47,415 bases of DNA. It comes from a virus. The first letter of the stretch is position 1. Every line of letters begins with the position of its first letter. The translations under genes were made by a program, and so were the position numbers. Shown here one piece after another: positions 1 to 47,415 of this stretch. The stretch spans positions 1-47,415 of IMG/VR virus record IMGVR_UViG_3300050014_001165; one strand, 5' to 3'. Under the pieces are notes generated by a model that saw only the letters and a program-made list of their open reading frames with translations, had not been told where the DNA came from and made no database searches.

Positions 1-305
1 AACACTTAACTCAAAGTTTTAACTATAAAAACCAGGTAAAACATAGTACTTCAAGTGGATCCGAAATAAAAATAACAAATTATCCTGATTGGTTTAATAA
101 TAATGAGGATTTTATCATTAAGTATAATGAAGAAAAAAACATTCTTTCTTTTAAAAAACCTATTTTATCTTATGTAGGTTTAACTTATAAAAAACGACCG
201 GGATCTACAGTTATTAATTTTAAGGTACATCAAAAAATTCCAGAAGGAACTTATTTATTTGATTTAGAAGAATCTAATGAAGATGAATTAATAATTTATA
301 TTTAG
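1..305 (+). CDS. Hypothetical protein, 5' truncated
   Basis: An open frame runs in from the left edge (codons from base 3) and ends at TAG 303-305, giving about 100 residues of a C-terminus. It is rich in Asn, Lys, Glu and Tyr and ends DELIIYI. No family is recognised. The next gene starts 2 bases after its stop, so the two are probably co-transcribed. TAG as terminator here is evidence against a TAG-reassigned code. The true start lies outside the window. Confidence 0.6.
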   Translation, partial: HLTQSFNYKNQVKHSTSSGSEIKITNYPDWFNNNEDFIIKYNEEKNILSFKKPILSYVGLTYKKRPGSTVINFKVHQKIPEGTYLFDLEESNEDELIIYI

Positions 306-307
306 AA

Positions 308-676
308 ATGAAAGCTAATAAAATTTTTGAAAATTATCCTAGTGAAGAAGATTCTAGTTGGACTGAATTTCAGATGAATATGTTTGGAGGAATAAATCTT
401 ATTACTAAAGTTCAAGTTTCTGAAGAAGATACTGAAGAGTTATCCAACGAGTCAATTGATCCGATGATTTTAGATGAATTTCTTTTAAAGAAACTGGGAT
501 TGAATTATAAAGAAGTAAAAGATCTAGAATTAGAAGAGGATTTTTCAATTAATAATTACAATCAGAAAAATGAAATTGTAATTTTTAAGACTAATTTGGG
601 AAATGTTGAAGTTTCATTAAAAGAATTACAAAATCTGGTAGAGATAAGACATAAGGTTTGGCGGAAAGAAGCTTAA
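308..676 (+). CDS. Hypothetical acidic protein
   Basis: 122-residue protein, acidic (EEDSS near residue 13, LELEEDF near residue 75), with a C-terminal part rich in leucine, basic residues and Trp. No domain is recognised. The ATG lies 2 bases after the preceding stop and the gene is followed by a hairpin plus T-tract, so it is the last gene of its transcript. The start is the first ATG in the frame. It has no Shine-Dalgarno, as for most genes here. Confidence 0.7.
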   Translation: MKANKIFENYPSEEDSSWTEFQMNMFGGINLITKVQVSEEDTEELSNESIDPMILDEFLLKKLGLNYKEVKDLELEEDFSINNYNQKNEIVIFKTNLGNVEVSLKELQNLVEIRHKVWRKEA

Positions 677-691
677 CCTAATTAATTTTAA

Positions 692-730
692 AAAAGGCCA
701 AAAGAATAAAAAACTCTTGGTCTTTTTTGT
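692..730 (+). terminator. Rho-independent terminator
   Basis: Stem AAAAGGCCAA (692-701) pairs with TTGGTCTTTT (717-726) over 10 bp with one G.U, followed by more T. It separates the preceding operon from the gp47-like gene. Confidence 0.7.
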
Positions 731-744
731 TCTATAATATTTAC
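722..744 (+). promoter_or_regulatory. Candidate promoter of gp47-like operon
   Basis: The terminator T-tract (CTTTTTTG, 722-729) runs into TATAATATTTAC (733-744), 23 bases before the ATG at 767. The same arrangement, T-tract then TATA(A)AATA, precedes several other transcription units in the window. Sigma specificity is inferred only. Confidence 0.35.
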
Positions 745-766
745 AAAAATCTACTTATAACGACTT

Positions 767-1891
767 ATGGATGTAGAATTATTTGAGTATGAAGTTCCTA
801 CAGAACAAATAACATATAATAAAATCTATCTTATCTCTGACCTTCATTTTGGGGTCAGAGCAAACTCTCTCGAATGGCTTCAAAACCAATTAGATTTTTT
901 TTATAAAATTTATATTCTCTATTTAAAAGAAACGAAAAAGGAAGGAGATATTCTTTTTATTCTAGGAGACTGGTTTGATAATAGACAGCTATTGGATATT
1001 AATGTTATGAACAAATCTATAGATTTGGTTTTTGACCTTGCAGATATTATTCCCGTCTATATGCTTACTGGGAATCATGATATTTATAAAAAACATGATA
1101 CAGATGTTAATTCGTTAGCTGCTTTTCGCTTTATTCCAAATGTTAAAATTTACGAACAACCTGCTGTTATTACAAACGGAAAAACAAGGATTTTGGTTCT
1201 TCCTTGGATAGGTAATCCTGAAAAAGAAGAAATGTTTGGAAAATCAAATCCCTGCGATTTTATCTTTGCCCATGCAGATATAATGGGCTTAAAATATGAC
1301 AACGGAAGACAAATCACGAGAGGATCCAAATTAAGAGGAATTAAAGGGGTTAAAAAAGTTATCTCTGGTCACGTTCATAAAAGACAGGAATTAAGGGATT
1401 CCCTTTATTTGGGATCCCCATATTCTACAAAGAGAAGTGATATAGGAAATAAGAAGGGATATTATACTTTTTATCCTCAAGAAAATAAGATTGAATTTAT
1501 TACTAATAAAACATCTCCGATTTTCCAAAGAATTTTATTAGAAGATCTTATAGAATGGACCTTAGAAAAAGCTCATAAGATCCTTGAGAATAATTATACA
1601 GATATAATAGTTCCAGATAAGTACATTCATTTATTTAATTTAACTCGTTTTACAGAACTTTTAGAGGGTTGCGCCTATAAGAAGGTAGAGACAGTTGGTG
1701 AAAAGAAGAAGCTTGATGATACATTTGGAGAGCTTATGGATGGAGAAGAGATTAAGGATATTATTTCCTTACTTGAAAAATCTATCGATGATTTGGGTCA
1801 TCAAATGGAATTCTTAGTTAAATTAAAGCTCTTAAATAGAGAATATTATGAGAAAGCTCAAAAAGAAAATGAAGTAATTGATATAATATGA
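767..1891 (+). CDS. SbcD/Mre11-like nuclease, T4 gp47 type
   Basis: Metallophosphoesterase of the SbcD/Mre11/T4 gp47 family, expected to pair with the gp46-like ATPase at 5466 in processing DNA ends for recombination-dependent replication. Visible phosphodiesterase motifs: SDLHFG (residues 24-29), GDWFDNR (about 66-72), TGNHD (about 101-105), and GHVHKR (about 200-205), supplying the Asp/His/Asn metal ligands. Length 374 is close to T4 gp47 (339). The C-terminal third carries a charged helical segment where this family binds its SbcC partner. It is separated from the partner by about 3.6 kb of small genes. The next small gene overlaps its stop as ATGA. Confidence 0.93.
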   Translation: MDVELFEYEVPTEQITYNKIYLISDLHFGVRANSLEWLQNQLDFFYKIYILYLKETKKEGDILFILGDWFDNRQLLDINVMNKSIDLVFDLADIIPVYMLTGNHDIYKKHDTDVNSLAAFRFIPNVKIYEQPAVITNGKTRILVLPWIGNPEKEEMFGKSNPCDFIFAHADIMGLKYDNGRQITRGSKLRGIKGVKKVISGHVHKRQELRDSLYLGSPYSTKRSDIGNKKGYYTFYPQENKIEFITNKTSPIFQRILLEDLIEWTLEKAHKILENNYTDIIVPDKYIHLFNLTRFTELLEGCAYKKVETVGEKKKLDDTFGELMDGEEIKDIISLLEKSIDDLGHQMEFLVKLKLLNREYYEKAQKENEVIDII

Positions 1892-2037
1892 AAATAAAAA
1901 TAAGGGTTTGTACAACTCATGAAGGAGGAGGATCTATCTCCAAAAAGGATTTACGAAAACTTGAGAAACTATGCCATCAAAAAAGACAAGTTGAAATAGA
2001 ATTTATTTATGATAAATTTAAACCACCAAATCGATGA
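1888..2037 (+). CDS. Small basic hypothetical protein (49 aa)
   Basis: 49-codon frame starting in an ATGA overlap with the gp47 stop and ending in another ATGA overlap with the next gene (ATG at 2034). It begins MKIKIRVCTT and is lysine/arginine-rich with a helical middle (SKKDLRKLEKL). It fills an otherwise empty 142-base gap exactly, so translational coupling on both sides is the main evidence that it is real. No family recognised. Confidence 0.65.
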   Translation: MKIKIRVCTTHEGGGSISKKDLRKLEKLCHQKRQVEIEFIYDKFKPPNR

Positions 2038-2405
2038 AAAAAGATGAAATTAAAATCTTACCTACATTCCCATCCGAATTTATGTCAGATGGTGATATGT
2101 ATAAGCTTTTTGATAATTTTGGATTTATGATGGGAAGAATGATCTCAGGATCCAAAAGCGGATACAAAGAAAAATATCCGGATAATAAAGTGGTATTTAA
2201 TGCAAATATTGTCACCAGATCCAGAGGAAAAATTTGGTATGGGGATTTAGATTTAACCCTCGATACGGAGAAACTTCAGCAAATAGCAACAGCTCTTGCG
2301 GAACCTCTTTATGTTCTTTATGAAATGGATGCTCGTTTTGAAAATGAAGATCAAGCCTTTAAACTTTATGAAAACAAAGCAATTGCAAAAATCGAAGCTC
2401 AGTAA
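2034..2405 (+). CDS. Hypothetical protein
   Basis: 123 residues, with a Met/Gly/Phe-rich stretch near residue 17-40 (FMSDGDMYKLFDNFGFMMGR), a central beta-like segment containing GKIWYGDLDLTLD, and a C-terminal helix. No catalytic motif is recognised. The start ATG at 2034 overlaps the preceding stop. It belongs to the run of overlapping small genes between gp47 and gp46, and a role linked to nucleic-acid metabolism is only suggested by that position. Confidence 0.75.
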   Translation: MKKDEIKILPTFPSEFMSDGDMYKLFDNFGFMMGRMISGSKSGYKEKYPDNKVVFNANIVTRSRGKIWYGDLDLTLDTEKLQQIATALAEPLYVLYEMDARFENEDQAFKLYENKAIAKIEAQ

Positions 2406-2427
2406 AAAGGAAAAAAAAGAGCTAAAA

Positions 2428-2547
2428 ATGCAAGAGGAGGATGTTCCTACTTGCTATTCCTCTTCTATTCAATCTATTGAAAAAGATTTGAGGCATGGAT
2501 TCTGGGGTAATCCCAATTCAGGATATGTTTATAATGATAATCAATAA
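2428..2547 (+). CDS. Small hypothetical protein (39 aa)
   Basis: Short frame beginning MQEEDVPTCYSSSIQ, preceded by an A-rich tract typical of starts in this window, and ending TAA with the next ATG overlapping (TAATG at 2545-2549). An in-frame ATG at 2368, inside the upstream gene, would add 20 lysine-rich residues. I prefer 2428 because overlaps elsewhere in this block are mostly shorter. No family recognised. Confidence 0.55.
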   Translation: MQEEDVPTCYSSSIQSIEKDLRHGFWGNPNSGYVYNDNQ

Positions 2548-2897
2548 TGCACAGCACACACGACGTATATTGTAAAAAATGTAATAAGAATTTAGCTTTC
2601 TGGTCTGGATTTGGTGATAATATGCAGTATCATGATGAATATCAATGTACTGGAAAAGCTTGGAAAAAAACCGAGCATTATCATTTTGGAAAGCATACTC
2701 AATATAATAATGAACCCCCTACTCTGAAATATATTATTGAATGCTATGGAAAACCTTTAAAAGTACTCCATCACATGAAAGAATTATGGGATTGTTGGAT
2801 GGTTAATGAAACTTATTTTTGTAAAGAATGTGCAAAAAAGTTAAAATATAAATGCCCGGTTTGCGGGGGAAAAATAAAATTAAGTAGAAAAAGTTAA
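2547..2897 (+). CDS. Zinc-ribbon hypothetical protein
   Basis: 116 residues with several Cys pairs: CKKC (about 9-12), a lone Cys in YQCTG, CKEC (about 92-95) and CPVC (about 103-106), followed by GGKIKL. The C-terminal four cysteines form a typical treble-clef or zinc-ribbon spacing. The middle is rich in His, Tyr and Trp. Such small zinc proteins in phages often bind nucleic acid or RNA polymerase, but no specific role can be assigned. TAATG overlap with the preceding gene. Confidence 0.75.
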   Translation: MHSTHDVYCKKCNKNLAFWSGFGDNMQYHDEYQCTGKAWKKTEHYHFGKHTQYNNEPPTLKYIIECYGKPLKVLHHMKELWDCWMVNETYFCKECAKKLKYKCPVCGGKIKLSRKS

Positions 2898-2900
2898 AAT

Positions 2901-3386
2901 ATGGCACTAATAATTGAAGCACCAAATGAAATTTATTCTCTTGAGAATAATGAAAACTTTAAACTCTTTTTAGCAGGCGGAATTACGAATTGCCCTGATT
3001 GGCAATCAGTTCTTTTAGAAGATATTAAAGAACTTCCCAAACTTACAATTTATAATCCTCGACGAAAAGATTTCCCAATAGGAGATCCAAAAGCTGCTGA
3101 AGCACAAATTACCTGGGAATTTATTCATCTCTTAAATGCAGATATACTTTTATTTTGGTTTGCTCGGGGATCTTTAAATCCTATTGTTCTTTTAGAACTT
3201 GGCAGATATGGTCTTTCAGGAAATCGACCAATTATTGTTGGGGTAGATCCTCAATATGAAAGAAAACAGGATGTAGTAATACAAACTCAACTTTCAAGAC
3301 CGGATACGGCAATTGCAGATTCTTTGGAAGAAATGTCTGAAGCATTATTTATTGTAATGAATACTTTGTCCCAATGGGAAAAATAA
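2901..3386 (+). CDS. Nucleoside 2-deoxyribosyltransferase-like protein
   Basis: 161 residues matching the deoxyribosyltransferase-like Rossmann fold: FLAGGI near residue 23 (nucleotide-binding loop), YNPRRKDFP near 51, ITWEFIHLLNADILLFWF (about 70-87) and the family's catalytic-Glu segment as LLELGRYG near 97-104. Enzymes of this fold cleave or exchange the N-glycosidic bond of deoxynucleosides, and relatives act on nucleotide-derived signals. It is followed 315 bases downstream by a SLOG-like gene, a fold that also binds nucleotides. Which substrate it uses cannot be told from the sequence. Confidence 0.75.
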   Translation: MALIIEAPNEIYSLENNENFKLFLAGGITNCPDWQSVLLEDIKELPKLTIYNPRRKDFPIGDPKAAEAQITWEFIHLLNADILLFWFARGSLNPIVLLELGRYGLSGNRPIIVGVDPQYERKQDVVIQTQLSRPDTAIADSLEEMSEALFIVMNTLSQWEK

Positions 3387-3715
3387 AAAAACCAAAATTA
3401 ATATCAGTAGAAGAGGAATTTCGAAAAAAAGGGCTATTTACTCCTGTAAAAATTGATCCAGATTGGTATGAAAAGCAGCTCGAAGCAAAAAGAAAAGCCG
3501 AAGAAAAAACTCGTAAAGAAGAAGGGGATCGAAGTAGAATAATTAAATGTCCTTCTTGTAAATCTACAAGTAAAGATCATATTGAAAAAAGAGACGATAA
3601 TGGTATTTATGGCCCTGGGTATTCTTCTTGGATAATTGATGAATATTTTGTTTGCAAGAAATGTGGAACTATGTTTAAAGATATGGAAAAATATAGGAAA
3701 AATGAATCTCGATAA
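3374..3715 (+). CDS. Zinc-ribbon hypothetical protein
   Basis: 113 residues: a charged helical N-terminal half (KQLEAKRKAEEKTRKEEGD) and a C-terminal zinc ribbon with CPSC (about 58-61) and CKKC (about 96-99), separated by a loop containing GPGYSSW. The start overlaps the preceding gene by 13 bases. The two CxxC pairs are about 34 residues apart, as in a single zinc ribbon. Function unknown. Confidence 0.7.
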   Translation: MGKIKKPKLISVEEEFRKKGLFTPVKIDPDWYEKQLEAKRKAEEKTRKEEGDRSRIIKCPSCKSTSKDHIEKRDDNGIYGPGYSSWIIDEYFVCKKCGTMFKDMEKYRKNESR

Positions 3716-4334
3716 TTATATAAATCATTCCGGAGGAGCAATAGGAGGAGATAGTAAATGGGATTCTATTGGTAAATCTAAAGGATTTTTAAATCATAAA
3801 CATTATTGGAGTGGTAATAAAACCCCTATCGGTAATACCGAATTATCTAAAATTGAATTAGAAGAAGGAATTATTGAAGTTAAAAAAACCTATGGGATTT
3901 TAGGGAGACCTGATATATCTAAATACTATAATTTACATGGCAGAAATTGGTTTCAAGTTAAAAATGCTGATGCTATCTTTGCTATTGGAGTTATAGTTGC
4001 TCCTGGAGGAATAGATCCAAAAGGATATGTAAATAAAACTAAAAAAGAAATAGTTGCTGGAGGTACAGGATATGCGGTTGAAATGGCTATTCAACACAAT
4101 AAGCCAACATATGTTTTTGATCAAGTTAAAAATAAATGGTTTATTTGGAAAACAAATACTAATTTATTTGGCATAATATACGGAGGGTTATTTAGTGAAA
4201 TTGATACTCCGATATTAACTAAAAATTATGCTGGAATTGGAACTAGAGAAATAAATGAAAATGGTATAAAAGCAATTATAGAAGTTTATGATAAAACGCT
4301 TAAAGAATTAAAAGATGAAGAACGAAATTTGTAA
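3702..4334 (+). CDS. SLOG-family-like nucleotide-binding protein
   Basis: The start was placed at ATG 3702 (14-base overlap with the preceding gene) instead of an upstream ATG deep inside it. About 210 residues. It opens with SGGAIGGDSKWDSIG, which resembles the SGGARGAD-type loop of SLOG/DprA-like Rossmann proteins. It also has a central GGTGYAVEMAI segment with a following KPTYVFDQ strand, and ends with AGIGTREINENG. SLOG proteins bind nucleotides or their derivatives and many occur in phages without a known role. With the deoxyribosyltransferase-like gene two genes upstream this may form a nucleotide-handling pair. Confidence 0.65.
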   Translation: MNLDNYINHSGGAIGGDSKWDSIGKSKGFLNHKHYWSGNKTPIGNTELSKIELEEGIIEVKKTYGILGRPDISKYYNLHGRNWFQVKNADAIFAIGVIVAPGGIDPKGYVNKTKKEIVAGGTGYAVEMAIQHNKPTYVFDQVKNKWFIWKTNTNLFGIIYGGLFSEIDTPILTKNYAGIGTREINENGIKAIIEVYDKTLKELKDEERNL

Positions 4335-4343
4335 AACTTTTTG

Positions 4344-4364
4344 CTTTTTGTGATATATAAAATA
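4344..4364 (+). promoter_or_regulatory. Candidate late-type promoter
   Basis: CTTTTTG (4344-4350) followed by TATATAAAATA (4354-4364), about 94 bases before the ATG at 4458. It resembles the T4 late element TATAAATA and the elements at 5435, 7219 and 18247. It lies just after the stop of the preceding gene, with a structured leader downstream. Confidence 0.45.
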
Positions 4365-4377
4365 TAACCTTGTGATT

Positions 4378-4441
4378 GAGGCTTTAGTGTTCTTTAGGAA
4401 CATTTGAGTTGGGGGAAAGACCAACAAATAAATCCTCAAAT
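4378..4441 (+). promoter_or_regulatory. Structured 5' leader of the 4458 gene
   Basis: Non-coding leader with nested hairpins: AGTGTTC (386-392 of the 4.3 kb line, i.e. 4386-4392) with GAACATT (4398-4404); GTTGG (4408-4412) with CCAAC (4421-4425); and ATTTGAG (4402-4408) with CTCAAAT (4435-4441). The first and last helices share bases and so could be alternatives. It could stabilise the mRNA or control translation. No known riboswitch class is recognised. Confidence 0.45.
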
Positions 4442-4457
4442 AAAAATAACGTAAGGA

Positions 4458-5324
4458 ATGACAGTAAATTATTACACCCAAAGGGTAACTGTACCCACAG
4501 CATTTGTGACCAAAGGTCATCAACGAGTAAAACAGCTTAGCGGATACGGTAACGGCTCCGTCTATCTTAAAAATGGCGATGAGTTTGAAATAGAACTCTT
4601 TAATCCAACAACCAGTAAAGTTTTAGCTAAAATTAATTTGAACGGGAAATCTTTCGGTTCAGGCATTATTTTGCGTCCTGCAGAAAGAGTATTTCTTGAG
4701 AGATATTTTGATGAAGCTAAGAAATTTCTATTTGAAACTTATGTGGTTGAAGCAAATAATCCCAATGTAGAACAAGCAATTCGTTTAAATGGACTTGTAG
4801 AAGTTGAATTCTTTGAAGAATTTAAACAAATCCCATATACGGTTACTTATTCGGGGGGAAATGATTATCAGTGGAACCCTGGGGTAACCCAACCAGGTAT
4901 TTATCAGCCAGGAATTTATTATAATCATACTGGAGAAGTTCCGAATGCAAGCCCTTCTTTTACAATGGATAATAATGCTAAGAGTTTTGAAGCAAACGAA
5001 AATTTATCAGGAGAAGTACATGCATTTAATTGGTCGTCATGTTCTCTTGATTCCGTTAATCCCCAGCGAATTTCTCAGAAACTTTCTAGAGATGTAAAAG
5101 AAACAGGAAGAATTGAAAAAGGATCCAGTTCAAATCAATCTTTTGCTTATGATAACACAACATTCAATAGTTATCATACTTGGAAAACTACATGGAAAAT
5201 TCTTCCAGATTCTGAAAGACCACTTGTTAGTGAAGACCTAGCAGTTTTTTGTACAAGTTGCGGTATGAAGAGAAGAAAATCTTCTCATAAGTTCTGTCCA
5301 AATTGCGGACAGAAATTTTTATAA
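4458..5324 (+). CDS. Zinc-ribbon-tailed structural-type hypothetical protein
   Basis: 288 residues. The N-terminal half is a beta-rich domain (NGSVYLKNGDEFEIELFNP near 31-49, then GIILRPAERVFLERYFDE near 70-87, and KKFLFETY), followed by a Pro/Gly/Tyr/Asn-rich linker (PGIYQPGIYY) and a C-terminal zinc ribbon, CTSCGM and CPNCGQ. The gene stands alone between its own promoter and structured leader and a strong terminator, which suggests abundant, separately controlled expression. I do not recognise a named family. A virion or decoration protein is a guess from the low-complexity linker and isolated expression. Confidence 0.75.
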   Translation: MTVNYYTQRVTVPTAFVTKGHQRVKQLSGYGNGSVYLKNGDEFEIELFNPTTSKVLAKINLNGKSFGSGIILRPAERVFLERYFDEAKKFLFETYVVEANNPNVEQAIRLNGLVEVEFFEEFKQIPYTVTYSGGNDYQWNPGVTQPGIYQPGIYYNHTGEVPNASPSFTMDNNAKSFEANENLSGEVHAFNWSSCSLDSVNPQRISQKLSRDVKETGRIEKGSSSNQSFAYDNTTFNSYHTWKTTWKILPDSERPLVSEDLAVFCTSCGMKRRKSSHKFCPNCGQKFL

Positions 5325-5383
5325 CTCTCTGGTTTTCTTTGAGAGCCAGCAACACATCAAAAAATTATCTTCATAAGGTTATA

Positions 5384-5412
5384 GAAAGGAGCGTTAACGC
5401 TCCTTTCTTTTT
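5384..5412 (+). terminator. Strong Rho-independent terminator
   Basis: Perfect 10-bp inverted repeat GAAAGGAGCG / CGCTCCTTTC with loop TTAA, followed by a T-tract. It ends the transcript of the 4458 gene. Confidence 0.9.
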
Positions 5413-5426
5413 ATAAAACTTTTAAT

Positions 5427-5443
5427 CTTTTTGTTATAAAATA
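5427..5443 (+). promoter_or_regulatory. Candidate promoter of gp46-like gene
   Basis: CTTTTTG (5427-5433) and TATAAAATA (5435-5443), 22 bases before the ATG at 5466 and just after a strong terminator, so a promoter is expected here. Confidence 0.45.
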
Positions 5444-5465
5444 CATACATTTAAATTCATAAATA

Positions 5466-7172
5466 ATGCACATAAATTCTATTGAATTTCGGAATATCGG
5501 TAGTTTTGGGAACAAATTACAGAATCTCACATTTTCTGATGAAGGAGGATTGTGGATGGTTCTTGGAAAAAATGGAGCGGGAAAATCAACTTTGATAAAT
5601 CTTCCTAAAGTAGCTTTTTATGGTAGAATGGATAAATTCAAAAAAGAAGATATATCTAACCGGAATAATAAACATGGTTTTATAAAGATGGAAGTAGAAA
5701 CTTCGCCAGGAACTCTTGTAACTATTGAAAGAAATATATCTCCATCGGATCTTAAAGTATGGAAATATTTTGCTGGAGAAGAACCTAATGACGATAATGA
5801 TATTGGTAAAGCAGGGATTAAAAACTATCAAGATTATATTGATCTTGAAGTAACGGGTCTTCCCTATCATATTTTTTCTAATATTATTTCTTTGTCTGTT
5901 AATGATTTCAAGTCATTTATTTCAATGACCCCAAGTGATAAGCGTATTATTATCGATAAGCTTTTTGCTATGGAAATTATTAATAGAATGAATGATCTTG
6001 TTAGGAAGGATTTACGTGATGCTAAAATAAATATAGATCTTTTCGATAGAGAAATTCTTTCTCTTCAAAGTGCTATAAAAGGAGCTGAAAGGGAACTTGA
6101 AAATCTTAAAAAAGAAGTAGCTGAAGATAATACAAAAAAAATTGAATTTATATTGGCCAAAATGGCGGAGTTTAAGCCAAAGTTAGAGGATGCTTATAAA
6201 AAACAAACTACTTATCAAATTAAGCAAGAAGAAATAAGAAGAACCCAGAGAGCTTTTTTAGATCAAAAAAGTAAACTGCAATCTTCTATTAAAGAATTAA
6301 ATAAAAAAATTGAACTTTATCATCATGATAAATGTCCTACTTGTGAAACCCCATTTAATGATAATAGATTTGAACTTGTTCGCGGGGAATTGGATGAGCT
6401 TATTCATAAAAAGAAAGGTGAATTGGATATTCTTACAGCTGGGGAATCAAAATATGATGAAGCTTTAGTAAAAATTCAAGAAACTCTTGGAAAGATTAAC
6501 GAATATATTGTCCAAGTTCGTTCTGCATTTTCTACTCTCCAAAAAGAATATGATAAGCTTAAAGCAGATAAGCCTAAGGAATTTCAGAGTATTGAAAATA
6601 TCATATCTAAAAATTCCGAAACTATTAAAACAAAGGAAGAAGAAAAGGTAGAGCTGGATGACAAATATAAGTATATGGCAATACTCGGGGATTTATATAG
6701 TGATAATGGAGTAAAGAAAAAAATTCTAGAATCTTATCTTCCTACTTTAAATAAGGAGATTGAATACACTCTTAATGAACTTCACTTTCCTTATGAACTT
6801 CACTTTAACTCAGATTTTGAACCTCAATTGCATCAATTAGGTATTGAAGTAGGTGTAGAAACATTATCTACAGGTGAAAAGAAAAGAGTAGATTTAGCAG
6901 TTCTTATATCAATTATTCGTATGCTTAAGCGTAAATATCCTTCTTTGAATATTTTTATGCTTGATGAAGTTCTTTCCTCTATAGATGGTGATGGAATTTA
7001 TGACATTATTGGTATTCTTCAAAAGACTGCTAAAGAACTTTCTATGAATATCTTTATTATAAATCACTCTCCCCTCCCTGTAGAATATTTTTCATATAAA
7101 ATAGAAATTGCAAAAAATGCTGGTTTTTCAGATTTAACGGTTGAAAAACTTGATGAAGATTTTTCTGGATAA
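5466..7172 (+). CDS. SbcC/Rad50-like ATPase, T4 gp46 type
   Basis: 568-residue SMC-like ATPase, nearly the length of T4 gp46 (560). Walker A is LGKNGAGKST (residues 33-42). The zinc hook is CPTC near residue 290, flanked by long coiled coils. The ABC signature is LSTGEKKR near 467, Walker B FMLDEV near 496 followed by a D-loop (LSSID), and the H-loop INHS is near 525. It should form the end-processing complex with the gp47-like nuclease at 767. It has its own candidate promoter and a terminator upstream. All catalytic motifs are intact. Confidence 0.95.
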   Translation: MHINSIEFRNIGSFGNKLQNLTFSDEGGLWMVLGKNGAGKSTLINLPKVAFYGRMDKFKKEDISNRNNKHGFIKMEVETSPGTLVTIERNISPSDLKVWKYFAGEEPNDDNDIGKAGIKNYQDYIDLEVTGLPYHIFSNIISLSVNDFKSFISMTPSDKRIIIDKLFAMEIINRMNDLVRKDLRDAKINIDLFDREILSLQSAIKGAERELENLKKEVAEDNTKKIEFILAKMAEFKPKLEDAYKKQTTYQIKQEEIRRTQRAFLDQKSKLQSSIKELNKKIELYHHDKCPTCETPFNDNRFELVRGELDELIHKKKGELDILTAGESKYDEALVKIQETLGKINEYIVQVRSAFSTLQKEYDKLKADKPKEFQSIENIISKNSETIKTKEEEKVELDDKYKYMAILGDLYSDNGVKKKILESYLPTLNKEIEYTLNELHFPYELHFNSDFEPQLHQLGIEVGVETLSTGEKKRVDLAVLISIIRMLKRKYPSLNIFMLDEVLSSIDGDGIYDIIGILQKTAKELSMNIFIINHSPLPVEYFSYKIEIAKNAGFSDLTVEKLDEDFSG

Positions 7173-7201
7173 TGCTAATATGGAATATTAATATATTCTA
7201 C

Positions 7202-7226
7202 TTTTTTGTGCATTAATATATAAATA
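7202..7226 (+). promoter_or_regulatory. Candidate late-type promoter with exact TATAAATA
   Basis: TTTTTTG (7202-7207) and TATAAATA (7219-7226), identical to the T4 late promoter core, 13 bases before the ATG at 7240. If used, the leader would be only a few bases long. The alternative is that it is simply the A/T-rich context seen before most starts here. Confidence 0.4.
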
Positions 7227-7239
7227 AAATTATTGTATT

Positions 7240-8103
7240 ATGGAAAAGAATCGTCTTTTTGAAGATGCCTGGAAACAGTGTAATGAAGAAGTTAAAATGG
7301 CTAAAATGCAGCTTAAGAATATACAAGCTAATGTTGAAGAGCTTTTAGAGAAAATTGAAACTTGTGAAGAACTTGATGCATGGGTTCAGAGTTATCTTAC
7401 AAAAGCTGACGATTATCTTGATTCGGTTAAAAAATATGTTGTTTTTGGACAAGATGAAGATGAGGAGGGAGATGAGGAATCTACTATTCTTCAACCATCT
7501 GAAGTAGAAGAACCCGGAGATGATCTTGGAGATGAGACAGGGATAAAACCCGCAAATACTTTATTGCCAGAACCTATGCCTCCTATTTCAGGATATGATC
7601 CAGATGCAGAGGAAACTCCTGCAACTGATTTAACCAAGGATTCAGGAAATGAAATAGAAGGACCTGAATTATCTGGGGAAGAAGATTTACCAGGTGAGAA
7701 TGAATTATCCGGAGAAGAAGATTTACCAGGTGAGAATGAATTATCCGGAGAAGAAGATTTACCAGGTGAAGAAGATCTATCAAATGAAGATAAATTATCT
7801 GGAGAAGAGGGTGAAGAAGAAGAAGAAGAAGAGGATCTACCAGGTGAAGATGAATTATCTGGAGAAGAGGGTGAAGAAGACGAAATTGAAGAACCGGATT
7901 TAGATGATTCTGAATTTGAAATGCCTTCATTAGGGGATTTTGAAACTGAACCTGGAGAAATTAAAGCTGGAGAAGCTAGAGGAGATATGCCAATGCCAAA
8001 GCCAGAGGAAGAAGATCAATTAACTTTTGATGATGTTGATTTTTTCAATAAGGAATCCGGAGAAGAGGATTTTGATACAGAATCCGAATCCAAAGTAAAA
8101 TAA
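7240..8103 (+). CDS. Acidic repeat protein, likely virion or scaffold associated
   Basis: 287 residues. Residues 1-68 form a helical, probably coiled-coil domain (NIQANVEELLEKIETCEELDA). From about residue 80 onward the protein is extremely acidic, with tandem 12-residue repeats of the type ELSGEEDLPGEN (about residues 143-215) and poly-Glu. It has no catalytic motif. Acidic, repeat-rich proteins are common among phage head-core, scaffold and packaged proteins, so a virion-assembly role is inferred only. It is followed after 4 bases by another acidic gene, in an operon with 8108 and 8707. Confidence 0.7.
   Translation: MEKNRLFEDAWKQCNEEVKMAKMQLKNIQANVEELLEKIETCEELDAWVQSYLTKADDYLDSVKKYVVFGQDEDEEGDEESTILQPSEVEEPGDDLGDETGIKPANTLLPEPMPPISGYDPDAEETPATDLTKDSGNEIEGPELSGEEDLPGENELSGEEDLPGENELSGEEDLPGEEDLSNEDKLSGEEGEEEEEEEDLPGEDELSGEEGEEDEIEEPDLDDSEFEMPSLGDFETEPGEIKAGEARGDMPMPKPEEEDQLTFDDVDFFNKESGEEDFDTESESKVK
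7666..7880 (+). repeat. 36-bp coding tandem repeat
   Basis: Three head-to-tail 36-bp units starting at 7666, 7702 and 7738 (each encoding ELSGEEDLPGEN or a close variant) followed by diverged units and an expanded GAA/GAG tract to about 7880. The number of units is likely to vary between relatives by slippage. Confidence 0.85.
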
Positions 8104-8107
8104 TAAA

Positions 8108-8686
8108 TTGTCAATGAAAAATATGGTATCTGAAAATGTTCATGATTTCATGAATCCGGAAGAGGATCCTGAACTTTCTGCTATTGAAGCTGTAGAGGAT
8201 GATGAATTTACCACAGGTGAAAGCGGAGAAGAAGATATTGATTATGAAATCCCTGAGGATGAAATTATACAAACAATTAGATCAGAACTTAATATACCTG
8301 AATATTCTAGAAAATCCTTATCTGTCATGCTAAAAGACGGATTAGTAATTGATGGGATTCCTATGGGTGAATTAAATTCGGGGGATTTTCTTTTTAAAAT
8401 TGACGGCCAAATAAAGAAAATTAGATTAAATCAAATTCTAGGATTAGATTTTACACCAGAACTTGAAGAAGAAATAAATGAGAATTTTGATTCTGAATAT
8501 ACTTTTTCTGATTATATTCAGGAAATTGCTGATTATATAAAAACAGAAGTTTACTTAGGAGAAGATGATCAGGATCTTATTGATTATATAAAAGAAAATC
8601 AGGATTTATGGGATCTACAAAATCTTTTTGATACAGGAGTTTCTTCAGAAAAGGTTGCTATTCAGATTTTGAAATCAGGGATATAA
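8108..8686 (+). CDS. Acidic hypothetical protein
   Basis: 192 residues with an acidic N-terminus (NPEEDPELSAIEAVEDDEF) that resembles the acidic part of the preceding gene. The C-terminal domain has a beta-like core (VMLKDGLVIDGIPMGELNSG near 72-91) and a helical Asp-rich end. No family recognised. It lies 4 bases after the 7240 gene and 20 bases before 8707, in the same direction, so the three are likely one operon with a shared structural or head role. Confidence 0.7.
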   Translation: MSMKNMVSENVHDFMNPEEDPELSAIEAVEDDEFTTGESGEEDIDYEIPEDEIIQTIRSELNIPEYSRKSLSVMLKDGLVIDGIPMGELNSGDFLFKIDGQIKKIRLNQILGLDFTPELEEEINENFDSEYTFSDYIQEIADYIKTEVYLGEDDQDLIDYIKENQDLWDLQNLFDTGVSSEKVAIQILKSGI

Positions 8687-8706
8687 AAAATAAAATAATT
8701 TACTCA

Positions 8707-9930
8707 ATGATTGTATTTGAATCATTAGATCAATTTTTAAATGAAAATTTAGGAACCCTAAAACAATTTGCAGATATTCCGGATGAATGGAAGAAAAAAC
8801 TTCTTGAACCAGGTAAACAAGGAGGAAGAGAATCAATAGTGGATGAACTTCCAGCTAGTTCAGATTATAAAACTTTTTTAAAAAAATTAAAAGATGAAAC
8901 CCTTTTAATTGCTATCATTAAAGTGGATGGTAAATCTACATATATGATTGAAAAGATTTCTCCTAATAAATTTCAAGTTAAAAAAGCCGCTGGAGAATAT
9001 TCTGAGATAAAAAAGAGAAGGGAAAAGGAAAAAGCTATAGAAGCTGAAAAACAAGCTAAAGAAACTAAACAGAATGAATCTTTTAATCCCCCAAAAGTCG
9101 ATGAAATAAATGAAAGATGGGGACATGGGGGAAGAAGAAATCAAAGAGGTTATGATTCGGCTGATGTTGGAGAAATGTCTGTTCCCCAATTACAAGAATG
9201 GTTAGAAAACCAGAAAAAAGCACAGCCAAATTCAAATTATCAAATTTTTCTTATCTTTAAAGACCCTCAAAGAATAAAGAAAAGACAGGAGAGGAATTCA
9301 ATACGAAGTATCGAAGATCCTCTTGCAGGGGGAAATAGTACGTATCGTGATGATAAATCTCAATCTCAAAAAGATAGATATGAAATTTTTGCTGAAAAGA
9401 AAAGAGCTGTATTGGATAAGCAACTTGATAAGGTTTTGGACAATTTCAAACAACAGCTTATAGATAATTTTGATAAATCTATGGAAAAAATTATCTATGA
9501 TATGAGAAGAGGATATTCCTGGAACATGGATTCAAAAAAAATAGGAGAAACTCTTATGACAGGGGTTGATATGACTGAAATTAAAAAATTCTCAGAAGCT
9601 TATGATGCTATTGAACCCAGCGGGACTTCTGATTCAGCTAAAGCCTCTAAAAAATTAAAGGACCTAGGTTTTGGCTCTAAAAATGAATCTGTTAATGAAT
9701 GGTTTGTTGAAGATTCTGATGTTGATGGTGATGGAAAAGAAGAACATGCAAATATGTCAGATCCAAATCCTATGGGAACTTTATTAGATTTAACTGAAGA
9801 ATTACAAAAAATTTCTTCTTCCGAGGTTTATCCAGCAGTAATTAGAGAAAAAATGACAGATACAATGCTTGCAATGTTTCAAGTTATGAGACAGATAAAA
9901 GAAAAATATGGTCTTTTAATTAATCCATAA
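8707..9930 (+). CDS. Hypothetical protein, probable virion protein
   Basis: 407 residues, starting MIVFESLDQFLNENL. The first residues resemble the MIVRES starts of the repeat-tagged proteins at 14821 and 22434 but the NFERG motif is absent. The middle is charged and helical (KKRREKEKAIEAEKQAKETK). Near residue 336-347 is DSDVDGDGKEEH, which looks like a calcium-binding loop of the DxDxDG type, lacking the usual final Glu. The C-terminal 60 residues are helical. A strong terminator follows. No family recognised. Confidence 0.7.
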   Translation: MIVFESLDQFLNENLGTLKQFADIPDEWKKKLLEPGKQGGRESIVDELPASSDYKTFLKKLKDETLLIAIIKVDGKSTYMIEKISPNKFQVKKAAGEYSEIKKRREKEKAIEAEKQAKETKQNESFNPPKVDEINERWGHGGRRNQRGYDSADVGEMSVPQLQEWLENQKKAQPNSNYQIFLIFKDPQRIKKRQERNSIRSIEDPLAGGNSTYRDDKSQSQKDRYEIFAEKKRAVLDKQLDKVLDNFKQQLIDNFDKSMEKIIYDMRRGYSWNMDSKKIGETLMTGVDMTEIKKFSEAYDAIEPSGTSDSAKASKKLKDLGFGSKNESVNEWFVEDSDVDGDGKEEHANMSDPNPMGTLLDLTEELQKISSSEVYPAVIREKMTDTMLAMFQVMRQIKEKYGLLINP

Positions 9931-9948
9931 TCCTATAAAACATTTAAC

Positions 9949-9978
9949 AAGGTGCTAATAAAACTTAGCACCTTTTTT
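9949..9978 (+). terminator. Rho-independent terminator
   Basis: Perfect 10-bp stem AAGGTGCTAA / TTAGCACCTT with loop TAAAAC and a T-tract to 9978. The T-tract then runs into TGTAAAAC before the helicase start at 9993, so a promoter may overlap. Confidence 0.9.
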
Positions 9979-9992
9979 GTTGTAAAACGTTT

Positions 9993-11723
9993 ATGGATAA
10001 AACTCAGCTTGAATTATATTTTAAAGAATTTAAAGAAACATTTCTTCCCAAAGAATTTGAATGGAGAAGAGGGCAAAGAGAAGCAGTTGAAGGAATTATA
10101 GATGCTTATTTTGATCCTGATTGCGATACAGTTATTTTAGATGCTCCAGTTGGTTCGGGAAAGTCAATTATAGCTATGTGTAGTGCTTGGATTCTAACCA
10201 GAGAAGGAAAGAAAGGATATATTCTTGCTTCTGATATAGCTTTGCAAGATCAATACGAAAAAGATTTTCAGAGATTCAATCTATCCTGGGGAAGTGTAAA
10301 AGGGGTTGATAATTATATTTGTATGGACAATTTGGATAGAAATAGTATGGGGACATGCCGAATAAAAAATCTAAATCCATATAATATGGATTGCTTTGGG
10401 GATTGTCCTTATTATAGTGCTCGAGATCGTGCGTCACACTCAAATACGTCATTGTTAAACTATGCTTATTGGTTAGTCCATATGAACTATGTCAATATGA
10501 ATATGAGTGAGGACAGACAACTATTTAAGCCCAGAGACTTTACTATTTGTGATGAAGGACATAAAATATTAGATATTGTTCAAAATAATTACAGTCCAAG
10601 GATAGATGATAAAACTATAGAAAAAATCAGAAAACTAACTGATTTCTTTCAGATTTATAAAGTTCGTAATCATTCAGTAGATTTTGTAAAAATAAAAGAG
10701 CTTATTCAATCGTTATGGGTTGAAGAGGATCAGGATAAACTTCTTAATATTCTTGATCAAATTCAAATTATTTTTACATCCTATTTAGGTTCTGTATCTA
10801 AATTAAAAGATAGGGTTAAGGAAGATTATCCAAAAGATAATCCTCCAAAAGAATGGAGAGAAGCTTTATGGATTTCCAGTTGGCTTACAGATATGGAATA
10901 TAAATTTGCTGATTATGTAGATATTATTCAAAAAACATCAATAAGAAATTTAGTAAAAAATCCCCAAGGAGAGGATACCTTGGTTTTTAATTGCCTTAAG
11001 GAATCCTATTTAATGCACAAATATTTCCATCGGTGGACAGGGTTTAGAGTTTTTATGAGTGCAACCTTTGCAGATCCAACAGATTATCTTTTAAGTATTT
11101 CTCTACGAGGAGCTAAATATATCAAAGTGGATAGTTCTTTTGATTTTTCCAAAAGCCCTATTTATTTTTATAATAAAAGAAAAATGTCTTATAATCATAT
11201 AAGTGAGAATTTACCCTGGCTATACGAACAGGTAAATGATATTTTGGATAAGCATAAGGGAGAGAGCGGAATTATCCATTCAGCTTCCTATGATCTTTCT
11301 ATGAAAATATTTCAAAACCTAACTCCAAAAAATAGAAAGAGAGTTCTTGTTTATAATGGAACCGAAGAAAAAAGGAAAACATTAGAGCTTCTTAAATTTT
11401 CAAAAGATAAAGTTTTAATTGGCCCTTCTCTCCTTGAAGGATTGGATCTAAAGGATGATTGGAGTAGATTTGCAATATTTGCAAAAGTTCCTTATTTAAG
11501 TTTAGGAGATCGTTTTGTTAAAGCAAAATTAGCAATTAATCCCGCGTGGTATCGGTGGCGTGCTATTTTGGGATTTTTACAGGGAATTGGGCGTTCAGTT
11601 AGAAATGAAAATGACTGGGCTGTTACCTATGTTTTAGATGCTTCTCTTTCAGATTTAATTCATTATAATAGAAAGGCATTTCCCCCAGAAGTATTAAATA
11701 GATTTATAGTTGTTGACAAATAA
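9993..11723 (+). CDS. XPD/DinG-type iron-sulfur superfamily 2 helicase
   Basis: 576 residues. Walker A APVGSGKS is at about 51-58 and the DEAH-type box appears as CDEGHK near 186. Between them four cysteines (110, 122, 134, 138) have the spacing expected of the 4Fe-4S domain of XPD/DinG helicases. Later motifs: FMSATFADP (III) near 354, GIIHSAS near 426, and QGIGRSVRNENDWAVTYVLD (VI) near 530. This family unwinds DNA 5' to 3'. A role in phage replication or repair is inferred. The gene stands behind its own terminator and promoter region. Confidence 0.9.
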   Translation: MDKTQLELYFKEFKETFLPKEFEWRRGQREAVEGIIDAYFDPDCDTVILDAPVGSGKSIIAMCSAWILTREGKKGYILASDIALQDQYEKDFQRFNLSWGSVKGVDNYICMDNLDRNSMGTCRIKNLNPYNMDCFGDCPYYSARDRASHSNTSLLNYAYWLVHMNYVNMNMSEDRQLFKPRDFTICDEGHKILDIVQNNYSPRIDDKTIEKIRKLTDFFQIYKVRNHSVDFVKIKELIQSLWVEEDQDKLLNILDQIQIIFTSYLGSVSKLKDRVKEDYPKDNPPKEWREALWISSWLTDMEYKFADYVDIIQKTSIRNLVKNPQGEDTLVFNCLKESYLMHKYFHRWTGFRVFMSATFADPTDYLLSISLRGAKYIKVDSSFDFSKSPIYFYNKRKMSYNHISENLPWLYEQVNDILDKHKGESGIIHSASYDLSMKIFQNLTPKNRKRVLVYNGTEEKRKTLELLKFSKDKVLIGPSLLEGLDLKDDWSRFAIFAKVPYLSLGDRFVKAKLAINPAWYRWRAILGFLQGIGRSVRNENDWAVTYVLDASLSDLIHYNRKAFPPEVLNRFIVVDK

Positions 11724-11760
11724 TTGGTATATCTGAAAAGGAATCGTATATATAATAAAA

Positions 11761-12597
11761 ATGAATTTGCGAAAAGGATATATTTATATTATCATTAATC
11801 ATATTAATGGAAAATATTATTATGGAAAAACATTTTATATTGAAAGAAGATGGCAAAGTCATCTTTTAAATGCTTCTAAAAAAATAAATAGAAGATTATA
11901 TGATGCTATGAATTATTATGGATATGAAAATTTTTCTGTTCATAAGATAAAAGAAATTTATTTGCCAGCTGATAATATTGCTAAAGAATTAAATAGATTA
12001 GAAATCTATTTTATTAATTTGAGCGAATCATTAAATCCAAAATATGGATATAATATGATTAATGGAGGAGATGGAGGAGATACATTAACAAATAATCCTA
12101 ATAAACAATTCATTATTAAAAAAAGAACAAATAGCAATAAAGGGAAAAAAAGAAGTTTCGAAATTTGCCAAAAATTTTCTGAAATACAAATAAATATTCA
12201 TTCTTCTCTTTCTCAAGAGGAGGAAAATGAAAGAGGAAGAAAGATTGCAGATTCAAGAATAAAGAGAATCGAAATATCGGGATTTTCCAAAAAAGAAATA
12301 TTAGCTCAAATATCAAATGCAGAAAGATTATCTGATTATAATAGATCCGATATAGGAAAATTCACCTTATCCAAATTGCTTAAAGGGAAACCAAAACCCC
12401 CATTTACAAAAAGCCATAGAGATAATATAGGTAAAGCTAGCGCTGGAAGAAAAATCCCGGGTCGAAAAATATTTATCGAAAATAAGGAATATGAGAGTTT
12501 ACATGAAGCTTTCAGAATTTTAAACATTCCTTTGATGACCATTAGAAATAGATTAATAAATAAAAACTTTCCTGATTGGATTTATTTGGATAAATAG
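11761..12597 (+). CDS. GIY-YIG homing endonuclease (free-standing)
   Basis: 278 residues. The GIY-YIG catalytic domain is at the N-terminus: GYIYIIINHINGKYYYGKT (about 6-24) gives the Y-I/Y-G pair, with ERRWQSH supplying the catalytic Arg and a GYENF helix near 60. It is followed by NGGDGGDTL and a basic DNA-binding region with a NUMOD-like segment (NKGKKRSFE) and a C-terminal helix-turn-helix-like part ending FPDWIYLDK. It cleaves intronless or HEG-free alleles to promote its own spread. It lies between the helicase and a tRNA-like RNA and interrupts no recognisable gene. First of three GIY-YIG genes here. Confidence 0.9.
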   Translation: MNLRKGYIYIIINHINGKYYYGKTFYIERRWQSHLLNASKKINRRLYDAMNYYGYENFSVHKIKEIYLPADNIAKELNRLEIYFINLSESLNPKYGYNMINGGDGGDTLTNNPNKQFIIKKRTNSNKGKKRSFEICQKFSEIQINIHSSLSQEEENERGRKIADSRIKRIEISGFSKKEILAQISNAERLSDYNRSDIGKFTLSKLLKGKPKPPFTKSHRDNIGKASAGRKIPGRKIFIENKEYESLHEAFRILNIPLMTIRNRLINKNFPDWIYLDK

Positions 12598-12634
12598 TCT
12601 GAATGGTGAAGAATCGCGACTAACTATTCGCCTG

Positions 12635-12708
12635 AGGTTGGGTGGATAGTTTAATGACAGAACGCTCCAAATGGAGAGTGTGGATTGAAGTTCCGCAAAA
12701 CCTAACCT
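12635..12708 (+). ncRNA. tRNA-like cloverleaf RNA or decayed tRNA
   Basis: A 74-base segment folds as a cloverleaf: outer stem AGGTTGGGT (12635-12643) with ACCTAACCT (12700-12708), 9 bp with one G.U; D-like arm GTTT/GAAC (12649-12663); T-like arm TGTGGA/TCCGCA with a 7-base loop TTGAAGT (12679-12697). The anticodon-like arm (12664-12678) is only CTCC/GGAG with a 4-base loop and has no usable anticodon, so a working tRNA is unlikely. A separate GGTGAA/TTCGCC hairpin lies just upstream (12605-12632) and a 16-base palindrome (12709-12724) just after it. A decayed tRNA or unknown structured RNA are both possible. Confidence 0.35.
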
Positions 12709-12732
12709 TATTTTAATTAAAATAATGATAGC

Positions 12733-13074
12733 ATGAAAGCTTACTTTGTATCAGAAAAATTGCATAATTTTGAAAGAGGAGGGAATCCTAGAACTACTAT
12801 GGATATTGGCCAAACTTATTTAGATACAAAATTTATTGAAGAAACCCCGTGGGATTTTCCTTTTAATGAGATTCGAGATGCAGTTACTGTTATCGATTTA
12901 ATTAAAAATTATAGAGGGTTTCCAATCTTAGTATTAAGAAAAAATGATGATACTGAAAATAAAAGATATTTTGCAACAACAACTAATTATCAAACTCAAA
13001 ATTATAGAAATCCAAAAGAAGCACTAAAAGATATTAAATTTACTATATTTATTAAAAAAATATTTAAAAAATGA
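12733..13074 (+). CDS. NFERG-tagged family protein
   Basis: 113 residues beginning MKAYFVSEKLHNFERGGNP, then a divergent form of the family tag (NPRTTMDIG instead of DPKxxMDIG). The rest is a small alpha/beta domain with a lysine-rich C-terminus (FIKKIFKK). No known family. It overlaps the next gene as ATGA. The first 12 residues are almost the same as those of the 13071 gene, so the two are recent relatives at the N-terminus although their bodies differ. The role of the tag is discussed in the findings. Confidence 0.75.
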   Translation: MKAYFVSEKLHNFERGGNPRTTMDIGQTYLDTKFIEETPWDFPFNEIRDAVTVIDLIKNYRGFPILVLRKNDDTENKRYFATTTNYQTQNYRNPKEALKDIKFTIFIKKIFKK

Positions 13075-13451
13075 AAGCTTACTTGGTATCAGAAAAAATG
13101 AATAATTTTGAGAGAGGACAGGATCCTAAAGAAGCGATGAATCTTGGTTTAAAAAATAAATTCATCCAATTATTTCCAAAAAGCCTTGGTGGGGGATTTT
13201 CAAATAGTTGGAAAAAAATTAAAGAAATTATACAGGAACCTACAACTCAAATTTCTTTTGAACCAGATTTAACTACTTTATATCTATATCATGGTACAAA
13301 CAAGACTCGTATTAGACTTATTCTTCCAGAACATAAAATGAATTATTTCTTTTTTGAAGGGATTCAAACCATTATTGATGCTCATAGTCCTAAGATTATA
13401 CAAGGTTTAAAATATGATGATAAAGAAATGCTTTTTTATTATTATGATTAG
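13071..13451 (+). CDS. NFERG-tagged family protein
   Basis: 126 residues, MKAYLVSEKMNNFERGQDP then KEAMNLG. The body contains EPTTQISFEP, a GTNKTRIRLILPE strand and NYFFFEGIQTII. The same order (EPTT..FE, RI.L.LP, N.FFFE) occurs in the 27545 gene, so these are paralogues beyond the tag. Function unknown. It is translated from an ATGA overlap with the 12733 gene. A small co-packaged or injected protein is a possibility only. Confidence 0.75.
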   Translation: MKAYLVSEKMNNFERGQDPKEAMNLGLKNKFIQLFPKSLGGGFSNSWKKIKEIIQEPTTQISFEPDLTTLYLYHGTNKTRIRLILPEHKMNYFFFEGIQTIIDAHSPKIIQGLKYDDKEMLFYYYD

Positions 13452-13492
13452 CATAATAAAAACAAAAATAGGACTAACATAATATATAAAAT

Positions 13493-14821
13493 ATGGCACT
13501 ATATCAGAAGTATAACAACGAGGATATCTTGATAAGGGCGGTTCTTGCAGGACTCTTGGATATTCTTAATAATCATATTGAATATAAACAAGTTTGGGGG
13601 AATGAGGATATAGAAATTGTTAAGGTCCCTTGGTTTTATAATCAATCCGGAGATGAAAGATTTATGCAAGATTTTTATACTCACTATGCAGAATGTCTTC
13701 CCCCTAGACCTGTAGATGGCAATTTTGATATGATTCCTAGAGGGATCATTACTTATACAGGATCCACAATAAATGCTCAAAGAATTACTTCTCGATTTGT
13801 TCAGGGTCGATATGTTAAAGAAGTAGATGGCAAACTTGAAAGTTATGTTTCATTTCTCTATTCAATTCCTCTTCAGATTCGTATTGATTGTGAAATGTGG
13901 ATTGATAGACAGGTTACAGCTCTTAAATTAGAACAAGAAATCAGAGAAACTTTTTATAAAAATGTTACCTATTATGTTTATTACAAAGGACTTCGAGTTG
14001 GATGTACGGTAGGATTTCCAGAAGATATTGCTATTGATAAAAATATTCAATATAGTTTTGAAGTTGATAATAAAGTCAAATTAAATTTTTCTCTAGAAAT
14101 TGAATCATATCAACCTGTTTTTGATAAGACTACAGAGATGAAAGCTACAACCAAAATTAAGGGATTTAATTATGATATTCATCCAATAGGAGCAAAAAAT
14201 ACCCAAACACAATTTGTAATAACTACTCCCCAAGAAGGAGCTGTTGTTCCTAAAGGAATTCCTCTTTGGATTCAATGGACTTATACAAGAGAAAATTATA
14301 TTATTCCTAAAGTAGATCTTTATTGGCTTTATACCGGAACTAATGATAGACAAGAAATAGATCGATTTCAGCCAAATACCGAATATTATATTTGGAATAT
14401 TCCTGAAACTTTTACAGCTTATGTTCCTCCAACAATGATTTGGGAAGATACTTCTTTGGTGTCTGTTTTTAGAGAACCAGTGGTTAAAATTATTCCGGAT
14501 TTAAGTACAAATTTAATAAATGCTAATTCATTTATTATTTTTTCATCAGGATATTTTTTAACTGGGGGTTCAAATGATGCTTCTATCAATATCCAACTTG
14601 AAATGAAAGATGCTTCTTCAGGACAAATACAATATAGTCCTGATGGTGCTATTCATGCTAATATTAAATGGAACGAACTCGATCCTTCTGCTCCATTCAC
14701 AGTAGATTCATCTATTTTATTTCCTGGAATATTGGATTATTCCAATATAAAGATTGAAATTGTTGATAGTAATCACCCGGAAGATCATTTTGGAGTTGTA
14801 GAAAATATTACTATTGTGTAA
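13493..14821 (+). CDS. Virion structural protein (neck/tail candidate)
   Basis: 442 residues. The N-terminal 200 residues contain YVSFLYSIPLQIRIDCEMW and repeated Tyr-rich strands like a neck or tail-completion protein. A following Ig-like beta domain begins TPQEGAVVPKGIPLWIQWTY near residue 245. The C-terminal part is another beta domain. No exact homologue is recognised, and T4 gp3/gp15-like tail terminators are an alternative I cannot confirm. It is the first gene of the head and neck block that ends with the portal. The start is immediately preceded by TATATAAAAT. Confidence 0.6.
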   Translation: MALYQKYNNEDILIRAVLAGLLDILNNHIEYKQVWGNEDIEIVKVPWFYNQSGDERFMQDFYTHYAECLPPRPVDGNFDMIPRGIITYTGSTINAQRITSRFVQGRYVKEVDGKLESYVSFLYSIPLQIRIDCEMWIDRQVTALKLEQEIRETFYKNVTYYVYYKGLRVGCTVGFPEDIAIDKNIQYSFEVDNKVKLNFSLEIESYQPVFDKTTEMKATTKIKGFNYDIHPIGAKNTQTQFVITTPQEGAVVPKGIPLWIQWTYTRENYIIPKVDLYWLYTGTNDRQEIDRFQPNTEYYIWNIPETFTAYVPPTMIWEDTSLVSVFREPVVKIIPDLSTNLINANSFIIFSSGYFLTGGSNDASINIQLEMKDASSGQIQYSPDGAIHANIKWNELDPSAPFTVDSSILFPGILDYSNIKIEIVDSNHPEDHFGVVENITIV

Positions 14822-15315
14822 TGATTGTTAGGGAATCTATTAATTTTGAAAGAGGAATAGATCCTAAGGAAGCTATTTTTGGGATTCGACCCGGAACTCT
14901 GGTTACAACTGATCGAAGATGGAATGGAACTTCAATAATGATTGAAGTATTTTTACGAGCTCCAACCAAAGAGGATCTTAGACGATGGGATCCTAGGGAT
15001 TCTTTTAAAAGAAATAATGTCTTATCTTATGAAGTAGGATTACTTCAGGATCTAATAGAGGATGCTTTTGGAAAGGGAAGGAATAAGCTTTCAACGTTTT
15101 TTCCTCATGGCTTTAGTAGTTTTAATATAGTTTTTCACTCAGAAAATATTCGAAAATTAACCGAGGAAGAAAATGAAATTGTTCTTCGGGGATTGACAGA
15201 GTCAAGAAATCTAAAAAGTGTTCAGGAAATATATGATGGCATTGAAAAATTAACAGGGGTAAAAGTTTTAATACCTGAAAAAGGAAAAAAAGAAAGCGCT
15301 TTAAATAATATATAG
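14821..15315 (+). CDS. NFERG-tagged family protein
   Basis: 164 residues starting MIVRESINFERGIDP then KEAIFGI, a full family tag with an E-S dipeptide before the motif, as inside the large fusion at 25974. The body is alpha/beta with charged helices (TEEENEIVLRGLTES) and a lysine-rich C-terminus. It sits between two virion genes and overlaps the upstream stop as TAATG, which ties this family to virion assembly by position. Function unknown. Confidence 0.75.
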   Translation: MIVRESINFERGIDPKEAIFGIRPGTLVTTDRRWNGTSIMIEVFLRAPTKEDLRRWDPRDSFKRNNVLSYEVGLLQDLIEDAFGKGRNKLSTFFPHGFSSFNIVFHSENIRKLTEEENEIVLRGLTESRNLKSVQEIYDGIEKLTGVKVLIPEKGKKESALNNI

Positions 15316-15341
15316 AAAAACATATTTTATCAAATAAATTT

Positions 15342-17543
15342 ATGGCAATGATAGAAAAAATCAACCAACTAAAAAGCAAAACAACTTCTACTGAAGTTAA
15401 AGCTCTATGCGAAATTGCACTTGCAGGATTAAATTCAACTATGTACAATAGTATGACTCCAGAAGCTAAATATGAAATTGAAAAATTTTCTATAACTAAG
15501 CTTTTTGAAGGATTAAGCAAATCGCAGGATCTTGATACTAAGAAATGGCTTGAAAGAGAAAAAAGAGCTTGGGCAGTAAAAAACCTGGGAGTTAGGGAAT
15601 CAATTTCAAATCTTTCTTTAACAGAAGGAAAAGATAATTATGCTTTAAAATCTACTCTTGAATATTTCAAAGAAAGTATTAATGAAGGAGTTCTGGAAGT
15701 TCGTTTATATGAATCTTTCTTAACAGCTATGCAATCATTTTCATATTTTCCAAAAGTTGGAAATGCTATTAAAGCTATAGAGGATCAGGTCAAGACCTAC
15801 AAAACTGATGTTGTAATAACAAAGATTGTAGATACTATGAAAGAATCTAAAAGCAGTTATCTAGTTCCCCTGATTGAAGATACTATTCAGAATTATCTTG
15901 ATGATAAAAACCCGCAAACTCAAAGTTTTGTAAAGGAATGTCTTATCAAGTTTTCTTATGATCCTTTTATTAGAGATATTATAAATTTAGTAACCCTTGA
16001 TGCTACTGAGCTTCAACTTGAACATGCAAATGCTTCTTGCGGTATTGAGAAGGTTTATTCTCCAATACTTTATTTAGGAGAAAACGAAGCAGTATTTGCT
16101 GTCAAAGGTCTTTATTATGTTAAGAAAGGTAATGTAGTTTCTAGATTAACCGAAAAAGATTCTAAGAAATTAGATCCAACCTTCGTTTCTCTATGCGAAG
16201 CTATTAATAATCCTAATGTTGTTATCGATGGTAAATCTATTTCTATTTATGATAAAACCGATAAAGCTATTATTACAGAAGATAAAATTTCTATAAACGG
16301 AAAAGATATTACTAATGAGGAATTTTCTAATAGCGCTGAAATAGCTCATTGGACAGGTAAGGGTCATCTTCTTGTACTTGTTGAAACTTTGAGAAAAAAT
16401 TTCAATGAAATTGCAGAAATTGATTTCGCCAAGAGAGTATTCTTAAAAGAAGATGAAAATCATGCAGCAGATGTATTTAAGCTACGTGGTAATGTATATG
16501 TAGCTACTCATAATAGCACCGACGGAAAGAGTACTTTCTATCGTAATATTAATCCTATTCAGGCTAAAAGTATTATGATGGAACATCTTCGCTATGATAT
16601 TTCAAGATTATTTGAAGGACTTCTTCCGGAAGATGAGAAAATCATTGAAGAAATTGAAGAAACTAAAAAAGATTATAGGGATTATATTCAACTTCTAGAA
16701 ACTAAGATGTCTGATTTTAAACAAAATCCTTATGGAACTGAAATGAGTAATCAAGTTATTGAAGCTCTTCAGGAAGAACATGATGATGTTCAAAATGAAT
16801 ATAAGGACTATTTAGCAAAAGCCGAAAAATATACTCGTCCTTTGGGAGAAGCTATTACTGTTACAGTTGATGTTGATGGAAAGAAATATACTGTTCCTAT
16901 TCCAAAAGAAGGCGGTGGGGAAGGATCTATAGAAGGGGGAAATGGTGAAGAAGGTGGAGCTGAAGTTGGAAAAGAAGATATGGATGTTCAACCTGCTTCT
17001 GCAGTAACTTTTGATCAAGATCAAACTGAATTACTTGGAGATACTCCAACCATAGCTACTGATACTGTTAATCTTGGTGGTGATGAAGCTGAGGCTGATG
17101 CAGATAAGAAAGAAGCTGAAGAAAAAGCTAAGGGAAAAGAAGGTGAAGAAGGAGGAGATGAAGTAAAACCAGAAGGTGAAGAAGGTGGTCCAGAAGATCT
17201 TGAAGGTGGTGAAGAAGATGAAATAAAAATTGAAGATAAATCAGATAGTGATGAGGAAGGGGAAAAGGATGATGAAGATGACGAAGAAAAAAAGAAAAAA
17301 TCCCCAATTGAAGATTCGACAGCTGAAAAAACTGAAGTTCCTAAAAAACGTAAAGTATTTTTAAAAAAAAAGAAAGCTCTTAAAGAAGATTTAGTAGTCG
17401 AAACAGCAACAAAGAAAAAAACAGCAGCAGAAAAGAGTAAGGGGTTACAAGCAAAAATAAAAGCAGGGGAACATAAAACCGCAGAAGATAAGAATATGGA
17501 GATTTTTCGTGAAAAATTAAAATCTGATGCAAAAAAGAGTTAA
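15342..17543 (+). CDS. Large virion-associated protein with acidic and lysine-rich tail
   Basis: 733 residues. The N-terminal 480 residues are mostly helical with short beta parts (GKGHLLVLVETL, DVFKLRGNVYVATHN). From about 525 the protein is Gly/Glu/Asp-rich (GGGEGSIEGG, EGEEGGPEDLEGGEEDE), then a basic tail (KKRKVFLKKKKALKEDL) and a helical end. An acidic stretch followed by a basic tail suits a packaged or scaffold-like protein that contacts DNA or capsid, but no family is recognised. It lies in the head gene block, six genes upstream of the portal. Confidence 0.65.
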   Translation: MAMIEKINQLKSKTTSTEVKALCEIALAGLNSTMYNSMTPEAKYEIEKFSITKLFEGLSKSQDLDTKKWLEREKRAWAVKNLGVRESISNLSLTEGKDNYALKSTLEYFKESINEGVLEVRLYESFLTAMQSFSYFPKVGNAIKAIEDQVKTYKTDVVITKIVDTMKESKSSYLVPLIEDTIQNYLDDKNPQTQSFVKECLIKFSYDPFIRDIINLVTLDATELQLEHANASCGIEKVYSPILYLGENEAVFAVKGLYYVKKGNVVSRLTEKDSKKLDPTFVSLCEAINNPNVVIDGKSISIYDKTDKAIITEDKISINGKDITNEEFSNSAEIAHWTGKGHLLVLVETLRKNFNEIAEIDFAKRVFLKEDENHAADVFKLRGNVYVATHNSTDGKSTFYRNINPIQAKSIMMEHLRYDISRLFEGLLPEDEKIIEEIEETKKDYRDYIQLLETKMSDFKQNPYGTEMSNQVIEALQEEHDDVQNEYKDYLAKAEKYTRPLGEAITVTVDVDGKKYTVPIPKEGGGEGSIEGGNGEEGGAEVGKEDMDVQPASAVTFDQDQTELLGDTPTIATDTVNLGGDEAEADADKKEAEEKAKGKEGEEGGDEVKPEGEEGGPEDLEGGEEDEIKIEDKSDSDEEGEKDDEDDEEKKKKSPIEDSTAEKTEVPKKRKVFLKKKKALKEDLVVETATKKKTAAEKSKGLQAKIKAGEHKTAEDKNMEIFREKLKSDAKKS

Positions 17544-17568
17544 ATAAAATTAAGCATAAAATACAAAC

Positions 17569-18180
17569 ATGGCAAAACTAAACGAAGCCCAAATAGGTGA
17601 TAAGGTTCTTCTCGGAAAAGAGAGAGGATTTCTTATTGGTCAAACTTCAGATGGTCAATGGATTGTTCAAATTCAGGGATCAACTAGGTTTGCTAAGGAC
17701 AAAGAGTTAAAAGTTTTAAGAGGTCTTGCTCAGAATACTCCGAACACCAAAGCTCTTCTTATGAATTTTAATGAAAAAACTCAGAAACTTCTTTTTGAAC
17801 AATATGTTAAATGTGGGATTTTTTATAAAGCAGTTCCTATAAGAACTAATGGATGCTATATACGATATTCTGATTATTTAAAATCTACTCCAGGAACAAA
17901 TGTAAATATTCTTATAGAAGGAGCTTTAAATATAGTTCCTAGGGATCAGGTTCAGGTTTTGGAAGATCCTCAGAATTTTGCTAATCCCCAAGATTATGTT
18001 GAGGGGGTTGAAGTAGATACTCAAACAGGAGAAGCTACAGCCAATATTATGATTCATGCTGGAGATTATACATCTATTATTGGAGATGCAGATCCCGTTA
18101 GAATTATAAGAGGAATAGATAGCGATACTCCAGTCTTTGGAACTTTAGCTAAAGGACAAATAAGAACTTTATCCATCTAA
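17569..18180 (+). CDS. Hypothetical structural-block protein
   Basis: 203 residues, beta-rich throughout. It starts with an SH3-like segment (IGDKVLLGKERGFLIGQTSDGQWIVQ has the KV.LG..GF.IG pattern near residues 8-30), followed by Pro/Thr-rich loops. The C-terminus reads RTLSI. No family recognised. The gene lies 25 bases after the 15342 gene and is closed by a strong terminator, so it is probably expressed with the head genes. Confidence 0.65.
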   Translation: MAKLNEAQIGDKVLLGKERGFLIGQTSDGQWIVQIQGSTRFAKDKELKVLRGLAQNTPNTKALLMNFNEKTQKLLFEQYVKCGIFYKAVPIRTNGCYIRYSDYLKSTPGTNVNILIEGALNIVPRDQVQVLEDPQNFANPQDYVEGVEVDTQTGEATANIMIHAGDYTSIIGDADPVRIIRGIDSDTPVFGTLAKGQIRTLSI

Positions 18181-18214
18181 TTTAAAAAATAAATAATTTT
18201 ATCTAATATCTTAG

Positions 18215-18248
18215 AAGTACAACAAAACTCGTTGTACTTTTTTTTGTA
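18215..18248 (+). terminator. Rho-independent terminator
   Basis: Stem AAGTACAAC (18215-18223) with GTTGTACTT (18231-18239), loop AAAACTC, then eight or more T. The T-tract overlaps a candidate promoter. Confidence 0.9.
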
Positions 18249-18265
18249 TAAATACTGTATAAAAT
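18238..18265 (+). promoter_or_regulatory. Candidate promoter before the gp55-like gene
   Basis: T-tract ending TTG (18238-18246), then exact TATAAATA (18247-18254) and a second TATAAAAT (18258-18265), 23 to 34 bases before the ATG at 18288. The late sigma factor gene may therefore sit under a late-type promoter. Confidence 0.45.
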
Positions 18266-18287
18266 TTCATTAAAATTTCTTTGAATT

Positions 18288-18635
18288 ATGCCTCAGCATG
18301 TGAAAAATAGGGATTTGAGAGAAGAACTTATCAAATCTAAAGCAGCCGATAAATTAACTCCAATAGCACTTGACATGTTTATTTTAATGGCTCATAAATT
18401 CAGCACAAAATTTAAATATATTTATGTAGAAGATAAGGAGGATTGTATTTCTTTTGCAATTATGGATTGCTATCAATATTGGAGAGGATACAATCCAGAA
18501 AAAAGTGCTAATGCTTTCGCCTATATTACACAAATAATTAAAAATGGATTTGCTAAAGGATGGCGAAAACTCTATGGAAATATGCCAAAGAGCAAAAAGG
18601 TATCCATTTCTCAAAATAAAATTTATTCTATTTAA
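18288..18635 (+). CDS. gp55-like late-transcription sigma factor (short)
   Basis: 115 residues. The stretch from LTPIALDMFILMAHKFSTKF (about 23-42) through NAFAYITQIIKNGFAKGWRK (about 75-94) matches the T4 gp55 pattern, where the region-2-like core has helices ending in HAYITQACFNAFVQRIKKE. The AYITQ motif is shared exactly. gp55 directs host RNA polymerase to TATAAATA promoters. Compared with T4 gp55 (185) it is about 70 residues shorter and lacks the C-terminal sliding-clamp-binding tail. It precedes a gp4-like gene and may be a stripped-down form. Confidence 0.75.
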   Translation: MPQHVKNRDLREELIKSKAADKLTPIALDMFILMAHKFSTKFKYIYVEDKEDCISFAIMDCYQYWRGYNPEKSANAFAYITQIIKNGFAKGWRKLYGNMPKSKKVSISQNKIYSI

Positions 18636-18641
18636 ATCTAA

Positions 18642-19274
18642 ATGTCTAATAACGAACAATATAAATTGTGGCACGTTCCAATCAAGAATACTTTTGATGA
18701 AAGGGGTAATCTTAAGAAGGGACAAACTCTTCAAGGTTATCTCCATGAGAAATATAAATTGCAATTCCCAGAAAAATATATGGGAAATCCGAATCTAATA
18801 ATTTATCGTAGTGGATGGGAACTCTCATTTTGCAGATGGTGTGATTCATCTCCATCAATTCTTAGATGGAGTTCTGAACCGGTAAGAATCCCCTATTATG
18901 ATCGAGTTTCAAAATTAGAAGAATGCAAAAAACTTAATCTTGATCCTAATAATCCTAAAAACTGGGTTACTAAATTTTATAATACCGATTTTTGGCTGAC
19001 AGTAAAAAAAGCGGATGGGATTACTGAAAAATGGTTTGTAGAAATAAAACCTCAGCATAAACTTGGAAAACCAAAACAACCAGAAAAAAATGCTCCTATT
19101 GGAGTAATCAAAAGATATAATAATGCTGTAAAAGAATATCTTATTAACGAAGCTAAATTTGCAGCTATTGGAGAATGGGCAAAAAGAAACGGAGCTTTCT
19201 TTTATATTTTTACCGAAGATCAGTTACATAGATTTGGAATTATTGGAGGAAGATATGATACATCCGCGCGATGA
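18642..19274 (+). CDS. Head completion protein, T4 gp4 type
   Basis: 210 residues. Family pattern: IIYRSGWELSFCRWCDSSPS (about 48-67), then WSSEPVRIPYYDR, a KWFVEIKPQ strand near 128 and a C-terminal helix. The E-x-K core with preceding acidic residues recalls a nuclease fold, as proposed for T4 gp4. T4 gp4 acts with gp13/gp14 and gp2 in sealing the packaged head before tail joining. The gene lies two genes before the portal, consistent with a head-completion role. Confidence 0.85.
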   Translation: MSNNEQYKLWHVPIKNTFDERGNLKKGQTLQGYLHEKYKLQFPEKYMGNPNLIIYRSGWELSFCRWCDSSPSILRWSSEPVRIPYYDRVSKLEECKKLNLDPNNPKNWVTKFYNTDFWLTVKKADGITEKWFVEIKPQHKLGKPKQPEKNAPIGVIKRYNNAVKEYLINEAKFAAIGEWAKRNGAFFYIFTEDQLHRFGIIGGRYDTSAR

Positions 19275-19932
19275 ATTTAAAATTTTAAAGAACGTTAATA
19301 ATATAGGGGATCAAGCCTACTTTACCTTGTTTGAGAAATATATTATTCAAAATCTTAAAGGAGAAGATAAGCTTATTGAGATAGATTCTACCGATCAGGA
19401 AACCGTAATAGGTAAAAGAAATGGGGGCTACCCTGTTCCTGGATTTATTTATACTTTTCTTTATAAAGGAGCTAATGTTATTGTTGAAATAAAAAATAAG
19501 AGATTTGAATATACCGATCTTGTTCCTCTACTCTTCTGCATGAATAATGACATAGGAAATTTTTCTGGAATTAATTTAAATCTTTTACCTCCGGATGCTC
19601 GTCTAAAATTCCTAGGTTCCTTTTATGAAACATTTCAGGATTTTTTAGAAAAGGAAGCAGATATTTTAGCTGAGAACAACAAAGAAGCTTTTAATAAAAG
19701 ATTTATTAGCTTAATGAAATCTGGAGGTGGACAGACTATGTTAAAACTTTTTAATCAAAAAAATGGAGCAAATTTTAATTTTGCTTATAGAAAATACCTT
19801 ATCCAAAAAGTTAATAGATTTAGAATGGTGGAATATAGTGAATGGAAATTTATTCCTTTCTATGAGCCTAAGGATGCTTTTCGAAAACTTAATCAAGCAG
19901 AAATCTATAAATTATATAATAGAGCAAGATAA
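19255..19932 (+). CDS. Conserved-looking hypothetical protein before the portal
   Basis: The start was placed at ATG 19255 (MIHPRDEFK), overlapping the gp4-like gene by 20 bases. An earlier in-frame ATG lies well inside gp4. About 225 residues, alpha/beta, with GGYPVPGFIYTFLY near 58-71, a NLLPPDARLKFLGSFYETFQ helix near 112-131 and a C-terminal segment FIPFYEPKDAFRKLN. I recognise no named family. Its place between gp4 and the portal makes a head, neck or baseplate-assembly role likely by context. Confidence 0.7.
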   Translation: MIHPRDEFKILKNVNNIGDQAYFTLFEKYIIQNLKGEDKLIEIDSTDQETVIGKRNGGYPVPGFIYTFLYKGANVIVEIKNKRFEYTDLVPLLFCMNNDIGNFSGINLNLLPPDARLKFLGSFYETFQDFLEKEADILAENNKEAFNKRFISLMKSGGGQTMLKLFNQKNGANFNFAYRKYLIQKVNRFRMVEYSEWKFIPFYEPKDAFRKLNQAEIYKLYNRAR

Positions 19933-19952
19933 ATAGATAAAATACTGAAGTA

Positions 19953-21785
19953 ATGGCTGGATTCACCATGAGAAACCTAGATGCAAGACGACTAGGCTTT
20001 ATTAAAAATATACAGAGAAATATCCGAAATCTTTCTTCCATAGGAATGAAATGGGATGAGAAAGTTATAAAACAATCTAAGTCTGTTGGTATTGCCGAGA
20101 GTCAGCTGGATTCCATGTATGGCCTCTATTATCAGGGTAACTATGCTGGTACAGATTATGGTCAAAAAGAATTTATTGCATTTTTCGATAAGGAATATCC
20201 TACAAGAAGAGATTTCTTACGTAAATTTGCCATGAACGGGGAAATTGAAAACATTCTTGAAATCATAGCAGATGAATCTATTATCTATGATGAAAATAAT
20301 TACTTTGCCTATCCTAACACTCAAAATTTAAAAAGTGTATTAAAACAAGAAAAAGCTAAAGAGCTTGTTGATGATTTAAATAAAGCATTTAGAAAAGTTT
20401 ACTATGCTTCTAAATTTAATCAATCCCATGATGCTTGGCACTATTTTAAGAAATTCCTTATTGATGGATTTCTTGCCTTTGAAATTATTTTTGATGGTGA
20501 AGAAGAAAACGATGCCAAGAATATTATAGCTCTTAAAGAAGTTGATCCAATTAGTCTTGAACCAGAAGTTCGTATTGGAGAAGATGGTCATGAATATCGT
20601 GTTTGGATTCAGTATAGAGGAGATTCTCGTAAACAAAGAGAATTACTTGATGCCAACTTAATCTATATGTCTTGGGCACGTGGTAACTTTATTTCTAGAT
20701 TATCTTACGTTGAAAGATTAGTTCGTTCATTTAATATGATGAGAACCTTAGAAAATTCACGTATTATTTGGAACGTTTGGAATGCTCAGATGAGAATTAA
20801 GATTCTTGTCCCAATTGGAACTCAATCAGATGCTAAAGCTCGTACAAGACTTTCAGAATTAAGAGGTATGTACAAAGAAGAGCTTAATATTGACGATCAT
20901 TCTGGGGAAGTAACTTATAATGGAAGTACTCAATTTAATTTTGCTAAAACTTTTATTATCCCTACACGTGATGGAACTCAAACTGAAATTGACGGAATCA
21001 AAACAGAAGGATATGACCTATCGGATACAAAATCCCTTTCCTATTTTTGGCAGAGATTTATCATCGAAACAAAAGTTCCTTCTTCTAGATTTGGTGGGGA
21101 TTCAACACAGGGACCACAAGCACAATGGGGATCCGGAAGTGAAGGTATAGCAAGAGAAGAATTAAGATTTAGCAATTTTATTACTCGTATTCGTTCTATA
21201 TTCCAAGAAATACTTCTTAAACCTCTTTGGATCCAATTTCTTTTAATGCATCCTGAGTTTAAAGAAGATGAAACTCTAAAAGCTTCTGTTGGCCTTAAAT
21301 TCATCGAAGAAAACTTCTTTAAAATGATGAAGGAAAGGAGTATTGCAGAAAAAGGAGCAACTACAGTTACTACTCTTATGGGGGTTAAAGAACCTACAGT
21401 TAATCCTGATGGAACTCCTGGCGAAGCAAATTTCTTTGATCCAAAATTCTTAGTTGAGAAATTTATGGAATTTTCAGAAATTGATATGAAGCTTAACACC
21501 AAATATAAAAATGAAAGATTAGAAGAAATTAAAAAACTTCTTCGTGCTTATCAAAGAATGGGTCTTGGACAAGCTGGTGGAGCTGGTGGTGAAGGAGGAC
21601 TCGGAGGAGGTGGGGATGCTGGGGGACTTGGCGGAGGCGGAGGATTATTCGGAGGCGGAGAAGCTGATTTAGGGGGTGAAACTGGAGGAGAAGATTTAGG
21701 ATTAGGCGGGGAAGCAGGAGCTGGGGAAGCTGGAGCAGCTGGAGCTGAAGCCGGTGCTGGAGGTGGTGAAGAATTAGGAATATAA
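19953..21785 (+). CDS. Portal protein, T4 gp20 type, with Gly-rich tail
   Basis: 610 residues. The crown/wing pattern of gp20 portals is visible: NILEIIADESIIYDENN near 98-114, then WHYFKKFLIDGFLAFEIIF and a VDPISLEPE strand. The segment GIKTEGYDLSDTKSLSYFWQ (about 350-369) precedes KVPSSRFGG, as in gp20 (RIPTSR). The dodecameric portal is the channel for DNA packaging. From about 530 the C-terminus is a 75-residue Gly/Ala/Glu-rich low-complexity tail, absent in T4 (524 residues). The nucleotide composition there is less AT-rich. Confidence 0.9.
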   Translation: MAGFTMRNLDARRLGFIKNIQRNIRNLSSIGMKWDEKVIKQSKSVGIAESQLDSMYGLYYQGNYAGTDYGQKEFIAFFDKEYPTRRDFLRKFAMNGEIENILEIIADESIIYDENNYFAYPNTQNLKSVLKQEKAKELVDDLNKAFRKVYYASKFNQSHDAWHYFKKFLIDGFLAFEIIFDGEEENDAKNIIALKEVDPISLEPEVRIGEDGHEYRVWIQYRGDSRKQRELLDANLIYMSWARGNFISRLSYVERLVRSFNMMRTLENSRIIWNVWNAQMRIKILVPIGTQSDAKARTRLSELRGMYKEELNIDDHSGEVTYNGSTQFNFAKTFIIPTRDGTQTEIDGIKTEGYDLSDTKSLSYFWQRFIIETKVPSSRFGGDSTQGPQAQWGSGSEGIAREELRFSNFITRIRSIFQEILLKPLWIQFLLMHPEFKEDETLKASVGLKFIEENFFKMMKERSIAEKGATTVTTLMGVKEPTVNPDGTPGEANFFDPKFLVEKFMEFSEIDMKLNTKYKNERLEEIKKLLRAYQRMGLGQAGGAGGEGGLGGGGDAGGLGGGGGLFGGGEADLGGETGGEDLGLGGEAGAGEAGAAGAEAGAGGGEELGI

Positions 21786-21803
21786 ATTTAATATAAAAAT
21801 CAA

Positions 21804-21917
21804 ATGAAAACAGGAGTATTATTGGATCTATGGCATTTACTATGGCCGATTATATTAATAGTGACTAGTATCGTGTTCGTCTTAATTATTTGTAGGATAA
21901 GAAAGAAAAACAAATAA
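21804..21917 (+). CDS. Small single-pass membrane protein
   Basis: 37 residues: MKTGVLLDLWHLLWP, then a hydrophobic helix (IILIVTSIVFVLIIC) and a basic tail (RIRKKNK), i.e. one membrane segment with its positive end probably inside. It is too short for routine gene calling, but it fills the gap between the portal and the next gene. Function unknown; small membrane proteins in phages often act in lysis or superinfection control, but nothing here proves it. Confidence 0.5.
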   Translation: MKTGVLLDLWHLLWPIILIVTSIVFVLIICRIRKKNK

Positions 21918-21929
21918 TTTAATGAATAT

Positions 21930-21950
21930 ATAAACTATAAACTATAAACT
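21930..21950 (+). repeat. ATAAACT x3 direct repeat in a promoter region
   Basis: Three tandem copies of the 7-mer ATAAACT (21930-21936, 21937-21943, 21944-21950) in the 48-base gap before the 21966 gene. The repeats preserve TATAAAC, so they may be a multiplied late-promoter-like element or simple slippage. Confidence 0.6.
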
Positions 21951-21965
21951 AAAATAAAAATAATT

Positions 21966-22367
21966 ATGGAAAGTGGAATTTTAACAAAGGATCAAGAACA
22001 AAAATTATCTCAAATGGCTGATGATGTTCTTGTATTTAAAAATGTTATTCTAGAGCTTGTTGATGGATATCTTGCAAAAGTCCTTATCACACTTTTAGAC
22101 GATAAAGTTGTTGATAAGCTAAAAGAAGACGTCAAGATTCAATTAGCTGGTATCGTAGATGCTGCTTTTGCTGAAGATATTGAATTAGTTAAAACATTAT
22201 CAGCTAATTTAATTAACAGCTTAGTAGATATTCCTGGATTAGATGAGACATCAGAAGGTCTTATTTTCAGGGGAGCTATTGATTTAGCAGTTGGGGTTAT
22301 TCTAGCTTGGATTGCAAAAAGAAAAGGAGTAGTTCCAGTTACCTTAGTATTAAAAGCAAAGGCTTAG
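21966..22367 (+). CDS. Hypothetical helical protein
   Basis: 133 residues, almost wholly helical. It has a charged N-terminal half and a hydrophobic C-terminal segment (FRGAIDLAVGVILAWIAKRKG) that may lie on or in the membrane, followed by VVPVTLVLKAKA. No family recognised. It is isolated by a strong terminator downstream and an ATAAACT repeat upstream, so it is probably expressed as a single-gene unit. Confidence 0.65.
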   Translation: MESGILTKDQEQKLSQMADDVLVFKNVILELVDGYLAKVLITLLDDKVVDKLKEDVKIQLAGIVDAAFAEDIELVKTLSANLINSLVDIPGLDETSEGLIFRGAIDLAVGVILAWIAKRKGVVPVTLVLKAKA

Positions 22368-22392
22368 TATTAAACTAATAAAAAACTAGTAA

Positions 22393-22430
22393 AAAAAATT
22401 CCAGATAGATATTCTATACTGGAATTTTTT
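22393..22430 (+). terminator. Rho-independent terminator
   Basis: Perfect 12-bp stem AAAAAATTCCAG / CTGGAATTTTTT with loop ATAGATATTCTATA. The outer A/T tracts make it usable from either strand. It ends 3 bases before the next ATG (22434). Confidence 0.9.
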
Positions 22431-22433
22431 GTT

Positions 22434-23252
22434 ATGATAGTAAGAGAGTCATTGGATTTTGAAAGGGAGGGTTCTCCTCTTAAACGATTAAATATCGGTA
22501 TTTTAACATGGGATAAGCTAAAGCCTGGGGATATACTTCAGAATAAAAAAACTGTATATCTTCATATTAATAAAATTTCATTTGTTTCAAATGATACTTT
22601 TTTAGATAGAATAAGCCCCGAAAAATATTGGATTATTAAATCCATTCGTTCGAGCAATGAATTGGATAGAACTTCTAGCTTAGAAATTGAATTGGTTTGG
22701 GCAGGGATTTTTCGTCATGCTCTTTCTATGGCTGAAAGAATTAAACAGCCTATTGGCGATCTTGCATCTAAAAATCTTCCACCATCATATACAGTCGATC
22801 ATTCTATTGAAGAGTGGGATGATTATTTTAAAATTATTCAGCCAAAAGAATACAATAAAGTCCAGGAAACTCAAAATTTTGAGAGAGGACAGGATCCTAA
22901 AATTTCCATGGATATTGGAAATAAGTGGACTCGTATTAAAGTTGGAGATATGATTGAATGTATAAGAAGAACTGTTGTAGAAGAAAAAAGTAATCAGGAT
23001 TTTCTTACTTTTAAAGATTATATTAACGGACAATATTTAGGGGATAGTGATTATTCTTTTGATCCTGGCAATATAGGAGTTATAAAAACAATTGTGGATC
23101 TTCAAGAAGTAGGACTTCGAATTACTATTATTCCCTTTGAAACAAAAAAGGAAGCTATAAGTATCAACATCAATAAATTCTCATCCCTATATTCTCCTGT
23201 AAAGGGAACAGCTCCAATAGATACTTGGTCAAAATATTTTAAAGTATTATGA
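22434..23252 (+). CDS. Two-unit NFERG-tagged protein
   Basis: 272 residues with two tagged units. The N-terminal unit starts MIVRESLDFEREGSP with LKRLNIG, a degraded tag. The second unit begins at residue 148 (base 22875) as QNFERGQDPKISMDIG. Each unit is followed by an SH3-like segment with a W..(I/L)K.GD pattern (TWDKLKPGDILQ; KWTRIKVGDMIE) and a beta-rich body ending near a W-x-x-Y-F-K motif (WDDYFKI; WSKYFKV). So this is an internal duplication of a tag-plus-domain unit. It overlaps the next gene as ATGA. Confidence 0.75.
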   Translation: MIVRESLDFEREGSPLKRLNIGILTWDKLKPGDILQNKKTVYLHINKISFVSNDTFLDRISPEKYWIIKSIRSSNELDRTSSLEIELVWAGIFRHALSMAERIKQPIGDLASKNLPPSYTVDHSIEEWDDYFKIIQPKEYNKVQETQNFERGQDPKISMDIGNKWTRIKVGDMIECIRRTVVEEKSNQDFLTFKDYINGQYLGDSDYSFDPGNIGVIKTIVDLQEVGLRITIIPFETKKEAISININKFSSLYSPVKGTAPIDTWSKYFKVL

Positions 23253-23641
23253 GAGCACAATTCATAAGAGGACAAGATCCTAAAGAAGCTATGGATATCG
23301 GATTAAGAACCTGGGATAATATTAAAATTGGAGATATTCTTTTACCCAAAAAAGAAGTTAATATCGATGGCAAAGGTGCATTTGTTAGCAGTGTTGCTGG
23401 TAGAAGTTCCCAGGATATTATTTGGCCAGATATGATTGTTCTAATATTAAAGGTTCAAAAATTTTATGACCCTCAAGAAGTTAAACATATTATACATTTA
23501 GAATATTTTAAATGCTGGAATTTACCGGAAGCTTTAAAAAGAAGAAATGAATCACTAGATATATTACCGCAGAAAAGAATGTATGGAACAAGAATGCAAA
23601 TGGAAAATAGATTTAAAATATTTCAAAGAAATGAAAGCTAA
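23249..23641 (+). CDS. NFERG-tagged protein, short tag form
   Basis: 130 residues starting MRAQFIRGQDP then KEAMDIG. The tag lacks the usual linker and reads FIRG instead of FERG. The following domain has the same TWDNIKIGDIL start as both units of the 22434 gene, so they are paralogues. The C-terminus is basic. The gene overlaps both neighbours, by ATGA upstream and by 11 bases downstream. Confidence 0.7.
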   Translation: MRAQFIRGQDPKEAMDIGLRTWDNIKIGDILLPKKEVNIDGKGAFVSSVAGRSSQDIIWPDMIVLILKVQKFYDPQEVKHIIHLEYFKCWNLPEALKRRNESLDILPQKRMYGTRMQMENRFKIFQRNES

Positions 23642-24137
23642 AACTATTAATGAAGTTCAAAATTTTGAACGAGGATTAGATCCTAAGGAAGCTATGGATA
23701 TTGGGCTTACTTATAAAAAACATATCCAGGATGTTATTGCAGGATTGAAAAAGATTGGTATAGTAGCTAAAGCTCATCAAGATGAGCATTATGCTGGACC
23801 AGTATTTGATTTTGAATTTGAAAATATTATGGATAAAGATGATGAAGAAGATATTGCTGGTGTTCAGCTTTCTTATGTTTCAAAAAAAGCTGCTGAAGAA
23901 GAAGGATGGGCTGAAGAATCTAATTGGAAAAATTATTATGGTTTTTCAATTGCAGATTCGGATGGAGATATTATTATTGAACCAACAACAAATGTTAATC
24001 AAATAATCAAATGGTTTGCTAAAAGACTTTTTGGTTTAAGCTTAAAAGCTCGTATTATTGCTAAGCAAAAAGAACTTGATAGATTAAATGAGATTAAAGT
24101 CTATCTCGATAGTTTAACTCTTTCTTATTTAAGATAA
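23631..24137 (+). CDS. NFERG-tagged protein
   Basis: The start was set at ATG 23631 (MKAKTINEVQNFERG), 11 bases inside the preceding gene. The upstream ATG at 23583 would create an unlikely 59-base overlap. 168 residues: the tag continues LDPKEAMDIG, followed by an acidic central domain (NIMDKDDEEDIAG) and a helical C-terminus (ARIIAKQKELDRLNEIKVYL). No family recognised beyond the tag. It is the last gene of this cluster before the tmRNA region. Confidence 0.75.
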   Translation: MKAKTINEVQNFERGLDPKEAMDIGLTYKKHIQDVIAGLKKIGIVAKAHQDEHYAGPVFDFEFENIMDKDDEEDIAGVQLSYVSKKAAEEEGWAEESNWKNYYGFSIADSDGDIIIEPTTNVNQIIKWFAKRLFGLSLKARIIAKQKELDRLNEIKVYLDSLTLSYLR

Positions 24138-24188
24138 TTTTTAACAAAACCTTAACATTCTCTAGACATATAATTAAAGTATATTTCG

Positions 24189-24196
24189 TATATTTG
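24189..24196 (+). promoter_or_regulatory. Candidate Bacteroidota-type -7 element
   Basis: TATATTTG fits the TAnnTTTG -7 consensus of the Bacteroidota primary sigma factor, 20 bases before the ATG at 24217. No clear -33 TTTG was found at the expected distance. It would drive the 24217 membrane gene and possibly the tmRNA. Confidence 0.3.
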
Positions 24197-24216
24197 TCTT
24201 TCTAATTCTTTAAAAA

Positions 24217-24483
24217 ATGTGGATTGCTGAAATTCTTTTAACTATTTTTGCTTGGAGAAAAGGCTGGAAATGGTCATCTTTACTTCCTATGGGTATAGGA
24301 TTAATTACTGGGGTTTCAATTGGTTTTCTAGTTGGAGCTAATGGAGGAGATGAAAATTCTGTTCGAGGAATAGGTTTTTTGATTGATCTCTTAGTTATTG
24401 GAGTACTTATTTACATGATTTCAAAAGGACCTAAAACTAAAGCAGTAAGTCCTGAAGATACTACTTTGATGAAGAATAAATAA
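24217..24483 (+). CDS. Small two-pass membrane protein
   Basis: 88 residues with two or three hydrophobic segments: IAEILLTIFAW near the start, LLPMGIGLITGVSIGFLVG (about 26-44) and GIGFLIDLLVIGVLIYMI (about 54-71). A polar lysine-containing tail follows. No family recognised. It lies directly upstream of the tmRNA and could be co-transcribed with it. Confidence 0.65.
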   Translation: MWIAEILLTIFAWRKGWKWSSLLPMGIGLITGVSIGFLVGANGGDENSVRGIGFLIDLLVIGVLIYMISKGPKTKAVSPEDTTLMKNK

Positions 24484-24512
24484 TAAAAAGAAGTTAAAAT
24501 AGGAAAAAGATA

Positions 24513-24753
24513 TTGGGAGTGCTCGAAAGAGCTAATTATAGAGTAGGCGTGAAACACCTGGGGGCAGAACCCAGCATCTCCACAATTGCCTTAAGATTCG
24601 CTAATCCGTCGCGTTAGTACGGTTTTTTGGGGATGACTTAGCTTTGACTTCACGTTGAGGGAAATGATGATTATTCCAATAAACGCAATAAACGGCGAAA
24701 ATAGTTTAGAAATGAAAATGGCTGCTTAAGAAGCACTATTTCTCAGGAGACTT
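24513..24753 (+). ncRNA. ssrA: Permuted (two-piece) tmRNA gene
   Basis: Acceptor piece about 24513-24582: T-arm CTGGG/CCCAG (24558-24574) and acceptor 3' strand CATCTCC (24575-24581) with A82 as discriminator. CCA is not encoded. Spacer 24583-24628. Coding piece from 24629: acceptor 5' strand GGGGATG pairs with CATCTCC in 7 bp with G.U at pair 3, the alanine identity feature. A D-like segment ending TTTGAC follows, then TTCACG (24649-24654) pairing with CGTGAA (24548-24553) as helix P2. The tag frame is GCA 24685 to TAA 24729, AINGENSLEMKMAA. AGTGCT (24518-24523) can pair with AGCACT (24732-24737), joining the outer ends. Exact ends are approximate. Confidence 0.87.
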
Positions 24754-24781
24754 GCTGGCAGCCTAAGTGCCAGCTTTTTTT
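24754..24781 (+). terminator. Terminator of the tmRNA gene
   Basis: Perfect 7-bp stem GCTGGCA (24754-24760) / TGCCAGC (24768-24774), loop GCCTAAG, then seven T. The next ATG (24782) follows the T-tract with no gap. Closely related in sequence to the hairpin at 25288-25315. Confidence 0.88.
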
Positions 24782-25282
24782 ATGAAAAAATTTAACTATT
24801 TTTATAAAACCACCAATTTAATAAATGAAAAATTTTATTATGGAGTTCATGCGTCAAATAGTTTAAATGATAAATATCTTGGCTCGGGAAAAATGATTCT
24901 AAGAGCTATTAAAAAATATGGAAGAGAAAATTTTAAAAAAGAAATTTTGCATGAACTTGAAGATTTTAAGAAAGCATTAGAATTCGAATTTAAATTTATT
25001 ACTAAAGAAATATTGAAAAATCCACTTTGCTATAATATAAATCCTGGAGGTAAGGGGGGTTCCCCAAAAGGCCGAAGATCCCCAATGAAGGGAAAATTTC
25101 ATTCAGCAGAATCCAAAATAAAAATTAGTAAAAGTGAAATGGGCCAATCAAAAAATCTTGGAATGATTCATTCTTTAGAGACAAGACAAAAAAGGAGTCA
25201 AAATAATGGAATGAAAAATAACGGAAGTTTAGTTGCTGGGCCTCTTAATGGAATGTATAAGAAAAAACATGGTATAAAATAA
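24782..25282 (+). CDS. GIY-YIG homing endonuclease next to tmRNA
   Basis: 166 residues from ATG 24782. A GTG at 24767 in the same frame lies inside the terminator stem and is less likely. GIY-YIG features: FNYFYKTTNLINEKFYYGVHAS gives the Y..Y-YG pair in variant form (residues 4-19). The catalytic-helix region is LGSGKMILRAIKKYG, with a family-typical E in FKFITKEIL and YNINPGGKGG near residue 85-94. Two NUMOD3-like basic segments (KGKFHSAESKIKISKS, SLETRQKRSQ) bind DNA. It sits between two related terminators downstream of tmRNA, so it is probably a mobile insertion there. Confidence 0.85.
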   Translation: MKKFNYFYKTTNLINEKFYYGVHASNSLNDKYLGSGKMILRAIKKYGRENFKKEILHELEDFKKALEFEFKFITKEILKNPLCYNINPGGKGGSPKGRRSPMKGKFHSAESKIKISKSEMGQSKNLGMIHSLETRQKRSQNNGMKNNGSLVAGPLNGMYKKKHGIK

Positions 25283-25287
25283 GATTT

Positions 25288-25315
25288 GCCCGCAGCCTCA
25301 ATGCGAGCTTTTTTT
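25288..25315 (+). terminator. Second terminator, paralogous to the tmRNA terminator
   Basis: Stem GCCCGCA (25288-25294) / TGCGAGC (25302-25308) with one C.A mismatch, loop GCCTCAA, then seven T. The flanking and loop bases match the 24754 terminator closely. One stem pair has changed on both strands. Confidence 0.8.
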
Positions 25316-25341
25316 GTGGGATAAATAAAGAAAAGAATCCC

Positions 25342-25587
25342 ATGAAAAAAATAATTGAATTTTTAAAAAATTGGTTTCAAAAAAATGGACTAATAAAAAT
25401 TCTTGTATCATTTGCTTTGATAATAATCTCAGCATTAATAGTTAGAAATACACATTCCCCTATTCTTACAGATATTTTTAATATAGTGGGATTAACATTT
25501 GCAGCATATCTAATTTTAACTATTTTAACTTTTATTATTGCAGGAATAGTTAATACAATTAGGGACTTAACCAAAAAAGAAAAATGA
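25342..25587 (+). CDS. Small two-pass membrane protein
   Basis: 81 residues: amphipathic basic N-terminus (MKKIIEFLKNWFQKNG), two hydrophobic helices (LIKILVSFALIIISALIV, about 17-34; LTFAAYLILTILTFIIAGIV, about 51-70) and a charged end. The next gene starts in an ATGA overlap. No family recognised. Together with the following gene it forms a small membrane-protein pair. Confidence 0.7.
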   Translation: MKKIIEFLKNWFQKNGLIKILVSFALIIISALIVRNTHSPILTDIFNIVGLTFAAYLILTILTFIIAGIVNTIRDLTKKEK

Positions 25588-25970
25588 TCTCTGCTATTCT
25601 TCTTATCATTGCAGGTATCTTTAATGCTTGCATGGATGTTCTAAGATTTAAATTTAATGCTTCGATTTTTTCTAGTTGGAAAAATCAGCAATGGATAAAT
25701 CCTGCTATCAGCTCCCAGAATAAATGGAAATATATTGATGGGGTATGGTCTGGAGAAAAATTTTGGGGATCTAGTACAGTTTTAGTCTGGACTACGGATT
25801 TTTGGCATTTCTGCAAATTTCTGATGTTAATTTGCATTATGTTTGCTCTTGTTTTTTATCATCCATTAATTAATTGGTGGACTGATTTTCTTATTTTCTA
25901 TTGTTCATTTACTATTTTGTTTGAAATTTTTTACAGTAAAATTTTCATTCTTAAAAAATCAAATATATAA
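25584..25970 (+). CDS. Hypothetical membrane protein, Trp-rich
   Basis: 128 residues: N-terminal hydrophobic helix with a Cys (AILLIIAGIFNACMDVL), a polar Trp-rich loop (residues about 30-65, with WKNQQWINPA and WSGEKFWGSS), then two or three further hydrophobic helices (LMLICIMFALVFYHPLI, WTDFLIFYCSFTILF). It is translationally coupled to the upstream membrane gene. It recalls small integral membrane proteins frequent in large phages, without a known function. Confidence 0.7.
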   Translation: MISAILLIIAGIFNACMDVLRFKFNASIFSSWKNQQWINPAISSQNKWKYIDGVWSGEKFWGSSTVLVWTTDFWHFCKFLMLICIMFALVFYHPLINWWTDFLIFYCSFTILFEIFYSKIFILKKSNI

Positions 25971-25973
25971 AAG

Positions 25974-27548
25974 GTGAGAGCTAAACTTGTAGAAAATATT
26001 AAATTTGAGAGAGGAATAGATCCCAAGGATTCTATGGAAATCGGTCGTCTTGGAAAAAGAGCCATGGATAAAATGATTTCAGGAGTTCTTTATCTTTCAA
26101 AAATACCTCGATGGGATTATTATTGGTGGTTTAAGGATCCTAAAAATAATAAAATTTATCGAGCATTTTCTCTTAAAAGAGATGGAGGATATAAAGTTTC
26201 CGAATGGGGCTATCATTGTGATGAAGAAGAAAAAGATTTTCCGCTGGATTTAATTCCTACAAAAAAACATTTTGATAAATTTTATGCAAAGATCAATGGA
26301 ATTGATCATTTTAATGAATCCCAAAATTTCGAGCGAGGAATAGATCCAAAAGATTCAATAAGAATTGGTCGAAAACATATTTGGAATATGACTGCTGAAG
26401 AATTAGCAAACCATATTTTAGATACTGTAAGTGATAAGGTAAGGCCTATATTAAATAAAATAGAAGATGCTGTCAAAAAAGCCGGGTATAAAGATATAGA
26501 AACATATCAAGAATATGTTTATCTACGCTTTGACGAAGATGATAAGTTTCCTTTTGTCTCTAAAGAAATCGACGATGCTGAACAAGAATTAGAAGAAACT
26601 ATAGCATCTGAAGTAGAAAATTTTCCAATCAGAGATGAAAAAGCTAAAAAGAATTTAATTGGGGATCTCTTTACTTTAGAGCTTGAGGGAGGTCCTCACA
26701 AAACTTATGTAGAGATGATTAAGCAAAAACTAGATCCAGCCTATATAAAAGAATCAGTAAATTTTGAAAGAGGAATAGATCCTAAAGATTCTATACGAGT
26801 CGGGAGAAAATGGAAATGGGATATGACTGCTGAAGAATTAGCCATTCATATTATCGATGATATTGAGGAAAAAACAAAGCCGATTATAAAAAAAATTACA
26901 ATAGCTGTTAAAAAAGTTGGGTTTCGTTCTCTATCAGAATATAATAGCTATATTCTCGATCAGTATGATAATGCTAAATCTGATACTTTCCAAAAATTCA
27001 AACACGAAACTAAAGAAATAGAAGACGCCGAAAAAGAACTTGAAGACACTATTACGGAAGAGATTAAAAAATATCCATTTAAAGAAGGAATTAATAGTAC
27101 AAGATCGGTTATAGGAAACTTATTCACTTTAATACTAGAAGGCGGGGCTTTTATGACTTATGTAGATATAATTAAAGGATATTTAGATAAAATATATCTA
27201 AAAGAATCAATAAATTTTGAGCGAGGATTAGATCCTAAAGATAGCATAGATATTGGATCTTATAGAACAGATGCTCCGAAAATAAACCTCTTTAAAAAAA
27301 TGCATCAATTAGCTAAAATGTGCCCAATTTTTAAAGATGTTTCAGAGATAGATTGGGATAAGCCCGAACCTAAATTTATAATTTTTTCAACAAAAACTCA
27401 TAAGAAAACCCCGACCTTTAAAGAAACATATACTCTTTATTTTACAAATGTAGAAGAATTAGGAATTATTTTATTTGATGATATTGAAGATTCGGAATAC
27501 GAAAATATTAGTTTAGATGAATTTAAGAAAATAACCTCTTGCAAATGA
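25974..27548 (+). CDS. Four-unit NFERG-tagged fusion protein
   Basis: 524 residues, GTG start 4 bases after the upstream stop. Four tagged units begin at bases 26001, 26325, 26760 and 27213: KFERGIDPKDSMEIG, NFERGIDPKDSIRIG, NFERGIDPKDSIRVG and NFERGLDPKDSIDIG. Units 2 and 3 are clear duplicates of about 145 residues (both continue MTAEELA and share the ends GNLFTL/GDLFTL and TYV). Unit 1 and unit 4 bodies differ. Three of the four tags are preceded by E-S (NES, KES, KES), like the MIVRES N-termini of single genes. This suggests in-frame fusion of separate tagged genes, perhaps cut apart later. Function unknown. Confidence 0.8.
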   Translation: MRAKLVENIKFERGIDPKDSMEIGRLGKRAMDKMISGVLYLSKIPRWDYYWWFKDPKNNKIYRAFSLKRDGGYKVSEWGYHCDEEEKDFPLDLIPTKKHFDKFYAKINGIDHFNESQNFERGIDPKDSIRIGRKHIWNMTAEELANHILDTVSDKVRPILNKIEDAVKKAGYKDIETYQEYVYLRFDEDDKFPFVSKEIDDAEQELEETIASEVENFPIRDEKAKKNLIGDLFTLELEGGPHKTYVEMIKQKLDPAYIKESVNFERGIDPKDSIRVGRKWKWDMTAEELAIHIIDDIEEKTKPIIKKITIAVKKVGFRSLSEYNSYILDQYDNAKSDTFQKFKHETKEIEDAEKELEDTITEEIKKYPFKEGINSTRSVIGNLFTLILEGGAFMTYVDIIKGYLDKIYLKESINFERGLDPKDSIDIGSYRTDAPKINLFKKMHQLAKMCPIFKDVSEIDWDKPEPKFIIFSTKTHKKTPTFKETYTLYFTNVEELGIILFDDIEDSEYENISLDEFKKITSCK

Positions 27549-27931
27549 AAGCTATAAAAATATATGAAAAAATGGACTTTGAAAGAGGTCAGGATCCTAA
27601 ACAAGCTATGGAAATTGGGCAAGCTAGGGAAAAGAAAAAACTTATCTCCATGATGGCTGACCCGGCAACTTATCCATCAGATGAGGATAAAAAAATTGAA
27701 TTTAAATACATGGTTAAAATTATTATGGAGCCTACTACTAAAGTTAGATTTGAAAAGAAACATGAAAATACCCCCGGAGATGGAAGAATTGTTATAACTT
27801 TACCCCAATCATTAACTAATGTTTTCTTTTTTGAACAATTAGTATCAAATATAAATAGAAATAATGACACCGAATCCTATCATTGGGATAATCCTACTTA
27901 TAATACCCTAAATATTTATATAAATTCGTGA
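27545..27931 (+). CDS. NFERG-tagged family protein
   Basis: The start was set at ATG 27545, overlapping the preceding stop as ATGA. 128 residues: MKAIKIYEKMDFERGQDP then KQAMEIG. The body repeats the EPTT..FE, GRIVITLPQ and NVFFFEQLV pattern of the 13071 protein, so these are paralogues about 14 kb apart. The downstream gene begins as a GTGA overlap. Function unknown. Confidence 0.75.
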   Translation: MKAIKIYEKMDFERGQDPKQAMEIGQAREKKKLISMMADPATYPSDEDKKIEFKYMVKIIMEPTTKVRFEKKHENTPGDGRIVITLPQSLTNVFFFEQLVSNINRNNDTESYHWDNPTYNTLNIYINS

Positions 27932-28317
27932 AAGCTCTAAAAATATATGAAATATTAAATTTTGAAAGAGGACAAGACCCTAAACATTCTATGGGAATTG
28001 GTCAGAATTATATTAAACAAATACTTATTGACCTGTTCCCAAAAAGAAAACCAGGAGAAAGAGACTATGATATGCATCAGAATCTTATTAATAATGTAAT
28101 TTTAAGACCTCAATTTGTTGTATCAATAGATAAAGAAAATAATATTATTACAGTTAGAAATAAATCCGAAAAAATTCCTTATAGTTCTTTTGAAACTCTT
28201 TTTGATGTAGTGATTGAACATATAAATCGATATTCTTTTCCATCGAAACCAAAAATAACTAGAATTGTAGATCCTATGGCAGCAGCAAAGAATCAAATTG
28301 AACTCAAAATTTTTTAA
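27928..28317 (+). CDS. NFERG-tagged family protein, GTG start
   Basis: 129 residues, GTG start in a GTGA overlap: MKALKIYEILNFERGQDP then KHSMGIG. Its first nine residues are nearly identical to those of the preceding gene. The body (VILRPQFVVSID, NIITVRNKS, FETLFDVVIEHI) follows the same strand order as 27545 and 13071 but is more diverged. It ends the tagged cluster. Confidence 0.72.
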   Translation: MKALKIYEILNFERGQDPKHSMGIGQNYIKQILIDLFPKRKPGERDYDMHQNLINNVILRPQFVVSIDKENNIITVRNKSEKIPYSSFETLFDVVIEHINRYSFPSKPKITRIVDPMAAAKNQIELKIF

Positions 28318-28339
28318 AGAATATTTTTTTAATTAAAGA

Positions 28340-28350
28340 TATATAAAATA
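28340..28350 (+). promoter_or_regulatory. Candidate late-type promoter
   Basis: TATATAAAATA, 12 bases before the ATG at 28363, in a 45-base gap after a short T-tract (28324-28330). Same element as at 4354 and 5435. Confidence 0.4.
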
Positions 28351-28362
28351 AAACTACACTAT

Positions 28363-29268
28363 ATGAAAGCTGGATCTTTTAAACTTGATGATTATCTAGA
28401 ACGTCTTACTGAAGAAAAGGAAGTTAATTCTAAGGTTCCTGCTGAAGGAATTATTATGCCTGAAGAAAACAAGAAAACCTTTAATTGGCTGAAAAAAGAA
28501 TTTCAAAAAGGTAAAACCGAGGTCAAAGTTGAAATGAAAATGGGTGGTCAAAAATTTGAACCTGGCTATGACCTTCAGACTAATCTTAAAAGTGTTAAAG
28601 ACTTTAAACCAGGTATGTTTGGAGATGTTAAAACTTCAGATACCGAAGGTGGTATAAAAAAAGAAGAAGGACAGGATGCATCAAAAACTTCGGGAGAAAA
28701 ATCTGCAAAAAAAGAGCCAAAAGGTGTAGTGGTAAAAGCTGCAGAAACTGAAGAAAAAGAAGAGCACGAAGAACACGAGCACGAAGAACATAAAGTGCAT
28801 AAAGAAGAAGATAAAGTACACAAGAAAGAAGAACACGAAGAGCATAAAGTACACAAAAAAGAAGAGCACGAAGAACACGAAGAAAAAAAGGGGGAAGAAG
28901 AAAAGAAAGGTGGCTTTAAACCTTTTAAAAAAAAAGTTAACGAAGGTCTAGAAATAGTTCAAGAAGGAACACAGGATCTTGAACCAGAGGCTTTAGCTTA
29001 TCTTAGCAGCCTTCCTTTTACAAGAAAACCTGGGTTGGATGATTTATATTATTCTAAAAAAATACAAGTAGATTCTCAGCTTGAAACTATTTTATCTCTT
29101 CTTCCCGTTGTAAATTTTGAGACTTATGAGGATTTCTTAGATGATTATGGAGAAGATTTTCCATTTAAAAAATTCTTTATTGCAAATGTTGAAGAAGATG
29201 ATGGGGTTACTTTTCTAGTTAGAACTGAAGGATATTCAGATGCAAGATATGTTGCAGAATTAATATAA
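28363..29268 (+). CDS. His/Glu/Lys-rich low-complexity protein, probable virion protein
   Basis: 301 residues. The N-terminal part (MKAGSFKLDDYLERLTEE) is helical and may act as a short assembly signal. Residues about 133-173 are EEHEEHKVHKK-type repeats with more than ten histidines, so metal binding is plausible. Then a basic stretch (KKGGFKPFKKKVNEG) precedes a folded C-terminal domain of about 100 residues (LPFTRKPGLDDLYYSKKI onward). No family recognised. It stands under a late-type promoter and overlaps no neighbour. Confidence 0.65.
   Translation: MKAGSFKLDDYLERLTEEKEVNSKVPAEGIIMPEENKKTFNWLKKEFQKGKTEVKVEMKMGGQKFEPGYDLQTNLKSVKDFKPGMFGDVKTSDTEGGIKKEEGQDASKTSGEKSAKKEPKGVVVKAAETEEKEEHEEHEHEEHKVHKEEDKVHKKEEHEEHKVHKKEEHEEHEEKKGEEEKKGGFKPFKKKVNEGLEIVQEGTQDLEPEALAYLSSLPFTRKPGLDDLYYSKKIQVDSQLETILSLLPVVNFETYEDFLDDYGEDFPFKKFFIANVEEDDGVTFLVRTEGYSDARYVAELI
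28762..28882 (+). repeat. Degenerate coding repeat (Glu/His/Lys)
   Basis: Alternating GAA/GAG, CAC/CAT and AAA/AAG codons encode EEHEEH and KVHKKEEHEEH motifs. The DNA repeats roughly every 30-36 bases, for example the two KVHKKEEHEEH copies. It lies entirely within the 28363 gene. Confidence 0.75.
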
Positions 29269-29270
29269 AA

Positions 29271-29603
29271 ATGATTAAAAATAGATCTTTAGCAGATAGA
29301 TTAAATGCGGTAAAGGCGGGGAAAGAAATACCTAAACCAATTATTGAGAATCAAAATCCTCTTACCGGGATTCTTGTGATGAATCAAGAACAACTTTATG
29401 AAGTTCCGAAATTTCCTTCAATGCGTTATATGTTTTTATCATCTTTATTAAGTTTTGGAGAAATAACTATCATGTCTCTCTTATATGGACTTGGTTTAAT
29501 GACTTTACTTTCTAAAGATTGGAATATTTTAGGAATTTTTGGGGTTGGTCTTTTTGTAAATCAAATGTTTTCTCTTATCTCAAGATTAAAATTTTTTAAA
29601 TAA
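29271..29603 (+). CDS. Hypothetical two-pass membrane protein
   Basis: 110 residues: polar N-terminal half (LNAVKAGKEIPKPIIENQNP), then two hydrophobic segments (MFLSSLLSFGEITIMSLLYGLGLM, about 52-75, given here as its outer residues; and NILGIFGVGLFVNQMFSLI, about 84-102). It starts 2 bases after the preceding gene. No family recognised. Confidence 0.65.
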   Translation: MIKNRSLADRLNAVKAGKEIPKPIIENQNPLTGILVMNQEQLYEVPKFPSMRYMFLSSLLSFGEITIMSLLYGLGLMTLLSKDWNILGIFGVGLFVNQMFSLISRLKFFK

Positions 29604-29626
29604 GAGGCAAAAATAAATGAACAAAT

Positions 29627-29713
29627 ATGGAAGATAATATAAAAAACGCAGGACCTGCTGGGGGAATTATACTTCTTATTTCAATCTTTGGATTTTTATT
29701 TAAGGTATTATAA
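29627..29713 (+). CDS. Very small membrane peptide (28 aa)
   Basis: MEDNIKNAGPAGG followed by a hydrophobic segment (IILLISIFGFLF) and stop TAA at 29711. It fills the gap before 29688 and overlaps it out of frame. Size and a single hydrophobic helix are the only evidence. It may be a chance frame. Confidence 0.4.
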   Translation: MEDNIKNAGPAGGIILLISIFGFLFKVL

Positions 29714-29897
29714 ATATGCGTGGCATGATAAAAAATATAAAGATGAAGCAACAGGAACCTGGTATATCGAACACAAAAGATTTCTGTTTGTTCCTGTTAC
29801 AATAGCTGGGGAAACACGTTGGCTTGAATTCGCAAGGTGGCGTGAATGTTGGAAAGAAACATTAAGTTTAGATTTAGAAGATTCCGATCAAAAATAG
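29688..29897 (+). CDS. Small Trp-rich hypothetical protein
   Basis: 69 residues, rich in Trp, Tyr and Arg (YKYAWHDKKYKDEATGTWY; RWLEFARWRECW). The frame has no ATG, so a TTG at 29688 overlapping the previous frame is the best start. The composition looks like a real protein, not a shadow. The end is acidic (DLEDSDQK). No family recognised. Confidence 0.5.
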   Translation: MDFYLRYYKYAWHDKKYKDEATGTWYIEHKRFLFVPVTIAGETRWLEFARWRECWKETLSLDLEDSDQK

Positions 29898-30067
29898 TTC
29901 AATTAAAAAAAGAAGCAGCAATACTTTTTTGTAATAATAAAGGATTAATTTATAAATTAACCTGTTCCCCAAAACTTTTATTATATTCCGACATAAAAAG
30001 ATTAATTGATAATAAAAGTATTCAATTTACTGAAAGATATAAAGAAAAATTTGATAATCTTATTTAA
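29846..30067 (+). CDS. Small basic hypothetical protein
   Basis: 73 residues from ATG 29846, overlapping the 29688 gene by 52 bases. The part after that overlap (QLKKEAAILFCNNKGLIYKL onward) has protein-like composition and fills the gap before the kinase. A later non-ATG start near 29897 is possible. No family recognised. Confidence 0.45.
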   Translation: MLERNIKFRFRRFRSKIVQLKKEAAILFCNNKGLIYKLTCSPKLLLYSDIKRLIDNKSIQFTERYKEKFDNLI

Positions 30068-30073
30068 TTGATA

Positions 30074-30853
30074 ATGAGTAAATTAATATCTATTGAAGGC
30101 TGTGATGGTGCAGGAAAAAGTACCCAAGTAGAACTTGTCAAAAAATATTTTAAAAATCATAAATTATCTTTTTCCTTCTTTCATTTTCCGATGTATGGTC
30201 ATAATGAATTTAGTGATATTATTGCTAGATTTTTACGTGGCGAATTCGGAGGTATAGATAAAGTTTCTCCTTATTTTGTGGCAAATATTTATGCTATGGA
30301 TCGTTTTATGTTTCTCCCAATTCTTAAAGAAGCATTAAAAACTGTTGACGTTGTTCTTTTAGATAGATATGTTTTTTCAAATATTGCTTATCAAGCAGCT
30401 AAATATCCATTAGCGTCAAAAGAAACTGATGATATTAGAACGTGGATTTTGAATTTTGAATTTGATTTCTTAAATCTTCCTTATCCCGATTTAAATATAT
30501 TCTTTGATGTCCCTATAAAAATTACAAAGGAAAGGTTAGAAACCAAAAGAGAAGGATCAGATAGAGACTATCTCAATGGAAAACAAGATATTCACGAAGC
30601 AGATTTTGAATTTCAGGAAAGAGTAAGACAAAATTATTTAGATATTATGGCAGGGGTTAATAGTAAAATTATTCCCTGTACCATTGCTCAGAAAGATAAA
30701 TATTTAGTTATTCCTCCGAAAGATCTATTTAAAATGCATGTAAAACCCCTTCTAGATTATACTTTATTTGGAGATGAAAATCCGGATTTTGATTTTAGTA
30801 CTCTTGATGAAAAAATAGCCGCATGGAAAGATGGCGGCTATATAGATAAATAA
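30074..30853 (+). CDS. tmk: Thymidylate kinase (dTMP kinase)
   Basis: 259 residues from ATG 30074 (a TTG 6 bases earlier is less likely). P-loop EGCDGAGKST at residues 8-17, the conserved DR motif as LLDRYVFSN near 98, PDLNIFFDVP near 140, and a LID-like TKREGSDRDYLNGKQ near 160. Phosphorylates dTMP to dTDP for dTTP supply, a usual need for a large AT-rich phage. The C-terminal extension (about 50 residues) is longer than in bacterial enzymes (about 210). Confidence 0.9.
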   Translation: MSKLISIEGCDGAGKSTQVELVKKYFKNHKLSFSFFHFPMYGHNEFSDIIARFLRGEFGGIDKVSPYFVANIYAMDRFMFLPILKEALKTVDVVLLDRYVFSNIAYQAAKYPLASKETDDIRTWILNFEFDFLNLPYPDLNIFFDVPIKITKERLETKREGSDRDYLNGKQDIHEADFEFQERVRQNYLDIMAGVNSKIIPCTIAQKDKYLVIPPKDLFKMHVKPLLDYTLFGDENPDFDFSTLDEKIAAWKDGGYIDK

Positions 30854-30854
30854 A

Positions 30855-31106
30855 ATGGAAAAAAAAGAAAAAAAAGTAGAAAATATTTCTTTGTATTCAA
30901 AGTATACTCCATTAATTAAGATGGAAAAACCTCGTTCACCATTTTCAGTTTGGTTCCTTTTAGAAGATCCAAAAGATGATTGGATGATAAATATTGTTCG
31001 TTTTAAAACTAAGACAGGGGTACTCGCATATGAATGTATGATCATCAAACCGGATTTTGAAAGACAAATAGAAATGTATGAAAAAGATGGTTTTGTAAAG
31101 GTTTAA
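30855..31106 (+). CDS. Small hypothetical protein
   Basis: 83 residues starting MEKKEKKVENISLYSKY, with an alpha/beta core (FSVWFLLEDPKDDWMINIVRF has the strand character) and a helix at the end (ERQIEMYEKDGFVKV). It starts 1 base after the kinase stop, so it is co-translated. No family recognised. Confidence 0.65.
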   Translation: MEKKEKKVENISLYSKYTPLIKMEKPRSPFSVWFLLEDPKDDWMINIVRFKTKTGVLAYECMIIKPDFERQIEMYEKDGFVKV

Positions 31107-31170
31107 CATTAAGTTAACTTTTTTGAGAAAAATTAACGAGCTTTTATGAGTATATTGAAAGAAGCTCGGA

Positions 31171-31184
31171 TATATAAAAATAAA
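31171..31184 (+). promoter_or_regulatory. Candidate late-type promoter
   Basis: TATATAAAAATAAA, 22 bases before the ATG at 31206. It lies inside an alternative upstream extension of the same frame (ATG 31146), which favours the later start. Confidence 0.35.
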
Positions 31185-31205
31185 TTAATAAATTCTTATA
31201 AAATT

Positions 31206-31526
31206 ATGGAAGATCAAAAACCACAGGAAATCGCAGAAGTTCCAAAAACCGAAGGTCCAAAAGTTGATGCAGCACAAGTAGTAGAAACAAATGCCTATGT
31301 TCCTACATATCGTTTAAAACCAGAATTTAAAGCAGCTGTTTTAAAAGCTATTGGCACTTATCCTTTTAACCAAATTGCAGGTATTATGAATGCAATTCAG
31401 GTAGATGTTGTTGACCACAACACATTCCAACAAATCGTAAACGTATTAGGAAATTTCCCATACCAGCAGGTTGCGGGAATTCTCCAGAATATTAATTCAT
31501 ACGTTGAACAAATTGTTGAGGAGTAA
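31206..31526 (+). CDS. Small helical protein with duplicated motif
   Basis: 106 residues from ATG 31206 (an in-frame ATG at 31146 adds 20 residues). The N-terminal third is acidic and Pro-rich. The rest is two copies of one helical motif: LKAIGTYPFNQIAGIMNAI and VNVLGNFPYQQVAGILQNI, about 32 residues apart. It resembles an internal duplication of a helix-hairpin. Its stop codon lies inside the hairpin of a strong terminator. No function recognised. Confidence 0.7.
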   Translation: MEDQKPQEIAEVPKTEGPKVDAAQVVETNAYVPTYRLKPEFKAAVLKAIGTYPFNQIAGIMNAIQVDVVDHNTFQQIVNVLGNFPYQQVAGILQNINSYVEQIVEE

Positions 31527-31545
31527 AATCCTCAACATCTTTTTT
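31515..31545 (+). terminator. Terminator overlapping a stop codon
   Basis: 8-bp stem GTTGAGGA (31515-31522) / TCCTCAAC (31529-31536). The loop contains the TAA stop of the preceding gene, and a T-tract follows to 31545. Confidence 0.85.
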
Positions 31546-31572
31546 AACTAATAATAAAATTGTTGTATTCGT

Positions 31573-32205
31573 ATGCATAGAGAAATCATTTCGATTCAAT
31601 CGCTTGCGATTGATTTTTTAGACAAAAAGGATAATAAAACATTTTCAGATCTTATTAAGAGGCTTAAACCAGGTCTTATTTCTTTTACTTATAATTATGT
31701 TCATGATATAGATCTCGCAAGAGAAATTGTATCGAAAACATTTATTGCTGTTTGGGAAAAAATAGATCAATACAACAAGGACTATAATTTTAGTACTTGG
31801 GTATATGCTATTGCTAAGAATGAAGCTTTAGGTCAGCTAAGGCTAAAAAGCAAAACTCTTTCAAGAGATAAACTTTCAGAAAATCATTCAAAACTTCTTA
31901 AAGTTTATACTCCTTTAACCTCGATCAATATTGAAGTTATTGGTCCATCCGGAGAAAAATTAACTTTAGCTCTTTATGAAAAAACTCTTGAGGAAATTGA
32001 AAAACTCGAGGAACCTTATAGAACAGTTATTTTAGAAAGAGAAATAAATAACAAAAGACTCCAGGATATTGCCGCAGATTTAGGTTGGAATCTTAATACA
32101 GTTAAGACTCGTCTTAGAAAAGCAAGAAAAGATGTAGCTGAAATGTTGAGAGAAAAACATCCGGATCTTATTGAAGCCTATTATGATGAAGAAGAAGAAT
32201 ATTAG
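31573..32205 (+). CDS. ECF-type sigma-70 family factor
   Basis: 210 residues with both ECF regions. Region 2: LAREIVSKTFIAVWEKIDQY followed by FSTWVYAIAKNEAL (about 53-90), matching the ECF pattern of ETF.RVW and F..WLY.IARN. Region 4: LEEPYRTVILEREINNKRLQDIA then LGWNLNTVKTRLRKARK (about 145-190), a helix-turn-helix for the -35 element. It should direct RNA polymerase to a phage promoter class. With the gp55-like factor at 18288 this gives two phage sigma factors. It begins after a strong terminator. Confidence 0.9.
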   Translation: MHREIISIQSLAIDFLDKKDNKTFSDLIKRLKPGLISFTYNYVHDIDLAREIVSKTFIAVWEKIDQYNKDYNFSTWVYAIAKNEALGQLRLKSKTLSRDKLSENHSKLLKVYTPLTSINIEVIGPSGEKLTLALYEKTLEEIEKLEEPYRTVILEREINNKRLQDIAADLGWNLNTVKTRLRKARKDVAEMLREKHPDLIEAYYDEEEEY

Positions 32206-32209
32206 AAAA

Positions 32210-32692
32210 ATGAAAACCCCTCTCTGGAAAAAATTTCCAGTGCTTGGGGTTATTAGAGATATATCTAATTATAGAAGTTGGATAAAGACTATTCAAGCTG
32301 AAGCTTATAATCCTCAATCCAAGTTTAATAAATTTGGATTGGATTTTAATTTCTTTTATGTTCTTTATGTTCCAGTATCTCTTCCTATGGAAGATTCTGT
32401 TTTACCTGAAAATATTAAACGACTCCGGTTAATGGAAATTCTTGCTCCTCTTCACCAATATCTTGATTCAGATTTAGGGTTTGCAGGATCTATTGTTCCT
32501 GAGTTTAATCAGTTTTATGATGATGAAGGAACCCCAACTTTAGTTTATGGAGTTATCTATAGATTTGCTTTTGATACTCTTTCTTTAAAATGGGTTTTAA
32601 CTCGTGCTTTTTTCACAGGAGCACTGATTTTTGTTCTTGTAAAATGGCCTATCCTTAGTTGGCTTTTTAATACCATCAAAGGACTCTTCTAA
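32210..32692 (+). CDS. Hypothetical protein with C-terminal membrane helix
   Basis: The start was placed at ATG 32210, 4 bases after the sigma gene; an earlier ATG lies inside that gene. 160 residues: a soluble domain (VLYVPVSLPMEDSVLP, then PLHQYLDSDLGFAGSIVPEF) and a C-terminal hydrophobic helix (FFTGALIFVLVKWPILSWLF). An anti-sigma-like membrane tether is tempting by position, but no anti-sigma domain is recognised. It is the last plus-strand gene. Confidence 0.65.
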   Translation: MKTPLWKKFPVLGVIRDISNYRSWIKTIQAEAYNPQSKFNKFGLDFNFFYVLYVPVSLPMEDSVLPENIKRLRLMEILAPLHQYLDSDLGFAGSIVPEFNQFYDDEGTPTLVYGVIYRFAFDTLSLKWVLTRAFFTGALIFVLVKWPILSWLFNTIKGLF

Positions 32693-32803
32693 CACCTTGC
32701 AGAAACTCATAAGGAGCTTGCTGCTCAATTTTAATCTCCCTATTATATAAACCATTGTCTAAGAAAAACATCCTCTCTAATCTCTTTCAAACTATATTGC
32801 ACA

Positions 32804-32838
32804 AGAAACCTCCTAATTCTAAGAGGTTTTCTGTTTTT
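32804..32838 (+). terminator. Rho-independent terminator between convergent blocks
   Basis: Stem AGAAACCTC (32804-32812) / GAGGTTTTCT (32823-32832) with one unpaired T, followed by G and five T. It closes the plus-strand block. 32693-32803 has no gene and no other clear structure except a small GAGC/GCTC hairpin near 32715-32728. Confidence 0.7.
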
Positions 32839-32840
32839 AG

Positions 32841-33419
32841 TTAGCTTCTAAGATTTTGGAATAATTTAAATTTGGTTTTTCCATACATTGGGTTATTTTC
32901 CCCTGTAGTAGCTTGACTTATTTTTCTTTTTGTTTCTTCTGATCTAGGTTTTCCAATCTTAGCTTTGCTTAATTTATTTCTAGTTTCTTCAGATACCTTA
33001 TGTCCTTTTAATGAATTACTGATTTTTAATTTGCTTTCTTCTGTAAGATTTTTTCTCCAAGGATGTTTTAACCCTTTTTGTGCTTTACTCATTTTTAATT
33101 TAACTTCATCAGAATAATTTATACCTAATGTGCTCCCGGCTTTTTTAGATATATTAAAATATGGTTTGTATTCATTTATAAAATTTTGTTCATTTTTTAT
33201 TAATTTCTTTGGATCACATTTTAGTAATATAGAAAATTCTAAATCATTTTCACCAAATTCATTATAATGGGATTGCAGTTTTTTATTATGTTTATTTTTT
33301 CTCAAACATATAATATGAACAGAACATCTATTTTTAAAATTAACAGCACTTCCGATATAAATTCTTTCTGGTTTAATTTTGGATTGTATTTTATAAATTC
33401 CAGAAAAACTATTTCCCAT
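32841..33419 (-). CDS. GIY-YIG homing endonuclease with NUMOD3 repeats
   Basis: 192 residues: GIYKIQSKIKPERIYIGSA (residues 7-25) is the GIY...YIG pair, followed by FKNRCSVH with the catalytic Arg and YNEFGENDLEF. From about 100 there are four NUMOD3-type DNA-binding repeats (SDEVKLKMSKAQKG, TEESKLKISNSLKG, SEETRNKLSKAKIG, SEETKRKISQATTG). It starts 1 base after the stop of the tail gene at 33421 and is at the junction of the convergent blocks. It interrupts nothing recognisable. Confidence 0.92.
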   Translation of the reverse strand: MGNSFSGIYKIQSKIKPERIYIGSAVNFKNRCSVHIICLRKNKHNKKLQSHYNEFGENDLEFSILLKCDPKKLIKNEQNFINEYKPYFNISKKAGSTLGINYSDEVKLKMSKAQKGLKHPWRKNLTEESKLKISNSLKGHKVSEETRNKLSKAKIGKPRSEETKRKISQATTGENNPMYGKTKFKLFQNLRS

Positions 33420-33420
33420 A

Positions 33421-35199
33421 TTATTTAATTTTTAAAGCACTTATTCGATCTGATAAAATCTTATTTTCTGTCTGAAGAGCTGCTATCTGAGTATTAAGCG
33501 AGGTTACATCGAATAAACTCTGAAATTGAGTTACAACTTGATTAAAATTCTTATATGAGTAATAAATCCCTTCATAAAACGTATATTGAGTTCCATCTGG
33601 ATTTTTTACTACTATAGAATATGAATTGCCCTTTTGAATAAGAAGCTTTTGAGCTTGGGATTCTAAAATTTTAAATTCAATCTGTCCTAAAGTAGTATTC
33701 ATATTTGCAGAAAAAGTAGGGCTTATTTCAATCTTGGTTAAATCATCAAGAACAAATACAATAGCATAATTATAAGCACCAGATAAATCTACATTTGTTG
33801 ATTGATTACCAGAATCCGTATTTACTTTATTAAATTTAAATAAGTAAGCCCCATCAGATTGTTTTAAGAATAAAGGCCCTGTTCCTTGAGGAAGAACTTC
33901 ATTATTCATATTAAGCATAACATCAACAGAATCATAATAAACTTTTACAAATTTAGTTCTTTGAGCCCCAGCTCCTCCAATATTAGGACTTGCTTCAGCA
34001 GCTAATCTATTAAATACTTTATAAGGAATATAATTATCAACATTTATTCTTGTAAAATATAACCCATATTTTTTAGGATTTTGAGAAGCAAAAGAGGCTT
34101 TTCGAATAATTTGCGTTCCATCCATTCTATTCATTAATCTACAAACATATTGAATTGTATATGATGAATCTATATCAGCATTTTTTAGAACAGGTCTAAA
34201 TGTATTAGGAAGCATAAAATTATCTTCTTGTGTAAAAACATATTTTTGAGTTAGCAATGAGGTAGTTAAGCCGATATGCTCATAAACATAAAGTTCATGC
34301 ATAAGAACCCATTTAGCTGTTCTTGCTCCATATTGATTATCGAAATCCTGATAATTATCATTTGGATTACTTGAAGTATAAAGAGGAATTCGACCGCTTT
34401 CTATTTCTCCGATATTTTCTCCAATAATAAGATCCCTAAATGTTGCATAAAATTCAATATAATCTCCTCCAGTTGATTCAGCTATTAAGCAATTAAAATC
34501 ATCTGCTGGACTTGAAACAGGAAGTTGAAGAGAAATAGCTTCTGAAATAATATAAGTGTCTACATCCATTTCCGGAATAGTACTATAAGTCAAGAAAATA
34601 TCCGATAATGTTTTTATATTTAAAGCTTGACCTAATGAAGTCCCTGTATCCCCTCCTAAATTTTGAACAGAGGGTACTTTAAATTCTACATACTTATCAT
34701 AGAATCTATTTCCTAAAAGAAGAGTATTAGGGCTAAATTTTAAAACATCATTACTTCCCTGAATTTGTTTTGCCCATGTAAAATTAGCAAGGTCAACTAA
34801 ATTACTGGATATATCTTGTGCTTTAACCTGTAATAAGAATCCTGTAATGTCATCAAAATTATATCCTGAAACAATATGAACTCGAATTGTATCTAAAGGG
34901 TATTCAGAAATAGAAATAGCGATAGAACTGTCAAAATGTGAGCCATAGTTAGAAGTATCATAAGAAAAATACCACGATGATCTTGCTGCATTAGTTGGAA
35001 CAGAATTCAGATTAAGATCATTATTAGTAACACCCTGCCCTCCGATATTGAAATATTGTAAAGATCCAAAAAGATTTGTTGCTACCACTGAGGAAATCCC
35101 AATGGAACCAAGGGAGGTATCGATCCCGCTCTTATCGAATTCGTATTCTAATAAGAGAAAATCATTTAATTGGATATATTTACTGAGATTTGTAGCCAT
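33421..35199 (-). CDS. Tail/baseplate structural protein
   Basis: 592 residues, beta-rich and strongly Asp/Asn/Ser/Thr-rich with many D-x-S triplets. The C-terminus has a short coiled coil (TSLNTQIAALQTENKILSDR). It includes FDDITGFLLQVKAQDI and repeated Ile/Val strands typical of virion fibres. No named family. It is the downstream member of the minus-strand tail run. TATAAATA abuts its start. Confidence 0.65.
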   Translation of the reverse strand: MATNLSKYIQLNDFLLLEYEFDKSGIDTSLGSIGISSVVATNLFGSLQYFNIGGQGVTNNDLNLNSVPTNAARSSWYFSYDTSNYGSHFDSSIAISISEYPLDTIRVHIVSGYNFDDITGFLLQVKAQDISSNLVDLANFTWAKQIQGSNDVLKFSPNTLLLGNRFYDKYVEFKVPSVQNLGGDTGTSLGQALNIKTLSDIFLTYSTIPEMDVDTYIISEAISLQLPVSSPADDFNCLIAESTGGDYIEFYATFRDLIIGENIGEIESGRIPLYTSSNPNDNYQDFDNQYGARTAKWVLMHELYVYEHIGLTTSLLTQKYVFTQEDNFMLPNTFRPVLKNADIDSSYTIQYVCRLMNRMDGTQIIRKASFASQNPKKYGLYFTRINVDNYIPYKVFNRLAAEASPNIGGAGAQRTKFVKVYYDSVDVMLNMNNEVLPQGTGPLFLKQSDGAYLFKFNKVNTDSGNQSTNVDLSGAYNYAIVFVLDDLTKIEISPTFSANMNTTLGQIEFKILESQAQKLLIQKGNSYSIVVKNPDGTQYTFYEGIYYSYKNFNQVVTQFQSLFDVTSLNTQIAALQTENKILSDRISALKIK

Positions 35200-35207
35200 T
35201 ATTTATA
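35200..35207 (-). promoter_or_regulatory. TATAAATA abutting the start of the 33421-35199 gene
   Basis: Exact TATAAATA on the minus strand directly before the ATG. A promoter here would give an almost leaderless mRNA, so it may instead be A-rich start context. Confidence 0.25.
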
Positions 35208-35213
35208 TTTATT

Positions 35214-36086
35214 TTACCACTGATAGATTGAGTACCCAATGCAAGGACCTACTACAATTGTAGGTTTAGCCAAAAGAAAATCATAACTTGGCATTATTCC
35301 CAAACTTACATTAAATCCTGTAAACCAATGTTTTTTAGGGGGATCAGGAACTGTCCATCCTTCTAAATTTAGAACGCTAAATCCAGGATATTTACTATTA
35401 GCAAATACTATCAATTTTCCATTTACATATTTCTGGCCATAAACTAATTCTATTTGGGTTTTTCTAGAAATCATTTCAGATCCTAAATTAGTAACTGCTA
35501 TCTGAGAAAAATCAAATCTAGGAAGTTCTATAGTATTACCAATGGTTCTTAATGTATAAGTTTTAAGCGATGTTTTTGATAATGTTAATCCTATTTTTGT
35601 TTGCCCACTCCAAATATCAAAATTAGTTGAATCATAAGTGAATGGAAGTGTCCAAGGAACAATATAGGTTGTATCATTAACTTTCATTGGCTGATTAATA
35701 ATCATTTTTAATGAGTCAATAAAATGACTAAGATCTTCTTTATCCTGTTGTAAAAGTATTGTAAGACGATTAAGATTTATCACTGTTCCTTTTTGCTTTT
35801 CTACTTCATCATAAAGACTTTTATTTACATTTTTGAGATCCTTAACACTAGCAATATATCCAGCAATGCTAAATTGTAGTTCTCCAGTTTTGAGTTTTTC
35901 TTTGTGAATGGTATCGGTTAAAGCTATAATATTTTGCTCTGAATTAGTCACCTTCTGTTTTGCTTTACTTAAATTATGACACGTTTGTGCAATAAAAAGA
36001 ACCAGTACCAAAACAACAGCATATCCGAAAAATTTGGAATTAATAAATGTCCAGATTACTTTAAAAATTTTTTTAATTGTTTCCAT
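35214..36086 (-). CDS. Membrane-anchored coiled-coil protein
   Basis: 290 residues: a basic N-terminus, one hydrophobic helix (FFGYAVVLVLVLFIAQTC, about 19-36), then a coiled coil to about residue 125 (YDEVEKQKGTVINLNRLTIL, KEDLSHFIDSLK). A C-terminal beta-rich domain ends in FNVSLGIMPSYDF and GPCIGYSIYQW, like an outer-membrane-type terminal strand. The architecture resembles holin/spanin-like or phage envelope-associated proteins of Bacteroidota phages, but no named family is confirmed. It lies between tail genes and may be an accessory to lysis or adsorption. Confidence 0.6.
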   Translation of the reverse strand: METIKKIFKVIWTFINSKFFGYAVVLVLVLFIAQTCHNLSKAKQKVTNSEQNIIALTDTIHKEKLKTGELQFSIAGYIASVKDLKNVNKSLYDEVEKQKGTVINLNRLTILLQQDKEDLSHFIDSLKMIINQPMKVNDTTYIVPWTLPFTYDSTNFDIWSGQTKIGLTLSKTSLKTYTLRTIGNTIELPRFDFSQIAVTNLGSEMISRKTQIELVYGQKYVNGKLIVFANSKYPGFSVLNLEGWTVPDPPKKHWFTGFNVSLGIMPSYDFLLAKPTIVVGPCIGYSIYQW

Positions 36087-36105
36087 TTTATATTAGTATT
36101 AATAA

Positions 36106-38151
36106 TTATATTGGGCAAGATGATAATGCAACAATTGATATTTCTGGGGATAAAGAATGCTTCGAATAAATTTTAATATCCGAACTACTACCAGATGTAG
36201 TAGGAGGATCTATATTAACCGATAAGAAACTATTGCTTGTTTCCCCCGATACACTAGGATATCTCGTGTCAGTATGATCATATGCAGATAAAAATACTTT
36301 TGCACTATTAGAACCCACTACATTAGCATGCCAAGTATTTCCGGGATTTATATATACAGATAAAGTATTATTTCCCTGACATGCTGCACCTGTAGTAGCA
36401 TTATAATATTTATAAGAAGCTCCATTTGTATCTTCTACTATTGTAAAATGTTCTATAGAAACTGGTAAAGTTTTATTACTAGAAATTCCTCCCCCATCAG
36501 TATAATGAACAGTTACTGATCCTGTTCCTTCTGCACCCCCAGGGGTTCCCCAAGTTACGGTAATAGAACTATCTGTTGTTAATCCACCACTTGTAATAGC
36601 TACAGTCATTCCGCTATCAGGAGTTATAGTCCACACATAATTGGATTTACCTGAATCAGTTATGTATCGTATTCCAGATTGTCCTGGATATGGGATAGTA
36701 GGACTCTGTCTAGGGATAGCGTAAAAACTAGAAATCAGAGTTGGCAATGTTTGAGGTTGAATTCCCCATTTTTGCTGTATAGAAACATTCTGAAATGTCC
36801 CCCCCAAGAGATTCAGGATTTTTACATAACCTGTTCTTGAAACCGTAGATAAAGCATTGGAAGCAAGATGAATATAAACAGATCCGTCATAAGGATGTGA
36901 TAGATTACCTCCACTTGGGCAAATACCTTGCCAAATAGACATAAAATTTCCTGGGTTATTATAAAGAGAAACATCCCAGCCAATATTAGTAATAACATTA
37001 AAACCTATAGAAGTTTCAGCAGCTGATACATCAGAATAGCTCAAAGGGGTAACAGCTAAGCTTGATGCAAATAAATTTTTGCTAGCCGAATTTCTAGTCC
37101 ATCCATTTTTGGTTAACTTCATGTAACATCCATAAGCTTTTATAGGAGATACCCCAATTATATGAATTGAACTAGAAGAATCTAAATGAGAAAAAATTAA
37201 TGGTCTTGCTGCAGATGAATCAATTCTAAATGTACTCCCATTATAAACAGGAAATAAATCTTCATAAAAATATAAATCCCCTGTTACTAATGAATCATTT
37301 GTAAAATCTAATAAATTCCAACTTATTGATATATCGGTCGTTCCCATAACTCCTATAAAGCTGGCAGGATTACTATTAAAATTAGGATCAAAAAGCGAAT
37401 TTGCAGCTATTTCATAATTAGTTAATATTGAACCTTGAGCAGTACTTGGGTTAAAATAATTTCCTGGTTGTTTTGTGTGGATTAATGAAGAAACGTCAAA
37501 TACTAAGTTAACATTTCTTAAATTACCTGCATCATCAAGATTTCCAATTCTAAATAAATTGAGAGATACATCTCTAACAATAGCTATAGCTGAAGCATCG
37601 TCTATTCCTCCAGTTACGCCAGAAGAATAAACGGTAAATGGATTATATTGGCCTAAAACCACATTACTAAATTCTATTCTAGCAAAATTTTCTGAGGTTA
37701 TGCCATAAATAGTTAATGGGGATCCTGTATAATTAATGGCTCCGACCTCTGTATAAATATTATCTATAATATATTTAGGAGAACTATTACTATTAAAATA
37801 TCTCTGAAATCCATTATCTGCATTTATTCCAAGAGGAACAAAAAATCCCCCCATATTTAAATTACCCCCTATACTTGAAAATGTATTTGTCTCAGCATTT
37901 ATTTCATATGCTTTTCCATTACTATCAAAAAATAAATCTCCAGTAGTATAAGGTCTACCATCTGGTAATGAAGTTGATGATCCTTCCCAAAGAACCCAAT
38001 CATTTTCTATTTTTGTATTTAATAAAATTATTTCAGTAACTGGATCTAGATCAGTAAAATACATAGCAAGCCCCTGGTTACCGGTGGAACCATCGGAACC
38101 TTTTGTGCCAAAACCTGGCATACCTGGAGCATATTTAAATTTATCGGTCAT
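36106..38151 (-). CDS. Tail adhesin with collagen-like start and BACON-type domain
   Basis: 681 residues. It starts with a short Gly-rich collagen-like segment (GMPGFGTKGSDGSTGNQG, about 9-26), then an about 330-residue domain shared with the 38173 gene. From about 390 a BACON-type domain (NIGWDVSLYNN; GTFQNVSIQQKW) is followed by an Ig/PKD-like domain (NYVWTITPDSG). BACON domains are typical of Bacteroidota proteins and crAss-like phage tails, where they are thought to bind carbohydrate. The C-terminal 160 residues differ from the paralogue, as expected for a receptor-binding part. TATAAATA lies 4 bases upstream. Confidence 0.72.
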   Translation of the reverse strand: MTDKFKYAPGMPGFGTKGSDGSTGNQGLAMYFTDLDPVTEIILLNTKIENDWVLWEGSSTSLPDGRPYTTGDLFFDSNGKAYEINAETNTFSSIGGNLNMGGFFVPLGINADNGFQRYFNSNSSPKYIIDNIYTEVGAINYTGSPLTIYGITSENFARIEFSNVVLGQYNPFTVYSSGVTGGIDDASAIAIVRDVSLNLFRIGNLDDAGNLRNVNLVFDVSSLIHTKQPGNYFNPSTAQGSILTNYEIAANSLFDPNFNSNPASFIGVMGTTDISISWNLLDFTNDSLVTGDLYFYEDLFPVYNGSTFRIDSSAARPLIFSHLDSSSSIHIIGVSPIKAYGCYMKLTKNGWTRNSASKNLFASSLAVTPLSYSDVSAAETSIGFNVITNIGWDVSLYNNPGNFMSIWQGICPSGGNLSHPYDGSVYIHLASNALSTVSRTGYVKILNLLGGTFQNVSIQQKWGIQPQTLPTLISSFYAIPRQSPTIPYPGQSGIRYITDSGKSNYVWTITPDSGMTVAITSGGLTTDSSITVTWGTPGGAEGTGSVTVHYTDGGGISSNKTLPVSIEHFTIVEDTNGASYKYYNATTGAACQGNNTLSVYINPGNTWHANVVGSNSAKVFLSAYDHTDTRYPSVSGETSNSFLSVNIDPPTTSGSSSDIKIYSKHSLSPEISIVALSSCPI

Positions 38152-38155
38152 ATTC

Positions 38156-38163
38156 TATTTATA
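38156..38163 (-). promoter_or_regulatory. TATAAATA before the 36106-38151 adhesin gene
   Basis: Exact TATAAATA on the minus strand, 4 bases before the ATG at 38151, in the 21-base gap after the upstream adhesin gene. It could be an internal late promoter or A/T-rich start context. Confidence 0.3.
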
Positions 38164-38172
38164 TATTTAATT

Positions 38173-40107
38173 TTAAGTACATGTCGGAAGTGCGGTAGGA
38201 ATTAAATCAATCCAGGAAACAAAATTACAGTTTGTTCCACAATTACAAGATATTCTAGTGACATTCCAGATTTTTCTTGTTGAGTCGATATTAAATGTAT
38301 CATATCCATCAGTTACACTATTTAGTTCTATATAAGCAGCCCCCTCTTCCCATCCATTTGTTCCAGATGTCCAATATACACAATCAAATGCAGGACCTTG
38401 TCTTACTTCTATAATATCAGCACTTGTAATACCAGCAAGAGTAAAATATAGTTCTTGTGTTTCACAATGATTAGTATTGGTAGCTGAATGAGCATATGCT
38501 AATGTATTTGCAACTGAAATACCATTTTTATAAACTGAAATTTGAGTATGAGTATCCGCAGTATGACTTCCCCCTCTTGCTCTAGATTTAGCATGTATAT
38601 ACGCATTAATCGTTACTGATTGTCCTGTAGTTAAAGGAGGATCAAATACAATTCGACTCCTAGCATCGGAGACAGTATTAATATAGGAACTCATATAAAC
38701 CGAATGCGACATTGGCAATCTTCTATTTTGTGTAATCCCAATTGTTTTTATACCTGCTTCTGAATTAAATGTAAGAGTTCCAGTTCTCTGAGTATATCCA
38801 TTATATGCTGAAAGACTTACATCAAAAATATAAGGTCCTGCAACAGGATTTCCGGTAATTGGAATTGTCGTATCTTTTTGAAGAGCAGAAATCCAATTTT
38901 TATCAACTGCAAGAGTCCATCCAGTAAAAGAATTTGTTGTAATAGATATTGCATTTTTAGAAGAAATTGCCGGAAGAATTAATGCTGGGGGAGCCGGATT
39001 AATAATAGTAAAAAAGCCGAGAGTATCAGTAGTGGTAATCGGCTGAATTTTTGAATTTCTTTCCCATCCATTTTTGCAAACACTCATGAAATATTCATAA
39101 GTCTGATTTAGTGTTAAAGCGCTTATGGTTATATTTCCAACGGGGTCAACATTATGAAATACTAAAGGCCTTAGCATCGAAGGATCCATTGTATAATTTC
39201 CCGAAGCATCCTCTTTTTTATAAAAATAAAGTATACCTGAGCATGGATCTGAGCAAAAATCAGATAGTACCCAATTAATAGTTACATGGGTAGGAGCGGA
39301 TATACATGAAAAAGATGCAGGCAAAGATGTAAAACTATTATCAAATAAAGTATTTGGATTTTTTTCAGCATTTGTTAAAACAGTTCCAACTATTGTATTT
39401 TTATTAAATTGATTTCCGATTTCTCTTGTATATCTCAAAGAAGAAACATCTAATATCAAATCTACATCTCTAAATAAATTACTGCTATCTATATTTCCTA
39501 TATGAAATTTATTTGAAGCAATTTCTTCAACAATTGCTAACGATTTATGATCATCGGAATTTACATTTTCTCCTGATGAATAAAGAGAAAAAGCATTATA
39601 ATAAGATGCATCAACATTTGAATATTCAATTCTTGCAAAATTCTTAGGAGCTATTCCATATATTTTCGAAGGGGATAAAATATAATTTATTCCTAAACTA
39701 TCTGTAAAAACATTATCAATAATATATCTTAAAGAAGTATCTAGTTTATTAAAATATCTTGAAAAGCCATTATCCGATTCTGTACCCAATTGGAAAAACG
39801 ATGATTTGTTTAGGGACATTCCGGTATTGATATAATCACCATTTACCGAATCCGTAATTCTATAAACAAATCCTCTAGAATCAACTGTTAAATCATTAAT
39901 AGCATACTTTCTTTCACCTGGAAGTTTTGTTCCCGGGATAGCAGTGGACCAGAGTACTTCATTATTTTCTATTGCACTTTTGAGTGTAATTCTATCACTA
40001 AGAGGATTGTAATCGGTAAAGTAAATTGCCAATCCTTGTAAGCCAGAAGAACCATCAGCTCCTTTAGCCCCGTATCCTATTAAACCAGGTGAATATTCAA
40101 ATTTCAT
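38173..40107 (-). CDS. Tail adhesin paralogue with BACON-type domain
   Basis: 644 residues, starting MKFEYSPGLIGYGAKGADG, then a domain homologous to the 36106 gene over about 360 residues (shared QGLA.YFTD, FF.LG...DNGF.RYFN, YIIDN..T, YGI...NFARIE.SNV). A BACON-type domain (TNSFTGWTLAVDKNWIS; TGTLTFNSEAGIKTIGI) starts near 385. A third beta domain and a Cys-rich end (ISCNCGTNCNF) follow. It differs from the paralogue only in the C-terminal third, so both are adhesin candidates with a shared virion-binding base. Confidence 0.72.
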   Translation of the reverse strand: MKFEYSPGLIGYGAKGADGSSGLQGLAIYFTDYNPLSDRITLKSAIENNEVLWSTAIPGTKLPGERKYAINDLTVDSRGFVYRITDSVNGDYINTGMSLNKSSFFQLGTESDNGFSRYFNKLDTSLRYIIDNVFTDSLGINYILSPSKIYGIAPKNFARIEYSNVDASYYNAFSLYSSGENVNSDDHKSLAIVEEIASNKFHIGNIDSSNLFRDVDLILDVSSLRYTREIGNQFNKNTIVGTVLTNAEKNPNTLFDNSFTSLPASFSCISAPTHVTINWVLSDFCSDPCSGILYFYKKEDASGNYTMDPSMLRPLVFHNVDPVGNITISALTLNQTYEYFMSVCKNGWERNSKIQPITTTDTLGFFTIINPAPPALILPAISSKNAISITTNSFTGWTLAVDKNWISALQKDTTIPITGNPVAGPYIFDVSLSAYNGYTQRTGTLTFNSEAGIKTIGITQNRRLPMSHSVYMSSYINTVSDARSRIVFDPPLTTGQSVTINAYIHAKSRARGGSHTADTHTQISVYKNGISVANTLAYAHSATNTNHCETQELYFTLAGITSADIIEVRQGPAFDCVYWTSGTNGWEEGAAYIELNSVTDGYDTFNIDSTRKIWNVTRISCNCGTNCNFVSWIDLIPTALPTCT

Positions 40108-40110
40108 ATT

Positions 40111-43100
40111 TTATTTCTCCGTCATTGTAAATTTTGCAAAATAAGAATAGTTTCCTGTAATAGGAACAACCATTCGATAAATGTATTCATCATTTTCATA
40201 TACTAATTGACCATTAAAATTCTGTTTTCCGTCATTAATAAAATTTGAATCATAAGTATAGAATAGAGTTTGTGTTATATATGGTTTGTAATAAAAATCT
40301 ACCCTAATCTTTGGAGTACTAAAATTATAGTAAGTTATGATGGTATTCCTGATATAGGAATCTATGATATTATCTGCATTTGATAATCCATTCCAGTTAC
40401 TTGTAAAAGCAGAATTATTTTTAAACATATTCAAAATTATCCTTGATAAATTAAAGGACAAAGTAATTTCGGTAGCTGTCTTTGAAAAAGATGCTGTAGT
40501 AATATCCCAATTTTCAAGAGTTAATTGGTCTGGTAATTTTACAAGTTTTGAACCAAAGAAAGCTGGAAGCTCATTTGGGGATTCATAGCCATCAATATAA
40601 GAGCCTAATTGCGAATTAAAATAATAATCTGCATCCCACAGAGCTTTAAAGACATTAAAATTAGAAACATATGAAATAGCATTTCCTATACTAATATCAT
40701 TGGCAGAAACAGCAGTTACAACTTTATTATACCATAATTGAGGAATGCTATTATATAATCTTAAATTAGTATTGCTGAATATAAAATCTTTATCAGCTGC
40801 ATTAATTAATTCTGCATTTTCATCTGATTTAAAATCTAGAATGGAATTAAATTTTGGTTTAAACCATCCATTGTAAGTATACATATTTCTATATGTTCTC
40901 GGAGGATTAATTGTGATAGTCATAGGATTAAGTATTCCAAAATCATAGCTATTATAAACCTCATCCCCACGCAATATGTAATACATCACATAATTAAAAG
41001 ATGATGAAAGAAAATATTTTAATGTGTCAATATTTGTAGTATTGTTTACATACCAGTTGGTATTGCTATTATAATTATATCCATAATTTTCTACATAATC
41101 TCCAAAAGCATTAGCATTTTGGTTATAAATATAATCTACATATTGAGAAAAGGTATTATAGCTATCACCATTTACAGTAAATACACTGCCAGTAATAGTG
41201 TTTGCTCCAGGAGCATTCCAAGCAGAATTAAATCCATTTAAATTCTTATTTAATTGAGCATATAGTCGAGCTGTTGAAGAATCATATGTGGCAAGAGTAT
41301 CATAAAATTTTAAAATAGATTTCTGAATTGTAGAATTATTTACATAATATGGGGTTTTAACAAAGGAAAATAATTCTTGGTTTGCTCCTGAAATAAAACC
41401 ATTATCAGAAGGGTCTAATAAAGCTTTTCCTGGAAGAAATGAAGAATATCTCATATTGTAATTAAGCTCGTCATTTCCCTGGTACCAAATCATTAAGATT
41501 GTTTTGGTGTTTTCATTGATAATAACTTCAATAGGACGTTTGTTATCTTTATTTCTAGAAGTTGTGGACATGAAAGAAAATCTATATCTATCATAGTTCT
41601 TTATGTCTAAAACACTCTTTGCAACATTTTCAATTTTAAGGGATAAATTTAACCCTAGCAAAATTGTATCAATAGTATTTTTATATCCATTGTAATAAAC
41701 TATTGAAGAACGAGTCTTTGTAGCATCTACATTATAATTAGAATATAAAAGCTTAGAAAAATAATCCACATATGGATACTTAAACATAGCATCTTTGAGA
41801 GTTATGAAAGAACTTGCATCCGGGATTACATCATTTATATCATAGAATACATAACTCTCCCATGCTCTTCCGCTAGTTCCAAGATATTTGAAAGAAGAAT
41901 AAGAGATTTCTTGTGAAAAGCTCGTACTTGTTGGAATAAAATTAGTGCTAACATCAAAAATAGAGCTATCTAAAATCAATCGAAGGGGATTATTTCGAAC
42001 ATCGGTTCCAAGGCCTACCCATTTCGAAACTTGAGGAATAGTTAACCCATATTTTAATAAAGTATTAGAAGCATAATAATCGTTAATATTTTCTTCTTTG
42101 GTGGAACTATTAAGAGATTTATAATTAAAAGACCCATCTAAAATAGCATAAGTTACTAAAGTTTGAGATGCAGCCACTAAATTTATACTTGAATTAAAAG
42201 TATTAAATAAAGTAAGAGGCCCATATGAAAGAGAAGAATTATCTTTTTCAATAATTCCTGTTCCTGATTTAATAACATAGGATCCTGGAATATCAACAAT
42301 ATAATTTGAACAGACATCAACAACAATATAATAACTACTAACATCATCATTTCTTGCATACCAGTATTCGCTTTGGAATCCTAAGGATGCATCATAAACT
42401 GTATAATCAATATCTTTGACCGGATTAACCCCCATTAAAGAGATTTTTAGTGGATAAATGCTAGAAGCATTCCACTGGTCTTTAAGAGTTAATATATCTA
42501 CATCTGTCATAACGAGAACTCTATCAATAATATGATAAGGATCTTTGACATATTGATAATTATCTGAAGATGATTGAGTTGTTATATTAAAACCCTGAAT
42601 TTTTCTATACCACATATCCATTCCCTGGTATAAAGTAGGATTTGTAAATTTATGTAAAATATTATCAGAGGAATCAAAGCTATAAAGATTTCTAGACCCT
42701 CTATTAAATAAATTAATCTTAATGGATTGGCGAGCCCCATATAATTCAAAATCAATAGGGCCATAAGAAGAATTAGGAGGGATTATTTCAAAATCACTCG
42801 AATTTGGTGTAAGTCTTCCAAAAAATGTAATATCTCCTGGGAATGCTGCATTATTAAATCCAGAAGAAGAATCACCAAAATTATTTAAAGTTGAAGATGT
42901 AATTCTCTGGAATGCCCATTCTTCTGTAGTACTTGCATCATCATTGAGGATAAGGGATACCCAATTAGATCCTCTAACCCCAGCTCTAAATTGAGCTCCT
43001 TCATATTCTCCAAAAAGATCAAAAGCTTCTTGAATTTGTTTTATCTGATATGAAATATTTCCATTAAAGTCAAAATAAGTTCTATAAACAGTTGGATAAC

Positions 43101-44781
43101 CTGGATTTTCAGAAATTGTACAATATTTGTCACACTTAAATTGAGAAGCATCAACACTAAAGATCTCCCAGATCTTGTTTTGAGTTTTATTTATAATTCT
43201 TAAATGTTCTCCTTGTTCGAGAGTATTATTAAGAGTTAAAGTAATGAAAGGATTAATGTTTACTTTTTCAACAGGAATAGTAAATAAATTTTTATAAGGT
43301 TTGCTTACATATTCATTAAATACAGTTTCATTAATTTCATTTACATTTTTAAATCTTTTTAACTGGACTTCATCATTTAACACAAAAATTCTATTTGCAT
43401 AATCTGAAAGAATATTTCCGCTTGAATCAAAAATAGAAGAATGCATGAAAACACTACTATCATTGCCATCAAGAGATAAAATTTGAATAGGACCGCTCGA
43501 TGAATCAGAATAATATGCAATATTATATAAAATATTTTCGGTTAAGTAAAGACCGAAATATCTTTTCATAGAATAAAGGCTTACATCATTATCATCAAAA
43601 ACATATTCAAGATTAATAATGTTTGGAATTAATAATGATTGTCTTTCAAATCCCTGGGAAACGAAAGCATTTAAATCTGTAAAGTTGCTTGCTTTCTGAT
43701 TAAAGAAATATGGAGTTTCGGATCTTCCTGTAAGTACGCCTTTATCAACAGCTATTCCATACCATGTATTTGGATCGTCATTGGAATCAGCTATAGAAGC
43801 ATCAGGATCTGTTAATGATAAAAATACAGGAGCTTGAATCTTTACAAGATCTTTTAAGTGAGTATTTAAATATTTTCCTAAAGGAGCTTCCGGACGTAAA
43901 CTCCAGCTTTTTACTATATCACTTTGCTCAAAATATTTAAATGCCAAATTAGTTAAAGAGGATACATCATAAGTTTCTTGATTATAAACTCCATCTAATC
44001 TGAATATAGCAAAATAATTTGGTAATTTCGAATTAATCCAAAGGGGAGCTAATAGGGCATTATCCTCGGTATATAATTCATCTTTAATAAGATATGCTCC
44101 GTAATTATAAGTTGTATTATATTGATTCTTATAATCAGTTTTAGGAACTCCAATCAAAAGAGTATTATCTACATCGACTCGATAAAGTTCTCCTAAAGGT
44201 AATGTTTGGAATGTATTTCTTATATCACTTGAAAGAACGCTATTTCCAGAAACTTTTTGCTTACGATATTTTTTATTTGAAAGAATATCAGAAACTTTAA
44301 AAGTGTCTAAATATAGTTCATTCTTTTCATTAACACGCAATTTAATATTTCCTGTAAATTTAGGATTACTTCTCATTAACAAATAAGATGCTTCGTCATC
44401 TACAAGAATATCTTCATTATTAAAGGTGTTTACTACTCCTGAAGAAACAAAAAATGGTCTATTCCAAATTGAAATGGAAACATCTTGAGAAGGAACAGGA
44501 TTTAAAAAAGAATCATAAAAATGAAATACAAGGTTAGCATCAAAAGAAGAGTTTATACTCGTATAAATATTAAATGAAGCTAAATCATTAGCTGCATTAA
44601 GTTGGAGAGCATATCCTAAAGAAGCTGAATAAGCATTCACATCTAACCCATTAACGTAAAGTATTTTTAATCCAATAGAGCATTCCGGAATAATTAGATA
44701 ATCGGTTGTTTCGTGAACAAAATTTAAAAATGCTTCTGGATTTTTAGAAGTTAATATAGCTGTACTGTTGAATTGCTTCAT
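40111..44781 (-). CDS. Very large tail/baseplate structural protein
   Basis: 1556 residues, the largest in the window. Beta-rich, Asn/Asp/Ser/Tyr-rich, with ALLAPLWINSKLPNYFAIFR near 243-262 and many D-x-S triplets. No transmembrane helix, coiled coil or enzyme motif seen. It lies 3-4 bases from both neighbours, so the genes from 47410 to 36106 form one operon. A baseplate or fibre-hub protein is the best fit. No T4 homologue is recognised. Confidence 0.7.
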   Translation of the reverse strand: MKQFNSTAILTSKNPEAFLNFVHETTDYLIIPECSIGLKILYVNGLDVNAYSASLGYALQLNAANDLASFNIYTSINSSFDANLVFHFYDSFLNPVPSQDVSISIWNRPFFVSSGVVNTFNNEDILVDDEASYLLMRSNPKFTGNIKLRVNEKNELYLDTFKVSDILSNKKYRKQKVSGNSVLSSDIRNTFQTLPLGELYRVDVDNTLLIGVPKTDYKNQYNTTYNYGAYLIKDELYTEDNALLAPLWINSKLPNYFAIFRLDGVYNQETYDVSSLTNLAFKYFEQSDIVKSWSLRPEAPLGKYLNTHLKDLVKIQAPVFLSLTDPDASIADSNDDPNTWYGIAVDKGVLTGRSETPYFFNQKASNFTDLNAFVSQGFERQSLLIPNIINLEYVFDDNDVSLYSMKRYFGLYLTENILYNIAYYSDSSSGPIQILSLDGNDSSVFMHSSIFDSSGNILSDYANRIFVLNDEVQLKRFKNVNEINETVFNEYVSKPYKNLFTIPVEKVNINPFITLTLNNTLEQGEHLRIINKTQNKIWEIFSVDASQFKCDKYCTISENPGYPTVYRTYFDFNGNISYQIKQIQEAFDLFGEYEGAQFRAGVRGSNWVSLILNDDASTTEEWAFQRITSSTLNNFGDSSSGFNNAAFPGDITFFGRLTPNSSDFEIIPPNSSYGPIDFELYGARQSIKINLFNRGSRNLYSFDSSDNILHKFTNPTLYQGMDMWYRKIQGFNITTQSSSDNYQYVKDPYHIIDRVLVMTDVDILTLKDQWNASSIYPLKISLMGVNPVKDIDYTVYDASLGFQSEYWYARNDDVSSYYIVVDVCSNYIVDIPGSYVIKSGTGIIEKDNSSLSYGPLTLFNTFNSSINLVAASQTLVTYAILDGSFNYKSLNSSTKEENINDYYASNTLLKYGLTIPQVSKWVGLGTDVRNNPLRLILDSSIFDVSTNFIPTSTSFSQEISYSSFKYLGTSGRAWESYVFYDINDVIPDASSFITLKDAMFKYPYVDYFSKLLYSNYNVDATKTRSSIVYYNGYKNTIDTILLGLNLSLKIENVAKSVLDIKNYDRYRFSFMSTTSRNKDNKRPIEVIINENTKTILMIWYQGNDELNYNMRYSSFLPGKALLDPSDNGFISGANQELFSFVKTPYYVNNSTIQKSILKFYDTLATYDSSTARLYAQLNKNLNGFNSAWNAPGANTITGSVFTVNGDSYNTFSQYVDYIYNQNANAFGDYVENYGYNYNSNTNWYVNNTTNIDTLKYFLSSSFNYVMYYILRGDEVYNSYDFGILNPMTITINPPRTYRNMYTYNGWFKPKFNSILDFKSDENAELINAADKDFIFSNTNLRLYNSIPQLWYNKVVTAVSANDISIGNAISYVSNFNVFKALWDADYYFNSQLGSYIDGYESPNELPAFFGSKLVKLPDQLTLENWDITTASFSKTATEITLSFNLSRIILNMFKNNSAFTSNWNGLSNADNIIDSYIRNTIITYYNFSTPKIRVDFYYKPYITQTLFYTYDSNFINDGKQNFNGQLVYENDEYIYRMVVPITGNYSYFAKFTMTEK

Positions 44782-44785
44782 ATTT

Positions 44786-47086
44786 TTATATTATAGGTAA
44801 AAGATCATAAATTGCTGCACCAAATGCACTTGAATCGATCATTGCTTGTAATAATTGCTGAAGAGTAACTGTTTTTGATGTATTTGTATCGGTTGCTGCT
44901 GTAGGTTTTGTCAAAGTTACATAGGTATATTCTGACAATCTTTCTAGTTGTGTTTGCAAATCTGTTGTATTAACTACAGTTATAATTCCATCAATTTTTT
45001 TAATTTTAAGATCAAAAGCAAGATTAACTGCTTGATGTTTAAAATATGTTCCCGATCCCGAATTTGGATTTGGAATACTATCATCTAAGTGAGTATAAAC
45101 CCCAGCTGAACTAAGTGTTTGATCTAATTTAATGGCTGTTTCTTCAGTTGCAGCATCAGAAAGAATATTAACTATTTGATCTGATCCTTCAAGATTTGAA
45201 GGGAATTCAATAGTTACAGATTCGGACCAATCAGATTTTAGAGGGTTATTTGGCCAACCAGCTTCAGAAATAGATCTAATTTTAAGTTGAACCTTTTCAC
45301 CTTTTTGTATTGCAATATCAATTTGATTGATATTGTTTTTATTTCCATCAGCAATATTTTCTTCTTGCCAAATAAAAGCTTGTGTTGAAGCATCAAATAC
45401 TTTTTGCTTAATTGCTGACTGAATAACATTCCAATCAGTGAATACCCCTCTAACAATTTGACCTGTACTTGGATCAGCATGTTCATACGTATTCAAAGTT
45501 ATTCCAGTATTATCTAATTTAAGATAACGATAAGCATATTCAAATTGGATAATTTGCTGAAGAGGGATTCCTACTGGATCCGGTATTGGGAAGAATCCGC
45601 GAATACGATATTTAGGAGCTGCCATAACAGCACTATTCTCATAAGCAACAGTTGCAAGAGATCGAACTAAGGATTGATATTCAATAGTTTTCTTTGATAG
45701 ATCATTTATGTTTGCAGTAATCTTAGAATTTAAATCTGATCTACTTGCAGAATCAGTTAATTCAACAAGTTGAGCTTTCTGTTGAGCAATGGTAGTCTTT
45801 AGACTGTTAATAATTGTTTTAGTACTTTCAATCTGTGTTTGTGTGTTTTTAATAGCATCTGTATCTAATGCAGCATTCATCTGTGTATTAATTTGCTTAA
45901 CAGCAAACATATCAGTTGTAATAACTGGGGTTGAAGGAGTTTGCCCAAAGAAAGCAGGTATGAATTTTTCCTTTGCTTGACCTTCAAGTTGAACTCCGAA
46001 ATCAGCTATATAATTAAAATAATAAGTTGCAAAATCTATTGTACTTCCACTAAGAATAAGATCATTTGTGTAGAAATTAACACACTCACCCCAAGAATCT
46101 GCTATAATATTAAAATCATCATTGACCCCTTTAATAAAAATAATATTGCATTCATTGTATCCGACTGGAATTTGCAGAAATTTTTCCTGGAATGGAGTTG
46201 TATAAATATTAAAATAATTATTAAGAGAAGGTTTACCGAGACCAACAAGAGGAGTAAGTTGAACTCGATTTTCTGTTACATTTATTTTTGCAATTTTATA
46301 TAAACTATCATTAAATCTTAATTGATCCCCTATTTTTAATTGAAGATCATTAACGATTGTTAGATCCGATGTGTATGCAAAATTAAGAGTATCAAGATAA
46401 AACCATTCCTCATTTTCAATAACTGCTCTGTTTGTAATAAGAAATTCGCCAGTATATTCCATTGGCTGAAGAGGTAGATTTTGAACTTCTTCATCTTCCC
46501 AGAATTTCTTTCCATTAATTGAAAGAATATTTGTAGCTTCTTCATAACTATATGTCTGTCCTATAAAACTATCTTTGAACCATTGAGTTTCTTCATCATT
46601 AAAATTATCAAATATAAGTCTTCTTACAACTGCTCTATCCGAACGATCATCTATTTTTCCTTTAAGATCAAATTCTACAAAAAGTTGAGGAGACATCATC
46701 GATTCAAAAAACCAGTTATCTCTTACTTTAAATTTTGTTGGAGCTGCTAAAGCAATTACTGGATCTGGAGATTTTGCTACCGGAATTGTTGTTACCTGTC
46801 TATATGTTCCATCTTTAAGAAGAACAACACCATTTCCACTTACAAATGTATCAACTGTATTTGTAATTCTATTTAACTGGTTTATAATAAAGCTATAAGA
46901 AGGCATTGTATAAGTATATGTAGAAGAATCCCCCGAGATAGGATCCTGGCCTTCAACAGTAAGAACCACAGCATCATCTTCAGTAGTCATTGAATGATTC
47001 ATACCCGACATTAATTCTAAAGCAACATTAACATTTCTTGTTAAATCAACTACTGTTTGAGTGAAACTATTTGTATTATTTCCCAT
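44786..47086 (-). CDS. Tail/baseplate structural protein with coiled coil and FN3-like domain
   Basis: 766 residues. The N-terminal part has helical segments (TQTVVDLTRNVNVALELMSG; FIINQLNRITNTVDTF). Residues about 420-480 are a coiled coil (QTQIESTKTIINSLKTTIAQ). A fibronectin-III-like domain spans about 515-630 (QIIQFEYAYRYLKL; WSESVTIEFP). It ends with a helical region (TLQQLLQAMIDSSAFG). A baseplate or fibre role is suggested by domain make-up and operon position. No named family. Confidence 0.65.
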   Translation of the reverse strand: MGNNTNSFTQTVVDLTRNVNVALELMSGMNHSMTTEDDAVVLTVEGQDPISGDSSTYTYTMPSYSFIINQLNRITNTVDTFVSGNGVVLLKDGTYRQVTTIPVAKSPDPVIALAAPTKFKVRDNWFFESMMSPQLFVEFDLKGKIDDRSDRAVVRRLIFDNFNDEETQWFKDSFIGQTYSYEEATNILSINGKKFWEDEEVQNLPLQPMEYTGEFLITNRAVIENEEWFYLDTLNFAYTSDLTIVNDLQLKIGDQLRFNDSLYKIAKINVTENRVQLTPLVGLGKPSLNNYFNIYTTPFQEKFLQIPVGYNECNIIFIKGVNDDFNIIADSWGECVNFYTNDLILSGSTIDFATYYFNYIADFGVQLEGQAKEKFIPAFFGQTPSTPVITTDMFAVKQINTQMNAALDTDAIKNTQTQIESTKTIINSLKTTIAQQKAQLVELTDSASRSDLNSKITANINDLSKKTIEYQSLVRSLATVAYENSAVMAAPKYRIRGFFPIPDPVGIPLQQIIQFEYAYRYLKLDNTGITLNTYEHADPSTGQIVRGVFTDWNVIQSAIKQKVFDASTQAFIWQEENIADGNKNNINQIDIAIQKGEKVQLKIRSISEAGWPNNPLKSDWSESVTIEFPSNLEGSDQIVNILSDAATEETAIKLDQTLSSAGVYTHLDDSIPNPNSGSGTYFKHQAVNLAFDLKIKKIDGIITVVNTTDLQTQLERLSEYTYVTLTKPTAATDTNTSKTVTLQQLLQAMIDSSAFGAAIYDLLPII

Positions 47087-47107
47087 TATATTAAGTTTTT
47101 TATTTTA

Positions 47108-47410
47108 TTAGAATAGATCAAATACTGTTAAAATTCTTTCTGAATCAGATGCAGAATCACTTTGATGAATAGCTGTATCCCCGGTCCATCTTATTTTAAT
47201 TAAAACAGAAACACCCGGGATCAGATTTGTTATAATATGTTGAAATGCAACGTTCATATCCTGCTGATATATTGCAGCATGTGCATGTCTTACATTTATG
47301 CCATTTACATAAATGTAAAGATCAAATGCTCTACCTGTTATGTTTGAATGGAACGGAGCCGAAAACATTACAAATGCTTGTGTTGATTTAGGAACAAATG
47401 TTATGCTCAT
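47108..47410 (-). CDS. Structural protein, possibly 5' truncated
   Basis: 100 residues from the ATG at 47410 (MSITFVPKSTQAFV) to TAA at 47110. The window ends 5 bases beyond the ATG and the frame stays open to the edge, so this may be the C-terminal end of a larger tail protein. It is beta-rich (FDLYIYVNGINV), like a small jelly-roll domain. It lies 21 bases before the 44786-47086 gene in the same operon. Confidence 0.6.
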   Translation of the reverse strand: MSITFVPKSTQAFVMFSAPFHSNITGRAFDLYIYVNGINVRHAHAAIYQQDMNVAFQHIITNLIPGVSVLIKIRWTGDTAIHQSDSASDSERILTVFDLF

Positions 47411-47415
47411 CCCAT

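Follow-up and report, generated by a model that had tools for sequence, protein, structure and literature searches.

The stretch of DNA analyzed here (the window) makes up an entire virus record (47,415 bases) and is probably a piece of a larger genome; sequence comparison confirms on its plus strand a predicted circularly permuted (two-piece) phage tmRNA gene at positions 24517 to 24781. The putative acceptor piece comes first. It comprises a 5' hairpin, GCTC-GAAA-GAGC (24521 to 24532; most relatives have a hairpin there with a different sequence), the 3' strand of helix P2 (CGTGAA, 24548 to 24553), a T-arm CTGGG-GGCAGAA-CCCAG (24558 to 24574), delineated by an anatomy scan and comparison with its clade, and the 3' strand of the acceptor stem (CATCTCC, 24575 to 24581) with the discriminator A73 (24582). 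An intervening segment of 46 nt (24583 to 24628), delimited by dissecting the clade, is predicted to be excised. The coding piece would then start at the acceptor 5' strand (GGGGATG, 24629 to 24635), whose 5' end is a predicted RNase P site and which takes part in a G3.U70 pair, and continue through a 13-nt D-arm-like linker, ACTTAGCTTTGAC (24636 to 24648), of the TAG class that goes with the GGCAGAA T-loop class. The P2 5' strand (TTCACG, 24649 to 24654), placed by the anatomy scan and covariation, is followed by the tag reading frame, GENSLEMKMAA-stop with resume codon GGC (24694 to 24729), and by a terminator hairpin, GCTGGCA...TGCCAGC, plus T run (24754 to 24781) as the 3' end; at this position relatives have hairpins that differ in sequence. 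The original prediction had put the gene at 24513 to 24753. Its location holds, as do the acceptor 3' half upstream of the 5' half, the 7-bp acceptor stem with G.U at pair 3, the TTCACG/CGTGAA pairing of P2, and the 13-nt linker, all at the coordinates above, but the gene continues at its 3' end to the terminator.

Upstream, a gene for a small membrane-type protein of 88 aa (24217 to 24483, plus strand) has a homologue in the corresponding place in L023, and the tmRNA is probably on the same transcript; a possible but weak Bacteroidota -7 box, TATATTTG, was seen by eye at 24189 to 24196. The plus-strand sequence AAAATAGGAAAAAGATATT (24498 to 24514) is a probable remnant of the 3' end of a zinc-ribbon-like ORF (...IGKRY) that is intact in L020 and L007, where it ends at the tmRNA. 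Directly 3' of the tmRNA lies a homing-endonuclease gene (phrog_314, NUMOD3; 24782 to 25282, plus strand), and a GIY-YIG/NUMOD3 gene (15844 to 16581) likewise sits 3' of the tmRNA in L023. Further homing-endonuclease genes occur in the window at 11761 to 12597 and 32841 to 33419. A T4-type portal protein (PF07230; 19953 to 21785, plus strand) was used to place the phage and to fetch its relatives.

Searching the whole window against Rfam returned a single RNA above threshold, tmRNA_permuted (RF04321), at 24525 to 24766 with 48.8 bits (E = 1.1e-6), barely above the cut-off of 47. The Rfam search proposed with the original prediction thus returned the expected family. Because the end of the model was placed on the terminator, GCAGCCTAA, rather than on the tag end, GCTGCTTAA, this score understates the match. 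ARAGORN, the other program proposed, detected no tmRNA in the window, and the one-piece model (RF00023, cut-off 47) had no match in the whole record. The alpha_tmRNA model (RF01849) matched partially, over model positions 90 to 166 of 355, at 39.2 bits, short of its cut-off of 50. The identical tmRNA sequence is present in a second, longer contig (L014, 65.9 kb), so the gene is not an assembly accident of a single record.

A portal search of IMG/VR yielded 17 loci, and a permuted tmRNA lies downstream of the portal in those that extend far enough past it, about 1 to 4.5 kb away within the window's clade. L007, found through a tmRNA pattern, shares this arrangement and has a related portal, and no portal relatives were found in 85,000 prokaryote genomes. 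Thirteen distinct sequences, window included, were dissected, and all 13 have an identical set and order of tmRNA parts. The acceptor stem, T-stem, and P2 each pair far better within than between sequences (0 of 5,000 permutations each; n = 13). This within/between measure replaced alignment pair counts; in alignment A1, P2 is offset by 1 to 2 columns between subgroups. Both G3.U70 and A73 are kept in 13 of 13; the first anatomy scan had imposed G3.U70, and a later scan that left the U70 side free still found it in all 13. The distance from acceptor to resume codon is 63 to 69 nt across the clade, and most members have a 3' hairpin of varying sequence and then a T run. The covariance model, the covariation, the clade-wide gene and position, and the degradation-type tag support a phage-encoded permuted two-piece tmRNA as first proposed, and on this comparative evidence the gene is real and very likely functional.

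Two features first regarded as aberrant, the GGCAGAA T-loop and the missing CCA, proved to be ordinary for such genes. The window's T-loop occurs with a TAG D-arm (CTTAG), as does the GGCGGAA T-loop of L007; nine clade members have a TTCGA T-loop with a GG D-arm, and L021 and L022 have other pairs. Among 56 distinct viral sequences picked for a GGC[AG]GNA T-loop, 55 have AG in the D-arm, and the alpha_tmRNA consensus has the same GGCRGNA T-loop/TAG D-arm pair. The window's T-loop therefore belongs to one of two coupled T-loop/D-arm classes and is not a sign of decay. CCA is encoded in none of the 13 clade sequences and in neither of two Bacteroidales one-piece tmRNAs.

The tag frame is open and ends in AA as predicted, but its start had to be revised, the proposed AINGENSLEMKMAA being less likely than GENSLEMKMAA. 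The window contains two TAAAC contexts, one before GCA (24685) and one before GGC (24694). Resumption at GGC is preferred because L007 has an in-frame stop upstream of the resume position, because L020 and others lack a GCA in the originally proposed frame, and because the spacing and the context TAA(A/C)(C/T) directly before GGC are kept in the clade; a GGC/GAC resume position is kept in nearly all members. Judged on these grounds, GENSLEMKMAA with resume codon GGC at 24694 is the most likely tag. Clade tags span 10 to 12 codons and end in AA in 12 of 13 sequences and in VA in 1. The others are GETVNEMRMAA, DNTVYEMKMAA, GTYNEMKMAA, GENLYELKMAA, GENKTEMAMAA, GEQFNEYRIAA, GANKQTFAMAA, GVQTQEFAMAA, GEKQTQFAMAA, DAETRTFAMAA, ANNQEMLMAA, and GAFETRELAMVA. 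The GEN start of the window's tag and its context resemble those of Bacteroidales one-piece tmRNAs (TAACT followed by GGCGAAAA; tag GENNYALAA).

The closest relatives of the portal are in Prevotella Lak megaphages (43%) and LR756500 (41%), followed by other huge phages, Tenacibaculum PTm1 and PTm5, Sphingomonas PAU, and Chryseobacterium MA9V; a second large protein of the window points to the same relatives. The portal tree, which has some long branches in other parts, places Lak as sister to the window clade. This kinship with Bacteroidota phages makes a Bacteroidota host likely. The suggestion that a permuted gene would be foreign to such a host has statistical support: in a sample of genomes drawn evenly across the phylum, one-piece tmRNA was above cut-off in 141 of 148, and a permuted match above cut-off occurred in only 2 of 395 (G022 and G256). 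Genes resembling KilA-N and recombinase genes (by eye) accompany the G022 copy on its contig, and the G256 copy (L094) adjoins a tRNA-like gene; the permuted tmRNAs of L094, L063, and L064 probably belong to prophages or phage contigs. Two Bacteroidales genomes with a permuted copy, G021 and G022, also have a one-piece tmRNA of their own (151 and 155 bits), and it is these that carry the GENNYALAA tag and lack an encoded CCA.

Gene form varies among the related phages. Lak A1, B4, and C1 have one-piece tmRNAs (54, 47.3, and 49.4 bits) no more than about 0.5 kb from the portal; LR756500 and LR756504 have one-piece tmRNAs distant from it; and PTm5, PAU, pT24, and MA9V-1 had no match to the one-piece or the permuted model. 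Because the Lak gene next to the portal is one-piece, a switch of gene form, or a replacement of the gene, took place within this phage group. One plausible account, to which we give somewhat less than even odds, is that the permuted form arose or was assembled within this Bacteroidota phage group from a one-piece phage tmRNA, making it a further lineage besides the alphaproteobacterial, betaproteobacterial, and cyanobacterial ones. The sister position of Lak and the portal-linked genes in both groups are consistent with this, as are the Bacteroidota-type tag start and resume context and tag endings like those of one-piece phage RNAs (GNNAEMRMAA in LR756500, read by eye, and DDEIDFRMAA in Lak, compared with GENSLEMKMAA in the window). 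When nine clade records were rescored, none reached the alpha, beta, or cyanobacterial cut-off, the best being L007 with an alpha score of 49.8 against 50. However, tags ending in MAA are found in marine phage tmRNAs with alpha-type T-loops as well, and the ending is therefore not exclusive and weaker as proof of descent; in Lak the tmRNA is on the other side of the portal from that in the window clade, and the long branches in the portal tree also count against a within-phage origin.

Alternatively, and more tentatively, a permuted tmRNA may have been acquired from an alphaproteobacterial-type source, whether host or phage, and its tag later adapted to a Bacteroidota host. In the window and L007, a GGC[AG]GNA T-loop is combined with a TAG D-arm, as is typical of alpha_tmRNA; these two genes score 39.2 and 49.8 bits with that model; and a tmRNA of the kind belonging to a different host group has been published from a marine phage (PMC9004378). 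Both scores nevertheless fall under the alpha cut-off, and the canonical TTCGA T-loop is found, with a GG D-arm, in 9 of the 11 other clade sequences, which gives the alpha-type arm the look of a local replacement. The tag ending and start favor permutation having arisen here, and the alpha-type T- and D-arms of the window and L007 favor at least partial exchange.

Whatever its origin, we read the locus, with a probability of about 0.88, as a permuted phage ssrA whose product would work as a two-piece tmRNA tagging proteins with (A)GENSLEMKMAA; here we infer cleavage, charging, SmpB use, tagging, timing, and host. A single transcript would undergo two cuts by tRNA-processing enzymes, one at A73 (24582) and one ahead of GGGGATG (24629), losing the spacer and leaving two pieces held together by the acceptor stem and P2. 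CCA would be added by the host, and G3.U70 could direct alanine charging of the acceptor piece. With host SmpB and EF-Tu bound to it, this piece would enter ribosomes stalled on broken mRNA, where translation would resume at the GGC of the coding piece and add (A)GENSLEMKMAA before the stop codon freed the ribosome. For a large lytic phage, the benefit could be continued ribosome recycling during mRNA degradation. Counted against a working tmRNA are the near-cut-off score, the negative ARAGORN result, the GGCAGAA T-loop, and the lack of an SmpB match in the clade's contigs, which are fragments (one of 260 kb). This last point weighs less because of that fragmentation and because hosts have their own SmpB; Lak A1 and B4 encode one (about 185 bits; W01:507053-507484 and W10:118615-119046). 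It might instead suit a decoy RNA, one that would titrate SmpB or shut down host trans-translation in the way reported for a known tag-less phage RNA, that of DS6A (PMC4131195, PMC11915505), but a decoy would not need the tag frame, ending, and resume spacing that are kept in 13 of 13 sequences, and we consider it improbable. A decaying or recently captured functionless fragment, which the weak model score in the window phage might suggest, is less probable still given compensatory changes in all helices and retention across the clade.

The predicted excised spacer harbors a 24-nt element, CGCTAATCCGTCGCGTTAGTACGG (24599 to 24622, plus strand), present in 10 viral contigs and clearly inside a permuted tmRNA spacer in nine of them; the tenth, L058, has a weak permuted-model match (28.9 bits). 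Freeing five positions of the element in the search returned the same ten contigs. Its carriers are the window, L007, L018, and L055 to L064. Across 11 aligned spacers, 22 of 24 element positions are invariant and the flanks are not, although the phage tmRNAs that carry the element are divergent. In most, the element lies 6 to 7 nt before the acceptor 5' strand, and in others it lies farther away, behind an insert. The flank 5' of the element folds into a sequence-variable hairpin, often with GCC in the loop, which in the window is a weak hairpin, its loop containing GCC, at 24584 to 24598 (plus strand) forming part of a structured spacer; summed over the 11 spacers, folding was matched by 0 of 2,000 shuffles, in a test that shuffled letters only and followed notice of the pattern. 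The element has no Rfam match, and the 24-mer was not found in isolate phages or plasmids. A search of 85,000 genomes on both strands gave two exact matches. Each lies in the spacer of a permuted tmRNA on a Bacteroidales MAG contig, and phage-type genes (by eye) are present on at least one of these contigs; on this basis a host site or antisense match was rejected as a reading of the element. A model of the element matched 1 of 395 Bacteroidota genomes, an already known carrier. A candidate H-type pseudoknot in the spacer (CTAAC/GTTAG plus CCGT/ACGG) was rejected, as loops of 0 and 1 nt hardly span the helices. The remaining clade members have short spacers or different folds, and in L016 and L020 AAACT/AGTTT and a co-varying helix (GTGCGG/CCGCAC versus TGTATGG/CCATACA) resemble an H-type pseudoknot. 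From its position we would guess that the element is a maturation signal. We speculate further, and consider it rather unlikely as a whole, that the GCC-loop hairpin and the 24-nt element ahead of the predicted RNase P site make the spacer a new structured RNA whose role is to direct or regulate two-piece maturation, in a lineage born within Bacteroidota phages.

Like the alphaproteobacterial, betaproteobacterial, and cyanobacterial tmRNAs of RF04321, the window's gene has the permuted order, the acceptor/T/P2 layout, G3.U70, a spacer that is excised (predicted here), and an AA tag ending; it differs in its Bacteroidota-type tag, its unencoded CCA, and its score close to the family cut-off. 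Phage two-piece tmRNAs, mostly marine, are already published (PMC9004378), and the permuted model, which merges the alpha, beta, and cyanobacterial forms, has 79 phage sequences in the database (PMC11915505). Those of the Methylophilales phage Melnitz and of pelagimyophages (PMC9004378) are likewise phage-borne, permuted, from T4-like myophages, and with a structured RNA in the gene, but they are of the alphaproteobacterial kind with a glutamine riboswitch, whereas the window's phage is Lak-related and has a Bacteroidota-type tag and a different spacer element. The Lak one-piece tmRNAs (MK250016, MK250023, MK250029) share with it related phages, a portal-adjacent gene, and the MAA ending, but have the standard gene order and, in A1 and B4, an accompanying SmpB. 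Bacteroidota one-piece tmRNAs share the GEN start, resume context, and unencoded CCA, but are a single piece with tags ending in YALAA. A study of huge phages that used ARAGORN to find tmRNAs described these along with SmpB genes and made no mention of permuted forms (PMC7162821). In the open literature searched, we came across neither a permuted tmRNA from Lak-related phages nor the spacer element; both look new.

Two-piece tmRNA has come from three bacterial lineages and their phages, and here it occurs in a phage group tied to a one-piece phylum. With Lak, the sister group, keeping the one-piece form near the same gene, the change in gene form becomes traceable within one virus lineage. As the ARAGORN result illustrates, standard annotation can miss permuted tmRNA genes, and a spacer thought to be waste can harbor a strongly conserved RNA element. 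Phages also carry tag endings of their own. A search with two patterns, written for canonical permuted tmRNAs whose spacers are short, retrieved 84 viral contigs (L123 to L206) of up to 171 kb, one representative of which showed nothing beyond tRNA-like pieces when compared with isolate phages. Their tags are mostly of the G(E/A)QVE(M/L)AMAA type, for example, GEQVEMAMAA or GKVINLFSAPVRLAA, with a smaller set of the form GKVI...PVRLAA.
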